Under the pieces are notes generated by a model. The model worked only from the letters and a program-made list of their open reading frames with translations, ran no database searches and was not told the origin of the DNA. 64,000 nucleotides of DNA, from the NCBI GenBank assembly GCA_010671905.1, contig JAAHII010000001.1, positions 3,286,001-3,350,000 on the forward strand, written 5' to 3'. This DNA is from Leptolyngbya sp. SIOISBB. GTDB taxonomy: Bacteria > Cyanobacteriota > Cyanobacteriia > Phormidesmidales > Phormidesmidaceae. This document shows positions 1 through 64,000 of this stretch, one piece after another. Each line of letters begins with the position of its first letter. Position 1 is the stretch's first letter. A program made the translations under genes and the position numbers.

Positions 1-258
1 AGGTCGCTGATCAAGGTGCCACGGCTCGGGGCAGTCGGGTGCGGGCTAGGTAGCCGACCGGTTTGAGGAACTTTGCCGAAAAGTGCAAGGCCATTGTCTG
101 GAAGCTGTAGAGCTCTGACGGGGCATGTCTTTCATACTGCTTAGTAACGACATGGAGCCCCCCCAATGTTACGCCCTGACGCCTCTATCCAGTTCACTGT
201 TTGGTCTAGCACGACAGCTCCACTGTGTCCTTTGCCAGGCTTCGGGCAGGCCTCGACG

Positions 259-1230
259 ATGACGGCGGCATTGCCTCAATCGCTCACGTTCCCGGATTGC
301 TCTCAGCTGTATATTCGCGGCTGGCAATATCAGGAGTATGGTCATGGTGAAGCGGCGCTCCGAGCTTTTCACGAGCTGTTAATTATGGGACGTCAGGTGG
401 GTCATCACGGCTGGGTGATTGCCGCCGAGCAGGCGATCGCGGGTTTGTCTGCTGATCACCCCCTGCCTGAGACCGCCGATGCCTGGCAAAATCCTCTGGT
501 GAGCCCTGATCTGCAGACTGCCGAAAAATGTAATCGGGCAGCGGTGCTACATACTCAGGGCGCTTGGCCAGAAGCGATCCAGGCGTACCAAAAGGTCTTG
601 AGCTATGCGACTCAAGCGGGGCATCACGTCGCTATGGCTCGCTGCCTCAATGGTTTGGGTTTGATTTACTTCGATCAACAGCGATTTGCTTTGGCCGAGA
701 CGCGATTTCGAGCTGCCGTCGCCGTGCTAGCGGATATTGCGGCCCCGATGCAAAGTGCGATCGTCTCCCACAACTTAGGTCTCGCCCACTATGAACAAGG
801 GCATTACGATCAGGCTCAAACTGAATTTCAGAAAGCTTTAGAGTGCTGGCAAACGGGGGCAGATTGTTTGGGCTTAGCGCTGACATTAGATTATTTGGGG
901 CGAGTTTATGCCCAAAAAGGCGAATCTTGGCTCGCGCTGGGGAGCTTTGAAGCGGCTACGGATGTGCTGAATGACTTGGTTGGAGATCAAGACATTCGTC
1001 AGGCAGCAGCGGCTTTACTCAGCCAAATGGCGCAATTCTGTGAACAAAAGCAGCATCTGTATTTGGCGATCACTTACTGGCAGGAAGTGTTGGCGATTTA
1101 TCAAGACTGTTCTACTGCGGCCCCTTGCATTGTCATCTGGCAGCGGCTCAGCGATTTGTATGCCCAAGCTGGGTATCCGGCGATCGCTCGCCAATATGCT
1201 AAGCGTGTCTGTCAATCTCTCGAATGTTGA
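259..1230 (+). CDS. Tetratricopeptide repeat (TPR) protein
   Basis: The protein is made almost entirely of helical TPR units from about residue 80 onward, with alternating small residues and aromatic positions (for example AIQAYQKVL, AETRFRAAV, AQTEFQKALECW). This indicates a protein-protein interaction scaffold. No enzymatic domain, signal peptide or membrane segment is visible. An upstream in-frame ATG at 166 would add 31 residues of low-complexity character. I prefer the ATG at 259 because recognisable sequence starts there, but the start is not certain. It is followed by about 1 kb without a convincing gene, so it appears monocistronic. The partner or pathway cannot be deduced from the sequence. 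Confidence 0.75.
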   Translation: MTAALPQSLTFPDCSQLYIRGWQYQEYGHGEAALRAFHELLIMGRQVGHHGWVIAAEQAIAGLSADHPLPETADAWQNPLVSPDLQTAEKCNRAAVLHTQGAWPEAIQAYQKVLSYATQAGHHVAMARCLNGLGLIYFDQQRFALAETRFRAAVAVLADIAAPMQSAIVSHNLGLAHYEQGHYDQAQTEFQKALECWQTGADCLGLALTLDYLGRVYAQKGESWLALGSFEAATDVLNDLVGDQDIRQAAAALLSQMAQFCEQKQHLYLAITYWQEVLAIYQDCSTAAPCIVIWQRLSDLYAQAGYPAIARQYAKRVCQSLEC

Positions 1231-2269
1231 AGGAGTACTGCTAGAGAGGCACTGTCTAACTTGCTGGCATGACTAGACTGACTATCCAGCGACAACAGAC
1301 TCAGCGGCACGCACATGAGAATTATTGCCGTCCCTGGTGCAGTGATACGCATCCTTGTTCGCATCTAGACTATGAAGGGCTGATGGCTGTGAGGTATAGC
1401 GATCTGCCAGGGCTCAGTCACCCATAGACTGCGTTGCTTGTAATCTGAATATCAAGGAGATCAGCGACACGCTGGCGCGGAAAGCAGCGATCTCTCACTC
1501 GTTTGGTCAATTGGGCAAAATTCAGCCGGATTGTCACCCCCGTCTTGGAAAAGGTATCTAGATTTAGATGAGCTCAGCAATTGACTTTGCTGATGTTCTG
1601 ACAATCGTTGCTTTTGTCTACTGAATACCCGATGGAGACACCATTGAACTGCTTAAAGATCTTTCCGATGCTTGAGTTCGATATCGCGCTGCTGTGCTTG
1701 ACGCCAAGGATTCTTCAACAAACCAGCGAACGGTCTCTCACACCCAAGACAGGTGGGGTTGTTTAGACACTGGCAGTGATGGCCCATCTAGCTGAGGGAT
1801 CACTTGGCTATGGGTGATCGACTGCTGTTGCCTGAAGAGTGGGCGGTTGCTAACAATTCCTTACGTTGTGGGTGAAGACCGCTCAGGTGCGATCTATCTA
1901 AACCTGTTAAACCCTATCCAGCGCCTCGAAGTGCCAACTACAGAGGTGGCTTTGGCGAGTACTTTTTTTATAAGAACTATCGAATTCTCTATCGGGAACA
2001 CCCCCCGCAAGCAGACTCTCGGACGCTAACGTGTAACTAGAAGCTTGTAAAAGCGTGTGAGTTTGCATAACGGCCACTAGTATTGACAACTGTACATTCT
2101 TGACCCAGCGACAAAGCTCATGGTGTTAGGAGCACCCGTAAAGACTGCAAAGATCTACTGGATTTTCGCGGATTTACTGGTGAGATTCGACAGACTGCGA
2201 TATCCTTCACAGCTATATTTTGAGGGTCGCTTTTGGTGCTACCACTCGACTTAACTGTAGTCCGGTTCT
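1231..2269. other. Long non-coding gap, possibly decayed sequence
   Basis: About 1 kb lies between the TPR gene and the DUF1574 gene. Only short open frames occur (for example 1814-2029 on the plus strand), none with a recognisable domain or clear ribosome binding site. No tRNA, hairpin terminator or repeat was identified. It may hold eroded genes or long leader DNA, but nothing specific can be supported. Confidence 0.4.
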
Positions 2270-5200
2270 ATGACTGCCAAGCCGTTTACAATTCACCCTG
2301 CATCTGCTGACCAATCCTTGAATGATTGGATCGCCCAGCAGCTAGCTCCTAATGCCCACGTCCAAATGCGGCTTAGGGGGAATGTGCTGCATGTCCTGAC
2401 TGAAACGCCCCACCTGTTGCATCAGTCCGGCGCGGTGACTCGGTTGGTCGATGCCCTGATGAGTCATCCTAACGGTTCAGACGTGATCACAGCGGTTTAT
2501 CCGCAGGCTTATCAGCTCTACATCTACAGTCGCCGCTGTGGACAAGCCCAACCCGATTGGACAGCCCCGATTTATCTCAACCGCCTAGAGCGTCATCAAG
2601 CTCAGTTACAACAGCAAGCGGGGGCCTCTCTCAAGATTGCCGATGCGGCTCAAGCAGATGACTCATCCCAGGCCATACCTCTGGATGCTCATGAGGGTGC
2701 GCCTGATGGTTCCACCACAGCGATTGTGCTGTCACATTTGAGTCTGGCTAAGCAAGGCGATCCCGACGCGATCGCTTGGTATCTGAGCGAGGTGTTAAGT
2801 TCCTTAGATGTCGGGGTCTGGGTCAGTGTGCGCGCGGCCTCTCGCCCGGTGGCAAGGCAGCACGAAACCGACGTTAGTGAAGCTGACAACAAGGGCTCTG
2901 ATGCTCCAGCCGATGACCCTGAAGCGGGTATGCGGCGGCTCTGGGTCTGGTGTGAAGCCGCCTATAGTCCTGATCCCCTATTGATCGCGGAACCGGTGAC
3001 TGAGCGGTTGCGGCAGCTCTCGCTGACGCACTTCAAAGACGCGGCAATCGTAATTCAGGTGCATGGTGAAGATACGCCTGATTGGAGTCTCCGCATTGAC
3101 CTGACTCCGGCCGAGGAAATGCTTCGGGAATGGGCTCGCTGGGGCGATGAAGGGGCAATTGCCCGATTGTTGAATGAAGCGATCAGCGATCGCCATGCAG
3201 CGGTCACCCTTGAACGTAAGGATGAGAGTCTGCACTGCATGGTGCGCTCCACCTTAGAGGCCGAGCCGCCCGTCATTCCGGCAGAAACGGCGGTCATTGA
3301 AGCGATCGCTCCCCTGTTGGAAGCGTTAGCACCGCAAGGGGTACACCGTTTAATGGTGTATGGCCAAGCGCCGGAAGCGGAGACTCCGGAATGGGTACGA
3401 TGCTTAAACTTGCCTGCTTTAGAGCACCCTGACCTCGCGCCTACCCCTACTGAATTAGCTCAGCAGGGCGATCTCGCTGCTCTGGCTTATTTATTGACCC
3501 GCTTGCTGAACCCTGATTTAGATGCCCAATTGGCGACTGGCGGCATTCGGATTCAGACCTTGCGCCGGGATCAATTGCTGCACATCATGGCGGATGCGCC
3601 GATCTGCCCAACGCGTCGTCAGGTAGTGCCGCAAATCTTAGATTTTCTGGAATTTGTCAATCCATCTCAGATCAAGGGCCTGCGTTTATATGGTCGGCGC
3701 GCTGGGCAACAGCGACCGGCCTGGAGCTTCGGGAAAGACTTTCAGGCGCGGCCAGAGCTGGTTCCGAAGTCAGAACCGATGTTTGCCGTCTCTGACCGCT
3801 ATGTCGGCGATTTGCTCTCGCGACCTGATGCTGACGCGATCGCTCCAGCCCCAGCCCCTGAGGCGGTTGTCGGAGCGATTCAAGTCGCTTGGCACCGTGG
3901 GCTCGATCAGGTGCGGCAGTTTCTTTACGATACTCAGCTGGTAGTGCCGCAACGAGAGTTAGCCCGAACACCGCCAGCTGTGACCGAAGAGAGTCAGGAT
4001 GCTGTCAAAATTGGGCTCGTGTGGGCGGCTGTAGGTCTGCTGTTAGCGTTACAGGTGGACTGGATTTTTGGGCAGCTCATCAACCCAGGAATCATCAACG
4101 GCGCTTTGGAGGCCGCGACTGCTGCCGAATCAGACGACACCAGCGGAGTGACGACCGTTGCTAGTGACATGCCGACGGACACTTGGGAGCGCCGCGACTG
4201 GGCTGAGGATCAGCCGCTGATGGAAACCGACGTTACTGACGTTGGTAACACCGATGCCGTGTTCAACGACGAAGAATTGATTGCGAGTCCTGACCGCTCC
4301 CTGGCCTCAACCCCAGATTTGCTCGACCATTCTCCCTATCCTTCTTTCCAAAGTCAGCAGATGAATGAAAAGCTGGCTCTGTATCATCAGCGATTGGCCG
4401 AGTCTGGTCCCCCGGATGTGCTGGTCATCGGCAGTTCGCGGGCGTTGCGAGGGGTTGATCCGGCGGCGCTACAGCGGGAACTGGCAGCCTTGGGACAGGG
4501 CGACCTCAGTATTTTCAATTTTGGGATTAATGGAGCGACTGCTCAGGTGGTCGATCTGATCATTCGGCGTGCCTTGAAGCCTGATCAACTGCCGCGCATT
4601 ATTATCTGGGCGGATGGTGCTAGGGCTTTCAACAGCGGTCGTACGGATATTACGTTCAATGCGATCGCCGCCTCTGAGGGCTATCGCGAACTAAGTCGTC
4701 GCCATCCTGAGGTGGCCACGGCGACGAGCGGCGACGATCTGTCTGATGAGCTGGTCGAGGTGATTGACGCGGAGCAAAAACCCGTCGGTGAGGCTTTACG
4801 AGAGAGCTATCAAGCCCTGGACCAAACATTGAGTGATCAACTCGGGCAGCGCTCTGCCATTTACGAAGAGCGAGACGAACTGAAAGCCTTTGTGCGCGAT
4901 CGCTTATTGACACCATTGGTTGCTCCTGTCGCGTTATCTAACGACGCGACAACCGCGGGTCAAAATACCTCTGATATGGCAATTCCAGAGGGAAGTCAGA
5001 TTGATTTCGACGGGTTCCTCGCCTTAGATGTGCGGTTTAACCCCGCCACGTATTATCAACTGTATGCTCGGGTCGCCGGTGCCTATGACAGCGACTACGA
5101 AAACTTTGGCCTACAAGGCGAACAAACGGCGGCGTTTGAGGAGCTGTTGGACTATACCCAGCAGCAAGATATTCCAGTCATTTTTGTCAATACCCCGCTC

Positions 5201-5467
5201 ACGGATGAGTATTTAGATGGTTATCGCAGTGATGCGGAAGAAGAATTCCAAAGGCTGATGTTGCGATATTCAGCGACTGAAGCCGATTTCATCTTCCGCG
5301 ATCTCGGTCAGGTGTGGACGAGCCGTTACGATTATTTCTCAGATCCTAGCCATTTGAATCGCTACGGTGCTTATCAAGTATCGTTGCGGTTGGCGCAAGA
5401 CCCGATGATCCCCTGGCCGCGCGCCCTTGATTTATCTGCTGCTAATCCGGGTCGTCTCACGCCATGA
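2270..5467 (+). CDS. DUF1574-type membrane protein with SGNH-like C-terminal domain
   Basis: This 1065-residue protein has three parts. Residues about 14-98, 156-278, 282-382 and 395-490 are four degenerate copies of one module, each ending in a conserved Pro/Trp (QPDW, TPDW, TPEW, RPAW). One membrane segment lies at about 582-603. From about 690 there is an SGNH/GDSL-like domain with GSSR at 721-724 (candidate nucleophile Ser722), FGINGAT downstream, and a DPSH motif at 1025-1028 that would supply Asp/His. This resembles AlgJ/AlgX-type O-acetylation partners. The stop overlaps the start of the MBOAT gene by 4 bases (ATGA), so the two are translationally coupled and probably act together in acylating an extracellular polymer. 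Substrate unknown. Confidence 0.85.
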   Translation: MTAKPFTIHPASADQSLNDWIAQQLAPNAHVQMRLRGNVLHVLTETPHLLHQSGAVTRLVDALMSHPNGSDVITAVYPQAYQLYIYSRRCGQAQPDWTAPIYLNRLERHQAQLQQQAGASLKIADAAQADDSSQAIPLDAHEGAPDGSTTAIVLSHLSLAKQGDPDAIAWYLSEVLSSLDVGVWVSVRAASRPVARQHETDVSEADNKGSDAPADDPEAGMRRLWVWCEAAYSPDPLLIAEPVTERLRQLSLTHFKDAAIVIQVHGEDTPDWSLRIDLTPAEEMLREWARWGDEGAIARLLNEAISDRHAAVTLERKDESLHCMVRSTLEAEPPVIPAETAVIEAIAPLLEALAPQGVHRLMVYGQAPEAETPEWVRCLNLPALEHPDLAPTPTELAQQGDLAALAYLLTRLLNPDLDAQLATGGIRIQTLRRDQLLHIMADAPICPTRRQVVPQILDFLEFVNPSQIKGLRLYGRRAGQQRPAWSFGKDFQARPELVPKSEPMFAVSDRYVGDLLSRPDADAIAPAPAPEAVVGAIQVAWHRGLDQVRQFLYDTQLVVPQRELARTPPAVTEESQDAVKIGLVWAAVGLLLALQVDWIFGQLINPGIINGALEAATAAESDDTSGVTTVASDMPTDTWERRDWAEDQPLMETDVTDVGNTDAVFNDEELIASPDRSLASTPDLLDHSPYPSFQSQQMNEKLALYHQRLAESGPPDVLVIGSSRALRGVDPAALQRELAALGQGDLSIFNFGINGATAQVVDLIIRRALKPDQLPRIIIWADGARAFNSGRTDITFNAIAASEGYRELSRRHPEVATATSGDDLSDELVEVIDAEQKPVGEALRESYQALDQTLSDQLGQRSAIYEERDELKAFVRDRLLTPLVAPVALSNDATTAGQNTSDMAIPEGSQIDFDGFLALDVRFNPATYYQLYARVAGAYDSDYENFGLQGEQTAAFEELLDYTQQQDIPVIFVNTPLTDEYLDGYRSDAEEEFQRLMLRYSATEADFIFRDLGQVWTSRYDYFSDPSHLNRYGAYQVSLRLAQDPMIPWPRALDLSAANPGRLTP

Positions 5468-6951
5468 CTTTACCTTCGATTCTGTATGGTCTTTTCTTAC
5501 TCAGCGTCGTTGGGCTTTATTGGGCGCTAGAGCGGCGATCGCTGCGGATTTGGTTGCTACTAGTTGCCAGCATTGTGTTTTACACTTCGCTGCAAGTGCA
5601 TTATGTACCGCTGATGTTGGCGCTGGTCGGCATCAACTTTTGGCTGGCGCGGGTGTTGCAGATGCCGGCCGACTGGCGAGTGTCTAATGAGCAGTGGCAA
5701 CTGGCAGAGCAGCAGTGGTATCGCCGTCGGCGTTATTGGCTCATGTTTGGCGTAGCGTTGAATGTGCTGCTACTGCTGGGGTTTAAGTATGTGGAAACCT
5801 GGCTGCAATGGTTGGTTCCGGAAGGATTGAATCCCGAGGTGGTGGCTGGCAGTTGGTTAGCGATCGCCTTTCCCCTGGGTCTCAGCTTTTTTACCTTTGA
5901 ATGCATCGCTTATCTGGTCGATGTCTATCGGGGAGCCCCCGCGACCAATAGTTTGTCTGAGTTTGCGGCTTATAAACTTTACTTCCCGAAGCTGATCTCC
6001 GGTCCGATTACTCGCTTTCATAGCTTTACCAATCAGCTGACGGACCAGCCGAGCCTGAATTTCAATTGGGCCGTCGAAGGCCTCTGGCTGATTGGCATGG
6101 GGGCGATCAAAAAGGTCCTCATTGCTGACCACATTGGTACCATCGTCAACCTCAGTCTCGATAATTTGGAGCGAGCCGGGAGTTGGGATCTATGGCTCGC
6201 GATCTTTGCCTATGGCTTGCAGCTGTATCTCGATTTCAGTGGTTATGTGGATGTGGCTCGCGGGAGTGCTCTGTTGATGGGCATCAACCTGCCGCAGAAT
6301 TTCAATTTTCCCTACATGACCACCAGCATTGCTGACTTTTGGCGACGCTGGCACATCACCCTAGGCGATTGGTTGCGGAACTATCTCTACTTCCCGTTGG
6401 GGGGCTCTCGCAAGGGCTTGCCGAGGACGGCCATTAACTTGATGATTGTCATGTTGATTGCTGGGGTTTGGCATGGCAATAACTGGGGCTTCGTCATCTG
6501 GGGCGGCATTCACGGTTTGGCGTTAGTCATCCATCGAGTCAATGCCGTTGTGGCCCAGGGCTCGCAGACCCTACAACGGTTTTGGCTGAAACCTTGGGGC
6601 ATCGTGACGGCCTGGGTGGCTACGCAGGGCTTGGTATTTTTTAGCTGGCTCTTTTTCCGCTTGCCGGATCCTCGGCAATATACGTTAGCGCTGCAAAAGC
6701 TCTGGGGTGTCAATAGCGATGCGCAGTTTGCGCAAAAGGTTTATATCGAATCTTTAGGGCTCACGGCAACGCAGCTCTGGATTTTGTTATGGCTGCTGGT
6801 CGCGGTCATGATGCTTATTTATTTTGCACAGCGCACGTTAAAACTACAGCTCAATTGGCCTGTGAAATTATTGCTGGTACCCCTGATGTTGTTCATGGCC
6901 TGGCAGCTCGCCCCGAGCGAAACCTTGTCATACATTTATTTCGACTTCTAA
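5464..6951 (+). CDS. MBOAT family O-acyltransferase (AlgI-like)
   Basis: This polytopic 495-residue protein carries the MBOAT/AlgI signature: SFFTFECIAYLVDVYRG, FPKLISGPI, LYLDFSGYVD, FWRRWHITLGDWLRNY with His297, and GVWHGNNWGFVIWGG with His337, the expected catalytic histidine. Family members move acyl (usually acetyl) groups across the inner membrane for transfer to polysaccharides or cell-wall polymers. It overlaps the upstream DUF1574/SGNH gene by 4 bases, the usual pairing of a membrane acyl donor component with a periplasmic SGNH acceptor enzyme. Length is normal. The polymer modified cannot be read from the sequence. A second, frameshifted family member lies at 53719-55208. Confidence 0.92.
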   Translation: MTLPSILYGLFLLSVVGLYWALERRSLRIWLLLVASIVFYTSLQVHYVPLMLALVGINFWLARVLQMPADWRVSNEQWQLAEQQWYRRRRYWLMFGVALNVLLLLGFKYVETWLQWLVPEGLNPEVVAGSWLAIAFPLGLSFFTFECIAYLVDVYRGAPATNSLSEFAAYKLYFPKLISGPITRFHSFTNQLTDQPSLNFNWAVEGLWLIGMGAIKKVLIADHIGTIVNLSLDNLERAGSWDLWLAIFAYGLQLYLDFSGYVDVARGSALLMGINLPQNFNFPYMTTSIADFWRRWHITLGDWLRNYLYFPLGGSRKGLPRTAINLMIVMLIAGVWHGNNWGFVIWGGIHGLALVIHRVNAVVAQGSQTLQRFWLKPWGIVTAWVATQGLVFFSWLFFRLPDPRQYTLALQKLWGVNSDAQFAQKVYIESLGLTATQLWILLWLLVAVMMLIYFAQRTLKLQLNWPVKLLLVPLMLFMAWQLAPSETLSYIYFDF

Positions 6952-7231
6952 ACCAGCCATAGAAGGGCGATCGCGTCCTATGGGAGACTACTAAAGTGGA
7001 GTTTCGCCCATTGGGTTGATGGCGATCGCCCACTGCTTGCTCGTCTCATTCACATGAGGGCTTGACAACCGCAGGAGTAATATCTGAGCTGGCCTGCCCT
7101 TCTGCCTTCAAGTCAGTTGCTTGCCTTGGTCTGCGGTGAGTTTTGATTTGGACAGGATACGCCCGAAATGTGAATAGTCAGCAAATTGTTAGTAACGGGC
7201 AAATGCTCGATCTTTGTGGTGTTTGGTGTTC

Positions 7232-8287
7232 ATGACTGCTCCTTATGATTTCGCGCCAGCGGCTCCTGAGACGCAACAGCGCAAGGCTGATCACATCCGA
7301 GTTTGCTTAGAGCAAGATGTGCAATGCCAGCAGATCACAACTGGTCTGGAAAAGTATCGGTTTCGGCACTGCTGCCTGCCGGAATTAGACTGGGATGAGT
7401 TGGATCTCTCCAGTCTGTTTCTCGGTAAGTCGCTGGGAGCGCCGCTGCTGATTTCCTCCATGACAGGGGGGACGGAACAGGCCAGCTTGATCAACACTCG
7501 GTTAGCGATCGCTGCTCAAACGTTTGGCTTCGCCATGGGGGTCGGTTCCCAACGGGTTGCGGTCGAAGCCCCTGACGTGATGAACACGTTTGCAATTCGG
7601 CGTTATGCCCCTGACTGCCTGCTGTTCGCCAATTTAGGGGCGGTGCAGCTCAACTATGGTTACGGCTTGGCAGAATGCCAGCGAGTGGTCGATGCGCTAG
7701 AAGCCGATGCCTTGATTTTGCACCTGAATGCGCTGCAAGAGAGTGTGCAAACGCGAGGCGATCGCAATTTCAAAGGGCTGCTAAATAAAATTGAGGTGCT
7801 TTGTGAGCGCTTACCCGTGCCGGTGATTGCCAAAGAAGTGGGCAATGGGATCTCTGCCGCGATGGCTCAGAGATTAATCGGTGTCGGTGTCGCAGCGATT
7901 GATGTTGCCGGAGCGGGGGGCACTTCTTGGGCCAAAGTTGAAGGAGGGCGCGCAAACGATCCGCGTCAACGCCGATTGGGACAGACCTTTGCTGACTGGG
8001 GGGTGCCCACGGCGGACTGTGTGACCCAAATTCGGACCGTTGCTCCCGAGATTTCCCTGATTGCGTCTGGTGGTATTCGCAATGGCTTACAAGTTGCCAA
8101 AGCGATCGCCCTGGGGGCTGACCTCGTTGGGCTCGCCCATCCCTTTTTGCTCGCCGCTCACGACTCAGAAGAGAGTGTCGCCTTACTGGCCGAGTGTTTG
8201 TTAGAAGAACTACGGACCGTTTTGCTTTGTACCGGCTGTGCCGATTGGAGCGTACTCAAACTCTCCGATGTCCTACAGCGCGTGTAG
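7232..8287 (+). CDS. fni: Type 2 isopentenyl-diphosphate delta-isomerase
   Basis: This FMN-dependent enzyme interconverts IPP and DMAPP at the end of the MEP pathway for carotenoids, phytol and quinones. Visible signatures are RKADHIR near the N-terminus, [44 protein letters not shown] and the phosphate-binding SGGIRNG with [12 protein letters not shown] near the C-terminus. The length (351 aa) is typical. The ATG at 7232 is preferred over an in-frame TTG at 7214 because family homology starts at once. It stands alone and converges on ssb across a short hairpin-containing spacer. Confidence 0.95.
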
Positions 8288-8398
8288 TGGCGCTGGTCTC
8301 AGAAAATGTCCTGAATGAAGACGACTCCGAGATTGCTGGCAACGCACCCGACGCAGTCTAGGCCTTTTGTGGGGCACCCCTAAAGTTGTGGCACAGTG

Positions 8399-8427
8399 GC
8401 CATGGCTCGTCACTGACCAGCCATGGC
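8399..8427. terminator. Hairpin between convergent fni and ssb
   Basis: A perfect 9-bp inverted repeat (GCCATGGCT / AGCCATGGC) with an 11-base loop lies between the two convergent genes. There is no clear T-tract on either side, so it may be a weak or factor-assisted terminator or a transcript-stabilising hairpin. Confidence 0.35.
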
Positions 8428-8445
8428 GAACTCGATGGGGACTCC

Positions 8446-8811
8446 CTAAAACTCGTCGTCTGCGTAATTGGGATTTAACCCAGCTTCGTTGTCACGCTTT
8501 GATCCCAGCAGTTCCAAGCGGTCAACCCGAATGACGGGAGACGTCCGCAAGGCCCCAGTGGAGCGATCGTTCCATTGATCGAGCTTCAGAGCGCCACTCA
8601 CGCCAATCAAGCTGCCCTTGCGGACATAGTTCGCTGCGACCTCGGCAGTTCGACCCCACATTTCTACATTGAACCAATCGGGCTGATCCGAATTGCGGGT
8701 GCGGCGATCAACTGCCAGTGAAAACTTGCAAACGACACTGCCTGACTCAAAATATTTCACATCAGGATCACGTCCTGCGCGGCCAACAAGGGTTACGGAA
8801 TTGATGCTCAT
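8446..8811 (-). CDS. ssb: Single-stranded DNA-binding protein
   Basis: The OB-fold protein begins MSINSVTLVGRAGRDPDVKYF and contains FSLAVDRR, DWFNVEMWGRTAEVAANYVRKGSLIGVSGAL and an acidic C-terminus (ADDEF). It binds single-stranded DNA in replication, repair and recombination. At 121 aa it matches the short cyanobacterial Ssb type, which has OB fold and a short acidic tail rather than a long Gly-rich linker. The terminal DDEF resembles the partner-binding acidic tip. It is convergent with fni. Confidence 0.95.
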   Translation of the reverse strand: MSINSVTLVGRAGRDPDVKYFESGSVVCKFSLAVDRRTRNSDQPDWFNVEMWGRTAEVAANYVRKGSLIGVSGALKLDQWNDRSTGALRTSPVIRVDRLELLGSKRDNEAGLNPNYADDEF

Positions 8812-9248
8812 ATTCAGACTGTCTCCTGATTCTGTCCACGCTCCGGCTTGGCAACGCCATGCTAGGCACGCAGCTAATGTACCAAAGCCGCTGCCCGTTC
8901 AAGGTATCGTTACGAAAGACTATTCATTCGTTTAGTTTGCCGCAAATTTGGCGTAATTGTCCCGCTGCGATCGCACAGCCGCTGTATCGATTTAATAGGG
9001 GGATGGATTGAGCCCAATGACGGTTATCAACCCCTTTTACTCCGACTGAGGACAATCAATCCCTAGACGTATTGATACGAAACGTAATAGAATCCACTTC
9101 GTCTGCATTGCAACTAGCAACAGACGTTCCCTGAATTAGTGTTTCGGCAGACAGTTGTTCCAATACCAATCGGGCATCTATGGCCTAGCATTAAGTTCGG
9201 CGAGTTTACATGTAACCGTCCAGTTCGTTCGTTTGGGGGCTAAGTCTC
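8812..9248. other. Intergenic region between divergent ssb and mreB
   Basis: This 437-base spacer must hold promoters for ssb (leftward) and mreB (rightward). A weak sigma70-like pair, TAGACG and TAGAAT about 18 bases apart near 9065-9095, could serve mreB. No hairpin, repeat or small gene was recognised. Confidence 0.3.
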
Positions 9249-10289
9249 GTGGCTTTGCTTGACCGATTTTCTCTCTCCCGAGACATGGGTATTGATCTAG
9301 GTACCGCAAATACCTTGGTGTACGTCTCAGGCAAAGGAGTAGTTCTACAAGAGCCCTCTGTGGTGGCCATCGACCAGGTAGAAAAGAAGCCTTTGGCTGT
9401 AGGTGAAGAAGCTAAGCGGATGCTAGGGCGTACCCCTGGTAATGTCGCCGCATTGCGTCCTCTGCGGGACGGTGTGATTGCCGATTTTGACACCGCTGAA
9501 CTCATGCTGAAGCATTTCATTCGGCAAGTGCATGAAGGGCGGACGTTAGTCTCGCCGCGCATTGTGATTGGGATTCCTAGCGGTGTCACTGGCGTGGAGC
9601 GTCGAGCTGTTATGGATGCGGCTCAGCAAGCCGGAGCCCGGACTGTGTATTTGATTGATGAACCGGTGGCGGCGGCAATCGGCGCTGGTTTACCCGTAGC
9701 TGAACCGACGGGCAACCTAGTGATTGATATTGGAGGGGGGACGACTGAAGTGGCTGTCCTCAGCTTGCAGGGCACTGTGCTCAGTGAGTCAGTACGGGTC
9801 GCAGGCGATGAACTGAGTGAGTCGATCGCGCAGTACCTCAAGAAAGTGCATAACCTGGTGGTCGGTGAGCGCACAGCTGAAGAAATTAAGATCAAAATTG
9901 GCTCGGCTTATCCCAGTCCAGATGACAGCGAACTCATGATGGATGTCCGAGGCTTACATTTGCTGTCGGGTTTACCGCGTACTGTGACTGTGAAGGCCGG
10001 TGAAATTCGCGAAAGTATGGCTGAACCGCTGGCCGTGATTGTGGAAGCGGTGAAGCGAACGCTAGAGCGCACCCCCCCAGAACTGGCGGCGGATATTATT
10101 GACCGCGGCATCATGTTGGCTGGGGGCGGCGCCTTGCTACAAGGCCTGGATACATTGTTAAGCCATGAGACCGGTATTGTTGTCCACGTTGCGGCTGATC
10201 CTTTGAGCTGTGTGGTGTTGGGCACCGGGCGAGTTCTCGAGAACTTTAGTCAAATGGGCCGCGTCTTTAGTGGTAGTTCCGGTATTTAG
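9249..10289 (+). CDS. mreB: Rod shape-determining protein MreB
   Basis: This bacterial actin homologue polymerises under the membrane and directs lateral peptidoglycan synthesis. Signatures are [15 protein letters not shown] (phosphate 1), [15 protein letters not shown] (phosphate 2) and [13 protein letters not shown] (adenosine motif). At 346 aa it is full length. The start is GTG at 9249, which gives the usual MALLDRFS N-terminus. It heads an mreBCD cluster, with 16 bases between mreB and mreC and a 4-base overlap between mreC and mreD. Full conservation suggests a rod-shaped or filamentous cell. Confidence 0.97.
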
Positions 10290-10305
10290 GATAGGTTAAG
10301 TAGCC

Positions 10306-11139
10306 ATGTTTGCCCTGCGGCGCTGGTGGAATCAATACGCGCTCAAGGCCGGTTTGGTGGCCTTGTTGCTCGTGGCTGCCTTAGGCATGCGAGAAAATGG
10401 CGGTGCCGTGATTTATGAGATGTATCGTTGGGTCACGCGCCCGTTTCATCCAGGGCCATCGCGGGAGGCAGTGTTGCAGTCTAGCTATGCTCAGGAACTG
10501 CAACAACAACTCGTCGAGCTAGAGAGTCAAAATCGATCGCTACGACAAATCGTTGAAGGCGATCGCCCACCCTTGGCTGAGAGCACGCCAGCCGCAGTCA
10601 TTGGTCGCAGTGCTGGTGATTGGTGGCAGCAAATCGTCATCAGTCGCGGTGAACGCGACGGTATCAGCTTGGATGATGTCGTTACCGGCCCCGGAGGGCT
10701 GATTGGTCGCGTCACCGCAGTATCGCCTAATAGTAGTCGCGTTTTACTCGTCAGTGACCCCACCAGCCGGGTGGGGGCTCGGGTCAGCCGCAGTCGGGCG
10801 ACAGGGTATATCCGTGGCACCATGGGGCAACAGGTCGTTATGGAGTTTTTCGACAAAATTCCTGACGTTAAGGTCGGTGATGTGGTAACAACTTCGGCCT
10901 ACAGTAAGCTCTTTCCTCAAGATATTCCGATCGGTCGGGTGGTAGCTTTGGATCTCTCGAAAAGCCCAGCCCCCGAGGTGACAGTCGAATTAACAGCACC
11001 GCTGAGTATTGTCGAATGGGTTGAGGTGATCCCGTTTGAGCCGAAGGCCGTCACCATCCCAGAAGCGCAAGGAACGCTGGAAGAGTTGATTCCCAACAAT
11101 GAAGCGGCGGATGAGGTGGAGGGCGATCGCACGCCATGA
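10306..11139 (+). CDS. mreC: Rod shape-determining protein MreC
   Basis: A bitopic membrane protein of the elongasome that links MreB to periplasmic peptidoglycan synthases. One transmembrane helix lies near residues 13-30, a coiled-coil stretch (AQELQQQLVELESQNRSLRQIV) follows, and then the paired beta domains with ISRGERDGI, DVVTGPGGLIGRV, SRVLLVSDPTSRVGARV and VGDVVTTSAYSKLFPQDIPIG. Length (277 aa) is normal. It lies 16 bases after mreB and overlaps mreD by 4 bases, so the three are one operon. Confidence 0.95.
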   Translation: MFALRRWWNQYALKAGLVALLLVAALGMRENGGAVIYEMYRWVTRPFHPGPSREAVLQSSYAQELQQQLVELESQNRSLRQIVEGDRPPLAESTPAAVIGRSAGDWWQQIVISRGERDGISLDDVVTGPGGLIGRVTAVSPNSSRVLLVSDPTSRVGARVSRSRATGYIRGTMGQQVVMEFFDKIPDVKVGDVVTTSAYSKLFPQDIPIGRVVALDLSKSPAPEVTVELTAPLSIVEWVEVIPFEPKAVTIPEAQGTLEELIPNNEAADEVEGDRTP

Positions 11140-11720
11140 CTGCAGGCAGATCAATCAGCATGGCCCAGCGCCGTCGTTATCGCTGGATCAATATTGGCGT
11201 GGTTGTCGGGTCTGCATTAGTTTGCACGCTGCTGTTGCCAATGCGGCTGCCGGGGATGGTGCTGTTGGGGGTGAGCCCGAGTTGGCTACTCATGTGGCTC
11301 GTGGTCTGGAGTGTTCAACGGACGGCTCTGGAAGGGGCGATCGCGGGGTTGATTTTAGGGCTCATTCACGACGGACTCACGGGCTATTTCCCGACTCATA
11401 CGATTGGCTTGACGCTGGTGGGTTTTCTCACCGCTCGCATTCAAAAGCAGCGCTTCATTCAAGAGGATTTTGTCTCGGTCGCCATCATCGTATTTGGGAT
11501 GACTGTCTTGGCCCAAACCTCAATGGCGTTGCAAATCACGTTGCACCAACTGGTGAGTAGCACGTCACCTTATCCCACCTTGCCCGAAATTTGGCTGCAG
11601 CATCAGCGCATCGCTCTCAGTTCAGCCATTCTCAGCAGTCTATGGGCTCCAGCCGTTTACTACCCTCTCAGTCGCTGGTGGGCACATTATGAGCAAGTAA
11701 TGGCTCCCCCAGGTGGTTAG
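11136..11720 (+). CDS. mreD: Rod shape-determining protein MreD
   Basis: This small polytopic membrane protein of about 194 aa has roughly five hydrophobic segments, as expected of MreD, the third component of the cell elongation complex. GLILGLIHDGLTGYFPTHTIGLTLVGF is recognisable in pieces as the family's central region. Its start overlaps the mreC stop. It is convergent with hcp. Sequence conservation in MreD is weak, so the call rests mainly on size, topology and position in mreBCD. Confidence 0.92.
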   Translation: MTAGRSISMAQRRRYRWINIGVVVGSALVCTLLLPMRLPGMVLLGVSPSWLLMWLVVWSVQRTALEGAIAGLILGLIHDGLTGYFPTHTIGLTLVGFLTARIQKQRFIQEDFVSVAIIVFGMTVLAQTSMALQITLHQLVSSTSPYPTLPEIWLQHQRIALSSAILSSLWAPAVYYPLSRWWAHYEQVMAPPGG

Positions 11721-11840
11721 GCATAGTGGAAGATAATAGCCATGGCATCCTGCCTGGATGGATGCATGACCTCAATCAGACGATCGCCCAATTGAGGTCG
11801 ATTTCACTAGTGGCTGATGTCGACAGGCCACGGTATCGGC

Positions 11841-13478
11841 TTAAGCAAGACAGGCAGCCAAATCCTCGTCTGGGGTGGAGATGGGTCGTAAATGATACTG
11901 CTCGGACAGCAGTTTGAAGACATTAGCGGAGATAAACGCAGGCAGCGTTGGCCCGAGCCGAATATCTTGGATGCCCAGATGCAGCAGTGTCAGCAGAATG
12001 GCGACGGCTTTCTGTTCATACCAGGACAGGATCATCGAGAGCGGCAGTTCATTCACGTCCATCTCAAAGGCATTTGCCAAGGCTAACGCAATCCGGATGG
12101 CGGAGTAGGCGTCGTTGCACTGACCGACATCCATCAAGCGGGGCAGTCCGGCGATTTCGCCCAGGTCGCGATCGAAGAAGCGGAATTTGCCACAGGCCAG
12201 GGTTAGCACAATGCAGTCGTCTGGCACTTTTTCCACAAATTCGGTGTAGTAGGTGCGTCCGGGTTTGGCACCATCGCAGCCGCCCACCAAGAAGAAGTGG
12301 CGAATCTGGCCTTGCTTCACCGCATCAATGACGGTGTCCGCGACACTCAGCACTGCATTGTGAGCAAAGCCTACAGTTACTGACTGCTCAGGAGCTACCT
12401 CGGTAAACCCTGGCAATGCCAACGTTTTCTCAATCGCAGGCGTGTAGTCGGGAATGCCGTGATCAGCGGCACCGAGATAGGCCAAGTGGGGATAGCTGAC
12501 AGGGCCAATGGTGAAAATCTTGTCGCTGTAGGTGTCGTGAGGTGGCATCAGGCAGTTTGTGGTGACCACCACTGCACCGGGAAACTTGGCAAACTCTTTC
12601 GTTTGGTTTTGCCACGCGGTACCGTAGTGGCCATATAGGTGGGGATAGCTGGCTTTGAGTTGGGGATACCCGTGGGCGGGTAACAGTTCGCCGTGGGTGT
12701 AGACTGTGATGTCTTTGCCTGCTGTTTGCTTCAGGATGGCGGCGAGTTGGCGAATGTCATGACCGGAAACCAACAGGGCTTTCCCCAGGCGCGGATTGAG
12801 CGGTACTTGCGTGGGTACGGGATGTCCAAAGTTGCCTGTGTGTCCTGCATCTAACAATTCCATAGCGCGATAGTTGATGGCCCCCACTTCGAGCGCGAGG
12901 GCGACCCAATCCCCAAGACTGATGGTCTGATCATTCAGGGCATCTAGCGCTCGATAGACGAACTGATACACTTGCTCGTCTTCTTGGCCGACCTCAGAAG
13001 CATGGAAAGCGTAGGAAGCAACCCCTTTGAGGCCATATAGAACAGTCAGTTTGAGGGAGAACACGTCAACCGCATCTTTGCCAACCTGACTAATGAATTG
13101 CAGGGCAACCGTTTCCCCTTGCTCGGCTAAATCCTCTTCAAAGTCGGGGGTGTAGGTGGCGATCGCGGGCCATGTCTGATTCTCTAGCTGCCCTTTTAAC
13201 GCTTCTCTCTGGGCGATCGCGGTGCGCACATACTCCGTCAATCGGGTGGCATTGAAATTGACGTTGGTCATTGTGGCGAACAACGCCTCGCAGGTGAAAA
13301 CATCCAGATCATGGATATCGAGGCCCGCCGCTTTAGCTTGCAGCGCTACGGGTGCTAGACTCCGCAGACAGTACACCAACAAATCTTGGACGGAATTTAC
13401 TTCTGGACTCTTGCCACAGGCGCCAAATTGATGACAGCCATCGCCGCTAGCGGTTTGTTCGCATTGTTCGCAAAACAT
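11841..13478 (-). CDS. hcp: Hybrid cluster protein (Hcp, class I type)
   Basis: Hcp carries a [4Fe-4S] and a hybrid Fe-S-O cluster and reduces NO to N2O (historically called hydroxylamine reductase), protecting against nitrosative stress. The N-terminal cysteines are C3, C6, C15 and C21 (C-x2-C-x8-C-x5-C), the spacing of class I Hcp. Later cluster ligands are visible in the C-terminal half (VTTNCLMPP, VLTLACGKFRF, GQCNDAY). At 545 aa it is full length. It is transcribed divergently from a Crp/Fnr regulator, with a perfect TTGACTTAAGTCAA palindrome about 60 bases upstream of its start. This strongly suggests NO- or redox-responsive control by that neighbour. Confidence 0.97.
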   Translation of the reverse strand: MFCEQCEQTASGDGCHQFGACGKSPEVNSVQDLLVYCLRSLAPVALQAKAAGLDIHDLDVFTCEALFATMTNVNFNATRLTEYVRTAIAQREALKGQLENQTWPAIATYTPDFEEDLAEQGETVALQFISQVGKDAVDVFSLKLTVLYGLKGVASYAFHASEVGQEDEQVYQFVYRALDALNDQTISLGDWVALALEVGAINYRAMELLDAGHTGNFGHPVPTQVPLNPRLGKALLVSGHDIRQLAAILKQTAGKDITVYTHGELLPAHGYPQLKASYPHLYGHYGTAWQNQTKEFAKFPGAVVVTTNCLMPPHDTYSDKIFTIGPVSYPHLAYLGAADHGIPDYTPAIEKTLALPGFTEVAPEQSVTVGFAHNAVLSVADTVIDAVKQGQIRHFFLVGGCDGAKPGRTYYTEFVEKVPDDCIVLTLACGKFRFFDRDLGEIAGLPRLMDVGQCNDAYSAIRIALALANAFEMDVNELPLSMILSWYEQKAVAILLTLLHLGIQDIRLGPTLPAFISANVFKLLSEQYHLRPISTPDEDLAACLA

Positions 13479-13537
13479 AGATCTCTTCTCCCTTTACGGA
13501 CTGTGGCTACTGTACGAACAACGCCTGATAGATGACC

Positions 13538-13551
13538 TTGACTTAAGTCAA
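13538..13551. promoter_or_regulatory. FNR/DNR-type operator in the hcp promoter
   Basis: TTGACTTAAGTCAA is a perfect 14-bp palindrome matching the FNR-class pattern TTGAy-N4-rTCAA. It lies 60 bases upstream of the hcp start and 230 bases before the likely start of the Crp/Fnr gene transcribed the other way. The neighbouring regulator has the FNR-type recognition residues E-x2-S-R, which read TTGA half-sites. Binding is inferred. Confidence 0.75.
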
Positions 13552-13780
13552 AGGGAAGCTGGCTTCAGGTTGTCTCTGGCATTTGGCATACCTTTCGGGG
13601 GAAAGATTGGCGGTGATCGGACTCTGGAAATGGCACTTATTTCACCGACGCCCTTCTCGTGCCTTGACTGCGCGGTACGGGCGAGGCATGCTCGATTTCA
13701 CATTGAGAATCAATCAGAAATGCAATTCCGAGCATGCCTCACCCCTGCATCTCCTTACCTATCCACCCCCACCCCTGCCC

Positions 13781-14473
13781 ATGTGCCCCTCTTCCCAACC
13801 TTTTACGGAACTGCTGACCTTTTTAAGCGTTACCCAGATCTTTGAGGGGTTGCCGTCGGAACAACTGGCCGCGATCGCGCAACTGGCTCGCCGAGCAAGC
13901 TACACCAAAGGCGAAATCGTGTTTCACCAAGGTGATGAAGGTGAAGGGTTTTATCTTGTGCGATCGGGTCGAGTGAAGGTATTCAAGTTGTCGAAAAATG
14001 GCAAAGAGCAAATTCTCCATATTTTTGGCGAGGGTGATCACATTGCCGAAGTTCCGGCGTTTGATGGCAAACCGTTTCCGGCCTCTGCCGAAGCGTTGGA
14101 GCCGACGGAGGTGCTCTTTTTCCCACGACAGTTTTTTCTCACGTTGCTGGAGCAAAATCCCGCCCTAGCGATCAACATGCTCAAGAGCTTTGCTCGCCAC
14201 ATGCGCCGCTTTTCGCAATTGGTGGATAATCTGTCGCTGCGAGAGGTACCGGGACGATTAGCCACGTATTTGCTGCAGCTCAGTGCTCAATCGGGTGATG
14301 CGGATATCGTTACTCTCGATCTCAACAAGGGCCAATTAGCGGCGATGCTGGGCACGATTCCCGAAACCCTGTCGCGGGTGTTATATAAGCTCAGCCGAGA
14401 AGGCGCGATCGCGGTGGAAGGCAACACGATTCAAATTCTCAATAGAGAACGCTTACAGCAATTGAGTTCGTGA
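13781..14473 (+). CDS. Crp/Fnr family transcriptional regulator (DNR/HcpR-like)
   Basis: This 230-aa regulator has an N-terminal cyclic-nucleotide-binding-type beta roll (residues about 20-130: GEIVFHQGDEGEGFYLVRSGRVKVF, HIFGEGDHIAEVPAFDG in pieces), a dimer helix, and a C-terminal winged HTH with LNKGQLAAMLGTIPETLSRVL. Glu195, Ser198 and Arg199 in the recognition helix match FNR-type readers of TTGA. The Fe-S cysteines of FNR are absent, so it resembles DNR/NnrR/HcpR-type NO sensors. An in-frame upstream ATG at 13583 would add 66 residues unlike the family, so I take the ATG at 13781. Divergence from hcp and the palindrome between them suggest it controls hcp. Its last 23 codons have a diverged copy at 16131. 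Confidence 0.9.
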   Translation: MCPSSQPFTELLTFLSVTQIFEGLPSEQLAAIAQLARRASYTKGEIVFHQGDEGEGFYLVRSGRVKVFKLSKNGKEQILHIFGEGDHIAEVPAFDGKPFPASAEALEPTEVLFFPRQFFLTLLEQNPALAINMLKSFARHMRRFSQLVDNLSLREVPGRLATYLLQLSAQSGDADIVTLDLNKGQLAAMLGTIPETLSRVLYKLSREGAIAVEGNTIQILNRERLQQLSS

Positions 14474-14512
14474 GGTGGCTAAGGCAGGTAGGGGCGATCT
14501 CAGACTCCGCTT

Positions 14513-15229
14513 TCAGCTATCGAGTGTCTCACACAACTTTGCCACCATCTCGGTTCGAGACGAGACGCCTAATTTCCGAAACATTCGTTTTAAGGCTTGT
14601 TTGACAGAGTTTCGACTAATCCATAGTTGTTGCCCAATTTCTGGGTTCGTCAATCCCTGAGCGACCAGATTAGCAATCTGTCTTTCCCTCAATGTCAGAC
14701 GCTGAGCATACTGATTTGGAGTGGCTGAATATTGGTGTCGTAGCTCGGCAAGACGAGCAGAAAAGTGCGTACAAACGGCCCCTAAATTCAACAAATCTTG
14801 TTGATTAAAAGCGCTGACATTACCAACCCGCGCAAAGTTGACAGTGCCAATCAGCTGCCCTTGACCCACGATCGGCCCTGTCATAATGTGCTCATGATCG
14901 TAGGTAGAGCAGCATCGTTGATACAGTTCACTCCGCTGCCAGGTATCTTTTGGTAGGACTAACGCTTCATGCGCAGGTGCATGATATTGCAAGACATACT
15001 TCAAGACCGGATCAACAGGCAAACCCCATCTTTGATATCGCTGAGCAAAGGTGTCTGCAACACCCTGAGCATCAAAACTCATTAGGCGACCGTTATTGTC
15101 TAGAAGCGAAATTCCCCAACGTTGTACCCCAAAATAGTCGCTGATATTATCCATGACCCTGAAGCGCAAAGCCTCTGCTGTGGGTGCATTGGCCATCTCA
15201 TGGAATAACGATTGCAGAGAGACAGTCAT
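14513..15229 (-). CDS. LuxR-type transcriptional regulator with N-terminal GAF-like domain
   Basis: The C-terminus (residues about 170-235) is a LuxR/NarL helix-turn-helix: LTLRERQIANLVAQGLTNPEIG, then SRNSVKQALKRMFRKLGVSSRTEMV. Residues about 15-150 look like a GAF or autoinducer-binding-like sensor (GVQRWGISLLDNNGRL, GPIVGQGQLIGTVNFAR). It has no receiver domain, so it probably senses a ligand directly. The gene is divergent from the DJ-1/PfpI gene across an 88-base spacer, suggesting control of that neighbour. The spacer contains an imperfect CCAAAGT/ACTTGG dyad near 15234-15252. Ligand unknown. Confidence 0.85.
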   Translation of the reverse strand: MTVSLQSLFHEMANAPTAEALRFRVMDNISDYFGVQRWGISLLDNNGRLMSFDAQGVADTFAQRYQRWGLPVDPVLKYVLQYHAPAHEALVLPKDTWQRSELYQRCCSTYDHEHIMTGPIVGQGQLIGTVNFARVGNVSAFNQQDLLNLGAVCTHFSARLAELRHQYSATPNQYAQRLTLRERQIANLVAQGLTNPEIGQQLWISRNSVKQALKRMFRKLGVSSRTEMVAKLCETLDS

Positions 15230-15317
15230 TGGTTGCCAAAGTACCCACTTGGGGTCTATTGATGTTGTTCAAAGGTAACTACGATCCTTTCATAGTTTCA
15301 TTTTTCGAACAACTAGA

Positions 15318-16016
15318 GTGATGATCCAACTACATATCGGCTTCCTGATTTATCCAGGAGTTATTCAGCTAGACGTTATGGGTGCTTATCAAGTACTGGC
15401 TTTTCCACCGAATACCCAACTGCATTTGCTCTGGAAAGAATTAACTCCAGTTGTCAGTAATGAAGGTCTGACATTCACGCCGACGACTACCTTGGCGGAT
15501 TGCCCGTCCCTTGATGTGATCTGTGTTCCAGGAGGCGGGATGGGACAAATTGCAATCATGAAAGACCCTCAAATCTTAGACTTTCTAGCACGACAGTCTA
15601 AAACTGCCCAGTACGTCACGAGTGTCTGCACAGGGTCGATGATTTTAGCTGCAGCTGGGTTACTACAGGGCTATAAAGCAGCTTGCCATTGGGCCTTTCG
15701 CGACCAACTCAGGATGTTGGGTACTGAAGTCGTACCTCAAAGAGTGGTCATTGACCGCGATCGCATCACAGGGGCAGGGGTGACTTCAGGCATTGATTTT
15801 GGCTTAACCCTGCTAGGGCTACTTTGCGGTGAGCAGGTGGCAAAAATGGCTCAGCTCATGCTGGAATATATGCCTGAACCCCCTTTTAACGCTGGAACGC
15901 CTCAAACAGCTGGTGAAGACGTTGTGCAACCGTTGATACAACTGGGCCAACCGCTGTTTGATGCTTTTTGGTCGCAAACCCGAGACACAGCGAGCATCTT
16001 ACAACTGCAAAGTTGA
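15318..16016 (+). CDS. DJ-1/PfpI family protein, isonitrile hydratase-like
   Basis: The class I glutamine-amidotransferase-like fold is shown by FLIYPGVIQLDVMGAYQVL, VICVPGGGMG, and the nucleophile elbow VCTGSMILAAAGLL with Cys104, followed by ACHWAFRDQL. This pattern (Cys in CTGS, CxxHW after it) is closest to isonitrile hydratase-like members rather than PfpI proteases. 232 aa is typical. It is transcribed divergently from a LuxR-type regulator. Substrate is unproven. The LuxR/DJ-1 pair lies between the intact Crp/Fnr gene and a fragment resembling that gene's 3' end, hinting that the pair arrived as a unit. Confidence 0.85.
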   Translation: MMIQLHIGFLIYPGVIQLDVMGAYQVLAFPPNTQLHLLWKELTPVVSNEGLTFTPTTTLADCPSLDVICVPGGGMGQIAIMKDPQILDFLARQSKTAQYVTSVCTGSMILAAAGLLQGYKAACHWAFRDQLRMLGTEVVPQRVVIDRDRITGAGVTSGIDFGLTLLGLLCGEQVAKMAQLMLEYMPEPPFNAGTPQTAGEDVVQPLIQLGQPLFDAFWSQTRDTASILQLQS

Positions 16017-16130
16017 TGTCTGCTGCTTAATAGCTAGCCTGGAATCTGTGGGATTATGATGCCTTTGAGAGGACAGCAAGAGCAAGCTGCAGGATGAAAA
16101 CTAATCAGCAATTTTGTGGCACCTCGATGT

Positions 16131-16202
16131 GGGGCGATCGCGGTCAACGGCAATATAATTCAAATTTTGGATCGAGAGCGCTTGCAGCAGTTGAGCACTT
16201 AG
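16131..16202 (+). pseudogene. 3'-end remnant of a second Crp/Fnr-type gene
   Basis: Codons from 16131 translate to GAIAVNGNIIQILDRERLQQ-LST-stop, almost the same as the last residues of the intact regulator at 13781-14473 (GAIAVEGNTIQILNRERLQQ-LSS). Nucleotide identity by eye is about 78 percent over 70 bases, in the same orientation. Upstream of 16131 the similarity ends at once, so only the last 23 codons and the stop remain. It is either a decayed paralogue or a displaced 3' end left by an insertion of the LuxR/DJ-1 segment. Confidence 0.7.
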
Positions 16203-16236
16203 GAGCATCGCCCTGTTTCCCCCACAATGACGCTGC

Positions 16237-16683
16237 TCAATCTTCCTTAACCCACATCCACCGAGCAGGCTCGAACTCTAAATGCTGCTTGAAATCGTGA
16301 AGGGTTGCGAACATGTCACCAAGGGTCGCTTTGCCTTGGTATCCCTCTTTCCAAGCCTTGCGTTCTACAGTGCCGACGACCAGGTACTCTTCGCCTAAAA
16401 GATGCGGGAAAAATTGTACACACATTTGCTGCACCTGTTGATCGAGTTCGTCTTGGTGAACAATGAGCAAATCACAGTTGGGGCAGTAGCGACAGGTTTT
16501 GTTCAGACTCACGGGCTGCACTAATTTGATGAAAATCATCAACGGTTTCTTTCGCAGTTTAGTGAGGCCGTCGCACTTGGGACAGCGAGTAAAGCGAGCA
16601 TCATTGTGAGGATTCAGGAAGAAATCGTGTTGAGGCGGCAGATGCCCCAGTTGCTTAGCTTTTTTGTTCCGCTTTTTACCCAT
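16237..16683 (-). CDS. Hypothetical protein with two CxxC pairs
   Basis: The 148-residue protein is basic at its start (MGKKRNKKAKQLG) and holds CPKC and CPNC pairs about 35 residues apart, plus a nearby lone Cys, suggesting a zinc-ribbon-like fold. The C-terminal half is mixed charged and aromatic without recognisable catalytic motifs. No membrane segment or signal peptide is present. I do not recognise the family. Start at 16683 gives a natural lysine-rich N-terminus. Neighbours (Crp remnant, toxin-antitoxin) suggest an accessory zone. Confidence 0.65.
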   Translation of the reverse strand: MGKKRNKKAKQLGHLPPQHDFFLNPHNDARFTRCPKCDGLTKLRKKPLMIFIKLVQPVSLNKTCRYCPNCDLLIVHQDELDQQVQQMCVQFFPHLLGEEYLVVGTVERKAWKEGYQGKATLGDMFATLHDFKQHLEFEPARWMWVKED

Positions 16684-16808
16684 AGGACACTAGCGCTTTT
16701 GCGTATTTGCGATACACCTTAGCAGGAACATCACTGCATGATTGACAGGTATCCTAAGCAATTGCAGTAATGGAGTTGGTGAAGTGTATAAGGGGCGATC
16801 GCCACAAA

Positions 16809-17252
16809 TTACTGATTAACGGTCTCAAATAGATTGATTAGAAGCACCCCGGTTGCGGCAAAGTCACTGATATTGCGGGTGACCAAGGTGAGTCCGCAGA
16901 CCAGGGCGGTAGCAGCGAGTTGCTTGTCGAGCGCATTTTGAGGGTGAGGAACCCGGAGGTGTCCCCAGACTTGAGCTTCGGTGGTAGTGAAATCTAGAAT
17001 GTGGTCGGCATAGTCATCCAGAATCGTTTGCAGCCAGGCTTCTAGCCGGTCAGCCTGCGGGCGATCACCCCGATGGCGAATCAATTCAACGCCTCGGCGC
17101 AATTCACCAAGGGTAACCACGCTGATGTAGAGGTGGGCACTCTGTTCAACGGCGTTTTGCATGAAATGCCGTTGAACAGAGTTGGTTTTGTTTTGCTTGC
17201 GCAACTCACTGATAACGTTGGTGTCAAGCAAATACATCGGGGTCTGTGTCAT
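16809..17252 (-). CDS. PIN-domain toxin (VapC/FitB-like)
   Basis: PIN-domain ribonuclease of the VapC/FitB type. Acidic catalytic residues are visible in YLLDTNVISELRK (Asp then Glu), VVTLGELRRGVE, and a C-terminal LDKQLAATALVCGLTLVTRN with an Asp, followed by NISDFAATGV. It is expected to cleave RNA unless held by its antitoxin. The ATG at 17252 is chosen; another at 17237 is possible. Both overlap the end of the upstream ribbon-helix-helix gene, the usual translational coupling. An in-frame start at 17285 would overlap more and is less likely. Confidence 0.88.
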   Translation of the reverse strand: MTQTPMYLLDTNVISELRKQNKTNSVQRHFMQNAVEQSAHLYISVVTLGELRRGVELIRHRGDRPQADRLEAWLQTILDDYADHILDFTTTEAQVWGHLRVPHPQNALDKQLAATALVCGLTLVTRNISDFAATGVLLINLFETVNQ

Positions 17253-17457
17253 CTTGCACCCGTTCAAAATCGGCATCGTTGCCAACGTTGGGAATCATCC
17301 CGAGCACTTCGGCAAAGGATTTTTTTGCTGGCTGGAGTAAGACTTGTGCCAGAATTTTGCGGTGTTCCGCTTCTGCGCTCACACCATGACGGCTGGCCCG
17401 TTGCTTGAGGGCTTTGACAATGGCGTCGTCAATGTTGCGAACAATCAAATTAGCCAT
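17224..17457 (-). CDS. Ribbon-helix-helix antitoxin (FitA/StbC-like)
   Basis: A 77-residue protein starting MANLIVRNIDDAIVKALKQRASRHGVSAEAEHRKIL, the classic Arc/MetJ-like ribbon-helix-helix of FitA-type antitoxins with the AEAEHR motif. The C-terminal acidic tail (VQDDTDPDVFA) would dock into the PIN toxin. It lies directly upstream of and overlaps the PIN gene, forming a type II module that would repress its own promoter. Confidence 0.9.
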   Translation of the reverse strand: MANLIVRNIDDAIVKALKQRASRHGVSAEAEHRKILAQVLLQPAKKSFAEVLGMIPNVGNDADFERVQDDTDPDVFA

Positions 17458-17543
17458 CGAGTATGCTCCCAGAAAGATGGGCTACGAAAGGATTTTTCAA
17501 AACGATAGCATTGATATCAGTTGATCAACTGCAAGTAGGTGCA

Positions 17544-18054
17544 TCACCAGTATTTGGGATCACTCAAGGCTTCAACACAGGCACATTGACCAGACAACAT
17601 CGCGATCGCATCACCAGATAGAGATTGCCCCAGCCATCCTTCTGGTTGGGAAAGCTCGAAAGGGGGTTGTATCGTCTCGGGTGAAAGGGAGCGGAAGCCA
17701 ACTTTACTGTAGAAACGTGGATCGCCATAGGTCAGCACTATGCCCACGCCCCGGCTCTTTAATTCACTAAGGTCAGTGATCAAAGCCTGGCCGATGCCTT
17801 TGTCTTGATGCTCGTTGTGTATGGCCACAGGCGCGAGGATGAACGACTCGAAACCCTACTGAAACTCTAATCGATTGAAGACAATGGAGCCGACGATTTG
17901 ATCTTTGTCTACGGCAATAAAAACAGTACAGATCATGCTCATCTGTTTTCTCAAGCAAATCCTTTGCTAACTGCCCAATCGACGCTCCTTCAGCTTCGCC
18001 CTCGGAACTTTGCAAAAACGGATGCAAACAGCGACACAATCGCCCGTGAGTCAT
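17544..18054 (-). pseudogene. Broken GNAT N-acetyltransferase
   Basis: Two partial frames together rebuild one GNAT protein. The N-terminal part (from 18054) reads EGASIGQLAKDLLEKTDEHD. A shift near 17930-17940 moves the reading to TVFIAVDKDQIVGSIVFNR in another frame. That frame then meets an in-frame TAG at 17856-17858 before continuing FESFILAPVAIHNEHQDKG-IGQALITDL, the acetyl-CoA binding motif, and SKVGFR. One shift plus one stop makes simple sequencing error unlikely, so I call it a decayed gene. A downstream ATG at 17828 could give a truncated product lacking the first half. Confidence 0.8.
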
Positions 18055-18324
18055 CCTGTGTATGAAGCCTGAAATCCATGGCAGTCACTGATTTTGCTGG
18101 AACGCGTACACTCTAGACTGGTATATAACGCCCCGGTTCACTTGTGTGAGATAACTTGCCAATCGTGATCAACTCCCAAGTTCATTGGGGGACCGGATAG
18201 TTAGACAGAGATCGCAGTCAGTCAGCACAATTCATCATTCTGAGCAGGAAATGCTGGATTTCTTCGCGTCAAATCAGCTGTGGTGGGGAGCGATCGTACT
18301 AAATCAGGAAACCAGGTCACTAAT

Positions 18325-18624
18325 TTAGGGCTTATAGGAGGCCTCAGTTTGAAACAACTCTATAACTTGATTATCTGAGAGTTCATTTCCTTCCCAAACT
18401 CGCACATCGAAGGTATTGGCTGAAGCGGCAAGTTCCCAAAAGAGTCGCTTTTCTGCGGGACTCAGACCTTCTTCGGTGTAATCTAGCGGATGAATACAAA
18501 CCTTGGGAGTAACCCATCTCTGTCTCCCTGAATTAACTTGTTTAATCGCAGCTTTGGTTAATAATAAGGCAGAAGTGAAGTTTCCAATCAGAAGCCTTTT
18601 TTGTGGTGAAAGGTTCATTAGCAT
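18325..18624 (-). CDS. Small hypothetical protein
   Basis: A 99-residue frame (MLMNLSPQKRLLIGNF at its start) of mixed charged and hydrophobic sequence with no motif I recognise. The C-terminal half (AEKRLFWELAASANTFDVRVWEG) looks like folded protein rather than random translation, but no family can be named. It sits in a gene-poor stretch between the broken acetyltransferase and moeB. It may be real or a remnant. Confidence 0.4.
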   Translation of the reverse strand: MLMNLSPQKRLLIGNFTSALLLTKAAIKQVNSGRQRWVTPKVCIHPLDYTEEGLSPAEKRLFWELAASANTFDVRVWEGNELSDNQVIELFQTEASYKP

Positions 18625-19231
18625 ACAGCTCCACTACGGTTTGTCCTTCTAGCTGTTTAGCCCAAATTTTATTGATTCTTACTTTGAGATAAACATGAGC
18701 ATGTGAAAAGAACATAACTGATGACTCAGAATCAGCCTCGACTAGATATGCTCGCTACCTGCCCTTCTGGGCATAGAGTGCTTTAATGCAAATTCAAACC
18801 GGCACTCATAAAATCCTGAAGCCATTATAGGTCACAGCAAAAAGTGTTTTAACGCACAAACATTGGCTGTTGGTTATTTCCAATAGTCCGGACACTTTTC
18901 CAGACAAGCTCTGAAACCCTTGATTTCTCGTTAGCTAAACGGCCACGAAAAAGGCTCGAAACCCTCATTCCACCGTTGCCTTCAAAAAACTGTCCGGAGT
19001 GTTGTATCTCAAAACAGGCATTTTTCTAATCCCTTGGCACAGCGACTCATCTTCACTGGAAAGCATCAGCTCTCGAAGTTCGCTTCTCTTGGCATAGCTG
19101 CTGTACTGCTTTCATCACAGCTCATGCATCACTGCGATCATGCCTGAATATGCCTCACACCACTCAAAACGATCAAGCCGTCAGGGGTAAGCATTACGCA
19201 CCCTAGCGGCTTGTTGAATCATCAGATCGAC
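18625..19231. other. Gene-poor spacer upstream of the moeB-type gene end
   Basis: About 600 bases without a credible gene on either strand. The only structure seen is a pair of inverted TCCGGACA motifs at 18888 and 18998, annotated separately as a possible miniature element. No tRNA or terminator recognised. Confidence 0.3.
18888..18998. repeat. Possible miniature inverted-repeat element
   Basis: TCCGGACACTTTT at the left and its near-inverse (AAAAACTGTCCGGA) at the right bound a 111-base segment with no coding capacity. This looks like the terminal inverted repeats of a small non-autonomous element. No target duplication is visible, so the call is tentative. Confidence 0.25.
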
Positions 19232-20404
19232 TTAATACTGTGGGACTGATGGATCGACTTCTTCGCTCCAGGCGAGGATGCCGCCGGCGACGTTGGTGCC
19301 TTCGATGCCGCTTTCCTTTAGAATGCCGAGGGCTTTGGCCGATCGCACTCCCGAGCGACAATGCACCACGAGCTCATGACCATTGAGTAGCGACTTCACC
19401 TTCTCGACACCTTCACCGTCTTCGATATCTGGCAGGGGCACCAATACCGCGCCGGGAATCTGTGCGATGTCCCACTCATGGGGATTTCGCACATCTAAGA
19501 GCAGCACCTCATCGCCTTTGTCATCCAGTAGCGCCTTCAGCTCTTTGACACTCATTTCTGGCACCGCTGACTGTTCAGCTTCTTCAGCCGCTCTGGCTTG
19601 GGGAATGCCACAGAACTGGTCGTAATCGATCAGTTCCTTAATGACTGGACGGACCGGGTTAGGCCGCAGCTTCAGCTCTCGGAAGCTCATGTCAAGGGCG
19701 TTATACAACATAAGACGACCGCTCAAAGTGGTGCCTTTCCCCGTGATGATTTTGACGGTTTCTGTCGCTTGAATAGTCCCAATGATGCCGCACAAGACAC
19801 CCAGCACACCGCCTTCAGCACAGGAGGGGACCATGCCAGGTGGCGGGGGCTCAGGGTAGAGATCGCGATAGTTGGGGCCATCTTCGTAGTTAAAGACGGT
19901 GGCCTGCCCTTCAAATCGGAAGATGGAGCCGTAGACGTTGGGTTTGTTCAGCAACACACAGGCATCGTTGACTAGATAGCGGGTGGGGAAGTTATCGGTG
20001 CCATCCACTACGACGTCGTAGGGCTCCATGATGTCGAGCGCGTTCTCGGCAGATAAGCGAGTTTCGTAGAGGTCAACCTGGCAAAACGGGTTGATTTCCA
20101 AAATACGGTTTTTGGCCGACTCGATTTTGGGTTTGCCGACCCAAGAGGTGCTGTGGATGACCTGTCGCTGCAGGTTGGACTTATCCACAATGTCAAAATC
20201 GACAATGCCGATGCGACCAATGCCGGCTGCTGCCAAATACAGCAATAAAGGAGAACCGAGGCCGCCGGTGCCGATGCAGAGTACGCTAGCCGCTTTTAGA
20301 CGTTTTTGTCCTTCAAGGCCGATCTCAGGCAAGATCAGGTGTCTAGAAAAGCGCTCGTACTCCTCGGGATGCAATTGAATTTCGTCAAGGTTCGGATTGA
20401 GCAT
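19232..20404 (-). CDS. moeB: MoeB/ThiF-type adenylyltransferase with C-terminal rhodanese domain
   Basis: Residues about 15-260 form the E1-like adenylating domain: HLILPEIGLEGQKRL, the nucleotide-binding GTGGLGSPLLLYLAAAGIG, DFDIVDKSNLQRQV, and VVDGTDNFPTRYLVND. Residues about 285-390 are a rhodanese domain with LLLDVRNPHEW and the active loop HCRSGVRSAK. The enzyme activates the C-terminal Gly-Gly of a ubiquitin-like sulfur carrier (MoaD or ThiS) and can supply the persulfide for molybdopterin or thiamine synthesis. This fused form is common in cyanobacteria. 390 aa is complete. It is monocistronic and divergent from the guanidine locus. Confidence 0.93.
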   Translation of the reverse strand: MLNPNLDEIQLHPEEYERFSRHLILPEIGLEGQKRLKAASVLCIGTGGLGSPLLLYLAAAGIGRIGIVDFDIVDKSNLQRQVIHSTSWVGKPKIESAKNRILEINPFCQVDLYETRLSAENALDIMEPYDVVVDGTDNFPTRYLVNDACVLLNKPNVYGSIFRFEGQATVFNYEDGPNYRDLYPEPPPPGMVPSCAEGGVLGVLCGIIGTIQATETVKIITGKGTTLSGRLMLYNALDMSFRELKLRPNPVRPVIKELIDYDQFCGIPQARAAEEAEQSAVPEMSVKELKALLDDKGDEVLLLDVRNPHEWDIAQIPGAVLVPLPDIEDGEGVEKVKSLLNGHELVVHCRSGVRSAKALGILKESGIEGTNVAGGILAWSEEVDPSVPQY

Positions 20405-20752
20405 GGCTTAGAGCAGAAGCGTTAACGCTATTTACAGAAGTACAAACAATAATCTGAGCAAGGGGTCGCGTAGTCACAAGATAATCATCTTACCGTTCAT
20501 TGCTAAGGTCTTGGTTGATCCCAACGGTGATCCCCAGCGAATCCTCAACATTTCTATAGGCGATCGCGCCTGTTTCCCCTAAGTAACTCGCCAGTCTTGA
20601 ACTGATCATAGCCATGCCGATCTTTGCAACATGATAGTTTTCAAGGGTTTCAGGCGGCGTCTCTGAGTCTATTGCAACGGCTATCACCAACCCTTGAGAC
20701 TAGTTTCGGTCTGGGGTGCTTCAAGCGCTGGGCTGGCGCAAAAGCAGTATCC
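20405..20752. other. Spacer between moeB and the guanidine locus
   Basis: About 350 bases precede the NtcA-type box. A 66-codon minus-strand frame (20490-20690) is open but shows no recognisable domain, and may be a remnant. The moeB promoter should lie near 20410-20480. No other structure was seen. Confidence 0.3.
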
Positions 20753-20766
20753 GTATCATTGGTTAC
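20753..20766 (+). promoter_or_regulatory. Candidate NtcA box upstream of the guanidine riboswitch
   Basis: GTATCATTGGTTAC fits the NtcA consensus GTA-N8-TAC exactly. A candidate -10 hexamer AATAAT starts 24 bases downstream (20790-20795), the spacing of class II NtcA-activated promoters. Transcription would start near 20800, just ahead of the riboswitch aptamer. The match is short, so functional binding is an inference supported by position and by nitrogen-related cargo. Confidence 0.55.
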
Positions 20767-20848
20767 CGCAATCGACAAACGGACTCATGAATAATCCATC
20801 TCAGATTCGTCAATCCATCGCCTAGAGAGGGTGGTTAATTATTGAGCT

Positions 20849-20974
20849 TCTAGGGTTCCGGTTTCTCTGTGTTGGAGAGGTGTCTGGTCCGAGAGAAGCG
20901 GCTGATCAAGTGGCAACTTCAAGGTGTCCTCTTTGACTGATCAGTACACGGCGGGATAAAAGCCCGGGAGGTTT
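20849..20974 (+). ncRNA. Guanidine-I (ykkC class) riboswitch aptamer
   Basis: The conserved blocks of the ykkC guanidine-I aptamer occur in order: CTAGGGTTCCG at 20850, TGGTCCGAGAGAAGC near 20883, and ACACGGCGGGATAAAAGCCC near 20946. A P3-like stem pairs CTGATCA (20902) with TGATCAG (20936). The aptamer binds guanidinium. It sits about 90 bases upstream of a GdmH-type guanidine hydrolase gene, the known genetic context in cyanobacteria. An overlapping terminator stem follows. Confidence 0.93.
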
Positions 20975-21014
20975 AGCAGCACGCGATCGCGCTGTTTCCT
21001 CTCGGGCTTTTAGT
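20958..21014 (+). terminator. Riboswitch expression platform: conditional intrinsic terminator
   Basis: AAAAGCCCGGGAGG (20958) can pair with CCTCTCGGGCTTTT (20999-21012) to form a long GC-rich stem with an inner CAGC/GCTG helix and a terminal T-run. The left arm is also the conserved 3' end of the aptamer. Ligand binding should therefore hold it in the aptamer and prevent termination, an ON switch. The exclusive pairing is directly visible; the switching is inferred. Confidence 0.85.
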
Positions 21015-21064
21015 ATTGGGAAAACCGGGTGACCGGACAAGTGTATTGAGCAAAAGGAACGGCT

Positions 21065-22237
21065 ATGACAGACGAACCGACCTTCCGTAGGCCGAGTGAA
21101 GCAAATGAGGCTCTGGAAAAAGAAACGCGGCTCCCCATGACCGGCTGGCAGCAGGAAGTCGATCAGGGCTTGGAATATGGGTTGGAAGCGGCGGAGAGTA
21201 TTCGAGATCGCACCATTCCCACCTTTTCTCGGGGTGAACTGCCCCACTATGCGGGCATTAATACCTTTCTGAAAGCCCCTTACATCGAAGATGTGAGAAA
21301 TGTGGGCAATTACGATGTGGCGATCGTCGGTGTACCCCACGACTCTGGTACCACCTACCGTCCGGGCACCCGCTTCGGCCCTCAAGGCATTCGCAAAATT
21401 TCTGCGCTCTACACCCCCTACAATTTCGAGTTCGGCGTGGATCTACGAGAGCAGATCACCCTGTGCGATGTCGGTGATGTCTTCACCATTCCCGCTAATA
21501 ACGAAAAGTCCTTCGACCAGATTTCGAAAGGCATTGCCCATATCTTCAGTTCTGGGGCGTTCCCCATCATCCTCGGCGGTGACCACTCCATCGGCTTCCC
21601 CACCGTGCGGGGCGTGTGCCGTCATTTGGGCGATAAAAAAGTCGGCATCATCCACTTCGATCGCCACGTCGATACCCAAGAAACCGACCTCGACGAGCGG
21701 ATGCACACCTGTCCTTGGTTCCACGCCACCAACATGGAGAATGCGCCCGCCAAGAACCTAGTGCAGTTGGGAATTGGCGGTTGGCAGGTGCCGCGTCAGG
21801 GGGTCAAGGTCTGTCGCGAACGGGGTACCAACATTCTCACCGTCACTGACATTACTGAAATGGGGTTGGATGCTGCGGCTGATTTTGCGATCGAAAAAGC
21901 CACGGACGGCACTGATTGTGTCTGGATTAGCTTCGATATTGACTGCATTGATGCGGGCTTTGTCCCTGGCACCGGCTGGCCGGAACCTGGTGGCCTCATG
22001 CCTCGCGAAGCTCTGTACCTGCTCAAGCGCATCGTGCAGGAAACCACCGTTTGCGGCATCGAAGTTGTGGAAGTCTCCCCCCCTTATGACGTCAGCGACA
22101 TGACGGCCCTCATGGCGACCCGAGTCATTTGCGACACCATGGCTCACTTGGTGTTGTCAGGGCAGCTCCCTCGGCAGGAAAAGCCCAGTTACATTCATGC
22201 GGAAGCGAACATGAACGTTGATCAGGCGTGGGAGTAG
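21065..22237 (+). CDS. gdmH: Guanidine hydrolase (GdmH-type ureohydrolase)
   Basis: A ureohydrolase-fold enzyme of 390 aa. Metal ligands are visible as H174 (GGDHS), D199-H201-D203 (HFDRHVDTQ) and D291/D293 (SFDIDCID). The C-terminal site loop reads DAGFVPGTGWPEPGGL, and an N-terminal extension precedes the agmatinase-like core. Cyanobacterial members such as Synechocystis Sll1077, once annotated agmatinase, are nickel-dependent guanidine hydrolases giving urea and ammonia. The guanidine-I riboswitch upstream and HypA/HypB-like nickel chaperones downstream in the same operon make GdmH the best call. An AAAGGA ribosome site precedes the ATG. An ordinary agmatinase is the main alternative but fits the context poorly. 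Confidence 0.93.
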   Translation: MTDEPTFRRPSEANEALEKETRLPMTGWQQEVDQGLEYGLEAAESIRDRTIPTFSRGELPHYAGINTFLKAPYIEDVRNVGNYDVAIVGVPHDSGTTYRPGTRFGPQGIRKISALYTPYNFEFGVDLREQITLCDVGDVFTIPANNEKSFDQISKGIAHIFSSGAFPIILGGDHSIGFPTVRGVCRHLGDKKVGIIHFDRHVDTQETDLDERMHTCPWFHATNMENAPAKNLVQLGIGGWQVPRQGVKVCRERGTNILTVTDITEMGLDAAADFAIEKATDGTDCVWISFDIDCIDAGFVPGTGWPEPGGLMPREALYLLKRIVQETTVCGIEVVEVSPPYDVSDMTALMATRVICDTMAHLVLSGQLPRQEKPSYIHAEANMNVDQAWE

Positions 22238-22240
22238 GAC

Positions 22241-22609
22241 ATGCACGAAACCGACATGACCAAAGCGCTGATCATGACGATTCGGGAATGGCGAGACTCA
22301 CAGCCAGAGAAGCCCCCGGTGGAGCGTGTTTTCCTCACTGTGGGGCAATTCACCTGTGTGGAACCAGCCAGTTTGCAGTTCGCGTTTGAGGTGCAGACCC
22401 GAGGCACGTTTTTGGATGGGGCTGAATTGATCATCCAAGAGACGCCGCTGATCGCTTTTTGCCATACCTGTCAGGCGGAATATCGACCCGAAATGGGACT
22501 GCAATATGCCTGCCCTACCTGCAGATCGCCCCTCGATGACATTCGCTCTGGTCGCGAACTGAAAATCGATCGCGTCCAATACGCGACCTCTTCTGCCCCG
22601 ATACCCTGA
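22241..22609 (+). CDS. ghaA: HypA-like nickel chaperone for GdmH
   Basis: The 122-residue protein begins MHE, the nickel-binding N-terminus of HypA, and carries a zinc site of two pairs (CHTC and CPTC) near residues 75-95. HypA delivers nickel with HypB. It starts 3 bases after gdmH, so translation is coupled. No hydrogenase structural genes are in the window. Homologues clustered with gdmH are known accessory proteins for loading nickel into the guanidine hydrolase, so I infer that role rather than hydrogenase maturation. Confidence 0.9.
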   Translation: MHETDMTKALIMTIREWRDSQPEKPPVERVFLTVGQFTCVEPASLQFAFEVQTRGTFLDGAELIIQETPLIAFCHTCQAEYRPEMGLQYACPTCRSPLDDIRSGRELKIDRVQYATSSAPIP

Positions 22610-22680
22610 CTCGGTTATGTCAGCGTTCGTCCAGGTTCGGCCTGCTGAATTTCTGATCCTTCACCGTTCACTTCCTCGCT

Positions 22681-24042
22681 ATGTCCACGCAAGTCGTTTC
22701 CGAAATCGCTAGTCTCAAATCTTCCCTAGAGTCTCAGGGAGTCAGATATGCGTTGGCGAGTTATGTCGACATTCACGGCATGTCGAAGGCGAAGATGGTA
22801 CCGCTGAGCCATCTGGGACAAATGATGCAAGGGTCAGAACTCTTTACTGGTGCAGCTCTGGATGGTGTGCCTCAAGACATTAGCGATGAAGAAGTGGCGG
22901 CGCTGCCTGATCCGCAGTCAGCCACCATCCTGCCCTGGAACAAACAAGTTGTCTGGTTCGCCAGTGATCTCTATCTCTCTGGACAACCCTTTGAAGCCTG
23001 CTGTCGCAGCATCTTAAAACGCACGTTGGATAAGGCGGCGAGCCTAGGATTCACCTTTAATCTGGGCATAGAGACCGAATTCTTTGTCTTTAAGGAAACT
23101 GAAGGCGGCGGCTTTGAACCGATTAGCGATCGCGACACCTTAGCTAAACCCTGTTACGACCTGACGGGGCTGCTCGACAACTACAGTTGGTTGACTGAGC
23201 TGGTGGAGGCCATGAACCACCTGGGCTGGGATGTATATTCCTTTGATCATGAGGATGCTAACGGTCAGTTTGAGACCGACTTTGCCTATGCCGATGCGCT
23301 GACGATGAGCGATCGCCTCACCTTTTTTCGGTTGATGGCGAAAGAAATCGCCCGTAAACACGGCTATTTTGCCAGCTTTATGCCGAAACCCTTTGCCAAC
23401 CGCACTGGTAGCGGTGCGCATTACAACATGTCGCTCGCTGATATGGAATCGGGCAAAAATCTCTTTGAAGATCGCACCGATCCACGCGGCTGCCAGCTGT
23501 CTCAACTGGGTTATCAATTTCTCGCGGGTATTTTGCGCCATGCCCCCGCCATTTGTGCTGTTACCTGCCCTACTGTCAATAGCTACAAACGGTTGGTTCG
23601 TAAGGGCAGCATGTCAGGCTTTACCTGGGCACCGGTATATATTTGCTACGGCAACAATAACCGTACCAACATGCTCCGGATTCCTTTGGCCGGTGGGCGA
23701 GTGGAGTGTCGAGCGGCGGATATTGCCACGAATCTCTATCTCGGGGCAGCCATGATTTTGGCGGCGGGGTTAGAGGGGATTGAGCAGGGCCTCGACCCGG
23801 GCGAGCCCCATACCGAAAACATGTACAACTACACCCTGCCAGAACTGGATGCTATGGGCATCGATCTGCTACCGCGAAACTTGCAAGAGGCGATCGATGC
23901 TTTTGAGCGTGATCCCCTGAGCGCTGCAGTGATGGGGCCATTGATGTATCGCACCTATACCGATTTCAAACGCCAAGAATGGGAGGAGTATCACACCCAC
24001 ATTTCTGACTGGGAGCATCAACGCTATCTGAAATTTTTCTGA
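22681..24042 (+). CDS. glnT: GlnT-type (type III-like) glutamine synthetase
   Basis: A glutamine synthetase-fold ligase of 453 aa with the metal motif GIETEFFVF, NGQFETDF, the ATP-site sequence SGAHYNMSL, and NNRTNMLRI near the substrate arginine. It belongs to the GlnT branch, which includes glutamine synthetases and gamma-glutamylmethylamide synthetases, rather than the housekeeping GlnA. It lies within the guanidine operon between the nickel chaperone genes. It could capture the ammonia released by GdmH. Because this branch accepts other amines, an amine or guanidino substrate cannot be excluded. Substrate identity is therefore inference. Confidence 0.85.
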   Translation: MSTQVVSEIASLKSSLESQGVRYALASYVDIHGMSKAKMVPLSHLGQMMQGSELFTGAALDGVPQDISDEEVAALPDPQSATILPWNKQVVWFASDLYLSGQPFEACCRSILKRTLDKAASLGFTFNLGIETEFFVFKETEGGGFEPISDRDTLAKPCYDLTGLLDNYSWLTELVEAMNHLGWDVYSFDHEDANGQFETDFAYADALTMSDRLTFFRLMAKEIARKHGYFASFMPKPFANRTGSGAHYNMSLADMESGKNLFEDRTDPRGCQLSQLGYQFLAGILRHAPAICAVTCPTVNSYKRLVRKGSMSGFTWAPVYICYGNNNRTNMLRIPLAGGRVECRAADIATNLYLGAAMILAAGLEGIEQGLDPGEPHTENMYNYTLPELDAMGIDLLPRNLQEAIDAFERDPLSAAVMGPLMYRTYTDFKRQEWEEYHTHISDWEHQRYLKFF

Positions 24043-24059
24043 CCCCCGCTAGCCTGTAC

Positions 24060-24079
24060 GGGCGCACGGCCGTGCGCCC
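24060..24079. repeat. 20-bp palindromic REP-like repeat
   Basis: GGGCGCACGGCCGTGCGCCC is a perfect palindrome in the gap between glnT and ghaB. A sister copy (GGGCGCAAGGCCTTGCGCCC) is at 30646-30665. It may act as a transcript hairpin within the operon. Confidence 0.75.
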
Positions 24080-24096
24080 CAACCCTTACAAAAACC

Positions 24097-24786
24097 ATGC
24101 ACCAAATCATCGACGAATCCCTTGGCATTAATCTGCTCCACGCGAATCAAGAAGGAGCCGACCACAATCGCGCTCACTTCGACGAATGGGGTATTACCTG
24201 CCTCAACCTCATGAGCAGCCCCGGCGCGGGTAAAACTGCCCTGCTCGAAAAGACCCTCGCTAGTCTCACCGATGACCTTAACATGGCCGTCATCGAAGGC
24301 GATATGACCACTGAGTTAGATGCCGATCGCCTCCGCCAATACAACGTCCCCGTCATCGCTATCAATACGGGCCGTGCCTGCCATCTGGATGCGCGCATGG
24401 TGGCTGGCGGTATTCATACCCTGTCCCATGACTACACCCCCGCCGATCTGGATCTGGTCATTGTCGAAAACGTCGGCAATCTCGTTTGCCCCGCTGAGTT
24501 TGAAGTGGGTGAACATGCCAAGGTGGCGTTGCTTAGCGTCACCGAAGGGGAAGACAAGCCGCTGAAATATCCCGTCATGTTCCGGGAGGCAGATGTGCTT
24601 TTGATTACAAAAATTGATCTCGCTCCCTACTTAGATGTGGACTTAGAGCGCATTGAAGCCAATGTGCGTCAAATTAATCCCCACGTCACCGTGATTCCCG
24701 TGTCTGCCAAAACGGAAGCTGGATTAGAGAGCTGGTTCGACTGGGTGCAGTCCGCTGTGAAGTCCCCTGCTTTGACTTCTGCTTAA
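24097..24786 (+). CDS. ghaB: HypB-like nickel-insertion GTPase for GdmH
   Basis: A SIMIBI-class GTPase of 229 aa: P-loop [14 protein letters not shown], switch region [12 protein letters not shown], conserved GRACHLDA (metal-binding Cys-His at the dimer interface), [12 protein letters not shown] and the base-specific TKID. It lacks the long histidine-rich N-terminus of some HypB proteins. HypB uses GTP hydrolysis to drive nickel transfer. Together with the HypA-like gene in the same operon it is predicted to load nickel into GdmH. glnT separates it from ghaA. Confidence 0.9.
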
Positions 24787-24831
24787 CGAAGTTCGTTGCT
24801 CTTTAGTTGTGTTCACTCTCTAGAAAAAACT

Positions 24832-25884
24832 ATGAAACGTCGTTCCATTTTGCCAGTCTTGCTGGCTTTCTTTTCTACCTTATTCATTACCTTTAGCTGC
24901 GCTCAACAGCCCACGGATACCGGCACTGCCGAAGACCCGGCACCGGAAACGGCAGCGCTCATTAATGAGGAGCCCATCGTGATGGGCTATAGCAGTTGGG
25001 CGGGTTGGTGGCCCTGGGCGATCGCTGAAGCTGAAGGGCTGTTCGAAGCCAATGGTGTCAACGTCAATCTCATCTGGTTCGATGGCTATCTAGAGTCGAT
25101 GCAGGCGCTCGCTTCTGGTCAGCTCGATGCCAATTGCCAAACCCTCAACGACACTATTTCCTTTGCGGGTGAAGCAGTGAATGGTGAAGTTGCCGTGGTT
25201 GTTAACGATAACTCTGCTGGTAACGATAAGGTGATCGTCGCCCCCGACATCAATACTGTAGAAGACTTAGTCGGCAAGTCTGTGGCCCTTGAAGAAGGCG
25301 TTGTCGGCGACTTCTTATTAACCCTGGCGCTAGAAGATGCGGGTCTGTCTCGTGAAGACGTCAATGTTGAAAACCTGGAAACTGGCGCTGCTGCGGCTGC
25401 CTTTGCCGCTGGTCAGGCTGACGGTTTCGCTGGCTGGGTACCCTTTTGGGAAACGGCGCTATCCCGCGAAGGTAGCAAAGAACTGACCAGTTCTGCTGAC
25501 TTCCCTGGGGCGATTCCGGATTTGCTGGTGGTCACGCAAATCCTGATTGATGAACAGCCTGAGGTGGTGCAAGCCCTGGTCAATACCTGGTTCGACATTC
25601 TGGCTTTCATCGACGACAACCAAGAACGCGCCTACGAAATCATGGCCGATCGCGCCAGCGTCAGTGCCGAAGATTTTGAACGCTATCTCGAAGGCACCCG
25701 CTTCTTCACCCTAGAAGACAACTTAGAAGCCTTTACTCCCGGCGACAGCATGGTGCACATGCCCTTTGCCGCTGAGGAAATGGCGGACTTCATGGTGGGA
25801 GTCGGCTTCATTCCCGAAGCGCCTGATTTAGAAGCGGTGTTAGATGACCAGTTTGTCACTGCATATGCGGACGCGGCGGCGTAG
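24832..25884 (+). CDS. ABC transporter substrate-binding lipoprotein (NMT1/SsuA-like)
   Basis: The N-terminus is a lipoprotein signal (MKRRSILPVLLAFFSTLF then FSCAQQ with Cys as lipid anchor). The mature part is a periplasmic type II binding protein of the nitrate/sulfonate/taurine (NMT1) family: MGYSSWAGWWPWAIAEAEGL, ALASGQLDANC, EDLVGKSVALEEG, GQADGFAGWVPFWE. The abundant Trp and acidic residues suit a small cationic ligand. Placed behind gdmH and its chaperones, it probably binds guanidine or a guanidino compound, which is inference. The ATG at 24832 is chosen over an upstream in-frame start at 24796 that would spoil the signal peptide. Confidence 0.88.
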   Translation: MKRRSILPVLLAFFSTLFITFSCAQQPTDTGTAEDPAPETAALINEEPIVMGYSSWAGWWPWAIAEAEGLFEANGVNVNLIWFDGYLESMQALASGQLDANCQTLNDTISFAGEAVNGEVAVVVNDNSAGNDKVIVAPDINTVEDLVGKSVALEEGVVGDFLLTLALEDAGLSREDVNVENLETGAAAAAFAAGQADGFAGWVPFWETALSREGSKELTSSADFPGAIPDLLVVTQILIDEQPEVVQALVNTWFDILAFIDDNQERAYEIMADRASVSAEDFERYLEGTRFFTLEDNLEAFTPGDSMVHMPFAAEEMADFMVGVGFIPEAPDLEAVLDDQFVTAYADAAA

Positions 25885-25895
25885 CGAGATATGAA

Positions 25896-26013
25896 GGTAG
25901 CAGGGTCTGAGGGTGGAAGGGTATGAGAGTCGACCATAAGGACACACGGCAACCATCGTTTCTCCCCATTCACCCAACCACCCTGCTACTCAGCTACCCG
26001 ACCACCCTGCTAC
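25896..26013. repeat. Inverted GTAGCAGGGT repeat cluster, no coding capacity
   Basis: GGTAGCAGGGT at 25896 is mirrored by two ACCCTGCTAC copies ending at 25990 and 26013, with related GGGTGGAAGGGTATGAG and CACCCAACC around them. It fills most of the gap between the binding-protein and permease genes. The same motifs form the arms around the four-helix-bundle gene at 26907-27405, so this may be a non-coding relative of that element. Confidence 0.55.
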
Positions 26014-26055
26014 TAAATTGGAAACTCTCAACCTAACCTCTCTCAAGGTCTCACC

Positions 26056-26904
26056 ATGACGGTTATCCCCTCGTCATCCACATATTCAGAGTCGCCGACG
26101 ACAGCCCAAAGTCTGAAACCCACAGTCTTTTGGCGCATTGCTGAAGACATTCCCAAAAACCTGAAATGGGTCTTGATGGTGATGTCAGTGCTGGTGCCGT
26201 TTTTACTGTGGTGGGCGATCGCCAGCACGGGTTGGGTTGATCCCAAGTTCTTGCCGACACCAGGGATGGTCGGGGCCGCACTGGTGAATTTAGGCCAGGA
26301 GGGCTATTTGCTGACCGATACCTTAGCGAGTTTTTTGCGGGTATCGGCAGGCTTTTTGCTAGCAGCGTTAGCCGCGATTCCCTTAGGAATTGGCATGGGA
26401 GCTTTTCGTAGCGTGCGATCGCTGACGGAACCCCTAGTCGGCATCGTGCGCTATATGCCGGCGCCAGCCTTCATTCCCCTGTTGGTCATTTACCTGGGCT
26501 TGGGTGAAGAACCGAAAGTTGCCCTGATTTTCATTGGCACCGTGTTTTTCAACACGCTGATGATTATGGATGCAGTCAAGTTTGTGCCCAAAGAGCTGAT
26601 TGAGACGACCTATACCTTGGGAGGCGATCGCCGCCAAGTGCTGCTACAAGTCATTACCCCTTACGTCGTCCCCAGCATCTTCGACACTCTACGCGTTAAC
26701 ATGGCCGCCTCTTGGAATCTGGTCATCGTCGCCGAACTCGTCGCTGCCGATAGTGGCCTTGGTAAACGTATCGCTCTATCCCAAAAATTCTTTCAGACTG
26801 ACGATATCTTTGCCTGTCTGATTGTGCTCGGCCTCATTGGTTTCATCCTTGATCTATCCCTGCAAGCGGCGATGCGGATGACCTGTAAATGGGCGGTGAA
26901 GTAG
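26056..26904 (+). CDS. ABC transporter permease (SsuC/TauC-like)
   Basis: A 282-residue integral membrane permease of the BPD_transp_1 family with about six helices. The coupling EAA-like loop is seen around LIETTYTLGGDRRQVLLQVITPYVVPSIFDTLR, with NMAASWNLVIVAELVAADSGLGKRI after it (quoted in part). This subfamily pairs with NMT1-type binding proteins. The ATG at 26056 matches the expected N-terminus. It belongs to the guanidine-linked importer, although an antisense element separates it from its ATPase gene. Confidence 0.9.
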   Translation: MTVIPSSSTYSESPTTAQSLKPTVFWRIAEDIPKNLKWVLMVMSVLVPFLLWWAIASTGWVDPKFLPTPGMVGAALVNLGQEGYLLTDTLASFLRVSAGFLLAALAAIPLGIGMGAFRSVRSLTEPLVGIVRYMPAPAFIPLLVIYLGLGEEPKVALIFIGTVFFNTLMIMDAVKFVPKELIETTYTLGGDRRQVLLQVITPYVVPSIFDTLRVNMAASWNLVIVAELVAADSGLGKRIALSQKFFQTDDIFACLIVLGLIGFILDLSLQAAMRMTCKWAVK

Positions 26905-26906
26905 GA

Positions 26907-27405
26907 GTGGCAGAGTATGAGGGTAGTTGGGTAGCAGGGTGAACGAGTTACTGGACAATCCATTGAGAAGCGTTTTTGACCATATTGGCAAGCTGCCCCA
27001 ACACCTGGTCATAGTTGCGATAAAGGTGTCTAGCCTCTTGAGGGTGAAGATACCGACATTTCACAGAAAATTCGAGCCAAATTTGGGTTTCGGTCGCTTC
27101 GGCTTGGCAGTCATACAATTTGGCAATAAAGGCTGCACGATACCGCCGTCTACGCCAAACTTCGCCTAAGTTGGCACACACCGATCGTGAAGACCGTCGA
27201 ATCTGATCCGTTAACGAATACCGTTCCTCTACTGGAAAACGCTTAGACACTTCAAAGATTTCCATCGCAGACGTAAACGCTGTCTGATATACCTCTAAAT
27301 CTCGATATACCCTGACCATTTCCTTGCCCATACACCTGCAACTCATATGGATAAATACCTCCAGAATTCCCGCTCTGCGACCCAATCACCCTGCCACCCT
27401 GCCAC
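26907..27405. mobile_element. Putative element: four-helix-bundle gene flanked by inverted repeats
   Basis: Two 34-base arms, GTGGCAGAGTATGAGGGTAG and onward at 26907-26940 and the inverse ending GCCACCCTGCCAC at 27405, match at about 25 of the 33 positions compared by eye. They enclose a single minus-strand gene. The unit interrupts the spacing between ABC permease and ATPase genes that normally adjoin. Arm motifs recur at 25896-26013 and 47661-47693. No transposase is visible, so mobility is an inference. Confidence 0.5.
26948..27319 (-). CDS. Four-helix bundle protein (S23/IVS family)
   Basis: This 123-residue protein matches the family first seen in 23S rRNA intervening sequences: RVYRDLEVYQTAFTSAMEIFEVSKRFP, then EERYSLTDQIRRSSRSVCANLGEV (quoted in part), and a late helix with AEATETQIWLEF. 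The family folds as a four-helix bundle, related to the Avd protein of diversity-generating retroelements, and usually has no known role. Starts at 27331 or 27319 are both possible. It is antisense to the surrounding ABC operon and enclosed by inverted repeats. No reverse transcriptase or variable repeat is present nearby. Confidence 0.85.
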   Translation of the reverse strand: MVRVYRDLEVYQTAFTSAMEIFEVSKRFPVEERYSLTDQIRRSSRSVCANLGEVWRRRRYRAAFIAKLYDCQAEATETQIWLEFSVKCRYLHPQEARHLYRNYDQVLGQLANMVKNASQWIVQ

Positions 27406-27422
27406 CTAATTACTCCCCCGCT

Positions 27423-28196
27423 ATGCACCTCGAAATTGTCAAGGTTTACAAACAGTTCGACACGCCTCAAGGGCCATTAGTCGCTCTGAAGGACATCAAC
27501 ATGCATGTCGAAACCGGGGAATTTGTCTGTGCTGTCGGCGCGTCGGGGTCGGGGAAATCGACGCTGCTGAGGTTAGTGGCAGGGCTAGAGATGCCGACTG
27601 CTGGGGAAATCACAGTGGATGGTCAATCTGTGATTGGGCCAGGGGCCGATCGCGGCATGGTCTTTCAGAGCTATACGCTATATCCCTGGATGACGGTGCA
27701 GGAGAATGTGGAGTTTGGGCTCAAGCTTCAGGGGATGGAGGCGAAGCAGCGGCGGGAAGAAGCCTCTCGTTATTTGGAAGTGGTGGGGCTGGCACAGTTT
27801 TCGCGATCGCTGCCCAAGGAACTGTCTGGCGGTATGAAACAACGGGTCGCGATCGCTCGGGCCTTGGCCAACCATCCCAAAATTCTGCTGATGGACGAAC
27901 CCTTTGGCGCGCTGGATGTGCAAACCAAAGAGACCATGCAAGAATTTCTGCTGGAATTATGGGATCGCCTCGGCATCAGCATTTTGATGATTACCCACGA
28001 TGTGAGTGAAGCCGTTTTTCTGTCTGAGCGAGTGTATGTTTTATCGGCTCGTCCTGGCACCATTCGGCAGGAGGTCACGATCGATCTGGGCCATCATCGC
28101 GCCTATCAAGTGCGCCGTACGCCCCAGTTTCATCATCACTGCGACGAAATTATGGATCTGCTGCGAGGCACAGCGATCGGTTCCATGCCACAGTAA
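27423..28196 (+). CDS. ABC transporter ATP-binding protein (SsuB/TauB-like)
   Basis: ATPase of 257 aa with Walker A GASGSGKST, Q-loop MVFQSYTLYPW, signature LSGGMKQRVAIARAL, Walker B ILLMDEPFGALD and switch histidine ITHDVSEAV. It is of the nitrate/sulfonate/taurine class and would power import through the permease at 26056. The ATG at 27423 is chosen; an in-frame start at 27324 would read through repeat DNA. It is about 500 bases from the permease because of the inserted four-helix-bundle element. It may be expressed by read-through or from its own promoter. Confidence 0.92.
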   Translation: MHLEIVKVYKQFDTPQGPLVALKDINMHVETGEFVCAVGASGSGKSTLLRLVAGLEMPTAGEITVDGQSVIGPGADRGMVFQSYTLYPWMTVQENVEFGLKLQGMEAKQRREEASRYLEVVGLAQFSRSLPKELSGGMKQRVAIARALANHPKILLMDEPFGALDVQTKETMQEFLLELWDRLGISILMITHDVSEAVFLSERVYVLSARPGTIRQEVTIDLGHHRAYQVRRTPQFHHHCDEIMDLLRGTAIGSMPQ

Positions 28197-28370
28197 CACT
28201 TGAGACCAGACCGATGGCGCCTGGGGATGAGGCGTCGAGTTAAATCGTTTTATAGTCTGACACGTGGCGTGCTCAAAGACGATGCGGCCAGGCACTTGCT
28301 GGATCCCAGCATCGACAGTGGTAGCAGAACTCAATAGCATGGCCATCTACCATGGTCAAGGCAACCCTCA

Positions 28371-30534
28371 GTGCATTGCTCTCCCATGCTGCTCTCTTTT
28401 CTGACTGACGTAAACCGCAGCCTTAGCAAATTCTTTGCTGGCCACCGCACCAGTCGGCTTGCCCAACTACTGGGAGCTATTTTCGGCCTGATGCTGGTCT
28501 GCGTATTGCAGGGTTTGCCTAGTGTTCAGGCGGCTCCAGCGATCAATATCGCTCGCCCAACGTGGGATACCGGCTGGTTTCAAGCAGAGGTGTATCGAGA
28601 GCTATTAGGGCAACTGGGGTATGCGGTGAATGCGCCCAAGACCCTCAGCAATGAACAATTTTATGAGCAGGCTGCCGCTGGGGAGATGGATCTGTGGGCC
28701 AGTGGCTGGTTTCCACTCCACGATCGCTACCTAGAACAACCCAACATTGCTGGAGTCGTTGAACCGGTGGGTTTTGAGGTGCCGGGAGGGGCTTTGCAGG
28801 GGTATCTCGTCGATAAAGTGACGGCTGAACAGTTCAACATTCAGAGCCTGGCTGATTTGACGCGGCCCGAAGTGATGGCAGCGTTGGATAGCAACGGCAA
28901 TGGTAAAGCTGATTTAATTGGCTGCAATACTGGTTGGGCCTGCGCTGAGGTCATTGATTATCACTTACAGGAATATGGCTTGGGCGATGCTGTAGAGCAT
29001 ATTCAAGGGGACTATTCGCCGTTGATGGCAGCTGCCATTGCTCGTCAGCAGCAGGGAGAGGCGATTTTGTTCTACACCTGGACACCCAACTGGACGGCCA
29101 ACGAATTGCCGCCCGGTGAAGATGTGGTGTGGATCGAAGTGCCCTATGCCAGTCTGCCGCCTGATCAAAAAGCGCTGGAAAGTGAAACTGTGATGACGGG
29201 GATCACCGGCTGCGTGGCGGATCCTTGTACGTTGGGGTTTCCTCGCAACGACATTCGGGCGGTGGCGAATAGCGAGTTTTTGGAGGCAAATCCGGCTGTG
29301 CGATCGCTGCTCGAACAGGTCACCATTCCCCTAGCCGACATCGCGACTCAAAACGCCCTCATGCTCTCAGGGCAGGGAGATGAAGATGATATTCGTCATC
29401 ATGCCCAGGACTGGATCGCGGCCAATCGCGCTACCGTGGATGACTGGTTAGCCACTGCCCGAGCCGCAGGCGAGATTTCGCCATCGGTTTCAGCCGCACC
29501 TGTGGCGTCGCCCCTCGTGCCCCCGCCATTAGAGCCGGTACGCATCGTCACGCAGCGCTTTGAGCCCTTCGTAACCTATGAGAATCAAGCCTATCAAGGG
29601 TTTAGCATCGACCTCTGGCAGGCGATCGCCCGCGAGCTGAACCTCGATTACGAGCTAGTGGGTGTTAACTCGGTGGCCAAATTGCTGGATGAAGTCGAGC
29701 GAGGGGCCGCTGACCTGGCGATCGCGGGGATTGGCATCACGTCTCAGCGCGAAGAACGACTCGACTTTTCTTATCCGTATTATGAATCGGGCCTGCAAGT
29801 CTTGGTGCCCAGCGACCAGAGTGAACTCGGGAAGCTGCTATCGGTGATTGGCGCGGTGCTGCGATCGCCCCGGCTGTACTACGGCATCGGCATTCTCATT
29901 CTCATTTTGCTGATTGTTGCGCACCTGCTGTGGCTGTCGGAACGCAACCACAACCATCAGTTTCCCGATGATTATTGGCATGGTATCTGGGAAGCGTTTT
30001 TGGTGGGCAGCGGTGACGGTGACGACGGTGGGCTATGGCGACAAAGTGCCCAAACGCGCAGCCGGTCGCTTTTTTGGCCTGATTTGGATGTTTTCAGGCT
30101 ATTTTGTGTTTGCTTACTTTACCGCCAGTATTGCGACCACTTTTACAGTGCAAGAACTGCAGGGGGGGATTAACGGTCTCGAAGATCTACCCGGTAAGCG
30201 AGTGGCGACTGTCGCCGAAAGTCCTGCCGCCGAGTTTCTCGATAGTCAAACCAATCTGCTGTTTCGGGACTACAGTACCCTGGAAGCGTTGTACATCGCG
30301 GTGGAAGACGGCAACGAGGTGGATGCCGTCGTCTATGATGCGCCAGTGCTGCAATATTTTGTCACGCATCAAGGACAGGGGCGCTACCAAGTTGTGGGCG
30401 ATGTTTTTCAATCTTTGGACTATGGCATTGCGCTACAGCCCAACAGTCCCTATCGAGAGGCGATCAATGCGGCGTTGCTCAGGCTGTATGAGACGGGCCA
30501 GTACGAGGAAATTTATCAAGAGTGGTTTGGCTAA
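28371..30534 (+). pseudogene. ProX + GluR0-like ligand-gated channel fusion, frameshifted
   Basis: Residues about 1-55 are a signal peptide. About 56-375 are a ProX/OpuAC-type quaternary-amine binding domain (ARPTWDTGWFQAEVYREL). From 388 a GluR0-like receptor begins: the first lobe of an SBP_bac_3 domain, helix M1 at about 502-523, then pore and M2, then the second lobe. A T5 run at 29997-30001 holds one base too many. Before it the frame ends 600 codons after the start. After it the +1 frame continues TVTTVGYGDKVP (K+ selectivity filter), M2 and the closing lobe to 30534. Joined, the product would be 720 aa. The start is GTG at 28371 or ATG at 28386. Sequencing error, phase variation and true decay all remain possible. 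Confidence 0.85.
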
Positions 30535-30645
30535 GTGCGATTGCCAAATGTCAGCTCTGATCATCGAATCTAGCCTGTTTTCAGGTCGAAATCCTCCAGA
30601 TTTCTGAGCTTAGGGATCTGCGGGGAAATAGCGTACCTCTTGGAG

Positions 30646-30665
30646 GGGCGCAAGGCCTTGCGCCC
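30646..30665. repeat. 20-bp palindromic REP-like repeat
   Basis: GGGCGCAAGGCCTTGCGCCC is a perfect palindrome following the channel gene. It differs from the 24060-24079 copy only at two symmetric positions, evidence for compensatory change that preserves a hairpin. Confidence 0.75.
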
Positions 30666-30731
30666 TTACAGTCAATGTTCTTGCTGGGAGGGATGTTATT
30701 AAATTGCAAGCCACTTACGCTGGGCATCGCG

Positions 30732-30789
30732 AACCTGGGCAGCATTCTGAAGACTGCCCAGGTTTGTTGTCACCGAGGAAACCTGGGCA
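30732..30789. repeat. Three-copy alternating hairpin arms
   Basis: AACCTGGGCA (30732), its inverse TGCCCAGGTT (30755) and AACCTGGGCA again (30780) allow two mutually exclusive 10-bp hairpins. It lies just past the 3' end of the minus-strand gene at 30797. No T-run follows, so terminator function is doubtful. Confidence 0.5.
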
Positions 30790-30796
30790 AACCTGT

Positions 30797-31153
30797 TTAG
30801 CCGGGCTCACGCCAGTGAACGATCGCCCAGGACACGCGAAAATTATCTACCCCGGCAGCCCGCTGAATGCCGATGCTGTTGTTCCCAGATCGCAAAAGGC
30901 CAGGGCGAATATGGCTGAACCCGATTCGCCAGGCTTCGGAGCCACCTGGGGCTGGAGCGAGACCAGATCCACCAATGGTTTCCCCATTAATGATGATGGC
31001 CTGAATGCGATCAACACCTTGTGCTTGGATCAAGACATAGGCGTCATCAATGGGGGCTTGATTCCCTTCGATGGGAAAGTTTTTCGTGACTAAGGAAAAG
31101 TCTGGAGTGAAAAGATGATTAAACGGAACCATATTGAAATCGGCTCGGGCCAT
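30797..31153 (-). CDS. Hypothetical protein, small beta-rich
   Basis: The 118-residue protein begins MARADFNMVPFNHLFTPDF (in-frame starts further up are less natural; a GGAG-like site precedes this ATG). Alternating hydrophobic pattern, many Gly and Pro, and turns such as INGETIGGSGLAPAPGG suggest a compact beta protein. No signal peptide, cysteines or catalytic motif. The family is not recognised with certainty. It is monocistronic, followed by repeated hairpin arms. Confidence 0.65.
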   Translation of the reverse strand: MARADFNMVPFNHLFTPDFSLVTKNFPIEGNQAPIDDAYVLIQAQGVDRIQAIIINGETIGGSGLAPAPGGSEAWRIGFSHIRPGLLRSGNNSIGIQRAAGVDNFRVSWAIVHWREPG

Positions 31154-31440
31154 GATGGCTTCTCCTATTGGGTGGATTGAATATGAGTCGTGCAAAGCCC
31201 TTTGAGCTTGACTGGCAGGCTATCGCGCCCATCCTTGGTGGGTGGTCAAGCTTGTTAGGCTCTGCTGATCCTCAACGTAGAAACCAATGGAGAACCCTTC
31301 GAGAAGCGATCGGGAGCAGCTAGAGAAGGACGCAATTCATCACTCCCAGACTGATTGATGCCATGCCCCATCTTGCTCGGTGTCTGTGGACATTCGATAC
31401 AGTTGGAGCACGAATGCTGTAAAGAGATGCGGCCGCTATC

Positions 31441-33261
31441 GTGACGACCCTGTGCATCAATCCTGACTGTCCAGAGCCAGATAACCCTGACGATCGCGAT
31501 CGCTGCCAAGGGTGCGGGGCTCGATTGATTTTGGGCCAGCGGTTTCGACCCGTAAACCTGCTCGGGCAAGGGGGATTTGGCCGGACGGTGCTGGCCTGGG
31601 ATGAGGCTGCTGATCCTCCGCAGCGCTGTGTCATTAAGCAAATTGTGCGATCGCGCGGTAGCCGTGAGGCCGATCTAGCCGAAGCTCAGCGACTCGCGGA
31701 CCTGGGACAGCATCCTCAGATTCCGCAGTTAATCGCCATTCTGGACTCACCCCGCGATCTGTGTTTGGTGCAGTCCTATGTTGCCGGGCGTAATCTAGAA
31801 GAGGTGCTGCAGGCGGAAGGGGTGTTTGATGAGCAACAGGTGCGATTGCTGCTGCTCGATCTGTTGCCCGTGTTACGTTTCATTCACCAACGGGGAATTA
31901 TTCACCGCGATGTGAAACCCGAAAATATTCTGCTGCCTGAGTTAGGGCCACCCATACTGGTAGATTTTGGGGCAGCGCGGACGGCACCCACAGCAGCAGA
32001 ACTAGAGCGCACCGGTACGGTGATTGGCAGTGCGGGCTATGCCGCGCCGGAGCAAGCGTTGGGAAAAGCCGTTCCTGCCAGCGATCTTTACGGCTTAGGG
32101 ATGACTTGTCTGCATTTGCTGACGGCGGTGCATCCCTTTGATCTGTACTCGGTGGCGACAGATCGTTGGGTGTGGCGAGACTTTACACCTCAGCCCGTGG
32201 GTAACGCACTGGGCAGAGTGCTGGATCGGCTAGTGGCGCGATCGCTGCGCAGCCGCTATGACAATGCCGATGCAGTAATGGCCGATTTGGCTCCTGCAGG
32301 CATTTGGCGACCTCAATCGTCCACTGCCACACGGCAAAAGTCCGCTCATGCCTGGCGCTGTACACAAGTCTGGCAGACACCTGGACGCACGGTGAATTCG
32401 CTCGCCCTCAGTCCCGATGATCGAGCGATCGCGACTGGCAATAGCGACCATGCGGTACAACTCTGGGACCGCAAAACTGGAGAAGTGCTGCATACCTTTT
32501 CCCAACGATTCGGCGTCGGGAAAGGACATACCGATGCCGTGACCGCTGTCGCCTTTCACTCGGCCGGTACCCACCTCTTGACCGCTGGCCAGGATGGGCT
32601 GATTAAGCAGTGGGATCTCGCGACCTATCGACTACAACAAACCCTCCGGCAACCGGGTTGGCAAATTACCGCGATCGCCCTGACCCCGGATGATAAAACG
32701 CTGCTAACCGCCGATGTCGAAGGCCGCATTGCCGTGTGGGATGTCGCGAGCGGCCAGCGTCAGTTTGACCTGAGACGGCATGCCGGCAGAGTGAATGACC
32801 TCGTGCTGAGTCCTGACGGGACTCGCCTAGCCAGTGTGGGAGAAGCTGCGACCGTGCGATTATGGGCACTGCCCACTGGACAATTGCTCCATACCTGGAC
32901 GGCGAAAGCGCCCCTGCGGGCGATCGCCTTGAGTGCCAGCGCACCGGCCTTGATCACTGGGGATAAAGTGGGACGGGTGACCCGTTGGTCGCTGTTAGAT
33001 TTTACCGAGCAGGTGATCTTAGAACAGATGCAAGATGCGGTGAGCGCGATCGCCCTGAGTCCTGATGAAAACTGGTTAGCGATCGGGAGTCGCGATGGTA
33101 CGATTCATCTCTGGCGCTGGTCGCTCGCCGAGCGGCAGCGGGTGGCAGTGCTGCGTCATGACTGGGCGATTAGCGATCTGGTCTTTACTGCCAACAGCAA
33201 TCTGTTGATCAGCGCGGCTGGAGATGAAACGATGCGAGTATGGCAACCAGAATGCTCATGA
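31441..33261 (+). CDS. Serine/threonine protein kinase with zinc ribbon and WD40 repeats
   Basis: The N-terminus (residues 1-27) has a CINPDCP...CQGCGARL zinc ribbon typical of cyanobacterial Hanks-type kinases. The kinase domain follows (about 30-290): LLGQGGFGRTVLAWD, catalytic Lys in CVIKQI, HRDVKPENILL, DFGAAR and GTVIGSAGYAAPEQA. From about 310 to the end are roughly seven WD40 blades (VQLWDRKTGEVLHTF, IKQWDLATYRL, IAVWDVASGQR, VRLWALPTGQL, IHLWRW, MRVWQPE). No transmembrane helix, so probably cytosolic. The start is GTG at 31441. Substrates unknown; the propeller likely recruits them. Confidence 0.93.
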   Translation: MTTLCINPDCPEPDNPDDRDRCQGCGARLILGQRFRPVNLLGQGGFGRTVLAWDEAADPPQRCVIKQIVRSRGSREADLAEAQRLADLGQHPQIPQLIAILDSPRDLCLVQSYVAGRNLEEVLQAEGVFDEQQVRLLLLDLLPVLRFIHQRGIIHRDVKPENILLPELGPPILVDFGAARTAPTAAELERTGTVIGSAGYAAPEQALGKAVPASDLYGLGMTCLHLLTAVHPFDLYSVATDRWVWRDFTPQPVGNALGRVLDRLVARSLRSRYDNADAVMADLAPAGIWRPQSSTATRQKSAHAWRCTQVWQTPGRTVNSLALSPDDRAIATGNSDHAVQLWDRKTGEVLHTFSQRFGVGKGHTDAVTAVAFHSAGTHLLTAGQDGLIKQWDLATYRLQQTLRQPGWQITAIALTPDDKTLLTADVEGRIAVWDVASGQRQFDLRRHAGRVNDLVLSPDGTRLASVGEAATVRLWALPTGQLLHTWTAKAPLRAIALSASAPALITGDKVGRVTRWSLLDFTEQVILEQMQDAVSAIALSPDENWLAIGSRDGTIHLWRWSLAERQRVAVLRHDWAISDLVFTANSNLLISAAGDETMRVWQPECS

Positions 33262-33278
33262 AGCTGCTACGTTTTTAG

Positions 33279-33358
33279 CTGAGAACCACTGACTAGTAAT
33301 GGACTCTGATTTATCAGACTGCACTCAGATGGTTCTCAGGCAAGCTTTTTATGATTTT
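33279..33358 (+). terminator. Probable terminator after the kinase gene
   Basis: CTGAGAACCA at 33279 pairs perfectly with TGGTTCTCAG ending at 33339. Inside is a second stem, TCTGAT-TT-ATCAGA (33305-33318). T-rich sequence (CTTTTT and ATTTTTT) follows. The long loop is unusual but the whole looks like a branched terminator. Confidence 0.5.
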
Positions 33359-33444
33359 TTCAGATTAATTAAGCTAGTGCTCAGCTGTTGCAGTTCGTAG
33401 AATCTCAACGTTGGGCTTATCACTGTTGTTGTTGATTGGAACTC

Positions 33445-34134
33445 ATGAATCCCACAGATATGTTTCGGCTGGTACATCCAGCGATCGCTGTTTTCTATGT
33501 TTTTCCGTTGATTGGCATTGCGACCTACTTTGCCCTGCAAACTCGCCAACGTCGCTTGGCTGCTGTGAACAAAGAGAAGTCCAAAATTCCCCCTGTCGTG
33601 GGTCAAGAGCACGTCAAAATCGGGCGTTGGTTAGCGGCTTCTGTGGTCGGGATCTCCCTCTTGGGCATGGCGCATCCCATCATCAAAACCTTAATCAACA
33701 AAAATGCGCTCGTTGAGGTGCCGTTTCAAGTCATGTTTATCGTGGCGATGTACGTTTTCACGGTGGCGACGCTAGTGTTTCTCTATCGTGCTAAAACGCC
33801 CAATTGGCGAGCTGTCTTTGCCACCCTATCGAGTATGGGCTTGATTATTCTCGGCTGTCAGGATGGCATCTTTCGGCGCACCAACGAGTGGTACATTTCC
33901 CATTACTACTACGGCATTGTGGCCGCCCTGCTGATGATCATTTCAGTGGCCGTCCTGCCAGAAATCTATCGCTCGCCCGCCTGGCGTCGAAGCCACATCG
34001 GCCTCAACATGATTGCTCTGCTGCTATTTATCGGTATGGGTATGACCGGGACCCGTGACCTGTTAGAGATTCCTCTCTCCTGGCAAGAGCCTGTGGTATA
34101 TCAGTGTGACTTTGCCAATAAAACCTGTGAGTAG
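33445..34134 (+). CDS. DUF4079 family membrane protein
   Basis: A 229-residue protein with about five to six hydrophobic helices, matching the cyanobacterial DUF4079 family (HPAIAVFYVFPLIGIATYFAL, GMAHPIIKTLI, SHYYYGIVAALLMI). Conserved histidines in membrane segments resemble those of cytochrome b561/ferric reductase-like folds, but the function is unknown. The ATG at 33445 is chosen rather than an in-frame TTG at 33436. It stands alone between the kinase and UPF0182. Confidence 0.85.
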   Translation: MNPTDMFRLVHPAIAVFYVFPLIGIATYFALQTRQRRLAAVNKEKSKIPPVVGQEHVKIGRWLAASVVGISLLGMAHPIIKTLINKNALVEVPFQVMFIVAMYVFTVATLVFLYRAKTPNWRAVFATLSSMGLIILGCQDGIFRRTNEWYISHYYYGIVAALLMIISVAVLPEIYRSPAWRRSHIGLNMIALLLFIGMGMTGTRDLLEIPLSWQEPVVYQCDFANKTCE

Positions 34135-34226
34135 AAGGCAATGAGGAATTCAGAGTTCGGCGTACCCTGCGGAAAGGGCAAAGCCCTACGGAATTCCGAA
34201 AGGGGGGGGTTAGGAAATAGAAAAGA

Positions 34227-34254
34227 GGGAACAGGGAATAGGGAACAGGGAAAC
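34227..34254. repeat. Heptanucleotide tandem repeat (STRR-like)
   Basis: Four consecutive 7-base units (GGGAACA, GGGAATA, GGGAACA, GGGAAAC) form a short tandem array of the type common in filamentous cyanobacteria. It is in the gap between DUF4079 and UPF0182 genes. Confidence 0.75.
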
Positions 34255-34421
34255 AGTGATTGATGACCCTGCTACTCCGCCAGTCATAACTCTCGATCGC
34301 ATTCCCCTCACCGACTCCAGACCCCACCGACCCAAGCACTCGGGGCAAGCTTCGCTAAGATACCCTCACACTCAACTACACTCATCCCCTCACTCTTGCG
34401 ATCGCCGCTTAAAATGCAGGC

Positions 34422-37400
34422 ATGTTAGAAAAACGACTCCGGTATTGGTCTGGCTGGCCCTGGGTAATTAGCCTGGGGGGCGGACTGCTACTAGCGCAGG
34501 TCATTACCTACTTTTGGGCCGAGGGGCTGTGGTTTCAAGATGCGGGCTACAGCGATGTGTTTGCGCTGCGGCTGTGGAGTCAAGTGGGACTAGGGTGCCT
34601 CGCGACGAGTCTGAGCGGGCTGGTGCTCTGGGGCAATCTGACCCTGGCTAAACGGCTGCCTACCCCATTTACCAAGGGGCAGTCTTCTGCTGAGCGAGAG
34701 CGATCGCGACAGGCGGGGATTGGTCTATTTCCACTCTTATTATTGACCAGTGGCTTGGCCATGATCCTCGGCATCCAAATGTTGTATTTGGGGCGGGTAG
34801 TCACCAGTTATTGGGATCTGAGTTCATCGGTGTACAATCCGGCCCCCCCGTTGCCACTGTGGGCGAAGCCAGAGGCGATCCGGGCGGTGCTCGTGCAGTT
34901 AATCACTTATCCCTGGCAGTTGGCGGCGCTGTTGGTGGTGGCGATCGCGTTTGTCTTTTTGCCGCAAATTTGCACGGCGATCTCGGCCGTATTTACCAGT
35001 TTGGCGCTGGGGTTAGCCCTGGCAGAGCAGTGGACGAAGGTATTGACGGCGATTCATCCCGTTGCCTTTGAGGCGGCTGATCCACTCTTTGAAAACGATA
35101 TCGGCTATTACGTCTTCCGGCTACCGTTTTTAGAAGTGGTGGAATTTTGGCTGATCAGCCTGATTTTATTCACTTTGGCCAGCGTCACGTTAATCTATCT
35201 GCTGTCGGGCAACAGCTTAAGTAACGGCCGGTTTCCTGGGTTTACATCGTCACAACAGCGCCATCTTTACGGCTTGGGTGGTCTGCTCTTATTAGCCACC
35301 AGTCTGAATCATTGGTTGGGCCGGTTTGAAATCCTCTATTCGCCGCAAGGGGTGGTGTACGGCGCGAGCTATACCGATGTCACCGTGGGGTTGCCGGTCT
35401 ACACTGCGCTCAGCATTATTTCTCTGTGCCTGGGCCTGGGCATGCTCTGGCGATCGCTCTTCTGGGCGATCGGGCTGCGGGATGTGATGGCTTGGCTGCG
35501 TGAGATTGGCCATCGCCAACATGCTAAGTTGCCACCCTTATCTCAACGGCCTTTAACAACGCGGCCACTCATCTGGGGGCTAGCAGTTTACATTGTGCTG
35601 GCCATTGTCGGCGGGCTCGTGGTGCCCCGGCTCGTACAGCAGGTAATCGTGCAGCCCAATGAATTGCAGCGCGAGCGCCCTTATATCGAACGGGCGATCG
35701 CGCAAACTCGGCAAGCTTTTGATCTGACGGACATTAACGTCCAGCCGTTTGATCCCCAGGGCGATCTCACCATTCAAGATTTGGAAGACAATCGTTTGAC
35801 CCTCGACAACATTCGTCTGTGGGATACGCGCCCCCTTTTGCAAAGTAACCGCCAGCTTCAGCAAATCCGCCTCTACTATGAATTTGCTGATGCTGATGTC
35901 GATCGCTATGCCTTGATCCAAGATGATGGCTCGACGACGTTACGGCAAGTCCTGATTTCTGCCCGTGAGCTGAACTTCGAGCGAGTGCCAGACGTCGCCA
36001 AAACTTGGGTGAATGAGCATCTGGTCTATACCCATGGCTATGGTTTCACCATGAGCCCAGTCAACACGGCAGATGAAGATGGCCTGCCCACGTACTTTAT
36101 TCGGGACATTGACCACACTCCCAGTGATGCAGCGGTGCGTCGCAGCATTCCGGTGGGACTGCCTCGCATCTATTTTGGGGAATTAACCAACACCTATGTG
36201 ATGGTCGATACGAATGTCCAAGAGTTGGACTACCCCAGCGGTGAGGACAATGCTTACAACACCTACACGGGTAATCGCGGCATTTCATTGGCCAATCCTG
36301 TCACCCGTCTTCTGTTTGCCTGGCATCTCAAAGATTGGAAGATGCTGTTTACCGAAGATTTTACTGAAGCCACTCGATTACTCTATCGTCGCCGCATCAC
36401 CGATCGCGTCCAAACCATTGCACCCTTTCTCCGCTTTGATGCCGACCCATATTTAGTCATCGCTGACATCGGCGACGACAGTGAAGCTTGGGGGACGAAT
36501 GCCTCAGCCACTCAGACCAATACCTCGCAGGCCCAACCCAATTATGTGTACTGGGTGATTGATGCTTATACGACGAGCGATCGCTATCCCTACTCAGACC
36601 CGTTAGACAATGATTTCAACTACATTCGCAATTCGGTAAAGGTCGTCATTGATGCCTACAGTGGCGCGATTCGATTTTTTACGACGGATAGTGATGACCC
36701 TATCATTCAAACCTGGAGTCGGTTATTACCCGGCATGTTTCAACCGCTTGCGGAGATGCCACCGGCCCTGTTTGCCCATGTGCGCTATCCCCAAGATTAC
36801 TTTGAGGTGCAGTCCAACCAGTTAATGACGTACCACATGACTGATCCCCAAGTGTTCTATAACCGGGAAGATCAGTGGCGCGCCCCCAACGAAATCTATG
36901 CTAATGAAGCTCAAGAGGTGCAGCCCTACTACCTCACGATGCGGCTGCCCAATCAAGATGCAGAAGATTTTATTCAATTGCGACCGTTTACGCCAGCGCA
37001 GCGGAACAACTTGGTGGCTTGGCTAGCGGCGAGTTCGACCGGTGATCGCTACGGTGACATGCTGCTATATCGCTTTCCGAAGCAGGGGCTCGTGTTTGGC
37101 CCGGAACAAATTGAAGCGCGGATCAATCAAGATCCAGCCATTTCCCAGCGCATCTCGCTGTGGAATACTCAGGGTTCGCGGGCGATTCAGGGGAACTTGT
37201 TGGTAATTCCGATTGAGCGATCGCTCCTGTATGTAGAACCGCTTTACCTGGAAGCAGAGCAAAATAGCTTACCGATTTTAGCGCGCGTTATTTTGGTCTA
37301 CGGCAACCGCATCGCGATGGCCGAAACGTTGGCTGATGCCATTGGCGCGATCTTTACCGGCGAACGCGAAACCGCGATCCCGGTCATCCGAGATTTGGAA

Positions 37401-37496
37401 GCGGGGGGGCAGAGTTTGGAAGATATTATCCCCGGCCTGATTCCCGATGCCGAGAGTCCGTCCCCTGATGATCCGCTGGACAACGAGATTGAGTAA
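34422..37496 (+). CDS. UPF0182 family membrane protein
   Basis: A large protein of 1024 aa. The first third holds about seven membrane helices (for example FPLLLLTSGLAMILGIQMLYLG and LAVYIVLAIVGGLVVPRL). The remainder is a long soluble domain with family signatures FYNREDQW, PYYLTMRLP, FTPAQRNNLVAWLAA and YPQDYFEVQ, ending in an acidic tail. UPF0182 proteins are widespread in cyanobacteria and actinobacteria and have no established function. Length and topology are normal. The ATG at 34422 is clear. It is not obviously in an operon. Confidence 0.93.
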   Translation: MLEKRLRYWSGWPWVISLGGGLLLAQVITYFWAEGLWFQDAGYSDVFALRLWSQVGLGCLATSLSGLVLWGNLTLAKRLPTPFTKGQSSAERERSRQAGIGLFPLLLLTSGLAMILGIQMLYLGRVVTSYWDLSSSVYNPAPPLPLWAKPEAIRAVLVQLITYPWQLAALLVVAIAFVFLPQICTAISAVFTSLALGLALAEQWTKVLTAIHPVAFEAADPLFENDIGYYVFRLPFLEVVEFWLISLILFTLASVTLIYLLSGNSLSNGRFPGFTSSQQRHLYGLGGLLLLATSLNHWLGRFEILYSPQGVVYGASYTDVTVGLPVYTALSIISLCLGLGMLWRSLFWAIGLRDVMAWLREIGHRQHAKLPPLSQRPLTTRPLIWGLAVYIVLAIVGGLVVPRLVQQVIVQPNELQRERPYIERAIAQTRQAFDLTDINVQPFDPQGDLTIQDLEDNRLTLDNIRLWDTRPLLQSNRQLQQIRLYYEFADADVDRYALIQDDGSTTLRQVLISARELNFERVPDVAKTWVNEHLVYTHGYGFTMSPVNTADEDGLPTYFIRDIDHTPSDAAVRRSIPVGLPRIYFGELTNTYVMVDTNVQELDYPSGEDNAYNTYTGNRGISLANPVTRLLFAWHLKDWKMLFTEDFTEATRLLYRRRITDRVQTIAPFLRFDADPYLVIADIGDDSEAWGTNASATQTNTSQAQPNYVYWVIDAYTTSDRYPYSDPLDNDFNYIRNSVKVVIDAYSGAIRFFTTDSDDPIIQTWSRLLPGMFQPLAEMPPALFAHVRYPQDYFEVQSNQLMTYHMTDPQVFYNREDQWRAPNEIYANEAQEVQPYYLTMRLPNQDAEDFIQLRPFTPAQRNNLVAWLAASSTGDRYGDMLLYRFPKQGLVFGPEQIEARINQDPAISQRISLWNTQGSRAIQGNLLVIPIERSLLYVEPLYLEAEQNSLPILARVILVYGNRIAMAETLADAIGAIFTGERETAIPVIRDLEAGGQSLEDIIPGLIPDAESPSPDDPLDNEIE

Positions 37497-37581
37497 TTGT
37501 TGAGCGCTCCCGTCCCGTGGCCAGCCTGGTTTGCGGTTCTGAGCTCGGTTTCAGCAACTTTGATACAGGCGATTAACAGCG

Positions 37582-39273
37582 GTGGAGAGGTCGCTGGTAA
37601 ATCCTGATGAAACCGATACTATACGGGGATACTTTGTCGATGTTGCAGCGGTCATTGTGGCGCCACAGAAAGCTTTAGAGAAACGCAATTCGGCGATCGG
37701 GCTATGCATCACGCTGTTTATGGTGTCGTTTCATATTGGCATTGTGCCCGCCATTATGCCGCCTTTGGTGCGCAGTCTGAACTCTAGCGTGGGCTATGTC
37801 CAAGGCGCACTGGTTCTACTCTCCCTCGTGACCGCTGCCTTTGCCCCCACCAGTGAGAACCTCAGTCGCCGGTTTGGCCGTCAAAAAATCTTTCGAGGGG
37901 GACTGCTGTTATTTGCGATCGGCACCCTCTTGGCCTCCATGAGTCCGGCGATGGGTTTCTTTGTTGCGAGCTATACCTTAATTACCGGAATTGCCGCCAC
38001 GCCACTGGTGAGTATTCCTTGGGCTTTGATGGATCGCTTTTATGAAGATAAAGCAGAAAAGATCGCCTTTTTACTGTTGACCCTTTCGATGGTGATGGGG
38101 GGGCTCATTGGTTCCTTAATTGGGGGATTAATTGCGTTTGAATATAGCTGGCGGGTGGCGTTTCCCATTGAGTTGGCGTTAATTCCTGTCATTCTAAAAC
38201 TGGTCAACATTTACCCACCAGAACCGACTGCCGAGCAAACCCCGATCGACTGGGTCGGCGGTTGCTTATCCTTTTTGGGCTTAGGACTTACGCTGCTGGG
38301 TTTGAGTTTAGCGGGAGAATTCGGTTGGTGGGCAGCCAAAAAAGACCTCGCATTTCTCGGCGTGTCTACCTTACCTTTTGGCATTTCCATTGTGCCGATC
38401 TTGATCGCGTCGGGGCTGGTCTGTTTAGGGATTTTTGCCTTTTGGCAACGACAACAGAAGCGGACTGGGCGAGCGGCTTTAGTCAGTGCGGGGTTGCTCA
38501 ACCGACGCGCATTTGTCAACAGTTTGGTGGTGGCAACGTTACACTCGGCGCTAATGACGGGTTTATCGTTCAACCTATTCCAATTTGTGCCGCCGGTGTT
38601 AGGGCTCAATTCTTTCCAAACGGCGTTAACGGTATTGCCTTATAACTTGGCGATGGTGATTGTTTTGATTGCGATGGTGAGGTTCATTAACCTGCAACTA
38701 CCGCCACGGCGCATTGTGCAACTGGGCTTAAGTATTGAGATCTTGGGACTCTTTTGGCTGATGCGAGCGATCGCGCCGACGATGAACCGCTTCACCATGT
38801 TGCCAGCTCTGATTGTCATTGGCATTGGATCTGGTTTTTTTACATCCCAGATTGGGGCGATCGCCTATTCCACTGCGAGCCGCCGCGAGAAGCCTGAAGC
38901 CACAGGTATTTTTAATCCATTACAAAAAGTCGGTCAGGCACTCGGTCGAGGTGTGCTGGGCACGGTACTCATTAGTCTGGCTTCCAGTCAAGTTGTCGAT
39001 GGCGTCATTGCGGAACTGGATCAGGCAGTTGACACCACGACTCGGCAAGCGGCGATTACCTATCTGCAACGAGCCATTCAGACTTTTACCAAAGATGAAA
39101 TGCAAGACTTGTTCGCTCGTCTTCCAGAGGCTGTACAGCCATCACTAGCCATGATTATTGAGACCTCTTCAGTGAGTGCGATGAAGGTCACATTAATACT
39201 GATCTTGGCGGCCAATATTGCCTGCATCTTACTGACCACTCGCCTGCCTCGACTAAGGTTAAAACGCAGCTAA
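37582..39273 (+). CDS. MFS transporter, DHA2-like (14 helices)
   Basis: A major facilitator of about 563 aa with roughly 14 hydrophobic helices. The loop 2-3 motif is seen as FGRQKIFRGGLLLFAIG and motif C-like Gly-rich helix as VMGGLIGSLIGGLIAFEYSWRV. This size and topology match the drug/H+ antiporter DHA2 group and related exporters. The start is a GTG at 37582; the first 30 residues are weakly typical, so translation may begin slightly later. Substrate cannot be predicted. It is monocistronic. Confidence 0.85.
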   Translation: MERSLVNPDETDTIRGYFVDVAAVIVAPQKALEKRNSAIGLCITLFMVSFHIGIVPAIMPPLVRSLNSSVGYVQGALVLLSLVTAAFAPTSENLSRRFGRQKIFRGGLLLFAIGTLLASMSPAMGFFVASYTLITGIAATPLVSIPWALMDRFYEDKAEKIAFLLLTLSMVMGGLIGSLIGGLIAFEYSWRVAFPIELALIPVILKLVNIYPPEPTAEQTPIDWVGGCLSFLGLGLTLLGLSLAGEFGWWAAKKDLAFLGVSTLPFGISIVPILIASGLVCLGIFAFWQRQQKRTGRAALVSAGLLNRRAFVNSLVVATLHSALMTGLSFNLFQFVPPVLGLNSFQTALTVLPYNLAMVIVLIAMVRFINLQLPPRRIVQLGLSIEILGLFWLMRAIAPTMNRFTMLPALIVIGIGSGFFTSQIGAIAYSTASRREKPEATGIFNPLQKVGQALGRGVLGTVLISLASSQVVDGVIAELDQAVDTTTRQAAITYLQRAIQTFTKDEMQDLFARLPEAVQPSLAMIIETSSVSAMKVTLILILAANIACILLTTRLPRLRLKRS

Positions 39274-39338
39274 AACAGGCACTGGCCTCAGGCAATGCGG
39301 TCAAACTTTTGACCCATTTCATCCGTTCAGAGCATCGA

Positions 39339-39740
39339 TCAAATATAGCCATTTAAAAATTCATAGGGCTCGTCTTCCCAAGAGGGTTCAGGATATAGAC
39401 GAGACAGATGACGATGAATATCCAACACAATCTCGGATAAATCATCTTCATGAAAGATGTCGTCTAAGGCTGCTCGGTCACGCATCCGCAACGGAGATAA
39501 TGGACTGGCATGACTCACATCAAGACTGCGTGATGTCTTGTGAACACGTTGCCCTTGAGGCAACACACTATCGGTAAACCCTAATGGTTGTTCATCAGCT
39601 TGGGCCATTGCTGGGGCAGATTGGGGGGCGCTGGGAGATGACATTGGCAGCAGGTTCTGTGGACTGACAAAGCCAACGCCCTGTTCATCCGTTGCTAAAG
39701 AACTGTCGTTGACGAGAAAGTTGCTTAACCCTGCATCCAT
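39339..39740 (-). CDS. Hypothetical acidic protein
   Basis: A 133-residue protein with a low-complexity Pro/Ser/Gln-rich middle (MSSPSAPQSAPAMAQ) and a structured acidic C-terminus (DDIFHEDDLSEIVLDIHRHLSRLYPEP). No membrane segment or known motif. The disordered-plus-helix layout suggests a regulatory or adaptor protein, but no family is recognised. It is convergent with the MFS gene. Confidence 0.6.
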   Translation of the reverse strand: MDAGLSNFLVNDSSLATDEQGVGFVSPQNLLPMSSPSAPQSAPAMAQADEQPLGFTDSVLPQGQRVHKTSRSLDVSHASPLSPLRMRDRAALDDIFHEDDLSEIVLDIHRHLSRLYPEPSWEDEPYEFLNGYI

Positions 39741-40125
39741 GAGCGCAATTGGTAGTTGTTCACAAGCTTTGTTGTCTCAGGCCAACGTTGCCGTGGCCGC
39801 CAATCCGCCTGGCAATTGACCGAAATGGAGAATTCCTGCCTCAGCGATCATGCACCATTGATAGCGGCAGAACCTGAATCGTTTCTTGGCAATGCCAGAA
39901 GAGACTCAACGATACTCTGGAGGAAAAATCTCAGTTCTAGCAGCTTGCTAATGTGTGCTAAAACCTTCCCCTAACCATAAGGAGAGCTGGGAATTCGCTT
40001 GCAAAGCTGCTGCTGCCTGGCAACATTTAGAAATAATGAACACACCCTTCAGTAATTTTACTGTAGCGTGTACTGGCGGCTATGACCTGACTGAGACACA
40101 AAATGCTGGAGATCCTCAGGCTAAT
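39741..40125. other. Spacer between the acidic protein gene and lipB
   Basis: About 385 bases with only short open frames, none supported by motif or ribosome site. The promoter for the 39339-39740 gene should lie at its left side. No repeat or hairpin noted. Confidence 0.3.
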
Positions 40126-40863
40126 TCATCTAGGACCTGCCTTAAGCTCCCACTCCTGGGTTAACTGAGCCGGATTTTGAGCGATGAGTTGTAGATGAAA
40201 AACTTGAGCAAACTGACTCTCTAAAACAGGTCGCACTTGCTGCACTGTAATGTCAGGCACCAGCTGCGCCAGACTGCCGACGGGTTTATCGCTAATGCCA
40301 CAGGGCACAATTTTTTGAAACCCAGATAAGTCAGGATTGATGTTGAGGGCAAAGCCATGCATCGTGATCCAGCGGCTGACTTTGATGCCGATCGCGGCGA
40401 TCTTACAACCGTCGACCCAAACGCCTGTCAGTCCCGCCAACCGTTCTCCTGTTAAGCCAAAGACGGCCACTGTGCGGATGATGACTTCTTCTAACTGGCG
40501 TAAGTACCAGTGCAAATCAGTCTGGTGACGGCGCAAATTAAGCATGGGATAACCCACCAACTGACCCGGGCAATGATGAGTCACGTCTCCTCCTCGTTCA
40601 ATTTTGATCACGGGAGGCAGATGCGCTTGTGGGGTGAATTTGAGAAAGCGATCGTCGGCTCCTTGTCCCAAAGTGTAAACAGCAGGATGCTCTAGTAGCA
40701 GCAGGATGTCAGGTCGCGTCGGTGTTTGCCGTCTAGCTGCGAGCAACTGCTTTTGCCATTGCCAAGCAGTCTCATAAGCAATCTGGCCTAAGCGATAGAG
40801 ATGACAAGGATGCGGAGCGATCGCTGCTGCATCCTTAAACGTTGGAACAGTATCCATTAACAC
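40126..40863 (-). CDS. lipB: Octanoyltransferase LipB
   Basis: LipB moves octanoyl groups from acyl carrier protein to lipoyl domains, the first step of lipoate attachment to dehydrogenases and glycine cleavage H protein. Signatures: [56 protein letters not shown], and the catalytic Cys plus Lys in [14 protein letters not shown]. 245 aa is normal. The start at 40863 is an ATG with the usual N-terminal extension seen in cyanobacteria. It is divergent from lrtA, sharing about 150 bases of promoter region. Confidence 0.95.
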
Positions 40864-41009
40864 GGCAAAAGTGAGTCAGGCCGAAAAATTCGTGAAAAGG
40901 AAATCAAGAAATATCAACGGTTGCAAAGGATCCTGAAGCTGCCTGTTGCCCAGAATACAAGGTTGCTACGGTGAAAGTATCAAAAGGATATCGCAACGGA
41001 GGCGACTCT

Positions 41010-41639
41010 ATGAAGCTCGTGATTCAAGGCAAGAACATCGAGATCACGGATGCCATCCGCAGTTATGTTGACCAAAAGATTACCAAAGCTGTCCATCATT
41101 TTAAACATTTGACTAACGAGGTAGACGTCAACTTATCTGTGGCCAAGAATGGGCGAACCCCGCCCCAGCAGAGCGCAGAAGTCACGTTGTACATTAATGG
41201 AGCAGTCGTTCGAGCGGAAGAAAGTAGCGAAAATCTGTATGCCAGCATCGATTTAGTCGCGAACAAGATCACCCGTCAGTTGCGTAAGTATAAGGAGAAA
41301 CGCAATAGCCGTAACTCTTTGTCAGTGAAGCCAAATGATGCCCTGCTGAGTAGTGACAGTCCTACAGCTGATGTATCGGAGCTCCTGAACAAAGCGCCAG
41401 AACTGCCTGACGCCGTTTTGCGAACGAAGTATTTCTCAATGCCACCCATGACAGTTGCAGAAGCGTTAGAACAGTTAGACCTGGTAGATCATGATTTCTA
41501 CATGTTCTCTAATGCTGAGACTGGCGAGATCAACGTTGTCTATGAGCGTAATCATGGCGGTTATGGCCTCCTACAACCGCGCAATAATCACCATGACAAT
41601 CATGCGGATAGTCGGGAGCGAGCGGCCAGCTTTGCTTAA
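41010..41639 (+). CDS. lrtA: Long-form ribosome hibernation promoting factor (LrtA/HPF)
   Basis: The N-terminal domain (MKLVIQGKNIEITDAIRSYV, then KHLTNEVDVNLSV, AEVTLYINGAVVRAEE) is the RaiA/HPF fold that sits in the decoding centre of idle ribosomes. The C-terminal domain (about 140-200: KYFSMPPMTVAEALEQLDLVDH, FYMFSNAETGEINVVYERNHGGYGL, in pieces) mediates 100S dimer formation. In cyanobacteria this is the light-repressed LrtA. The ATG at 41010 follows a GGAGG ribosome site at about 40997-41001 and is preferred to an in-frame GTG at 40971. It ends before an unusually strong terminator. Confidence 0.95.
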   Translation: MKLVIQGKNIEITDAIRSYVDQKITKAVHHFKHLTNEVDVNLSVAKNGRTPPQQSAEVTLYINGAVVRAEESSENLYASIDLVANKITRQLRKYKEKRNSRNSLSVKPNDALLSSDSPTADVSELLNKAPELPDAVLRTKYFSMPPMTVAEALEQLDLVDHDFYMFSNAETGEINVVYERNHGGYGLLQPRNNHHDNHADSRERAASFA

Positions 41640-41666
41640 TTTCAGACGCTAAACCGAATGAGCGCT

Positions 41667-41709
41667 CACTAACGCCTGCTTAACAATGTTAAGCAGGCGT
41701 TAGTGTTTT
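41667..41709 (+). terminator. Strong intrinsic terminator after lrtA
   Basis: A perfect 18-bp stem (CACTAACGCCTGCTTAAC at 41667 with its inverse to 41705) with loop AAT, followed by TTTT. It lies between convergent lrtA and grxC; on the minus strand only a weak T-rich tract follows, so it is chiefly the lrtA terminator. Confidence 0.93.
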
Positions 41710-41747
41710 GCAGTGATCAGCCAGTGACGCTCAACTGGGGCGTGTTT

Positions 41748-42020
41748 TTATGCTTGTCTGGCTGTCAGCAGTGGATCTAGTTCGCCTTGGCGATCGAGGC
41801 TATAGAGTTCATCACAGCCCCCAATATGCTGTTCATCGATAAAAATCTGAGGCAAAGACCGCTTGCCGTCAGACCGCACGGACATTTGGTCTCGTGCAGA
41901 TTCATCTCCATCAATGCAATATTCAGTGTAGTCCACCCCTTTGCGGTCCAAGAGTGCTTTCGCCCTAATACAAAAGGGGCAGCTGCTCCAAGTGTAAATT
42001 TCAATATTGGATGTTGCCAT
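41748..42020 (-). CDS. grxC: Glutaredoxin 3 type
   Basis: A 90-residue dithiol glutaredoxin with the active site CPFC at residues 14-17, the cis-proline region SLPQIFID and GGCDELYSLDRQGELDPLL at the end. It reduces disulfides and deglutathionylates proteins using glutathione. It lies convergent to lrtA and next to the RlpA gene on the same strand, about 110 bases away, with no functional link evident. Confidence 0.95.
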   Translation of the reverse strand: MATSNIEIYTWSSCPFCIRAKALLDRKGVDYTEYCIDGDESARDQMSVRSDGKRSLPQIFIDEQHIGGCDELYSLDRQGELDPLLTARQA

Positions 42021-42132
42021 AGGCTCAACCTCTACCGATGATTCAGATTTTTCTGTTACTCATCTTAACGTTTTGTATGAGGTCGCCTCTGCGATTTAGA
42101 CTTCAGCCATGACTTTATCTATCGCTGACAAC

Positions 42133-43341
42133 TTACTCTAATGGCAGTTGTGCTGTTGTCAACTCGTCTAAATCAGTGGGTGATGCTGGCTTAAGAATCA
42201 CCGCTTCATAAGGTACGACACCGTTTTGGGCACTACCGAGGCAATGAGCTGCGGCTTTCGATAAATCGAGCGATCGCTGCCCGACATAGGGACCGCGATC
42301 ATTAATCCGCACCACCACTGATTGACCATTCATGCGATTAGTCACTTTTAGCTGGGTGTTGAAGGGCAATGTCTTGTGGGCGGCGGTGAGTGCATTCTCA
42401 TCGAAGATTTCACCGTTAGCGGTTTGGCGACCGTGAAAGTAGGGTCCATACCAAGAAGCCGTGCCATAGAGAGTTTCTGACGTCTCGGTCAGTCCTGTCA
42501 GCACCATTTGGATGTCTGCCAAGCTCATGGGAGCTGCGTTCAAAGCGGTGCGCAGATTATTGACCCAATGCACAGCAGTCATCGCTGCCGGAACTTCGGG
42601 ATGCGGCTGCAAGGTTTCATCCACTACAAACAGCAAGTCATTATCATGGCTGACGCCCACGAAATTTTGCCCGACGAAGGGGCTGAGGTGGGCCGCTTGC
42701 AGTTGTCCAGACTGCAGGAGTGTCCTGAGCTTCAAGGCAATTTTCTGGGCAGCTGCTTTGCCTGCGACTTCACCAATGAATTGGTTGTGCACCCACACCT
42801 GCTGCTTGGGCAAAGCTTTCAGGGCTAAGGGGCTCGGCTGATATGCTGCCGCCGTCTCAGGCAAGCAGTACTCATGCGATGGGGTGGAAAAATCAACCTT
42901 GGCAGGGGTGGATTGGGGCTCGACCCGCACTGCAGCAACCGCTGACCAACTGTGCCAGTTGGAGTCGAAGACAGGAGTATCAGCTGCAGCCACTGGGCTA
43001 GTGACGAGAGCAGCAGGCTCGTCGGCAATTTCAAAACTCGTGAGTGCAACGCCGATAGACGGTACCAGAGTCTGAAACGCTGGCTCTTGAGCAGTCAGAT
43101 TTTGGTTCAGGTTCAGCGCGCCTAACTGTGATGGAGCACTCTCAGTGGCTTCCAAATCGGCATTGGCGGAGATTGTCCAATCATAGATTCTATGTACTGA
43201 TCGCTGCCACACAGCAATCTCTGCTGCAAGCAAAGATTCATGTTGTGGCGTGTACGAAGCACAGATGCCTTGTGTAGACTCAGTAGCGGCAGATGCAGGA
43301 CAGATAATTGACGCTGCCCAAACGATTCCCAGAATTTCCAT
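42133..43341 (-). CDS. rlpA: RlpA-like septal ring lytic transglycosylase
   Basis: From about residue 300 to the end lies the double-psi beta-barrel domain: ETLYGTASWYGPYFHGRQTANGE, FNTQLKVTNRMNG, VVRINDRGPYVGQRSLDLSKAAA (in pieces). This domain cleaves glycan strands lacking stem peptides. Before it is a long region with WVHNQFIGEVAGKAAAQKIALKL that resembles cyanobacterial RlpA extensions. The ATG at 43341 gives a signal peptide (EILGIVWAASIICPASA); the open frame extends upstream to 43443 but that segment does not look like a signal. It is probably secreted. Confidence 0.9.
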   Translation of the reverse strand: MEILGIVWAASIICPASAATESTQGICASYTPQHESLLAAEIAVWQRSVHRIYDWTISANADLEATESAPSQLGALNLNQNLTAQEPAFQTLVPSIGVALTSFEIADEPAALVTSPVAAADTPVFDSNWHSWSAVAAVRVEPQSTPAKVDFSTPSHEYCLPETAAAYQPSPLALKALPKQQVWVHNQFIGEVAGKAAAQKIALKLRTLLQSGQLQAAHLSPFVGQNFVGVSHDNDLLFVVDETLQPHPEVPAAMTAVHWVNNLRTALNAAPMSLADIQMVLTGLTETSETLYGTASWYGPYFHGRQTANGEIFDENALTAAHKTLPFNTQLKVTNRMNGQSVVVRINDRGPYVGQRSLDLSKAAAHCLGSAQNGVVPYEAVILKPASPTDLDELTTAQLPLE

Positions 43342-43547
43342 GACTATTTGGCAAATGCCAAGACCTGTAAATTGAGTTCGAAAAACGATTTTATATTCCG
43401 TGTCATCAGATACAAAATCACTATAGCCATCCAGTATAAACACTTGTTTCTGACTTCGGCATCAGCCGGCCCCTAAGTTAGGGCGCTCTAGCGGAGTCTG
43501 TGTAAGGGTTTCTGAGAAAGTTTAAAGAAACTTTAAATTCTGCTGCT

Positions 43548-44450
43548 ATGCCACTGTTGCCGCGTCAAAAATTATTCTCCCCTCCAGATTTTGAGTCGGT
43601 AAAAGCGCGTCTCTTGACCCACTTAGAACACTTGGTTGGCGATCGCGATCCGTATCTAGCTTCGGGCAAACATCGTCTGGTGCAGCAATACGTTCAGAGT
43701 GATTTGGCATCCTTAGGCACAGTCACATGCCATACCTTTACGGTGCGCGCTCGTCAGCATCACAACTGGATTTTGCCGTTGCCTGGTGCGGCTACTGCTA
43801 GTCCAGCGGCTGCCCCGTTAATTGTGGGAGCGCATTACGACACCGTGCCCGGCACCCCCGGTGCGGATGACAATGCCAGTGGGCTGGCGGTGCTGCTGGA
43901 GCTTGCTCGCTACTGCGCCGCCCAATCGCTACCGCGTCCGGTTTGGTTTATGGCCTTTGATCTAGAAGAGTACGGTCTTTTGGGCAGTCGAGCCTATGCC
44001 GAAAGCTTGCAAACTAGTGGTCAAGCGGTGCACCTCATGCTGTCGTTAGAAATGCTCGGCTATTGCGACCACACCCCCCACAGCCAAAACTACCCGTCGC
44101 CCTTATTGGCCCGGTTGTACCCTCACCGAGGTAATTATGTTGCCCTAGTCGGTAACCCCTCCACGTTGTGGGCCATGCATCGTTTGCGTCGACACCTACG
44201 CAGAGCGGGGGCCGCTTGTGAATATCTGCCGGTGCCCAATCGGGGGACTACGATCGCCGCCACGCGGCGGAGTGACCATGCCGCCTTTTGGGATTGTGGC
44301 TATCGGGCACTGATGGTGACCGATACCGCCTTTTTGCGCAATCCTCACTATCATCAACCCAGCGATCGCCTCGAAACCCTTGACCTCGATTTTATGACGC
44401 GTATTTGTCTGGGGCTGATGACGGGACTAGCAGCAACAGTTGGCTGCTGA
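43548..44450 (+). CDS. M28 family zinc aminopeptidase-like
   Basis: A 300-residue cytosolic M28 peptidase with zinc-ligand motifs GAHYDTVPG (His, Asp), DDNASGLAVLLELAR (bridging Asp), DLEEYGLLGS (catalytic Glu pair), LEMLGY and the final HYHQPSDRLETLD (His). The family comprises co-catalytic zinc aminopeptidases and glutaminyl cyclase-like enzymes. No signal peptide is visible, which is unusual for aminopeptidase Y types but common in cyanobacterial members. Substrate not predictable. Confidence 0.9.
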   Translation: MPLLPRQKLFSPPDFESVKARLLTHLEHLVGDRDPYLASGKHRLVQQYVQSDLASLGTVTCHTFTVRARQHHNWILPLPGAATASPAAAPLIVGAHYDTVPGTPGADDNASGLAVLLELARYCAAQSLPRPVWFMAFDLEEYGLLGSRAYAESLQTSGQAVHLMLSLEMLGYCDHTPHSQNYPSPLLARLYPHRGNYVALVGNPSTLWAMHRLRRHLRRAGAACEYLPVPNRGTTIAATRRSDHAAFWDCGYRALMVTDTAFLRNPHYHQPSDRLETLDLDFMTRICLGLMTGLAATVGC

Positions 44451-44785
44451 TGTAGCAGAATTCGGAATGCGGAGGTCTGAATGCGGAATTGATCATGTCT
44501 AGCCAGAAAGCAACTTCAACCATCCAGAGCCACCTGATCAAACAGCGGCTGCTGTAGAAAAAAACTTTTCAATCTCTGCCTTTAAGAAGTTGCTGCGGGC
44601 TGACAGGCCGACTTAAATTACCAAGCAAGTGACTGATTGTGTTTGTCTAAGGATGTCCAGGGCGTGCCGAGCGATCTCGACTTACCGACCGGCAAGGATA
44701 GCCCGTCATGTCTCAACAACAGCTAATGAGGCGACGCTGTTTGCTCTAAACTGACAACTTGTCATTGCTGAAACTCCGAAATCAC
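44451..44785. other. Spacer between convergent peptidase genes
   Basis: About 335 bases between the M28 and M23 genes, which converge. A short direct repeat of GAATGCGGA occurs near 44463-44486. No gene, tRNA or clear terminator was seen. Confidence 0.3.
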
Positions 44786-45718
44786 CTATTCAATGGTGCC
44801 GTTGCGCCAAGGCGCTGGATCAACGGCGACGTTATTGACATACAGGCCCCAATGCAAATGGGGACCCGTTGAAGCTCCAGTATTGCCAATGGTGCCAATG
44901 ACTTGGTCAGCTTGCACAAAGTCACCTTCACTGACATTGATGCTGTTGAGATGGATAAAGATGCTTTTGACGCCCTGACCGTGATCCAGACCGATGGTAT
45001 TGCCATGCAGTTCGAAGCCCTCAGATACGCGGCCAACTAAGATGATTCTGCCTGCTGCTGGGGCAATCACTGGCGTTCCGGTAGGGGCCGCATAGTCAAT
45101 GCCTCGGTGATAGTAATCGTTGGCAAAGACCCCGTTGTAATAACGACGCACACCGTATTCTGAACTGACCCGTCCTTGACTAGGACGCCGGAAAGGGCCA
45201 CTCCAAAATTTTTCTGGGCTCAGAATCTGTTTGAAAGCGTCGACCTGATCAAATTCATAATCTGTGCCCAGGTCGCTTTGTCCGGGCGGCAAATTAATGT
45301 ACTGAGTTCGAAAGTTGCGATTGCTCAACCACACCATCGGATTGCGCAGTCCCTCTGGTCCCTCGACCTTGATGATGTATTCGCCGGAGGCATGCAATGG
45401 ACTGGTGGGTAAAAATGTCCGATACTGGCCGTTGCCAATGGCAAAAGTGGGATATGCCACATCGTTGATGAGGACAGTGGGCACACTGCTAGAGTCAGCA
45501 TTCTCAGTGGTGATGATGGCCACGGTGTCGCCTTGGCTAGGACCCGCTGGCCGAATTAGAACGTCATAAGCGGCATACGCTGGGTGGTGGGCCAAGGTGA
45601 CAAACAGCGTCACCGCTCCAGCTAGCGCCATGAATACCACTGACTGCCAAGAAAACTGATGTTTCTTGAGAGCTGCATTCAGTCCTGGTAATCCATAGAA
45701 CGAGAAGGTCTGCTTCAT
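44786..45718 (-). CDS. M23 family metallopeptidase (LytM-like)
   Basis: The N-terminal hydrophobic segment (about residues 24-48: VVFMALAGAVTLFVTLAHHPAYA) exports the protein or anchors it. A middle beta region follows. The C-terminal LytM domain contains HRGIDYAAPTGTPV (first zinc His and Asp), AAGRIILVG, LDHGQGVKSIFIHL and TGPHLHWGL (H-x-H). These residues suggest active peptidoglycan endopeptidase. The start is the ATG at 45718; a TTG three codons earlier is possible. Adjacent to hfq without obvious functional linkage. Confidence 0.93.
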   Translation of the reverse strand: MKQTFSFYGLPGLNAALKKHQFSWQSVVFMALAGAVTLFVTLAHHPAYAAYDVLIRPAGPSQGDTVAIITTENADSSSVPTVLINDVAYPTFAIGNGQYRTFLPTSPLHASGEYIIKVEGPEGLRNPMVWLSNRNFRTQYINLPPGQSDLGTDYEFDQVDAFKQILSPEKFWSGPFRRPSQGRVSSEYGVRRYYNGVFANDYYHRGIDYAAPTGTPVIAPAAGRIILVGRVSEGFELHGNTIGLDHGQGVKSIFIHLNSINVSEGDFVQADQVIGTIGNTGASTGPHLHWGLYVNNVAVDPAPWRNGTIE

Positions 45719-45839
45719 GGCAGTCAAGGCTAAAGAAATGACAGATCAATCGGCACAAATCGCCACCCAACTTACCAGCTTGGCGACTCTGAGTGACCAA
45801 GATCCTGATGTTTGGGGTTGGCACGACGCTAGCATACGA

Positions 45840-46055
45840 TCACGATGCAATGCCTTTCAAAGATACGAGAGCAGAACGCCAGAGCACTGTGAGTTCACCG
45901 TCCACGTCGAGGCAGATACACTGAGGATCTTGCCAAGCAAGGGTGCCAGTGACAGTATCGCCTGTGACGAGCTTGACTGCGATGGTCTGTTTCTCGCGCA
46001 TGTAGGTTTGCAATAAGCGCGTACTGGGTAAGCCAGCTTCAAGTTCTAAAGTCAT
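45840..46055 (-). CDS. hfq: Hfq-like RNA-binding protein (cyanobacterial type)
   Basis: The Sm fold is recognised from LPSTRLLQTYMREKQTIAVK, LVTGDTVTGTLAWQDPQCIC and VLWRSALVSLK. Cyanobacterial Hfq lacks several RNA-binding residues of the E. coli protein and in Synechocystis is linked to motility through pilus ATPase binding. The ATG at 46055 gives 71 aa, the usual cyanobacterial length; in-frame starts at 46082 (ATG) and 46115 (GTG) would add 9 or 20 residues. It is divergent from dapF, a neighbourhood conserved in cyanobacteria. Confidence 0.88.
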   Translation of the reverse strand: MTLELEAGLPSTRLLQTYMREKQTIAVKLVTGDTVTGTLAWQDPQCICLDVDGELTVLWRSALVSLKGIAS

Positions 46056-46523
46056 TGGATGCAACAGTGTTGGACTGCTCATAAACAACTGGATGCTGGA
46101 TTCAAGGGTACCCACCTTTAGCGATTTTGACCGTGCTATTTAGCGAAGCAGCTTTACACAAGGTCATCTATGGCAGTGAGGGCAAATACCATGGCTCTTT
46201 GCAGGAATGATGGTGGGAAACTGACCCGGTTCTCACTCAGTTCGCCAGCATCAAGCGCAGTTCATCCTTCAACATGGCTTGATGGCGGTTAGCCTCTGGC
46301 AGCATTACTCTTTGAGGTTTGTCAGACCTGAGTGTTTGCAGAAAAGGCTGCTTGGCATGTCTGGGCTGTCGGCCAGTGTCATGGTTTGCAGCTAAAGTGA
46401 GCAACCCATTCAAACAAAGATTTACGATAGTAGCGACTGGCAACTTTTCCAGGATGGTATTCGCGATCGCGGGGTGTCAGGGGAGAATAGTCAGAGCATG
46501 GCAGCTGGTAGAGGTTGAAGAGG
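46056..46523. other. hfq-dapF intergenic region
   Basis: About 470 bases hold the divergent promoters. Two overlapping short open frames (46237-46443 minus and 46319-46540 plus) show no recognisable protein. No hairpin of note. Confidence 0.3.
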
Positions 46524-47378
46524 ATGACGATCGCATTTAGCAAGTATCACGGATTGGGCAATGACTTTGTGCTGGTAGACAATCGTCATCAGGCTGATTT
46601 GGTGTTGACCGCCGAGCAGGCAATTAAGTGGTGCGATCGTAACTTTGGAATTGGCGGTGATGGCGTCATTTTCGTCCTACCAGGACAACAGGGGACCGAC
46701 TACACCATGCGGATTCTCAACTCTGATGGCTCAGAACCCGAAATGTGTGGCAATGGTATCCGGTGCCTAGCCAAGTTCATCGCTGAGTTAGAAACGGCAG
46801 ACGGTTCACCGGCAGCACCTCCTAAGGCTTATACCATCGACACTCTAGCGGGCACGATGGTGCCGACCCTGCAACCAGATGGGCAAGTGACGGTCGATAT
46901 GGGTGAGCCCATTCTCAAGGCGGGCAAAATTCCCACGACTTTATCAGCGGCAGATGAACGGGTCATCAGCAAAACCATGACGGTTGATCAGCAAGACTGG
47001 GTGGTTACCTGTGTCAGCATGGGGAATCCCCACTGCATCACTTTTGTGGACAATGCGGATGCCATCGTCTTAGCGGCACTGGGGCCAAAATTTGAGCATC
47101 ATCCGGTCTTTCCTCAGCGCACGAATACGGAATTCATCGAAGTGATGAGCCGCGACTATCTCAAAATGCGGGTGTGGGAGCGCGGTGCGGGGGCGACTTT
47201 GGCGTGTGGGACAGGAGCCTGTGCGTCGCTAGTGGCCGGTGTGTTGACCGAACGATGCGATCGCGCGGCCACAGTTGAGTTGCCCGGTGGCCCCCTGCGG
47301 ATCGAATGGTCTGATGTGGACAACCATGTTTACATGACTGGTCCCGCTCAAAAGGTCTTTGCGGGAGTGATGCAGTAG
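46524..47378 (+). CDS. dapF: Diaminopimelate epimerase DapF
   Basis: DapF converts LL- to meso-diaminopimelate for lysine and peptidoglycan. It starts [20 protein letters not shown] with both catalytic cysteines visible: [15 protein letters not shown] and [24 protein letters not shown] and ERGAGATL confirm the family. The ATG at 46524 follows GAAGAGG; an in-frame TTG at 46515 overlaps that site and is unlikely. 284 aa is normal. It is followed by a repeat-bearing spacer. Confidence 0.96.
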
Positions 47379-47726
47379 CCGGTTTGGGGCGTGGATGGGT
47401 GTGAGTGTGAATGCGCGTCAAGGTCAGCAACGTGCCTGAAGAGAGTCATTTTGCATCGCCCTGTTGTCAGCTTTGGTTTAGATTGATGGCCAGGTTCTGT
47501 CCTTGTCAGCTTTCAGCCCTGGGATGGCGCATCTTGCACTGGGCGTAGCTCAATAGCGCACAGTTGAGGGGCACTCGTAACGTTGGTCTCACTGGCTGAC
47601 GGGATGCCCAGCATGAGCTTCGATCACCTTCTTTCCCAGGCCAGCTTGATCAGCACCTGAGCCTCACCCTCATACCCTGCCACCCTGCCACTCTCTAATC
47701 CCTATCCTCATTCTCATTCACCCTCT
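47379..47726. other. dapF-surE spacer with one ACCCTGCC repeat patch
   Basis: About 350 bases without a gene. Near its end (47661-47693) lies a CACCCTCATACCCTGCCACC-type patch, the same degenerate family seen at 25896-26013 and around 26907-27405. Only one orientation is evident here. Confidence 0.4.
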
Positions 47727-48410
47727 ATGACCCTAGTTCTCACCAACGACGACGGTATTGATGCACCGGGCATTCGAGCTTTACAGGCGGCATTGCCAGG
47801 GCAAGCAACCGCGATCGTGGCGCCCGATCGACCACTGTCAGGCTGCAGCCACCAACTCAATCGCGGGGGGGCGATCGCGATTGAGCCGCGCGGTCAAGCG
47901 GAACATGCCATTGCCGGTACCCCAGCAGACTGTACACGGGTGGCGGTGAGTCACCTCTATCCTGATGCTCGTTGGGTCCTATCGGGTATTAATGCGGGCG
48001 GCAATATGGGCGCTGATATTCACGTGTCAGGGACGGTAGCGGCAGTGCGCGAGGCGACCCTACTGCGGGTACCGGGTATTGCGATTTCCCATTACATCCA
48101 GAATCGACGACCCATTGATTGGTCGGTGGCGACGCGCTTGGCCAACAAGGTGTTAGCTAAGTTGATGCAATCAGCGCCGGAGCCGGGCCAGTTTTGGAAT
48201 GTGAATCTGCCTCACCTCCAAGCTGATGATCCCGATCCAGAAATCGTGCTGTGTGGGACCTGTACCCAGCCGCTACCGACGGAATTTAAGGTCGAAAATG
48301 GCCAGTTTTATTACATGGGCAGATATGGCGATCGCGCTCGTGATCCCGGTGCTGACGTTGATGTCTGCCTATCGGGCAGCATCAGTATTTCAGAAATTCG
48401 ACTGTGGTAA
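47727..48410 (+). CDS. surE: 5'/3'-nucleotidase SurE
   Basis: SurE is a metal-dependent phosphatase acting on nucleoside monophosphates and short polyphosphate. The N-terminal LTNDDGIDAPGIRAL carries the metal-binding Asp-Asp pair, followed by VAPDRPLSGCSHQLN, GTPADCTRVAVSHL, SGINAGGNMGADIHVSGTVA (in pieces) with the conserved Asn. At 227 aa it is slightly shorter than the E. coli protein, ending without the C-terminal tetramerisation arm seen there, as is common in this family. Start ATG 47727. Confidence 0.93.
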   Translation: MTLVLTNDDGIDAPGIRALQAALPGQATAIVAPDRPLSGCSHQLNRGGAIAIEPRGQAEHAIAGTPADCTRVAVSHLYPDARWVLSGINAGGNMGADIHVSGTVAAVREATLLRVPGIAISHYIQNRRPIDWSVATRLANKVLAKLMQSAPEPGQFWNVNLPHLQADDPDPEIVLCGTCTQPLPTEFKVENGQFYYMGRYGDRARDPGADVDVCLSGSISISEIRLW

Positions 48411-48530
48411 CAGCGCTGGCGCCGTCAATGGGGATCGAGACGCACTATCATAATGAGATTGCCTAGAAATTGGCCTGCTTGGCTGGCTGGTTCTGGGCAA
48501 ATGACCGGATGTGGTTTCACGCGGACAGTG

Positions 48531-49556
48531 ATGTCTCAACTCAACCAAGGTCTGACCCTATTCCTCAGCTTGCTCGTTGAAGCGACGCCCTTTTTGTTAC
48601 TGGGAGTCGCTTTTTCCAGCATTTTGGCCGTCTTGGTCGATGAGCGTAAGTTAATCCAGTACACCCCCAACAATCCCGTTTTTGCGGCGATTTCAGGCAG
48701 TCTGTTTGGCTGCTTGTTTCCCGTGTGTGAATGTGGCAACGTGCCAGTTGCGCGACGCCTGCTGATGCAGGGTGCACCGTCGGCGCTGGCGATTGGCTTT
48801 TTGCTTGCGGCACCCACGGTGAATCCGATCGTGTTTTGGGCGACTTGGGTCGCCTTTCGCGACCAACCAGCCATGGTGTTTTGGCGGGTGGGTCTGACGA
48901 TTGTAATTTCGGTCATTATTGCCTGCGTGTTTAGTCAGCAAAAGGACATGCGGCCTTTTCTTCAACCCGCGATCGCGCGTTATCTACCGTCTCCTGAACC
49001 CGAGCCCGAACCCGCTTTAGTCAGCAGCGGCAGTAATTTGCTGCAGGGGGGCGACTTTCTTTTGCAATCGACGGGGACGCTCAAGCTTGATCAACCGATG
49101 ATGGCGACTCTGGGTGCCACCACCGCGATGCCTCAACAGTCTTGGCAAGATAAAGCTCATGCCGTCTTAGAGATGATGCTGCAAGAGTTTCGTGAGCTGG
49201 GAGCGGTGTTGGTCATGGGCAGTGCAATCGCGGCGACGGTTCAGGTGGCGATTCCGCGCGAGTGGATTTTAGCGTTGGGGCAAGGGCCAATTACATCAAT
49301 TCTGGCAATGATGCTGCTGGCGTGGGTAGTGTCCATTTGCTCCACCGTTGATTCCTTTTTCGCTCTATCGTTTTCCTCTATCTTTACCAGCGGATCGATT
49401 CTGGCGTTCTTAGTGTTTGGCCCGATGATCGATCTGAAAAATATTTCCCTGCTGTTGACGACCTTTAAAGCCCGAGCGGTGATGTATTTGTTTGTGCTGG
49501 CGGCCCAGTTGACGTTTGTCTTTACACTGGCGGTCAATCTATATACGAGTTGGTAA
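48531..49556 (+). CDS. YraQ/UPF0718 family permease
   Basis: A polytopic membrane protein with family signatures LTLFLSLLVEATPFLLLGV, GCLFPVCECGNVPVARRLL with Cys residues in a membrane-adjacent loop, and LAAPTVNPIVFWATW. A duplicated half follows a variable cytoplasmic loop (about 150-220), with SICSTVDSFFALSF mirrored. Members may export arsenicals or other small ligands, but most are uncharacterised. The ATG at 48531 starts at the family boundary; an in-frame ATG at 48453 would add 26 residues. It is followed by its usual DUF1980 partner 13 bases later. Confidence 0.88.
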   Translation: MSQLNQGLTLFLSLLVEATPFLLLGVAFSSILAVLVDERKLIQYTPNNPVFAAISGSLFGCLFPVCECGNVPVARRLLMQGAPSALAIGFLLAAPTVNPIVFWATWVAFRDQPAMVFWRVGLTIVISVIIACVFSQQKDMRPFLQPAIARYLPSPEPEPEPALVSSGSNLLQGGDFLLQSTGTLKLDQPMMATLGATTAMPQQSWQDKAHAVLEMMLQEFRELGAVLVMGSAIAATVQVAIPREWILALGQGPITSILAMMLLAWVVSICSTVDSFFALSFSSIFTSGSILAFLVFGPMIDLKNISLLLTTFKARAVMYLFVLAAQLTFVFTLAVNLYTSW

Positions 49557-49569
49557 GCCGTTCACAACC

Positions 49570-50313
49570 ATGAAACGCACTTTTCCTTGGCCAACTTTTT
49601 GGGATACTCTGGCGCTCTTGTTTTGGGGGCTGATGTTGTTGCGCTACTGGTGGAGTGGGCGCCTGTCAGTACTGTTGCACCCGGATTACCATTGGTTGGC
49701 GATTGGGGCTGGTTGGCTGTTGGTATTCATGGCGGTTTGGCGCGGTTTGGCGCTGTTCCAATCGCGGGTCACCTATAACCCCGCCGGTCACATTGCCCTG
49801 ATGCCGCGACAGTGGAGCTTGATGGTACTGTTGGCGATTGCCATCTTTGGCTTGATCTATGTGCCGCGTCCCTTTGCCAGTGAGGCCGCATTAGCGAGAG
49901 GCATTGCTGATCCGGTCGGGCTCACGCGATCGCAGCCCCGACGGTTTGCCCGCAATACTCCCCCCGAAGAGCGCACCATCATTGATTGGATCCGCACGTT
50001 GAATGTGTATCCAGAACCTGACGCCTATACCGGCCAGCCGGTTGAGGTCATAGGCTTCGTTATCCACCCCCCCCAATGGGATGACAATTATTTGATGGTG
50101 GCGCGGTTTGTTTTGACCTGCTGTGCTGCTGACGCCTACCCTGTTGGCCTCCCGGTAAAATTGGCGGGCGATCGTAGTGAGTTTGCCCCCGATAGCTGGA
50201 TTTCTGTGCAGGGAGAAGCGCTGACCGAGACCCTGGATGGTCAGCGTCGTCTGGTGATCGTTCCCGATGAAGTCCTCGCCGTTGCTGAACCGAAAAATCC
50301 CTATGAGTTTTGA
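49570..50313 (+). CDS. TIGR03943/DUF1980 family permease partner
   Basis: A 247-residue protein with two to three N-terminal membrane helices (FWDTLALLFWGLMLLRYWW, WLAIGAGWLLVFMAVW) and a C-terminal soluble domain with the family motifs VEVIGFVIHPP, VARFVLTCCAADAYPVGLPV (in part) and DSWISVQGEA. It almost always accompanies YraQ permeases, as here. The adjacent cysteines TCC may bind a metal. The ATG at 49570 is chosen. It overlaps the next gene by 11 bases, so three genes form one operon. Confidence 0.9.
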   Translation: MKRTFPWPTFWDTLALLFWGLMLLRYWWSGRLSVLLHPDYHWLAIGAGWLLVFMAVWRGLALFQSRVTYNPAGHIALMPRQWSLMVLLAIAIFGLIYVPRPFASEAALARGIADPVGLTRSQPRRFARNTPPEERTIIDWIRTLNVYPEPDAYTGQPVEVIGFVIHPPQWDDNYLMVARFVLTCCAADAYPVGLPVKLAGDRSEFAPDSWISVQGEALTETLDGQRRLVIVPDEVLAVAEPKNPYEF

Positions 50314-51847
50314 TCGTTGTGCTCGCCGCAACTACCGCCGCTGGCGGCTGCCTTTAGATCGCCTGGCTTTGGGCCTGATGCTTGGTTTGTTGGTGGTTGC
50401 GGGTCTCTTAGTCCTACTGGGTGATCATGCGGTTGCTAAAGTGCAGAGATTTTCTTGGCAGGAAAGTACGGTAGGGGCCGAAAATATGGCTTTTACGCTG
50501 ACTTTTACCCGCCCGATGGATCCTGATACGGTAGAAGCTAACTTACAGATTACACCGGAGTTGCCAGGGCGAATCAGTTGGGCGGGTCGCCGCATGGCCT
50601 ACACGCTCGATGGGCCGACTCCCTATGGTGAGACCTATGAGGTCAGCTTGCCCGATGCCCGCGATCGCTTTTCTGAAAATGGCACTGCGGTGAGCTTCGA
50701 GCCCTTTGAGAGTACTTTCCAGAGTCGCGATCGGGCTGTGGCTTACATCGCTACTGAGGGTGCAGAGGCGGGGCGATTAATGTTGATCAACTTTTCTCAA
50801 GAGAGTGCGGCGATTCCTCTAACACCGCCCGATTGGCAAGTGTTGGACTTTGAACCCTATCCATTGGGCGATCGCATCTTATTTTCTGCCGTTCAAGGAG
50901 CGTCCAGAGAGTCGGCAGCGGCATCGCTGTCTCCGGAACTGTATGCCGTAGCCACAGGGTTAGCGCCTCTGCCGCCTGAGGATTTGGTTGCCATCGATAG
51001 CAACCCGAGTTTTGAGCCGGGTGACGTTGGAGAACTGACTCTGATGTTAGACAGTGATGTTTATCAAAATCTGGCCTTCGATCTGTCGCCGAATGGTAAA
51101 AAGATTGTTGTGCAACGGGTGAACCAGGCCAGTCCTGCTGACTTTGGTCCGTGGGTGATTGCTGAGGATAGTGCTCCACAACCCTTGGAAACCGAGCCTG
51201 GCGGCGAATTTTTGATTGGCCCTGACAGTGAAAGTTTATTGATGCTACAGGGCCAAGGCACGGCAGTGATTCCTTTATCCCCCAGTGCAGAGGGGGAAAC
51301 GATGTCAGAACCGCTGGACTTTTTGCCTGAATTTGGCCGTGTGTTTGACGTGACCAGTGATGGCACGGCAGCTGCCATGGTGGACTTTAATCAAAACGAT
51401 CCAGAGCGACGCTTTATTGAAACCCTGGTGTTAGTCACTAACCAAGGTGAAGAAACCCCTTTGCTGGATGCTACAGGTGCGATCATCAATGCTGAGTTTG
51501 ATCCCACGAATCGCATTCTCTATGTGCTAGCGAGTGAATTACTGCCTGGTGAGGCCTATCGTGAGCAGCCCTACTTAGCCGCGATCGCTCTCAACGATGA
51601 TCCTGAACCCCTTAGAATGCTGAACTTTCCGCCCCAAGCGCGGGTGTCAATGGATATCTCACCGGATGGTTTAGCTGCCTTGTTAGCAATCGCGGTTTCC
51701 CCTGACGGCAGTCCGAACAACGAGCAGATTCAAACCGTTTTGCTGCCGCTATTTCAAACGACAGAGCAACGCTTAGCTGGGACGCCAAGCGTGTCTGAGC
51801 CCAATATCTTACCCTTGACGGCGATGCAGCCAACTTGGTTGCCGTGA
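50303..51847 (+). CDS. Membrane-anchored protein with bacterial Ig-like and beta-propeller-like regions
   Basis: The basic N-terminus leads into one hydrophobic segment (LALGLMLGLLVVAGLLVLLG). Residues about 60-135 look like an Ig-like (Big_5/SbsA) domain: FTLTFTRPMDPDTVEANLQI. The rest (about 145-510) has repeated short beta motifs (DLSPNGKKIVV, DISPDGLAALLA, DVTSDGTAAAMVD) resembling a PD40/WD40-like propeller. It is probably exposed outside the cytoplasmic membrane. The ATG at 50303 overlaps the DUF1980 gene end, coupling it to the YraQ operon. Function unknown. Confidence 0.75.
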   Translation: MSFDRCARRNYRRWRLPLDRLALGLMLGLLVVAGLLVLLGDHAVAKVQRFSWQESTVGAENMAFTLTFTRPMDPDTVEANLQITPELPGRISWAGRRMAYTLDGPTPYGETYEVSLPDARDRFSENGTAVSFEPFESTFQSRDRAVAYIATEGAEAGRLMLINFSQESAAIPLTPPDWQVLDFEPYPLGDRILFSAVQGASRESAAASLSPELYAVATGLAPLPPEDLVAIDSNPSFEPGDVGELTLMLDSDVYQNLAFDLSPNGKKIVVQRVNQASPADFGPWVIAEDSAPQPLETEPGGEFLIGPDSESLLMLQGQGTAVIPLSPSAEGETMSEPLDFLPEFGRVFDVTSDGTAAAMVDFNQNDPERRFIETLVLVTNQGEETPLLDATGAIINAEFDPTNRILYVLASELLPGEAYREQPYLAAIALNDDPEPLRMLNFPPQARVSMDISPDGLAALLAIAVSPDGSPNNEQIQTVLLPLFQTTEQRLAGTPSVSEPNILPLTAMQPTWLP

Positions 51848-51868
51848 GATGATTGCTCAATTCGAGCA

Positions 51869-52321
51869 CTACACAGGGAGTAGCGATCGCTGACAAGTGG
51901 GACAAACGGCATGAATCGTGAGCTGACAATCTAGCAGCTGATACCCGGATTTCTTAGCGGTGCGGGCACCTGCTTTCAGGACCGAGTCGTTCTTGAACTC
52001 AATGGTCTTATTGCAGCGAACACAGATTAGGTGGTGGTGATGATGGGGTGAGGGCTGGTTGATTTCATAGCGCTTTTGCCCTTCGGCCAACTCCAACTCT
52101 CGCAAGATGCCCATGCGGGCCATCAGCTTGAGATTACGATAAATCGTCGATAAGCTGACTTGCTCACCTTCTTCTTTCAATACATCGCGCAAATCTTCTG
52201 CGCTCAGGTGCTCTCCCTTCGGCAAGTTTTGGAAGGTTTCCAACATGATTTCCCGCTGAGGGGTCATGCGCCACCCGCGTTCGTTCAATTCAGCCTTGAG
52301 AGCCGATGCTGTATAAGCCAC
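51869..52321 (-). CDS. fur: Fur family regulator (FurA-like)
   Basis: A 150-residue Fur protein. The winged-helix part has ELNERGWRMTPQREIMLETF and SLSTIYRNLKLM; the metal/dimer part has HHHHHLICVRCNKTIEF and a second pair in VCPTCQRSL. The close resemblance to cyanobacterial FurA (MGILRELELAEGQKRYEINQ) suggests iron-responsive repression, although PerR and Zur share this fold. The upstream region carries an AT-rich dyad (AAGAATTTCTT near 52388 and TTGAGAATTACTC near 52401) that could be a self-operator. Monocistronic. Confidence 0.9.
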   Translation of the reverse strand: MAYTASALKAELNERGWRMTPQREIMLETFQNLPKGEHLSAEDLRDVLKEEGEQVSLSTIYRNLKLMARMGILRELELAEGQKRYEINQPSPHHHHHLICVRCNKTIEFKNDSVLKAGARTAKKSGYQLLDCQLTIHAVCPTCQRSLLPV

Positions 52322-52541
52322 TTAATGGTCCCTCTCAACAGTGACGCCTTGTTGACAATCATAGCGAGTGATCCCCCTAATTTGCAAGAAGAATTTCTTA
52401 TTGAGAATTACTCCCGATACATTTAAACAAGAGTGAGAGTGGCGATCACAGCAGGGCTCTAGTGTGAGTGCTGTTGCAGCTCCCAAGAAGCCACGATTAA
52501 TCTCTGGCAAACAAACTTTACTAATCTATAACCAGCAAGCG

Positions 52542-52964
52542 TTAAGGTTGCTCCCCTGCGTTCTCGGCTGTCGTCGCGATCGCAAGTTCGACATTATCAA
52601 TTGTGCGCAACTGATCCATCACGGCTATAACTTGTCCGTGGGCGACCTCCTCATCAGCGCGAATGATCATCAATAGCGGGCGATCGCCAATTTGACGCGC
52701 TTGAATCTGCTCAGTGAGAGAATCTAGCGTGGCCGCTTCGTTGCCTAACTGCAAGTCGCCATTGCTGGTAATCGTCAACGTCAATGTATGCTGTTGTAGC
52801 TGATTTTCACTGGTAGCCGCGCTGGGCAGGTTGACTGGCAGACCCTCAGCCCGCGTCAGAAATAGGCTCGACAGAATAAAAAATGTCAGCACCACAAAAA
52901 TCACATCGATCATCGGCACGATGTTGATTTGGGGTGTCGTTTCTGGATCTTCGGGAAGATGCAT
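52542..52964 (-). CDS. exbD: ExbD/TolR biopolymer transport protein
   Basis: A single-pass inner membrane protein: INIVPMIDVIFVVLTFFILSSLF holds the membrane helix with the proton-pathway Asp (MIDVIF), and a periplasmic domain follows (TLTITSNGDLQLG, RPLLMIIRADEEVAHG, LELAIATT-like end). It energises TonB- or Tol-type systems with ExbB/TolQ. The ATG at 52964 starts MHLPEDPE. No exbB lies next to it, unlike most cyanobacterial loci; the next DNA upstream is the truncated hisB copy, so the partner may have been separated by rearrangement. Confidence 0.92.
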   Translation of the reverse strand: MHLPEDPETTPQINIVPMIDVIFVVLTFFILSSLFLTRAEGLPVNLPSAATSENQLQQHTLTLTITSNGDLQLGNEAATLDSLTEQIQARQIGDRPLLMIIRADEEVAHGQVIAVMDQLRTIDNVELAIATTAENAGEQP

Positions 52965-53146
52965 TGGGCTCGCCCTCACGGAATCAGGCCCATGGCCATC
53001 ACTGCCGCCACTATGCCTCGGTAGAGGTCGGTGTGGCCTTACTGTAGCGAATGTTGGCGATCATGGAACGTGACACAGAATTGGTGTTGAACCTCTCACA
53101 ACATCGCCGCCAGTGAATGTCACTCCATAGAGTTACAGCAATAGAG

Positions 53147-53473
53147 TTACAGCACTTCTTTAGAGCTGGGAATTTGGCTGGCCCATCGCGGGTCAATTTC
53201 GGTAGCCATGCGCATGGCGCGGGCAAAGGCTTTGAATGTGGCCCCGAGGATGTGGTGGGAATTAATGCCATCGAGTTGGCGAATGTGCAGAGTCATTTGG
53301 TTGTGGTTGGCGATCTCGACAAAAAAATTCCCGACGAGCTGAGCGTCGTAGGTGCCGACGCGCTGAGTGGGAATTTCGAGTCCATAGCTGAGGTGGGGAC
53401 GACTGGAAAAGTCCAGCGCAACTTGAATCAGCGATTCATCTAGGGGTGCAAAAAATGCCTCAACCTGACTCAC
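53147..53473 (-). pseudogene. Truncated, decayed copy of the hisB 3' half
   Basis: The frame encodes 102 residues matching the C-terminal half of the intact hisB at 58376-59014, from [15 protein letters not shown] to [11 protein letters not shown], roughly 85-90 percent identical. Homology starts at about 53455, so the first 110 residues, with the first half of the active site, are missing. The metal-ligand Glu in HHIIEATF is Gly here (HHILGATF), so it cannot be a working dehydratase. It is in the same orientation as hisB, making a direct repeat around the island. Confidence 0.92.
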
Positions 53474-53718
53474 TGTTGTCTGTTAATCAGGCTCTGCATA
53501 AGGCGTCAAGATACGCCTTCCTTACAGCATCTTTATCTAGCCTTAGTGAAGGATTAGTGATTTTCAGGAACAGAATGGGCACTACTGAGTCGTGCACTGT
53601 TCAGGCACGACTTCAATTTCAATGCTCTCAATCATCGGTTTGCCTTCTCAAACTCTGTTGTGTTGACCAAACCGGTGGCGTTATGTGCTTTTAGAAAACT
53701 CTTAAGCATGCAAATACT

Positions 53719-55208
53719 ATGCTATTTAATTCACCTGAGTTTATATTTTTATTTCTTCCTTTTACTTTAATTGTTTTCTATGCCTTGGCAGGGATCAAAT
53801 TCTTTAAGACAGCCTCTATTTTTTTACTAGCTGCTTCAATATATTTTTATGGATACTGGAAAGTTGAATATATTTTTTTACTAATTGCTTCTGTTATTTT
53901 TAACTATTGGCTTTGGAAATATTATTATTCGATGTCAAGCATTTTCCAAAAAAGGAAAAATATTAATGTGGCTAGGGATCATATTTGATCTAGGAATACT
54001 TGGATTTTTTAAGTATTCCAGCTTTGCGTTGCTTAATGTAAACAGTTTTTTTAATCTGAATTTTCCTATTCCTGAAGTAGTACTTCCCCTAGCAATCTCA
54101 TTTTATAGCTTCACACAAATTGCTTATCTTGTCGATGCGTACAAGGGTGAAGAGCATATATCATCACTTACAAATTATGGATTGTTCATTACTTTTTTCC
54201 CACAGCTAATTGCTGGCCCTATCTTACGTCACAATCAATTAATACCTGAGTTAGAGAATAAGAAAATGTTTGTATTCTCAAATCAATCATTTTCTGTGGG
54301 CTTAATGCTCTTTATTTTGGGTCTAGCCAAAAAGGTGTTGATTGCAGATAATCTGTCACCTTGGGTTAACCAAATCTTTGATAATGTTCAAAGTATTAGC
54401 ATGATAGAAGCCTGGTTTGGTGCCTTGGCCTATACTCTGCAACTTTATTTTGACTTCTCTGGTTATTCTGATATGGCTGTTGGTCTTGGGAAAATGTTTA
54501 ACGTCAATATTCCGATAAACTTTAATTCTCCTTATAAGGCAACTTCCATATCTGACTTTTGGCGGAGGTGGCACATAACACTTTCTAACTTTCTACGTGA
54601 CTATCTATATATTCCATTAGGAGGTAATCGCAAAGGGAAGCTCCGTCAGTATAGCAATCTAATTATTACAATGTTGATTGGCGGGCTTTGGCATGGTGCC
54701 GGTTGGACATTTGTTATCTGGGGTGGAATGCATGGTACTTATTTGGTTATACATCGTATTTTTTACTAACTTCCAATTTCAAATCTCGAATTGTCTAGCT
54801 AAGAGTATTACCTTCATTGCTGTTGTCTTTTCATGGGTTGTATTTAGGGCTGCAAGCTTAACTGAAGCGACAAGCTATCTTAATGCGATGGTAAATCCCC
54901 ATCATTTGATTTTGCCAGGAAAACTCGCATCTATTCTAGGTTGGTCAGAAAGATTGGGAGTAACCTTTAAAGGGAATGGTATTACAAGCTCGTTGCCTAA
55001 TTTGCCAGGCAATAGTCTCCTTTTGACTTGCACATATTCTGTTGCATTGATGATGCTTTTATATGTGGTATTTTCTTCTAGAAATACTAATGAATTGTCC
55101 ACATTATTTAAGCCAAATATGAAATGGGCAGTTAGTTTAGGTGTTCTATCTTCATGGATATTCTTGTCATTTGGAAAAGGATCAGAATTTCTTTATTTTC
55201 AATTCTAA
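53719..55208 (+). pseudogene. MBOAT O-acyltransferase (AlgI-like), two frameshifts
   Basis: Three overlapping frames rebuild one AlgI-like protein of about 495 aa. The first starts at 53719 (MLFNSPEFIFLFLPFTLIV). One extra base in an ATT-repeat near 53919-53929 shifts reading into SKKGKILMWLGIIFDLG. The catalytic block DFWRRWHITLSNF and GLWHGAGWTFVIWGG follow. One extra T in a T6 run (54759-54764) then gives a stop, whereas the next frame continues FTNFQFQISNCL to 55208. All MBOAT signatures, including both histidines, are otherwise intact. Both shifts are short-repeat expansions, so sequencing error is a serious alternative to true loss. Likely role: acylating an exported polysaccharide with the following SGNH gene. 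Confidence 0.87.
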
Positions 55209-55247
55209 AGTCAACTTTTTCTCTAACAATTAATAGTGACTAAACCA

Positions 55248-56411
55248 ATGAAGCGTAGCTCTCCTAAGAATACTTTTATGATTTTTTATATAAGTATTAT
55301 AAGTGTACTAGCATCAACACTCTCCGTAGTATTTTTGACTAATTTATTAATTGATCCTTATGGAATATTGAAAAAAATAGATATTCAATCCATTAACAAT
55401 TTAAAGATTAAGCAGCATACTAATTTGCGGTTATATAAGGCAGTAGAGGTAACTAGGCAAGATTTTGATACTCTGCTTCTTGGAACTTCACGAGTTTTAC
55501 ATGGGATGGACCCTGACAATATACCTTTTCCGGAGGATCAACAAGTTTACAATTTAGGGATTTCAGCTTTGAAGCCATATGAAATACTCGAATATTTAAA
55601 GCATGCTCATGTTAATAACCCTGATCTAGAAAAAGTATACTTGGGTTTGGATTTCTGGACATTTGATGATTCGCGACAAGCTAGAGCGGGATTCGAAACT
55701 TATAGATTGGGAAGAAAAAGTTTATCGGTGCGTGATCTAATTCAATTTAATCTTTCGCTTTTCTCACTTCAAGACTCTTGGGAGACCGTGTCGATAAGTC
55801 AAAAAAATCCAGAAATATCGCTTTATAGTGATAGTGGCTTCTTCAACCTTCAAAGTGAAGTGGATTATATGAATAATTCAAACAAATATGACTGGGAAGA
55901 ATATTTTTTTAAGTGGGTTGGTGGTCATCGGTCAGAGATAGAAAGCTCTATATCTATTGTTGAAGAACAACTTTCTTATCTTCAAGAAATTGTTGATTAC
56001 TGTAAAACTCACGGCATTCAATTAACTTTATTTTCTACCCCAATTCATGCACTCCAATATTATGATTATGAGCAGAAGGGGAGATACCTTCGTTACTTAG
56101 AGTGGAAGCGTAGGGTTGCTGAAATTAGCTCTTTTTGGGATTTTGGAACTTTCAGTAAGGTATCCATAGAAACCCCCTCTCCTGAAATGCAATACTTCTC
56201 AGATACATCTCATTTCAAACCTATTCTGGGAGCATGGATGATCCAGAGAATGTCTAGTCATAAATCTAGTAATGTGCCTGAAGACTTTGGCGTTTGGATC
56301 AACTCTGAGAATGTTGAACAGCATCTTCAAGCTACTAAAATAAAATATCAAGATTGGAAAGAAAGTCAACCACTAGAAATCGAGACTCTGGATAGATTGT
56401 ACATTGAATAG
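55248..56411 (+). CDS. SGNH/AlgJ-like membrane-anchored protein
   Basis: One N-terminal membrane segment (FMIFYISIISVLASTLSVVFL) precedes a periplasmic domain with FDTLLLGTSRVLHGMDP (SGNH block I, with Ser as likely nucleophile), NLGISALKPYEI, and the late DTSHFKPILGAWMI (Asp-x-x-His pair). This resembles AlgJ/AlgX-type O-acetyltransferase partners. It follows the MBOAT gene by about 40 bases. The ATG at 55248 is chosen; a GTG at 55236 is possible. AT-rich codon use matches the island. The pair mirrors the DUF1574-MBOAT pair at 2270-6951 in reverse order. Confidence 0.8.
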   Translation: MKRSSPKNTFMIFYISIISVLASTLSVVFLTNLLIDPYGILKKIDIQSINNLKIKQHTNLRLYKAVEVTRQDFDTLLLGTSRVLHGMDPDNIPFPEDQQVYNLGISALKPYEILEYLKHAHVNNPDLEKVYLGLDFWTFDDSRQARAGFETYRLGRKSLSVRDLIQFNLSLFSLQDSWETVSISQKNPEISLYSDSGFFNLQSEVDYMNNSNKYDWEEYFFKWVGGHRSEIESSISIVEEQLSYLQEIVDYCKTHGIQLTLFSTPIHALQYYDYEQKGRYLRYLEWKRRVAEISSFWDFGTFSKVSIETPSPEMQYFSDTSHFKPILGAWMIQRMSSHKSSNVPEDFGVWINSENVEQHLQATKIKYQDWKESQPLEIETLDRLYIE

Positions 56412-57008
56412 ACCATCTATTATTCATCTTTCTTGAATCAATTACCATATTGCAATTCTAACTGCTCCAAGGTTTCTGCCTAGTTGGGCAAAAATAAAGA
56501 TACTTGAATTTAGTTGAATTCCTAATCGCTTTGAAAAGGAAAATTCAAGGCTTTAGACTCAAAAGGCTATTCTTCTCTTGACTATTTTGAAATTGTTTGA
56601 CTGAATTGTAAATTATGATATTTATCTCGATTTTAGTAAAGATAATTCTATGAAATCTTAGTTTATGTCCCAATCTAGAAGCCTTGCATTACATGATTCT
56701 TCTTTCAGATTCTTCTTTCAGATTCTGAAAAATGCTTTTCTATATAAGTCTGATGTCACACCGGCTCTCGCTCTTGTGAGGCACAGTGCAAGCTCTAAAA
56801 TCCTTGCTGTGATTGAGTCTCAAATCTGAATCCGTACCTCGCCCAACAGGGAAACGTTGTAAATGTTATTTGGATTCCTAAAGTTTATTTTTAATAGGGG
56901 ATATGAGTAGCTTATTGACCTAAATGCTAGAAATATTTATTAACTAGGTAGCTAAAACATCTTGAGTCATGGATTTGACGACAATAAATTTTTATTGAGA
57001 ATAAGCTA
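56412..57008. other. AT-rich island spacer with a short tandem repeat
   Basis: About 600 bases without a credible gene. It includes two and a half copies of a 13-base unit (GATTCTTCTTTCA) at about 56695-56726. Promoter sequences for the acyltransferase gene should lie near 56900-57000. Confidence 0.4.
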
Positions 57009-58067
57009 ATGGTGAGATCGAAAAAGCTGAGTAGAGTTGTCCAGGTAGATGCTATAACTTGGATAAATATTATCTTGATTGCAGTTGTATTATCTCTGCA
57101 CCATGTTAATTACACGATTGATTATCTTTGGGAGCTGACGCACCGAGTATTTAACCCATATGAGACTGGAGTTGATCAGGTATTGCAAAAGTTTGCAGTA
57201 GGTGGCTTTTTATTTCTGTCTGGGTTTAAGTTGGCGCTCTCTAAGCGAGATGAACCGATACAAGATTTCTTGATAAAGCGCTTTTGGCGTATTTATCCTC
57301 TCTATCTCCTAGCCGTGATTGTTTTTTCTTTTACGGTCTATCCAAATATCACAGGAGAAATGCCCAATCTTGGCAACTTTTTAATTCATGCTTTAGCACT
57401 TCAGGCATGGATACCTAACCTATTTCAAGGAAATTATTTGACTATATGGTTTATCAGTGACTTGCTGTTTTGTTATCTCATGTTCTTGTTGTTGAGAAGA
57501 TTGCTATTATTTGTCAAACAATTTTGGATATTAGTGGGAGCTATCTTGGCTGGCATTTATCTCATAAAGTTGATAGTCTTAAATGCTTTTGGTTTGGGCA
57601 TATTGGCTGGTCACTTTGATACATATTTCCTATTTTTCGCATTGGGTATGTTTTGTTCTCAATATCAAAGTGAAATAGTGAGATTACGAGGAATTAAATA
57701 TTTCTTGCTCTTGGTGAGCACCATAGTCTGCATAACTCTACTGCTTTTTATAAATGTATCCTGGATGCAGCCGTCATTAGCTTATTACGTGCTGGAACGC
57801 TTCCTAGTACTTGGATTTACTGTGCCGCTGTATCTTTTGCTTATGAGTAGTTTGCAAAACTATACGGTTTCTCAAAGACAGGCTGCAATTCTTAAGTCTC
57901 TTAATGCAGCAGCACTCTGTATCTTTCTATTTCATCGCCCTATTTGGACAGTTATGAGTATGATTTGGCCAGAGAGGTCATATGTTCAGTCGCTCTTTAT
58001 ATTAGGATTGGGAATTCCAATCATTTGTCTAATTGCATATCAGATACAGAATTTTTTATGGTCGTAG
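57009..58067 (+). CDS. Acyltransferase family 3 membrane protein
   Basis: A polytopic protein of 352 aa with about ten hydrophobic helices. Family 3 features are an early RHxxN-like region here reading LHHVNYTI, GGFLFLSGFKLALSK, and FLIKRFWRIYPLYLLAV (the conserved R-x-x-R-I-Y-P block). Members (OafA, NolL, WecH) acylate cell-surface polysaccharides. It has low-GC composition like its island neighbours. Together with the MBOAT and SGNH genes it suggests a surface-polymer acylation cassette. The donor and acceptor are unknown. Confidence 0.85.
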   Translation: MVRSKKLSRVVQVDAITWINIILIAVVLSLHHVNYTIDYLWELTHRVFNPYETGVDQVLQKFAVGGFLFLSGFKLALSKRDEPIQDFLIKRFWRIYPLYLLAVIVFSFTVYPNITGEMPNLGNFLIHALALQAWIPNLFQGNYLTIWFISDLLFCYLMFLLLRRLLLFVKQFWILVGAILAGIYLIKLIVLNAFGLGILAGHFDTYFLFFALGMFCSQYQSEIVRLRGIKYFLLLVSTIVCITLLLFINVSWMQPSLAYYVLERFLVLGFTVPLYLLLMSSLQNYTVSQRQAAILKSLNAAALCIFLFHRPIWTVMSMIWPERSYVQSLFILGLGIPIICLIAYQIQNFLWS

Positions 58068-58375
58068 ACTGCTCCCACTTGTGTCTCGCAATTAGCTTAT
58101 ATATTCGCGTCGAAATGGTCTGGGTCTGCTATCAGATTATTGCTCTTTAAAGAGGGGTAGATCTGTAAACAATAGTGATGAGGAAACTTCGATATGTCCA
58201 TCACTCACAGCATCTCCTCGTTGCGGCCAGACAAACCACAGGTCAAAGGACAAGTTAACTCTGACCGTTTCTTTATTTCATTAGCTGGAAGCAAATAATC
58301 AAGCGGTGGTATTGCTTGGTGTGATGATTGAGGTGCTTTGGCTAATTAAGTTGGCCTTTCATAACTTAATTCCTC
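58068..58375. other. Spacer between the acyltransferase gene and hisB
   Basis: About 308 bases, convergent. No gene, repeat or clear terminator was recognised. The island boundary should fall here, at the 3' end of hisB. Confidence 0.3.
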
Positions 58376-59014
58376 TTATAAAATCCCTTTGGAACTGGGG
58401 ATTTGGCTCGCCCGTCGAGGGTCGATTTCAGTGGCCATGCGCATGGCACGGGCAAACGCTTTGAAGGTCGCCTCGATGATGTGGTGGGAGTTGATGCCAT
58501 CGAGCTGGCGTATGTGCAGAGTCATTTGGCTGTGGTTGACGATCGCGACAAAAAATTCCCGCACCAGTTGAGTGTCGTAGGTGCCGACACGCTGAGTGGG
58601 AATTTCTAGCCCGTAGCTAAGGTGGGGGCGACCTGAAAAATCAAGCGCTACCTGGATGAGGGATTCATCTAAGGGCGCAACAAAATGGCCGAAGCGGACG
58701 ATGCCTTTGCGATCGCCCAGAGCTTCCTTGAGCGCCATGCCGATGGTGATACCGACATCTTCATTGGTGTGGTGGTCGTCGATTTCGTAATCGCCTTTGG
58801 CATGGACGGTGAGGTCAAATAACCCGTGAGAGGCGATTTGATGCAGCATGTGGTCTAAGAAGGGGACGCCGGTTTGCGCGTCACATTGACCGGTGCCGTC
58901 GAGGTTGATCGTCACCTGCACATCGGTTTCACCCGTGGTGCGACTGACGGTGGCAGTGCGTTCAGTCAGGAAGGTCTGGGGATGGGCGGAGGTGTTGCGG
59001 TCTTGAAGTTGCAT
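58376..59014 (-). CDS. hisB: Imidazoleglycerol-phosphate dehydratase HisB
   Basis: HisB catalyses the sixth step of histidine synthesis. At 212 aa it is the monofunctional form. Metal-binding motifs are present: [28 protein letters not shown] and [18 protein letters not shown]. The start [12 protein letters not shown] at 59014 is natural. Its 3' half is repeated, in decayed form, at 53147-53455, so the last 300 bases may be a replacement end supplied by the AT-rich island. aroB is the next gene upstream on this strand, about 110 bases away. Confidence 0.96.
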
Positions 59015-59120
59015 AGCAGTGGTAATTCAACAGGGCGCTGGTAGGGGTGAGGCATGCTCGGAGTGACGTTGTGGTCTTGTCCTAGCCTTCACGCGAAAAT
59101 GCCTCGCCCCTACGATTATT

Positions 59121-60236
59121 TTATGGGGTGGTCATGGCTGCCAACACAGGACGGATGTCGCTGTTGGTCACCTGGTCAGTAATGAAAACGTCAGCGATCG
59201 CCTTCGGCAAGATAAATCGTACGCGACCGTCTTCGACTTTCTTATCTCCTTGCAAGAGGGCAATCAGCGATTCAATACCTGCTTGGCTGGGAATCGTGGT
59301 GGGCAATTTGGTGCTGGTAATCAGGTGTTGCTGGCGCTGTTCATCATCCGCTGTCCATAGATCGAGAGCGGTCGCAATCTTGCCTGCCGCCACCATGCCA
59401 ATGCCAACGGCTTCGCCATGATTCACGACGCGATAGCCGGTGGCGCTTTCGACGGCGTGACCAATCGTGTGGCCATAGTTAAGAATGGCCCGCAGCCCTG
59501 ACTCTTTTTCATCCTGGGCGACGACGTCGGCTTTCGCCTGGCACGATCGCTCTAAAATCATCTGCAGCAATGCTCCGTCCATATAGCGGTATTGGTCCAG
59601 ACGAGCAGCTTTTTCCAAAGCCGCAAACAGCTCAGCATCCCAAATTACGCCGTATTTAATCACTTCGGCCATGCCCGCCCGGAACTCCCTGGACGGCAGC
59701 GTTTGCAGCACTGTTGGATCAATGACGACGAGTCGCGGTTGGTGGAACGCCCCAATCAGATTCTTCCCTTGGGGATGGTTGACGCCGGTTTTACCGCCAA
59801 TCGAGGCATCCACCATAGCCAGCAATGAGGTCGGTACCTGCACGACGCCAATCCCCCGTAACCAAGTGGCGGCGGCGAAACCTGTCATGTCGCCAATGAC
59901 GCCGCCGCCTAACGCCACCATGGCCGATTTGCGCTCTAGCTTGGCTTCATAGGCCGCATCATGAATTTTTTGGATAGAGCGAAGGGTTTTATAACGTTCG
60001 CCTGCGGGCAGGATGCAAGTGCTGACCTGATAGCCCACGGATTCTAAGGATTGGACGAGGCGATCGCCATAATGTCGAAAGATGGCTGGATTTGAGACCA
60101 CCAATAATTTTTGTCCGGTTTTGACCAGCGGCTTTTCATGATTGGTGAGCCAAGCCCCCACATGGTCGATCGCGTCGGATGCAATCACAACATCGTAGGG
60201 ATTTTGGGGAATATCTACCGAAATTACGGACTTCAT
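59121..60236 (-). CDS. aroB: 3-dehydroquinate synthase AroB
   Basis: AroB, an NAD- and zinc-dependent cyclase, makes the second shikimate-pathway intermediate. Signatures: [64 protein letters not shown] and [11 protein letters not shown] with zinc histidines, plus [11 protein letters not shown]. 371 aa is typical. It is transcribed toward hisB. An IS66-family element inserted only about 56 bases upstream of its start may have displaced its promoter. Confidence 0.96.
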
Positions 60237-60284
60237 GGCGGGGCCAGCTTGGTAGCGAGAACTCTATCAGTTTCTATCCTATCT

Positions 60285-60292
60285 GTTTGGTG
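60285..60292. repeat. 8-bp target site duplication, left copy
   Basis: GTTTGGTG immediately precedes the left end of the IS66-family element and is repeated exactly at 61871-61878. Confidence 0.9.
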
Positions 60293-61870
60293 GTAACCGT
60301 CCCTAGGATTGCTGTTATGGGAGTAAAGAAGGGGGTTCTGTTCCGGCTCGGTTAGCCAAGCAAGCTTGGGTGAGGAAATCGAGGATGTTTCTGTCTTGAG
60401 CCTTGAGAGAGGCGGAGACGGTCAGCAGATGGGTAACGAACCGACTGCCGCTTTGAGATTGGGCACCAAAACTGGTCTTGCGCCAAATCACGGCCGGTCG
60501 CAAGGCTTGTTCAGCGGCATTATTGGTGGGCTCCACCCCAACGGTGTAAACGAAGGTCCAGAGGGCCGGTTCGACCTTCAGCAAGCGCCTGCAGGTTCTG
60601 ATGGTTTTGGCGAGGGGCGACTTTTCATCGGCTTCAATCGGTAATGCTGCGGTCTCGGCCAAGGTGGTTTTGATGCCTTGCCGCAGATGGGCGACCCGAG
60701 CGATAAACTGCTCACGCGCCAAGGTGCCATCCCTAACTCGATGCCACCAACGAAATAGACGACGCTGACGACGCAGCAACGCCTCACCCGTTTCCTGGGA
60801 GCCCCCTGTGCGCTCGGCCATCGCCGTGAAGTCTCGCTTGAGATGCGCCCAACACACTTGCCATTGCGCCAAGTCAATCCAACCATAGGCGCTGTAGCGG
60901 TCAGAGGTGACAATACCTTCATAGGCTTCGCCAATGAGCGCCTTGGCCGTCTGCTGAGACCGGCTCAGCACCACCTCAAAAAAGCTCACCAAAACCCACA
61001 TCCAACCTTTGGTCCGATGCGGATTGCCCCCATCCCGGTTCCCTTGAGGAAAGCCGGTTTCATCGCTGTGCATAACGGGCTGGGTCTGAACATAGTCCTT
61101 GGCAGCAGCCACCGGGGCACTCAGCGCTGCGACCATCTCAGCCCGCAAACGACCCACCGCCCCACGTGAGAGGCCCACACCAAACAGGTCATCCATCAGC
61201 CCACACACTTGGCGGTAGCTCTGACGATAGGGGCCACTCAACAGGGACACGATGGCACTCAAGCGCTCGCCATAGCCCGATGGCGATACCCCCGTCGGTA
61301 AATTGGCTCGGGTCTGATGACCACAGACAGGGCAACTGAGCTGATGGAGGCGATATTCAATCACCCTCGGTTCTATCGGCGGCAATTCGATCTCTTGATG
61401 CCGATGGGGGTGGGGATCATAGCCGCTCACGGATGACCCACATGCTGAACACACCGATGGCATCAACTCGCAAACTTGGTCACACGTGTCGCGCGGCTTC
61501 AGCTTACGCACCTGTCGGGGCGAGGGCTGCCGGCTTCTCTGGGGTTTGCCTTTCTGGTCAGTTTTCTGACTGCCTTGAGACTGACTGAAACCATCGCTTG
61601 AGGGCGGCTTTGACGAATTCTTGGAGGTCTGATTCAGACGCTCTTCTAGCTGCCGAATACGCTCGTCTTGCTGCCTGATGCGTTCGTCTTGTTCTTTCAA
61701 CCGCTGGCTCATCAACAACACCAGCGTACGGATACTGGGCGGTGTCGCCGCCCAATCCGCTTGCGGTACCTTGATGCCTGCAATCTCGATGTCTTCGCTC
61801 ATACTCCCAACTTTAGCGAATCTCCAAATCGACATTTCCTAAGATTTCTGCATCTTCCTGGGACGGTTAC
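60293..61870 (-). mobile_element. IS66-family insertion sequence, complete
   Basis: The element is 1578 bp. Its ends are inverted repeats: GTAACCGTCCCTAGGA at the left, GTAACCGTCCCAGGA read inward from the right. The GTAA tip and the exact 8-bp duplication GTTTGGTG on both sides are diagnostic of IS66 insertion. It contains one transposase gene and no tnpA/tnpB accessory genes. Exact duplications imply a recent insertion between aroB and sbcD. Confidence 0.93.
60315..61802 (-). CDS. IS66-family transposase
   Basis: A 495-residue transposase (TnpC type). The N-terminus has a leucine-zipper-like helix (QDERIRQLEERLNQTSKNSS) and the SSKPPSSDGF motif. Zinc pairs follow (CSACGSS, CPVCGHQT), then the DDE core: HSDETGF, TSDRYSAYG and the Glu in GVEPTNNAAEQALRP. 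The ATG at 61802 (MSEDIEIAG) is chosen; the open frame reaches 61835. It appears intact. Inverted ends and target duplications around it support recent transposition. Confidence 0.95.
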   Translation of the reverse strand: MSEDIEIAGIKVPQADWAATPPSIRTLVLLMSQRLKEQDERIRQQDERIRQLEERLNQTSKNSSKPPSSDGFSQSQGSQKTDQKGKPQRSRQPSPRQVRKLKPRDTCDQVCELMPSVCSACGSSVSGYDPHPHRHQEIELPPIEPRVIEYRLHQLSCPVCGHQTRANLPTGVSPSGYGERLSAIVSLLSGPYRQSYRQVCGLMDDLFGVGLSRGAVGRLRAEMVAALSAPVAAAKDYVQTQPVMHSDETGFPQGNRDGGNPHRTKGWMWVLVSFFEVVLSRSQQTAKALIGEAYEGIVTSDRYSAYGWIDLAQWQVCWAHLKRDFTAMAERTGGSQETGEALLRRQRRLFRWWHRVRDGTLAREQFIARVAHLRQGIKTTLAETAALPIEADEKSPLAKTIRTCRRLLKVEPALWTFVYTVGVEPTNNAAEQALRPAVIWRKTSFGAQSQSGSRFVTHLLTVSASLKAQDRNILDFLTQACLANRAGTEPPSLLP

Positions 61871-61878
61871 GTTTGGTG
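61871..61878. repeat. 8-bp target site duplication, right copy
   Basis: GTTTGGTG directly follows the right end of the IS66-family element, identical to 60285-60292. Confidence 0.9.
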
Positions 61879-61970
61879 AACGTCGGCAGGGAGATAGAGC
61901 AGCAAAAACGAGACTGTCATGAGGGTTGCCGCTTGTCCCAAAAGTCGCCATTTGAGCTGGAGTGAGTACA

Positions 61971-61996
61971 CTTAAGAGTGCATCTGTACTCTTGAG
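61971..61996. promoter_or_regulatory. Inverted repeat upstream of the sbcD-like gene
   Basis: CTTAAGAGT and ACTCTTGAG form a 9-base dyad with one mismatch around an 8-base spacer, ending 9 bases before the ATG at 62006. It could be an operator or an RNA hairpin covering the ribosome site. The recognising protein is unknown. Confidence 0.45.
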
Positions 61997-62005
61997 GGCT
62001 GCACG

Positions 62006-63305
62006 ATGGTGTCAGTATTGCACTTGTCGGATATTCACATGGGCAGTGGCTTTACCCATGGACGGATGAATCCCGATACGGGCATGAATACCCGGCTAGA
62101 AGACTTTGTCGCGACTCTGAGCCGCTGCATTGACCGGGCGATCGCCGAGCCTGCTGATCTGGTGCTTTTTGGCGGTGACGCCTTCCCGGATGCAACGCCG
62201 CCACCGCTGGTACAGCAAGCATTTGCCGGACAGTTTCGGCGGTTAGCGGATGCGGGTATTCCCACGGTGCTATTAGTGGGCAACCATGATCAACACGCTC
62301 AAGGGCAGGGCGGCGCAAGTCTCTGTATTTACCGTACTTTAGGGGTGCCGGGAATCGTTGTGGGCGATCGCCTCGCCACTCATTGCCTTGCCACTGCTGG
62401 GGGGCCGGTACAAGTGGTGACGCTGCCCTGGCTCACCCCCTCGGTTCTACTGACCCGTCCGGAAATGGAAGGACTGTCGATGGCACAGGTCAATGAACAA
62501 CTATTGGACCGGCTGCGCGTGGCGTTAGAGGGAGAAATTCGGCGCTTGGATCCGGACGTGCCGACGATTTTACTAGCGCATCTGATGACCGATACGGCCA
62601 CCTTTGGGGCTGAGAAATTCTTGGCGGTAGGGCGCGGCTTTAACGTGCCAATGGCGCTGCTGGCCCGCCCCTGTTTTTGACTATGTAGCGTTGGGGCATG
62701 TTCACAAACACCAGATGTTGTGTGAGTCACCTCCAGTGGTCTATCCCGGTAGCATTGAGCGGGTCGATTTCAGCGAGGCAGAAGAAACCAAGGGATATGT
62801 TTGGGCCAATGTGGCTAAAAACCAGACCACCGTGGAGTTTTGTCCGCTGCCAGTGCGCCCGTTTCTCACGATCAAGGTGGATTTGACCCAGGCAGAATCG
62901 CCTCAAAACAAGCTGCTCAAGGCGATCGCTAAACAAGACATTGAAACAGCCGTGGTGCGATTGATGTACAGCGTCCGCCCTGACCAAATTGACGACTTGG
63001 ACACTGCCGCGTTGTACGAGGCCCTCTCTGCGGCCCATACCTACACAATTCATCCGCAGATCGTGTCCCAGCAGTCGCGATCGCGACTGCCCGAACTCAC
63101 CCCCCGTGACAGCCTTGATCCCATGGCGGCGTTGCAGACCTATCTCAACAATCGTGAAGATTTAGCGGAGATGGCGGCTGATATGACAGCGGCGGCTCAG
63201 GCGCTCATGGAAGATACGCCCTTTGAGAAAACTACCTCTGAGACGATGCCTGCCACTGAAGACAGGCCCGAAGCGGATGCCTCTCAACAACTGCGGTTAC
63301 TCTAA
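62006..63305 (+). pseudogene. sbcD: SbcD-like DNA repair exonuclease, one frameshift
   Basis: Calcineurin-like phosphoesterase of the SbcD/Mre11 type. The first frame has LHLSDIHMGSGF, DLVLFGGDAFPD, LLVGNHDQHAQG and LLAHLM, all metal-site motifs. A C4 run at 62668-62671 has one base too many and the frame stops at 62680. In the next frame FDYVALGHVHKHQ (the final metal His pair) and PVVYPGSIERVDF continue to 63305. Removing one C restores a normal protein of about 432 aa. This is typical of a homopolymer error, though real inactivation is possible. No sbcC lies in the window. Confidence 0.9.
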
Positions 63306-63414
63306 CTGTTGCCGCTTACCCTCAGCCTTTCTCCTTTCGACCGTTCACCCTCGATCCGCCGTTCTCATGGCTCTCTGATTAAAATAGACCCATTCTCCGT
63401 GAGCAACGAGGCCA

Positions 63415-64000
63415 ATGATGCAAGATGCGATCGCCGCCGCCCTTGAGAAAAAGGATTTTCGCACAGCAGCAAAGTTACTCCAGCAGTGGAAGCAGCAAGA
63501 CGCCAAGGATCCAAAGTTTTTGCTGATGGCAGGTCAATATCAAGAAGCGACCGAGCGGTGGGAGCAGGCGGAGAAAACCTATTTAGCGATTTTGCGCCAA
63601 GTGACCAGTGCCAAGCTGATGTCTCAAGCTCGGCAAGGCATTCAGCGGGTGCAAGCGAGTGTGGCCCAAGCGAAAGTACAAGCTCTCGAAACGGCGCGAG
63701 CTCAGCCTGAAGGACAAGCACCGGGCCTCATGTGTTTAGAGCCCGTAGCTGGGGAAGCACGGCAGGCAGCGGCCCAAGGGCTGGCTAAGGTGATGGGCAT
63801 TGATGCTTATATGGCGCGTTTGCAGGTTCCTAGTCGGGGCTGGCGACTGTATCGGGTGGGGCCGGTGGGCGACTTGCAATATTACAGTCACGCGCTGACT
63901 GAGGTGAAAATGCCTGCTTTTTGGGTGAAACAAGCGGATATTAAAGCACTGCAAATCTTTCGGGTGCAAAACTTTCAGCGGGTTCAGCCCCAAGCGGAAG
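63415..64000 (+). CDS. Partial helical-repeat protein, runs off the window end
   Basis: An open frame begins with ATG at 63415 (MMQDAIAAALEKKDFRTAAK) and continues without a stop to the last base, 195 codons. The first 100 residues are TPR-like helical repeats (LLQQWKQQD, YQEATERWEQAEKTYLAIL). After a linker the sequence VPSRGWRLYRVGPVGDLQYY and onward looks like a separate compact domain. The family is not recognised with confidence and the end is not visible. Confidence 0.75.
   Translation, partial: MMQDAIAAALEKKDFRTAAKLLQQWKQQDAKDPKFLLMAGQYQEATERWEQAEKTYLAILRQVTSAKLMSQARQGIQRVQASVAQAKVQALETARAQPEGQAPGLMCLEPVAGEARQAAAQGLAKVMGIDAYMARLQVPSRGWRLYRVGPVGDLQYYSHALTEVKMPAFWVKQADIKALQIFRVQNFQRVQPQAE

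Follow-up and report, generated by a model that had tools for sequence, protein, structure and literature searches.

A glutamine-synthetase-like ligase in a cyanobacterial guanidine operon of the GdmH type

Why should an operon for breaking down guanidine carry an enzyme of the glutamine synthetase family? The question is raised by a locus of Leptolyngbya sp. SIOISBB that lies in a window of 64,000 nucleotides, the whole stretch of DNA analysed here. Seven genes on one strand follow a guanidine-I aptamer (Table 1): gdmH, hypA, a ligase gene we call GS3, hypB, and the genes for a binding protein, a permease and an ATPase. An earlier note on this DNA had given the same order and coordinates, with which the reading frames agree, and had found the whole locus notable. 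However, the riboswitch and six of the seven genes form an operon that has been described before, the published Synechocystis type; what is new, and what makes the locus of interest, is the ligase GS3. We take the locus to be a GdmH-type operon for guanidine assimilation, as known from cyanobacteria, plus one extra enzyme, and we are reasonably confident of this explanation as a whole, our reading of GS3 included. That enzyme probably ligates glutamate to an acceptor that is not ammonia, to judge from its residues and its neighbours.

Table 1. Features of the guanidine locus, with positions in the window
Feature	Position	Strand	Evidence
Guanidine-I (ykkC) riboswitch aptamer	20839..20972	+	RF00442, 82.4 bits, gathering 63, E 3.6e-13, model 1-107 of 107, complete
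Terminator-like hairpin, 5' arm formed by the aptamer 3' end; putative ON-switch platform	20957..21012	+	Minimum-energy fold of 20839-21030
gdmH, Ni-dependent guanidine hydrolase by homology	21065..22237	+	836.8 bits to 7esr/7oi1 (Synechocystis GdmH); Arginase PF00491
hypA-type nickel metallochaperone, GhaA-like	22241..22609	+	TIGR00100 117.7 bits, cut-off 88.1
GS3, glutamine-synthetase-like gamma-glutamyl ligase, GmaS-related distinct subfamily	22681..24042	+	TIGR03105 582.7 bits, cut-off 469.6
hypB-type nickel GTPase, GhaB-like	24097..24786	+	TIGR00073 310.8 bits, cut-off 121.2
NMT1/SsuA-type substrate-binding protein, probable guanidine binder	24832..25884	+	SsuA_fam 255.5 bits, cut-off 163.5
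ABC importer permease	26056..26904	+	PF00528 (BPD_transp_1) 85.4 bits
ABC importer ATPase	27423..28196	+	PF00005 (ABC_tran) 120.4 bits; start is the ATG after the antisense ORF

The known part of the operon

The covariance match bears out the aptamer that the earlier note had placed ahead of the operon, and it is the sole match above a gathering threshold that Rfam cmscan returned for the whole window. Binding of guanidine would relieve the terminator-like hairpin and so switch the operon on. This expression platform is a prediction, since the hairpin comes from a fold and is absent from the list of a terminator scan; it ends in only four U.

The ureohydrolase is of the GdmH type, as had been proposed. 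It is near-identical to solved guanidinases, and by bit score against solved structures (836.8 and 584.2 bits to two guanidinases, 174.4 for the next best) it is closer to these than to agmatinases or arginases. It keeps Thr97 and Trp305 (Synechocystis numbering; alignment to 7esr), the residues that set guanidine specificity (PMC11410670). It also narrowly passes the TIGR01230 agmatinase cut-off (178.5 against 174.3); agmatinase was also the original annotation of Synechocystis GdmH (PMC8390497). By homology the enzyme is a nickel-dependent guanidine hydrolase, whose products would be ammonia and urea. The same genome has a urease alpha gene, and the urease, encoded some 180 kb away from gdmH, could complete the breakdown.

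HypA and HypB would load nickel into GdmH, as judged from characterised relatives; the Synechocystis nickel loaders are named GhaA and GhaB (PMC12930504). The operon has this pair for itself: a second hypA and a second hypB, whose product is 51% identical to the operon HypB, adjoin a hypE-like gene elsewhere in the genome, as read from the sequence. The importer, of NMT1/TauABC type, likewise is of the class that imports guanidine in Synechocystis (PMC12186494, PMC12930504). Homologues of the sll1080-1082 binding protein, permease and ATPase stand together in a guanidine-I operon here, and we infer from homology and synteny that this importer carries guanidine. The binding protein has a lipobox-like N-terminus, again as read. 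It falls below the cut-off of TIGR03427, the urea-carboxylase-region binding protein (141.9 bits against 333.9), and has no close relative among solved chains, the best being a taurine-binding protein at 47.7 bits. A permease match was found in 45 of 58 other gdmH loci. An antisense ORF predicted to form a four-helix bundle, which the earlier note did not include, lies at 26948-27385.

Two published systems are close to this operon. Synechocystis sp. PCC 6803 sll1077-sll1082 combines a guanidine-I riboswitch with GdmH, HypA, HypB, binding protein, permease and ATPase (PMC8390497, PMC12186494), but the genes named in the parts of these papers used here include no glutamine-synthetase-like gene, whereas the window has GS3 between hypA and hypB and the antisense ORF between permease and ATPase. 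The picocyanobacterial guanidinase cluster (Pro-eCAG_004, Syn-eCAG_001) has speB2/gdmH, hypA, hypB, a TauABC-like importer and a ykkC riboswitch, followed in most Synechococcus/Cyanobium genomes by a Rieske protein (PMC10119275). The complete gene set, GS3 aside, occurs in 40 of the 58 other cyanobacterial gdmH loci; the grouping is not chance, since other cyanobacteria have it too.

GS3 among its relatives

The TIGR03105 model that GS3 matches is called type III glutamate--ammonia ligase. Its nearest solved structures are 9qur, a glutamate--methylamine ligase, and 7cql, RhGmaS; both came first again in a profile search of solved structures, which is not independent because its alignment contained two GmaS-signature rows. 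When the ammonium, Glu-flap and GmaS diagnostic residues are taken from PMC7948447, Thr replaces the ammonium-binding Asp (Asp50') and Trp the Glu-flap Glu in all 88 rows of the GS3 subfamily, and the GmaS catalytic Asp177, Glu186 and Arg312 are kept in all 88. In these features GS3 agrees with GmaS and differs from glutamine synthetase, where the Asp and the flap Glu handle ammonium.

We do not file GS3 as GmaS, however, because its pocket residues differ and it forms a separate clade. The amine pocket sits between subunits. Every row of the subfamily has Ser175 and Asp188 there (Ser187 and Asp200 in the numbering of GS3 itself), against Gln175 and Asn188 in 14 GmaS-signature rows, and in the tree the 88 rows are a clade of their own with SH-aLRT 100. 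Plain membership of GmaS is ruled out on these two grounds. The residues are no proof of a guanidine pocket, since position 188 is Asp and position 175 is small in an ordinary glutamine synthetase too (the 7tdv row). Besides GS3, the Leptolyngbya genome encodes a paralogue with canonical GmaS residues (L173; gene at L196:7702-9057) and a further member of the glutamine synthetase family (L174), GlnA-like in sequence, in which the ammonium Asp is retained.

Where GS3 is found

GS3 is rare in gdmH operons, being present at 7 of 59 loci; in a sample of the cyanobacterial phylum it was found (E <= 1e-150) in 7 of 386 genomes, and all 7 have it inside a gdmH operon. Its place varies, and in five loci of one family (f20) it comes after hypB. 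That family is picocyanobacteria-like by gene content. The GS3 tree requires the gdmH-operon context to have been gained or lost at least four times.

The wider picture comes from one contig scan with two peptide patterns, taking the best 80 of 399 relatives, so its rates describe near relatives and not the whole family. Within these 80, 25 of 50 cyanobacterial loci contain guanidine-I by pattern; at an assumed density of three aptamers per 6 Mb, the expectation would be 0.8% per locus. Carriers of GS3 include Leptolyngbya PCC 6406 and Nodosilinea PCC 7104. Of 22 GS3 loci from the scan that were run through Rfam, most of them picked because the pattern had already matched, 20 have a guanidine-I hit that exceeds the gathering score. 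Pattern and Rfam agree on all 22, and the pattern found nothing on reversed DNA. Eight Nodosilinea-type loci among them (L097-L104) have GS3 as the first gene directly behind an aptamer that Rfam puts above gathering, with gdmH under a separate aptamer elsewhere in all seven of these genomes that were searched. GS3 also stands in guanidine-I operons of genomes where the gdmH search found none, and creatininase-family and biuret-hydrolase-like enzymes are near it in operons without gdmH. At one locus (L126) gdmH, GS3 and importer are present and Rfam gave no aptamer above threshold; in the DNA examined around a clade of 12 rows, nine of them beside a GATase gene, the guanidine-I pattern is absent.

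Among the 30 proteobacterial loci of the same best 80 of 399, the guanidine-I pattern occurs in only 3, once almost 10 kb off, and in 28 the top match in the vicinity of GS3 is a binding protein of the TIGR03427 class. At the two pseudomonad loci tested, a TIGR03427 protein is encoded right after GS3 (526 and 520 bits against a cut-off of 333.9). Altogether, the binding proteins near GS3 fall into three classes. UAAP1/2, which we take to be carboxyguanidine deiminase, are encoded about 4 to 6.5 kb or less from GS3 at L105, L113, L141 and L152. UAAP genes were counted at 4 of the 50 cyanobacterial loci; those at L118 and L136 were weak (23 to 34% identity) and were discarded. Guanidine carboxylase gene sets resemble our operon in their guanidine-I or -II control and NMT1-type importer, and relatives of GS3 lie near some of them, but they have UAAP1/2 and the TIGR03427 binding protein where the window has GdmH. 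By family profile none of the seven genes in the window belongs to the carboxylase pathway.

What GS3 may do

Because GS3 is found time and again downstream of guanidine riboswitches and near guanidine-type importers, whether or not GdmH is present, the likeliest acceptor is guanidine or an amine from a substituted guanidine. We read GS3 as a guanidine-regulon gamma-glutamyl ligase for one of these, an enzyme of glutamine synthetase fold whose main amine is very probably other than ammonia.

GS3 may act as GmaS does and glutamylate methylamine or another alkylamine derived from substituted guanidines, a serious possibility if still a doubtful one. Its nearest solved relatives include a methylamine ligase, and many guanidine operons have, after the importer, a Rieske oxygenase related to the glycine betaine monooxygenase GbcA. 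Oxygenases of this type dealkylate amines. Yet the methylamine pocket differs at two residues throughout the subfamily, the genome has a canonical GmaS-type paralogue besides, and the Rieske queries found no match within 9 kb downstream of gdmH in the window. As a more specific form of our own reading, we suggest tentatively that GS3 is a glutamate--guanidine ligase making gamma-glutamylguanidine. If so, acylation would lower the basicity of guanidine, as carboxylation does in the carboxylase pathway, and would open a further handling route; the neighbouring creatininase-family and biuret-hydrolase-like enzymes would then have acylguanidine or acylurea intermediates as substrates.

The earlier note had suggested that the ligase, which it called GlnT-type, captures the ammonia freed from guanidine. 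The idea has its attractions: three ammonia are released per guanidine broken down, GS3 scores above the cut-off of a glutamate--ammonia ligase model, and RhGmaS accepts ammonium, albeit with a much higher Km (PMC7948447). We consider it improbable nonetheless, given that both ammonia-handling residues are missing in all 88 rows, that the genome has a GlnA-like protein with the ammonium Asp, and that the subfamily occurs in guanidine-I operons where no gdmH was found. That GS3 has nothing to do with guanidine and entered the operon by accident is very improbable: it is in few gdmH loci and at differing positions, but the repeated gain or loss of its context, the aptamer directly before it in eight loci and the three classes of binding protein near it weaken the case for a chance insertion.

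Three routes for free guanidine are described in PMC12186494: export, the carboxylase pathway and guanidinase. In the literature covered, a search found nothing on glutamylguanidine or a guanidine ligase, nor anything joining guanidine, riboswitch and creatininase, or guanidine carboxylase and glutamine synthetase; earlier mention in figures or tables of guanidine papers is possible. The term glutamine synthetase has zero occurrences in the main text of PMC12186494, PMC11410670, PMC8390497, PMC10119275 and PMC12508155, and the parts of PMC12930504 and PMC11018352 used here do not link it to guanidine operons. GS3 recurs near guanidine genes in cyanobacteria and pseudomonads and matches a glutamate--ammonia ligase model. 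It points to one of two things not yet recognised: a conversion of guanidine, or a range of natural guanidine derivatives on which these bacteria feed. Either outcome bears on the origin of natural guanidine and on the purpose of guanidine riboswitches.

The guanidine operon of the window

The locus as a whole is real and was correctly read. Its guanidine-I (ykkC) aptamer, already claimed from sequence, is the sole Rfam match at gathering threshold in the window, and the covariance model bears the claim out (82.4 bits, gathering 63). When 20839-21030 is folded, the 3' end of the aptamer forms the 5' arm of a strong hairpin, which suggests a terminator that guanidine would relieve. This hairpin ends in no more than four U, and it is absent from the list of a consensus terminator scan.

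Downstream of the aptamer, all on the plus strand, lie gdmH (guanidine hydrolase), hypA, the glutamine-synthetase-like gene GS3, hypB, and genes for a binding protein, a permease and an ATPase; reading frames and family matches agree with the order and coordinates in the earlier note. The gdmH product aligns over its full length with Synechocystis GdmH (7esr/7oi1, 836.8 bits) and end to end with the Nitrospira guanidinase 9fek (584.2 bits), versus 174.4 bits for the highest other ureohydrolase. It keeps both Thr97 and Trp305 (Synechocystis numbering), which set guanidine specificity according to an excerpt of PMC11410670. By these scores and residues the enzyme is very probably of the GdmH type, as had been proposed. 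Its score slightly above the agmatinase cut-off of TIGR01230 (178.5 vs 174.3) repeats the old sll1077 annotation.

HypA and HypB are above their family cut-offs. Elsewhere in this 8.3 Mb genome a second hypA and hypB, as read from sequence, adjoin a hypE-like gene; the second HypB is 51% identical to that of the operon. A urease alpha gene lies about 180 kb from gdmH. A PF05635/TIGR02436 four-helix-bundle gene runs antisense between permease and ATPase, with a corresponding stretch in locus L092 and none in L094. Immediately 3' of the operon a ProX/OpuAC-type binding domain is fused to a GluR0-like ligand-gated channel, the frame being broken near the channel pore. The genome also has a second guanidine-I aptamer (86.2 bits) with a sodium:solute symporter gene (PF00474) 3' of it, a candidate ion-coupled guanidine transporter; the pair recurs in L182, L183, L184 and L185.

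Locations of features in the window and in fetched loci (L-numbers; G000, the window's genome; C1, its contig)
Feature	Location	Strand
Guanidine-I aptamer	20839-20972	
Hairpin	20957-21012	
gdmH	21065-22237	+
GS3	22681-24042	+
Four-helix-bundle gene	26948-27385	-
ProX/OpuAC-GluR0-like fusion	28371-30534	+
ORFs of the broken fusion	28371-30173; 29914-30534	
Urease alpha gene	C1:3487698	
Second guanidine-I aptamer	L091:8924-9038 (G000:C1:240923)	
Symporter gene	L091:9147-10649	
Tandem GS3 genes	L118:8559; L118:10001	

We found gdmH (E 1e-60 or better) in 59 of 386 cyanobacterial genomes. Across the 58 loci besides the window, matches of at least 40 bits anywhere in the fetched stretch number 56 for hypA, 52 for hypB, 44 for the binding protein, 45 for the permease and 49 for the ATPase. 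The whole set, each gene above 40% identity, occurs in 40/58, and a guanidine-I pattern lies 1.5 kb or less upstream of gdmH in 51/58. Partial gdmH matches in L086 (two pieces) and L087 (the C-terminal 175 residues, with an internal TAG), both of one genus, suggest gene decay. The same operon is described in excerpts of reports on Synechocystis (PMC8390497; PMC12186494) and picocyanobacteria (PMC10119275), so it is already known.

GS3 as a separate subfamily

GS3 exceeds the cut-off of TIGR03105, "type III glutamate--ammonia ligase" (582.7 vs 469.6). Its closest solved structures are a glutamate--methylamine ligase (9qur, 427 bits) and the gamma-glutamylmethylamide synthetase (GmaS) RhGmaS (7cql, 336 bits), with glutamine synthetases at 264 bits or less. 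GmaS, according to part of the text of PMC7948447, is without the ammonium Asp (Ala48' there) and the Glu-flap Glu (Trp300 there). Our alignment of 109 rows includes 88 of the GS3 subfamily and 14 with the GmaS signature. In RhGmaS numbering, Thr48 and Trp300 occur in all 88, as do the catalytic residues Asp177, Glu186 and Arg312; the absent ammonium Asp, Trp300 and the catalytic residues are shared with RhGmaS. All 88 also have Ser175 and Asp188, positions held by Gln and Asn in the 14 rows with the GmaS signature. An ordinary glutamine synthetase, 7tdv, likewise combines Asp188 with a small residue at 175, so this pair alone is no mark of guanidine. In the tree the 88 rows form a single clade (SH-aLRT 100), separate from GmaS, methylamine-ligase and glutamine-synthetase rows, several of these outside rows being long-branched and unsure in their own placement. 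Judged by the closest GS3 relatives among the best 80 of 399, the cyanobacterium of the window stands near Halomicronema.

The genomic company of GS3

Guanidine genes often accompany GS3. In the phylum sample GS3 occurs in 7/386 genomes, each time within the gdmH operon: as hypA-GS3-hypB in this genus (the window and genome G170), and 3' of hypB in five genomes of the cyanobacterial family f20. The best 80 of 399 relatives comprise 50 cyanobacterial loci, 25 with a guanidine-I pattern (17 upstream on the same strand), and 30 proteobacterial loci, three with the pattern, one of them (L171) almost 10 kb off. Rfam places guanidine-I above gathering in 20 of 22 of these loci, picked mostly for carrying the pattern; the exceptions are L126 and L138, and L126 has gdmH, GS3 and importer. 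Assuming three aptamers per 6 Mb, the chance of one in a locus is 0.8%.

Eight Nodosilinea-type loci (L097-L104) have the aptamer directly ahead of GS3 and then importer genes, followed by a Rieske oxygenase in 7/8 (L098 ends early). The seven of these genomes that were searched (all but L099) each have a separate gdmH with its own aptamer elsewhere; in the five such loci fetched (L175-L179) hypA and hypB lie 3' of gdmH, and no importer genes were detected in the fetched stretch. A Rieske oxygenase akin to glycine betaine monooxygenase is frequent 3' of the guanidine-operon importer with or without GS3 (L097, L099-L104, L105, L126, L051, L055, L061, L064, L067, L070, L073, L075, L076, L078-L082), and in L105 it is upstream of GS3.

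A gdmH is present in 20 of the 38 genomes that carry a GS3 locus; of the 18 in which none was found, some of them small and perhaps incomplete assemblies, 16 have a guanidine-I aptamer above cut-off. An aptamer stands ahead of the ATPase and binding-protein genes and then GS3 in L107, L109, L117 and L123, and three of these loci have creatininase-family or metallo-beta-lactamase-fold genes interposed; L109 has an isochorismatase-family gene 3' of GS3. These four and L127 are guanidine-I operons with another importer class, and creatininase-family or metallo-beta-lactamase-fold genes also occur in L107, L109, L117 and L127 (in the last 3' of gdmH-hypA-hypB). Genome searches found no gdmH for L107 and L109. 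Tandem GS3 genes lie 3' of a creatininase-family gene in L118. UAAP1/2 genes, which we take to encode carboxyguanidine deiminase subunits, lie about 4 to 6.5 kb or less from GS3 in L105, L113, L141 and L152, the last two also carrying guanidine-II. Two pseudomonad loci were tested, and in both the gene directly 3' of GS3 encodes a "urea carboxylase region" binding protein of TIGR03427 (526 and 520 bits, cut-off 333.9). The "gdmH operon" label changes at least four times on the GS3 tree, with 25 rows of no group left out.

Some loci speak against the link, L126 and the 12-row clade described below among them. The fetched DNA of 24/50 cyanobacterial loci, several on short contigs, has neither aptamer pattern, gdmH nor clear UAAP gene (22/50 when two weak UAAP matches are counted). 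GS3 is not led by the aptamer in L110, L113, L116, L119, L121 and L122, where the aptamer lies 3' of GS3 and ahead of the binding-protein gene.

What GS3 may join to glutamate

The aptamer class, enzyme families, conserved residues and recurrence are established here. In the mechanism we propose, the importer would bring in guanidine, HypA/HypB would load nickel into GdmH, guanidine would switch expression via the riboswitch, and GS3 would form a gamma-glutamyl bond.

We regard guanidine itself as a possible, if doubtful, acceptor. Gamma-glutamylguanidine and creatinine are both acylguanidines, the latter cyclic, and biuret is an acylurea, so creatininase-family and biuret-hydrolase-like neighbours would fit it. 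Methylamine or another alkylamine is about equally likely. A 12-row GS3 clade has no guanidine-I pattern in its fetched DNA, 9/12 lie beside a GATase gene, and a GmaS-signature gene, an iron alcohol dehydrogenase and an aldehyde dehydrogenase (the last two named from sequence) are often nearby; because of these neighbours the subfamily may serve another amine as well. Ammonia, whose capture the earlier note had thought possible, has the weakest support among these acceptors given the invariant Thr48 and Trp300.

The operon as such belongs to a known type. It is the ligase GS3 that sets this one apart as a variant, and we believe it is the reason this finding merits keeping.
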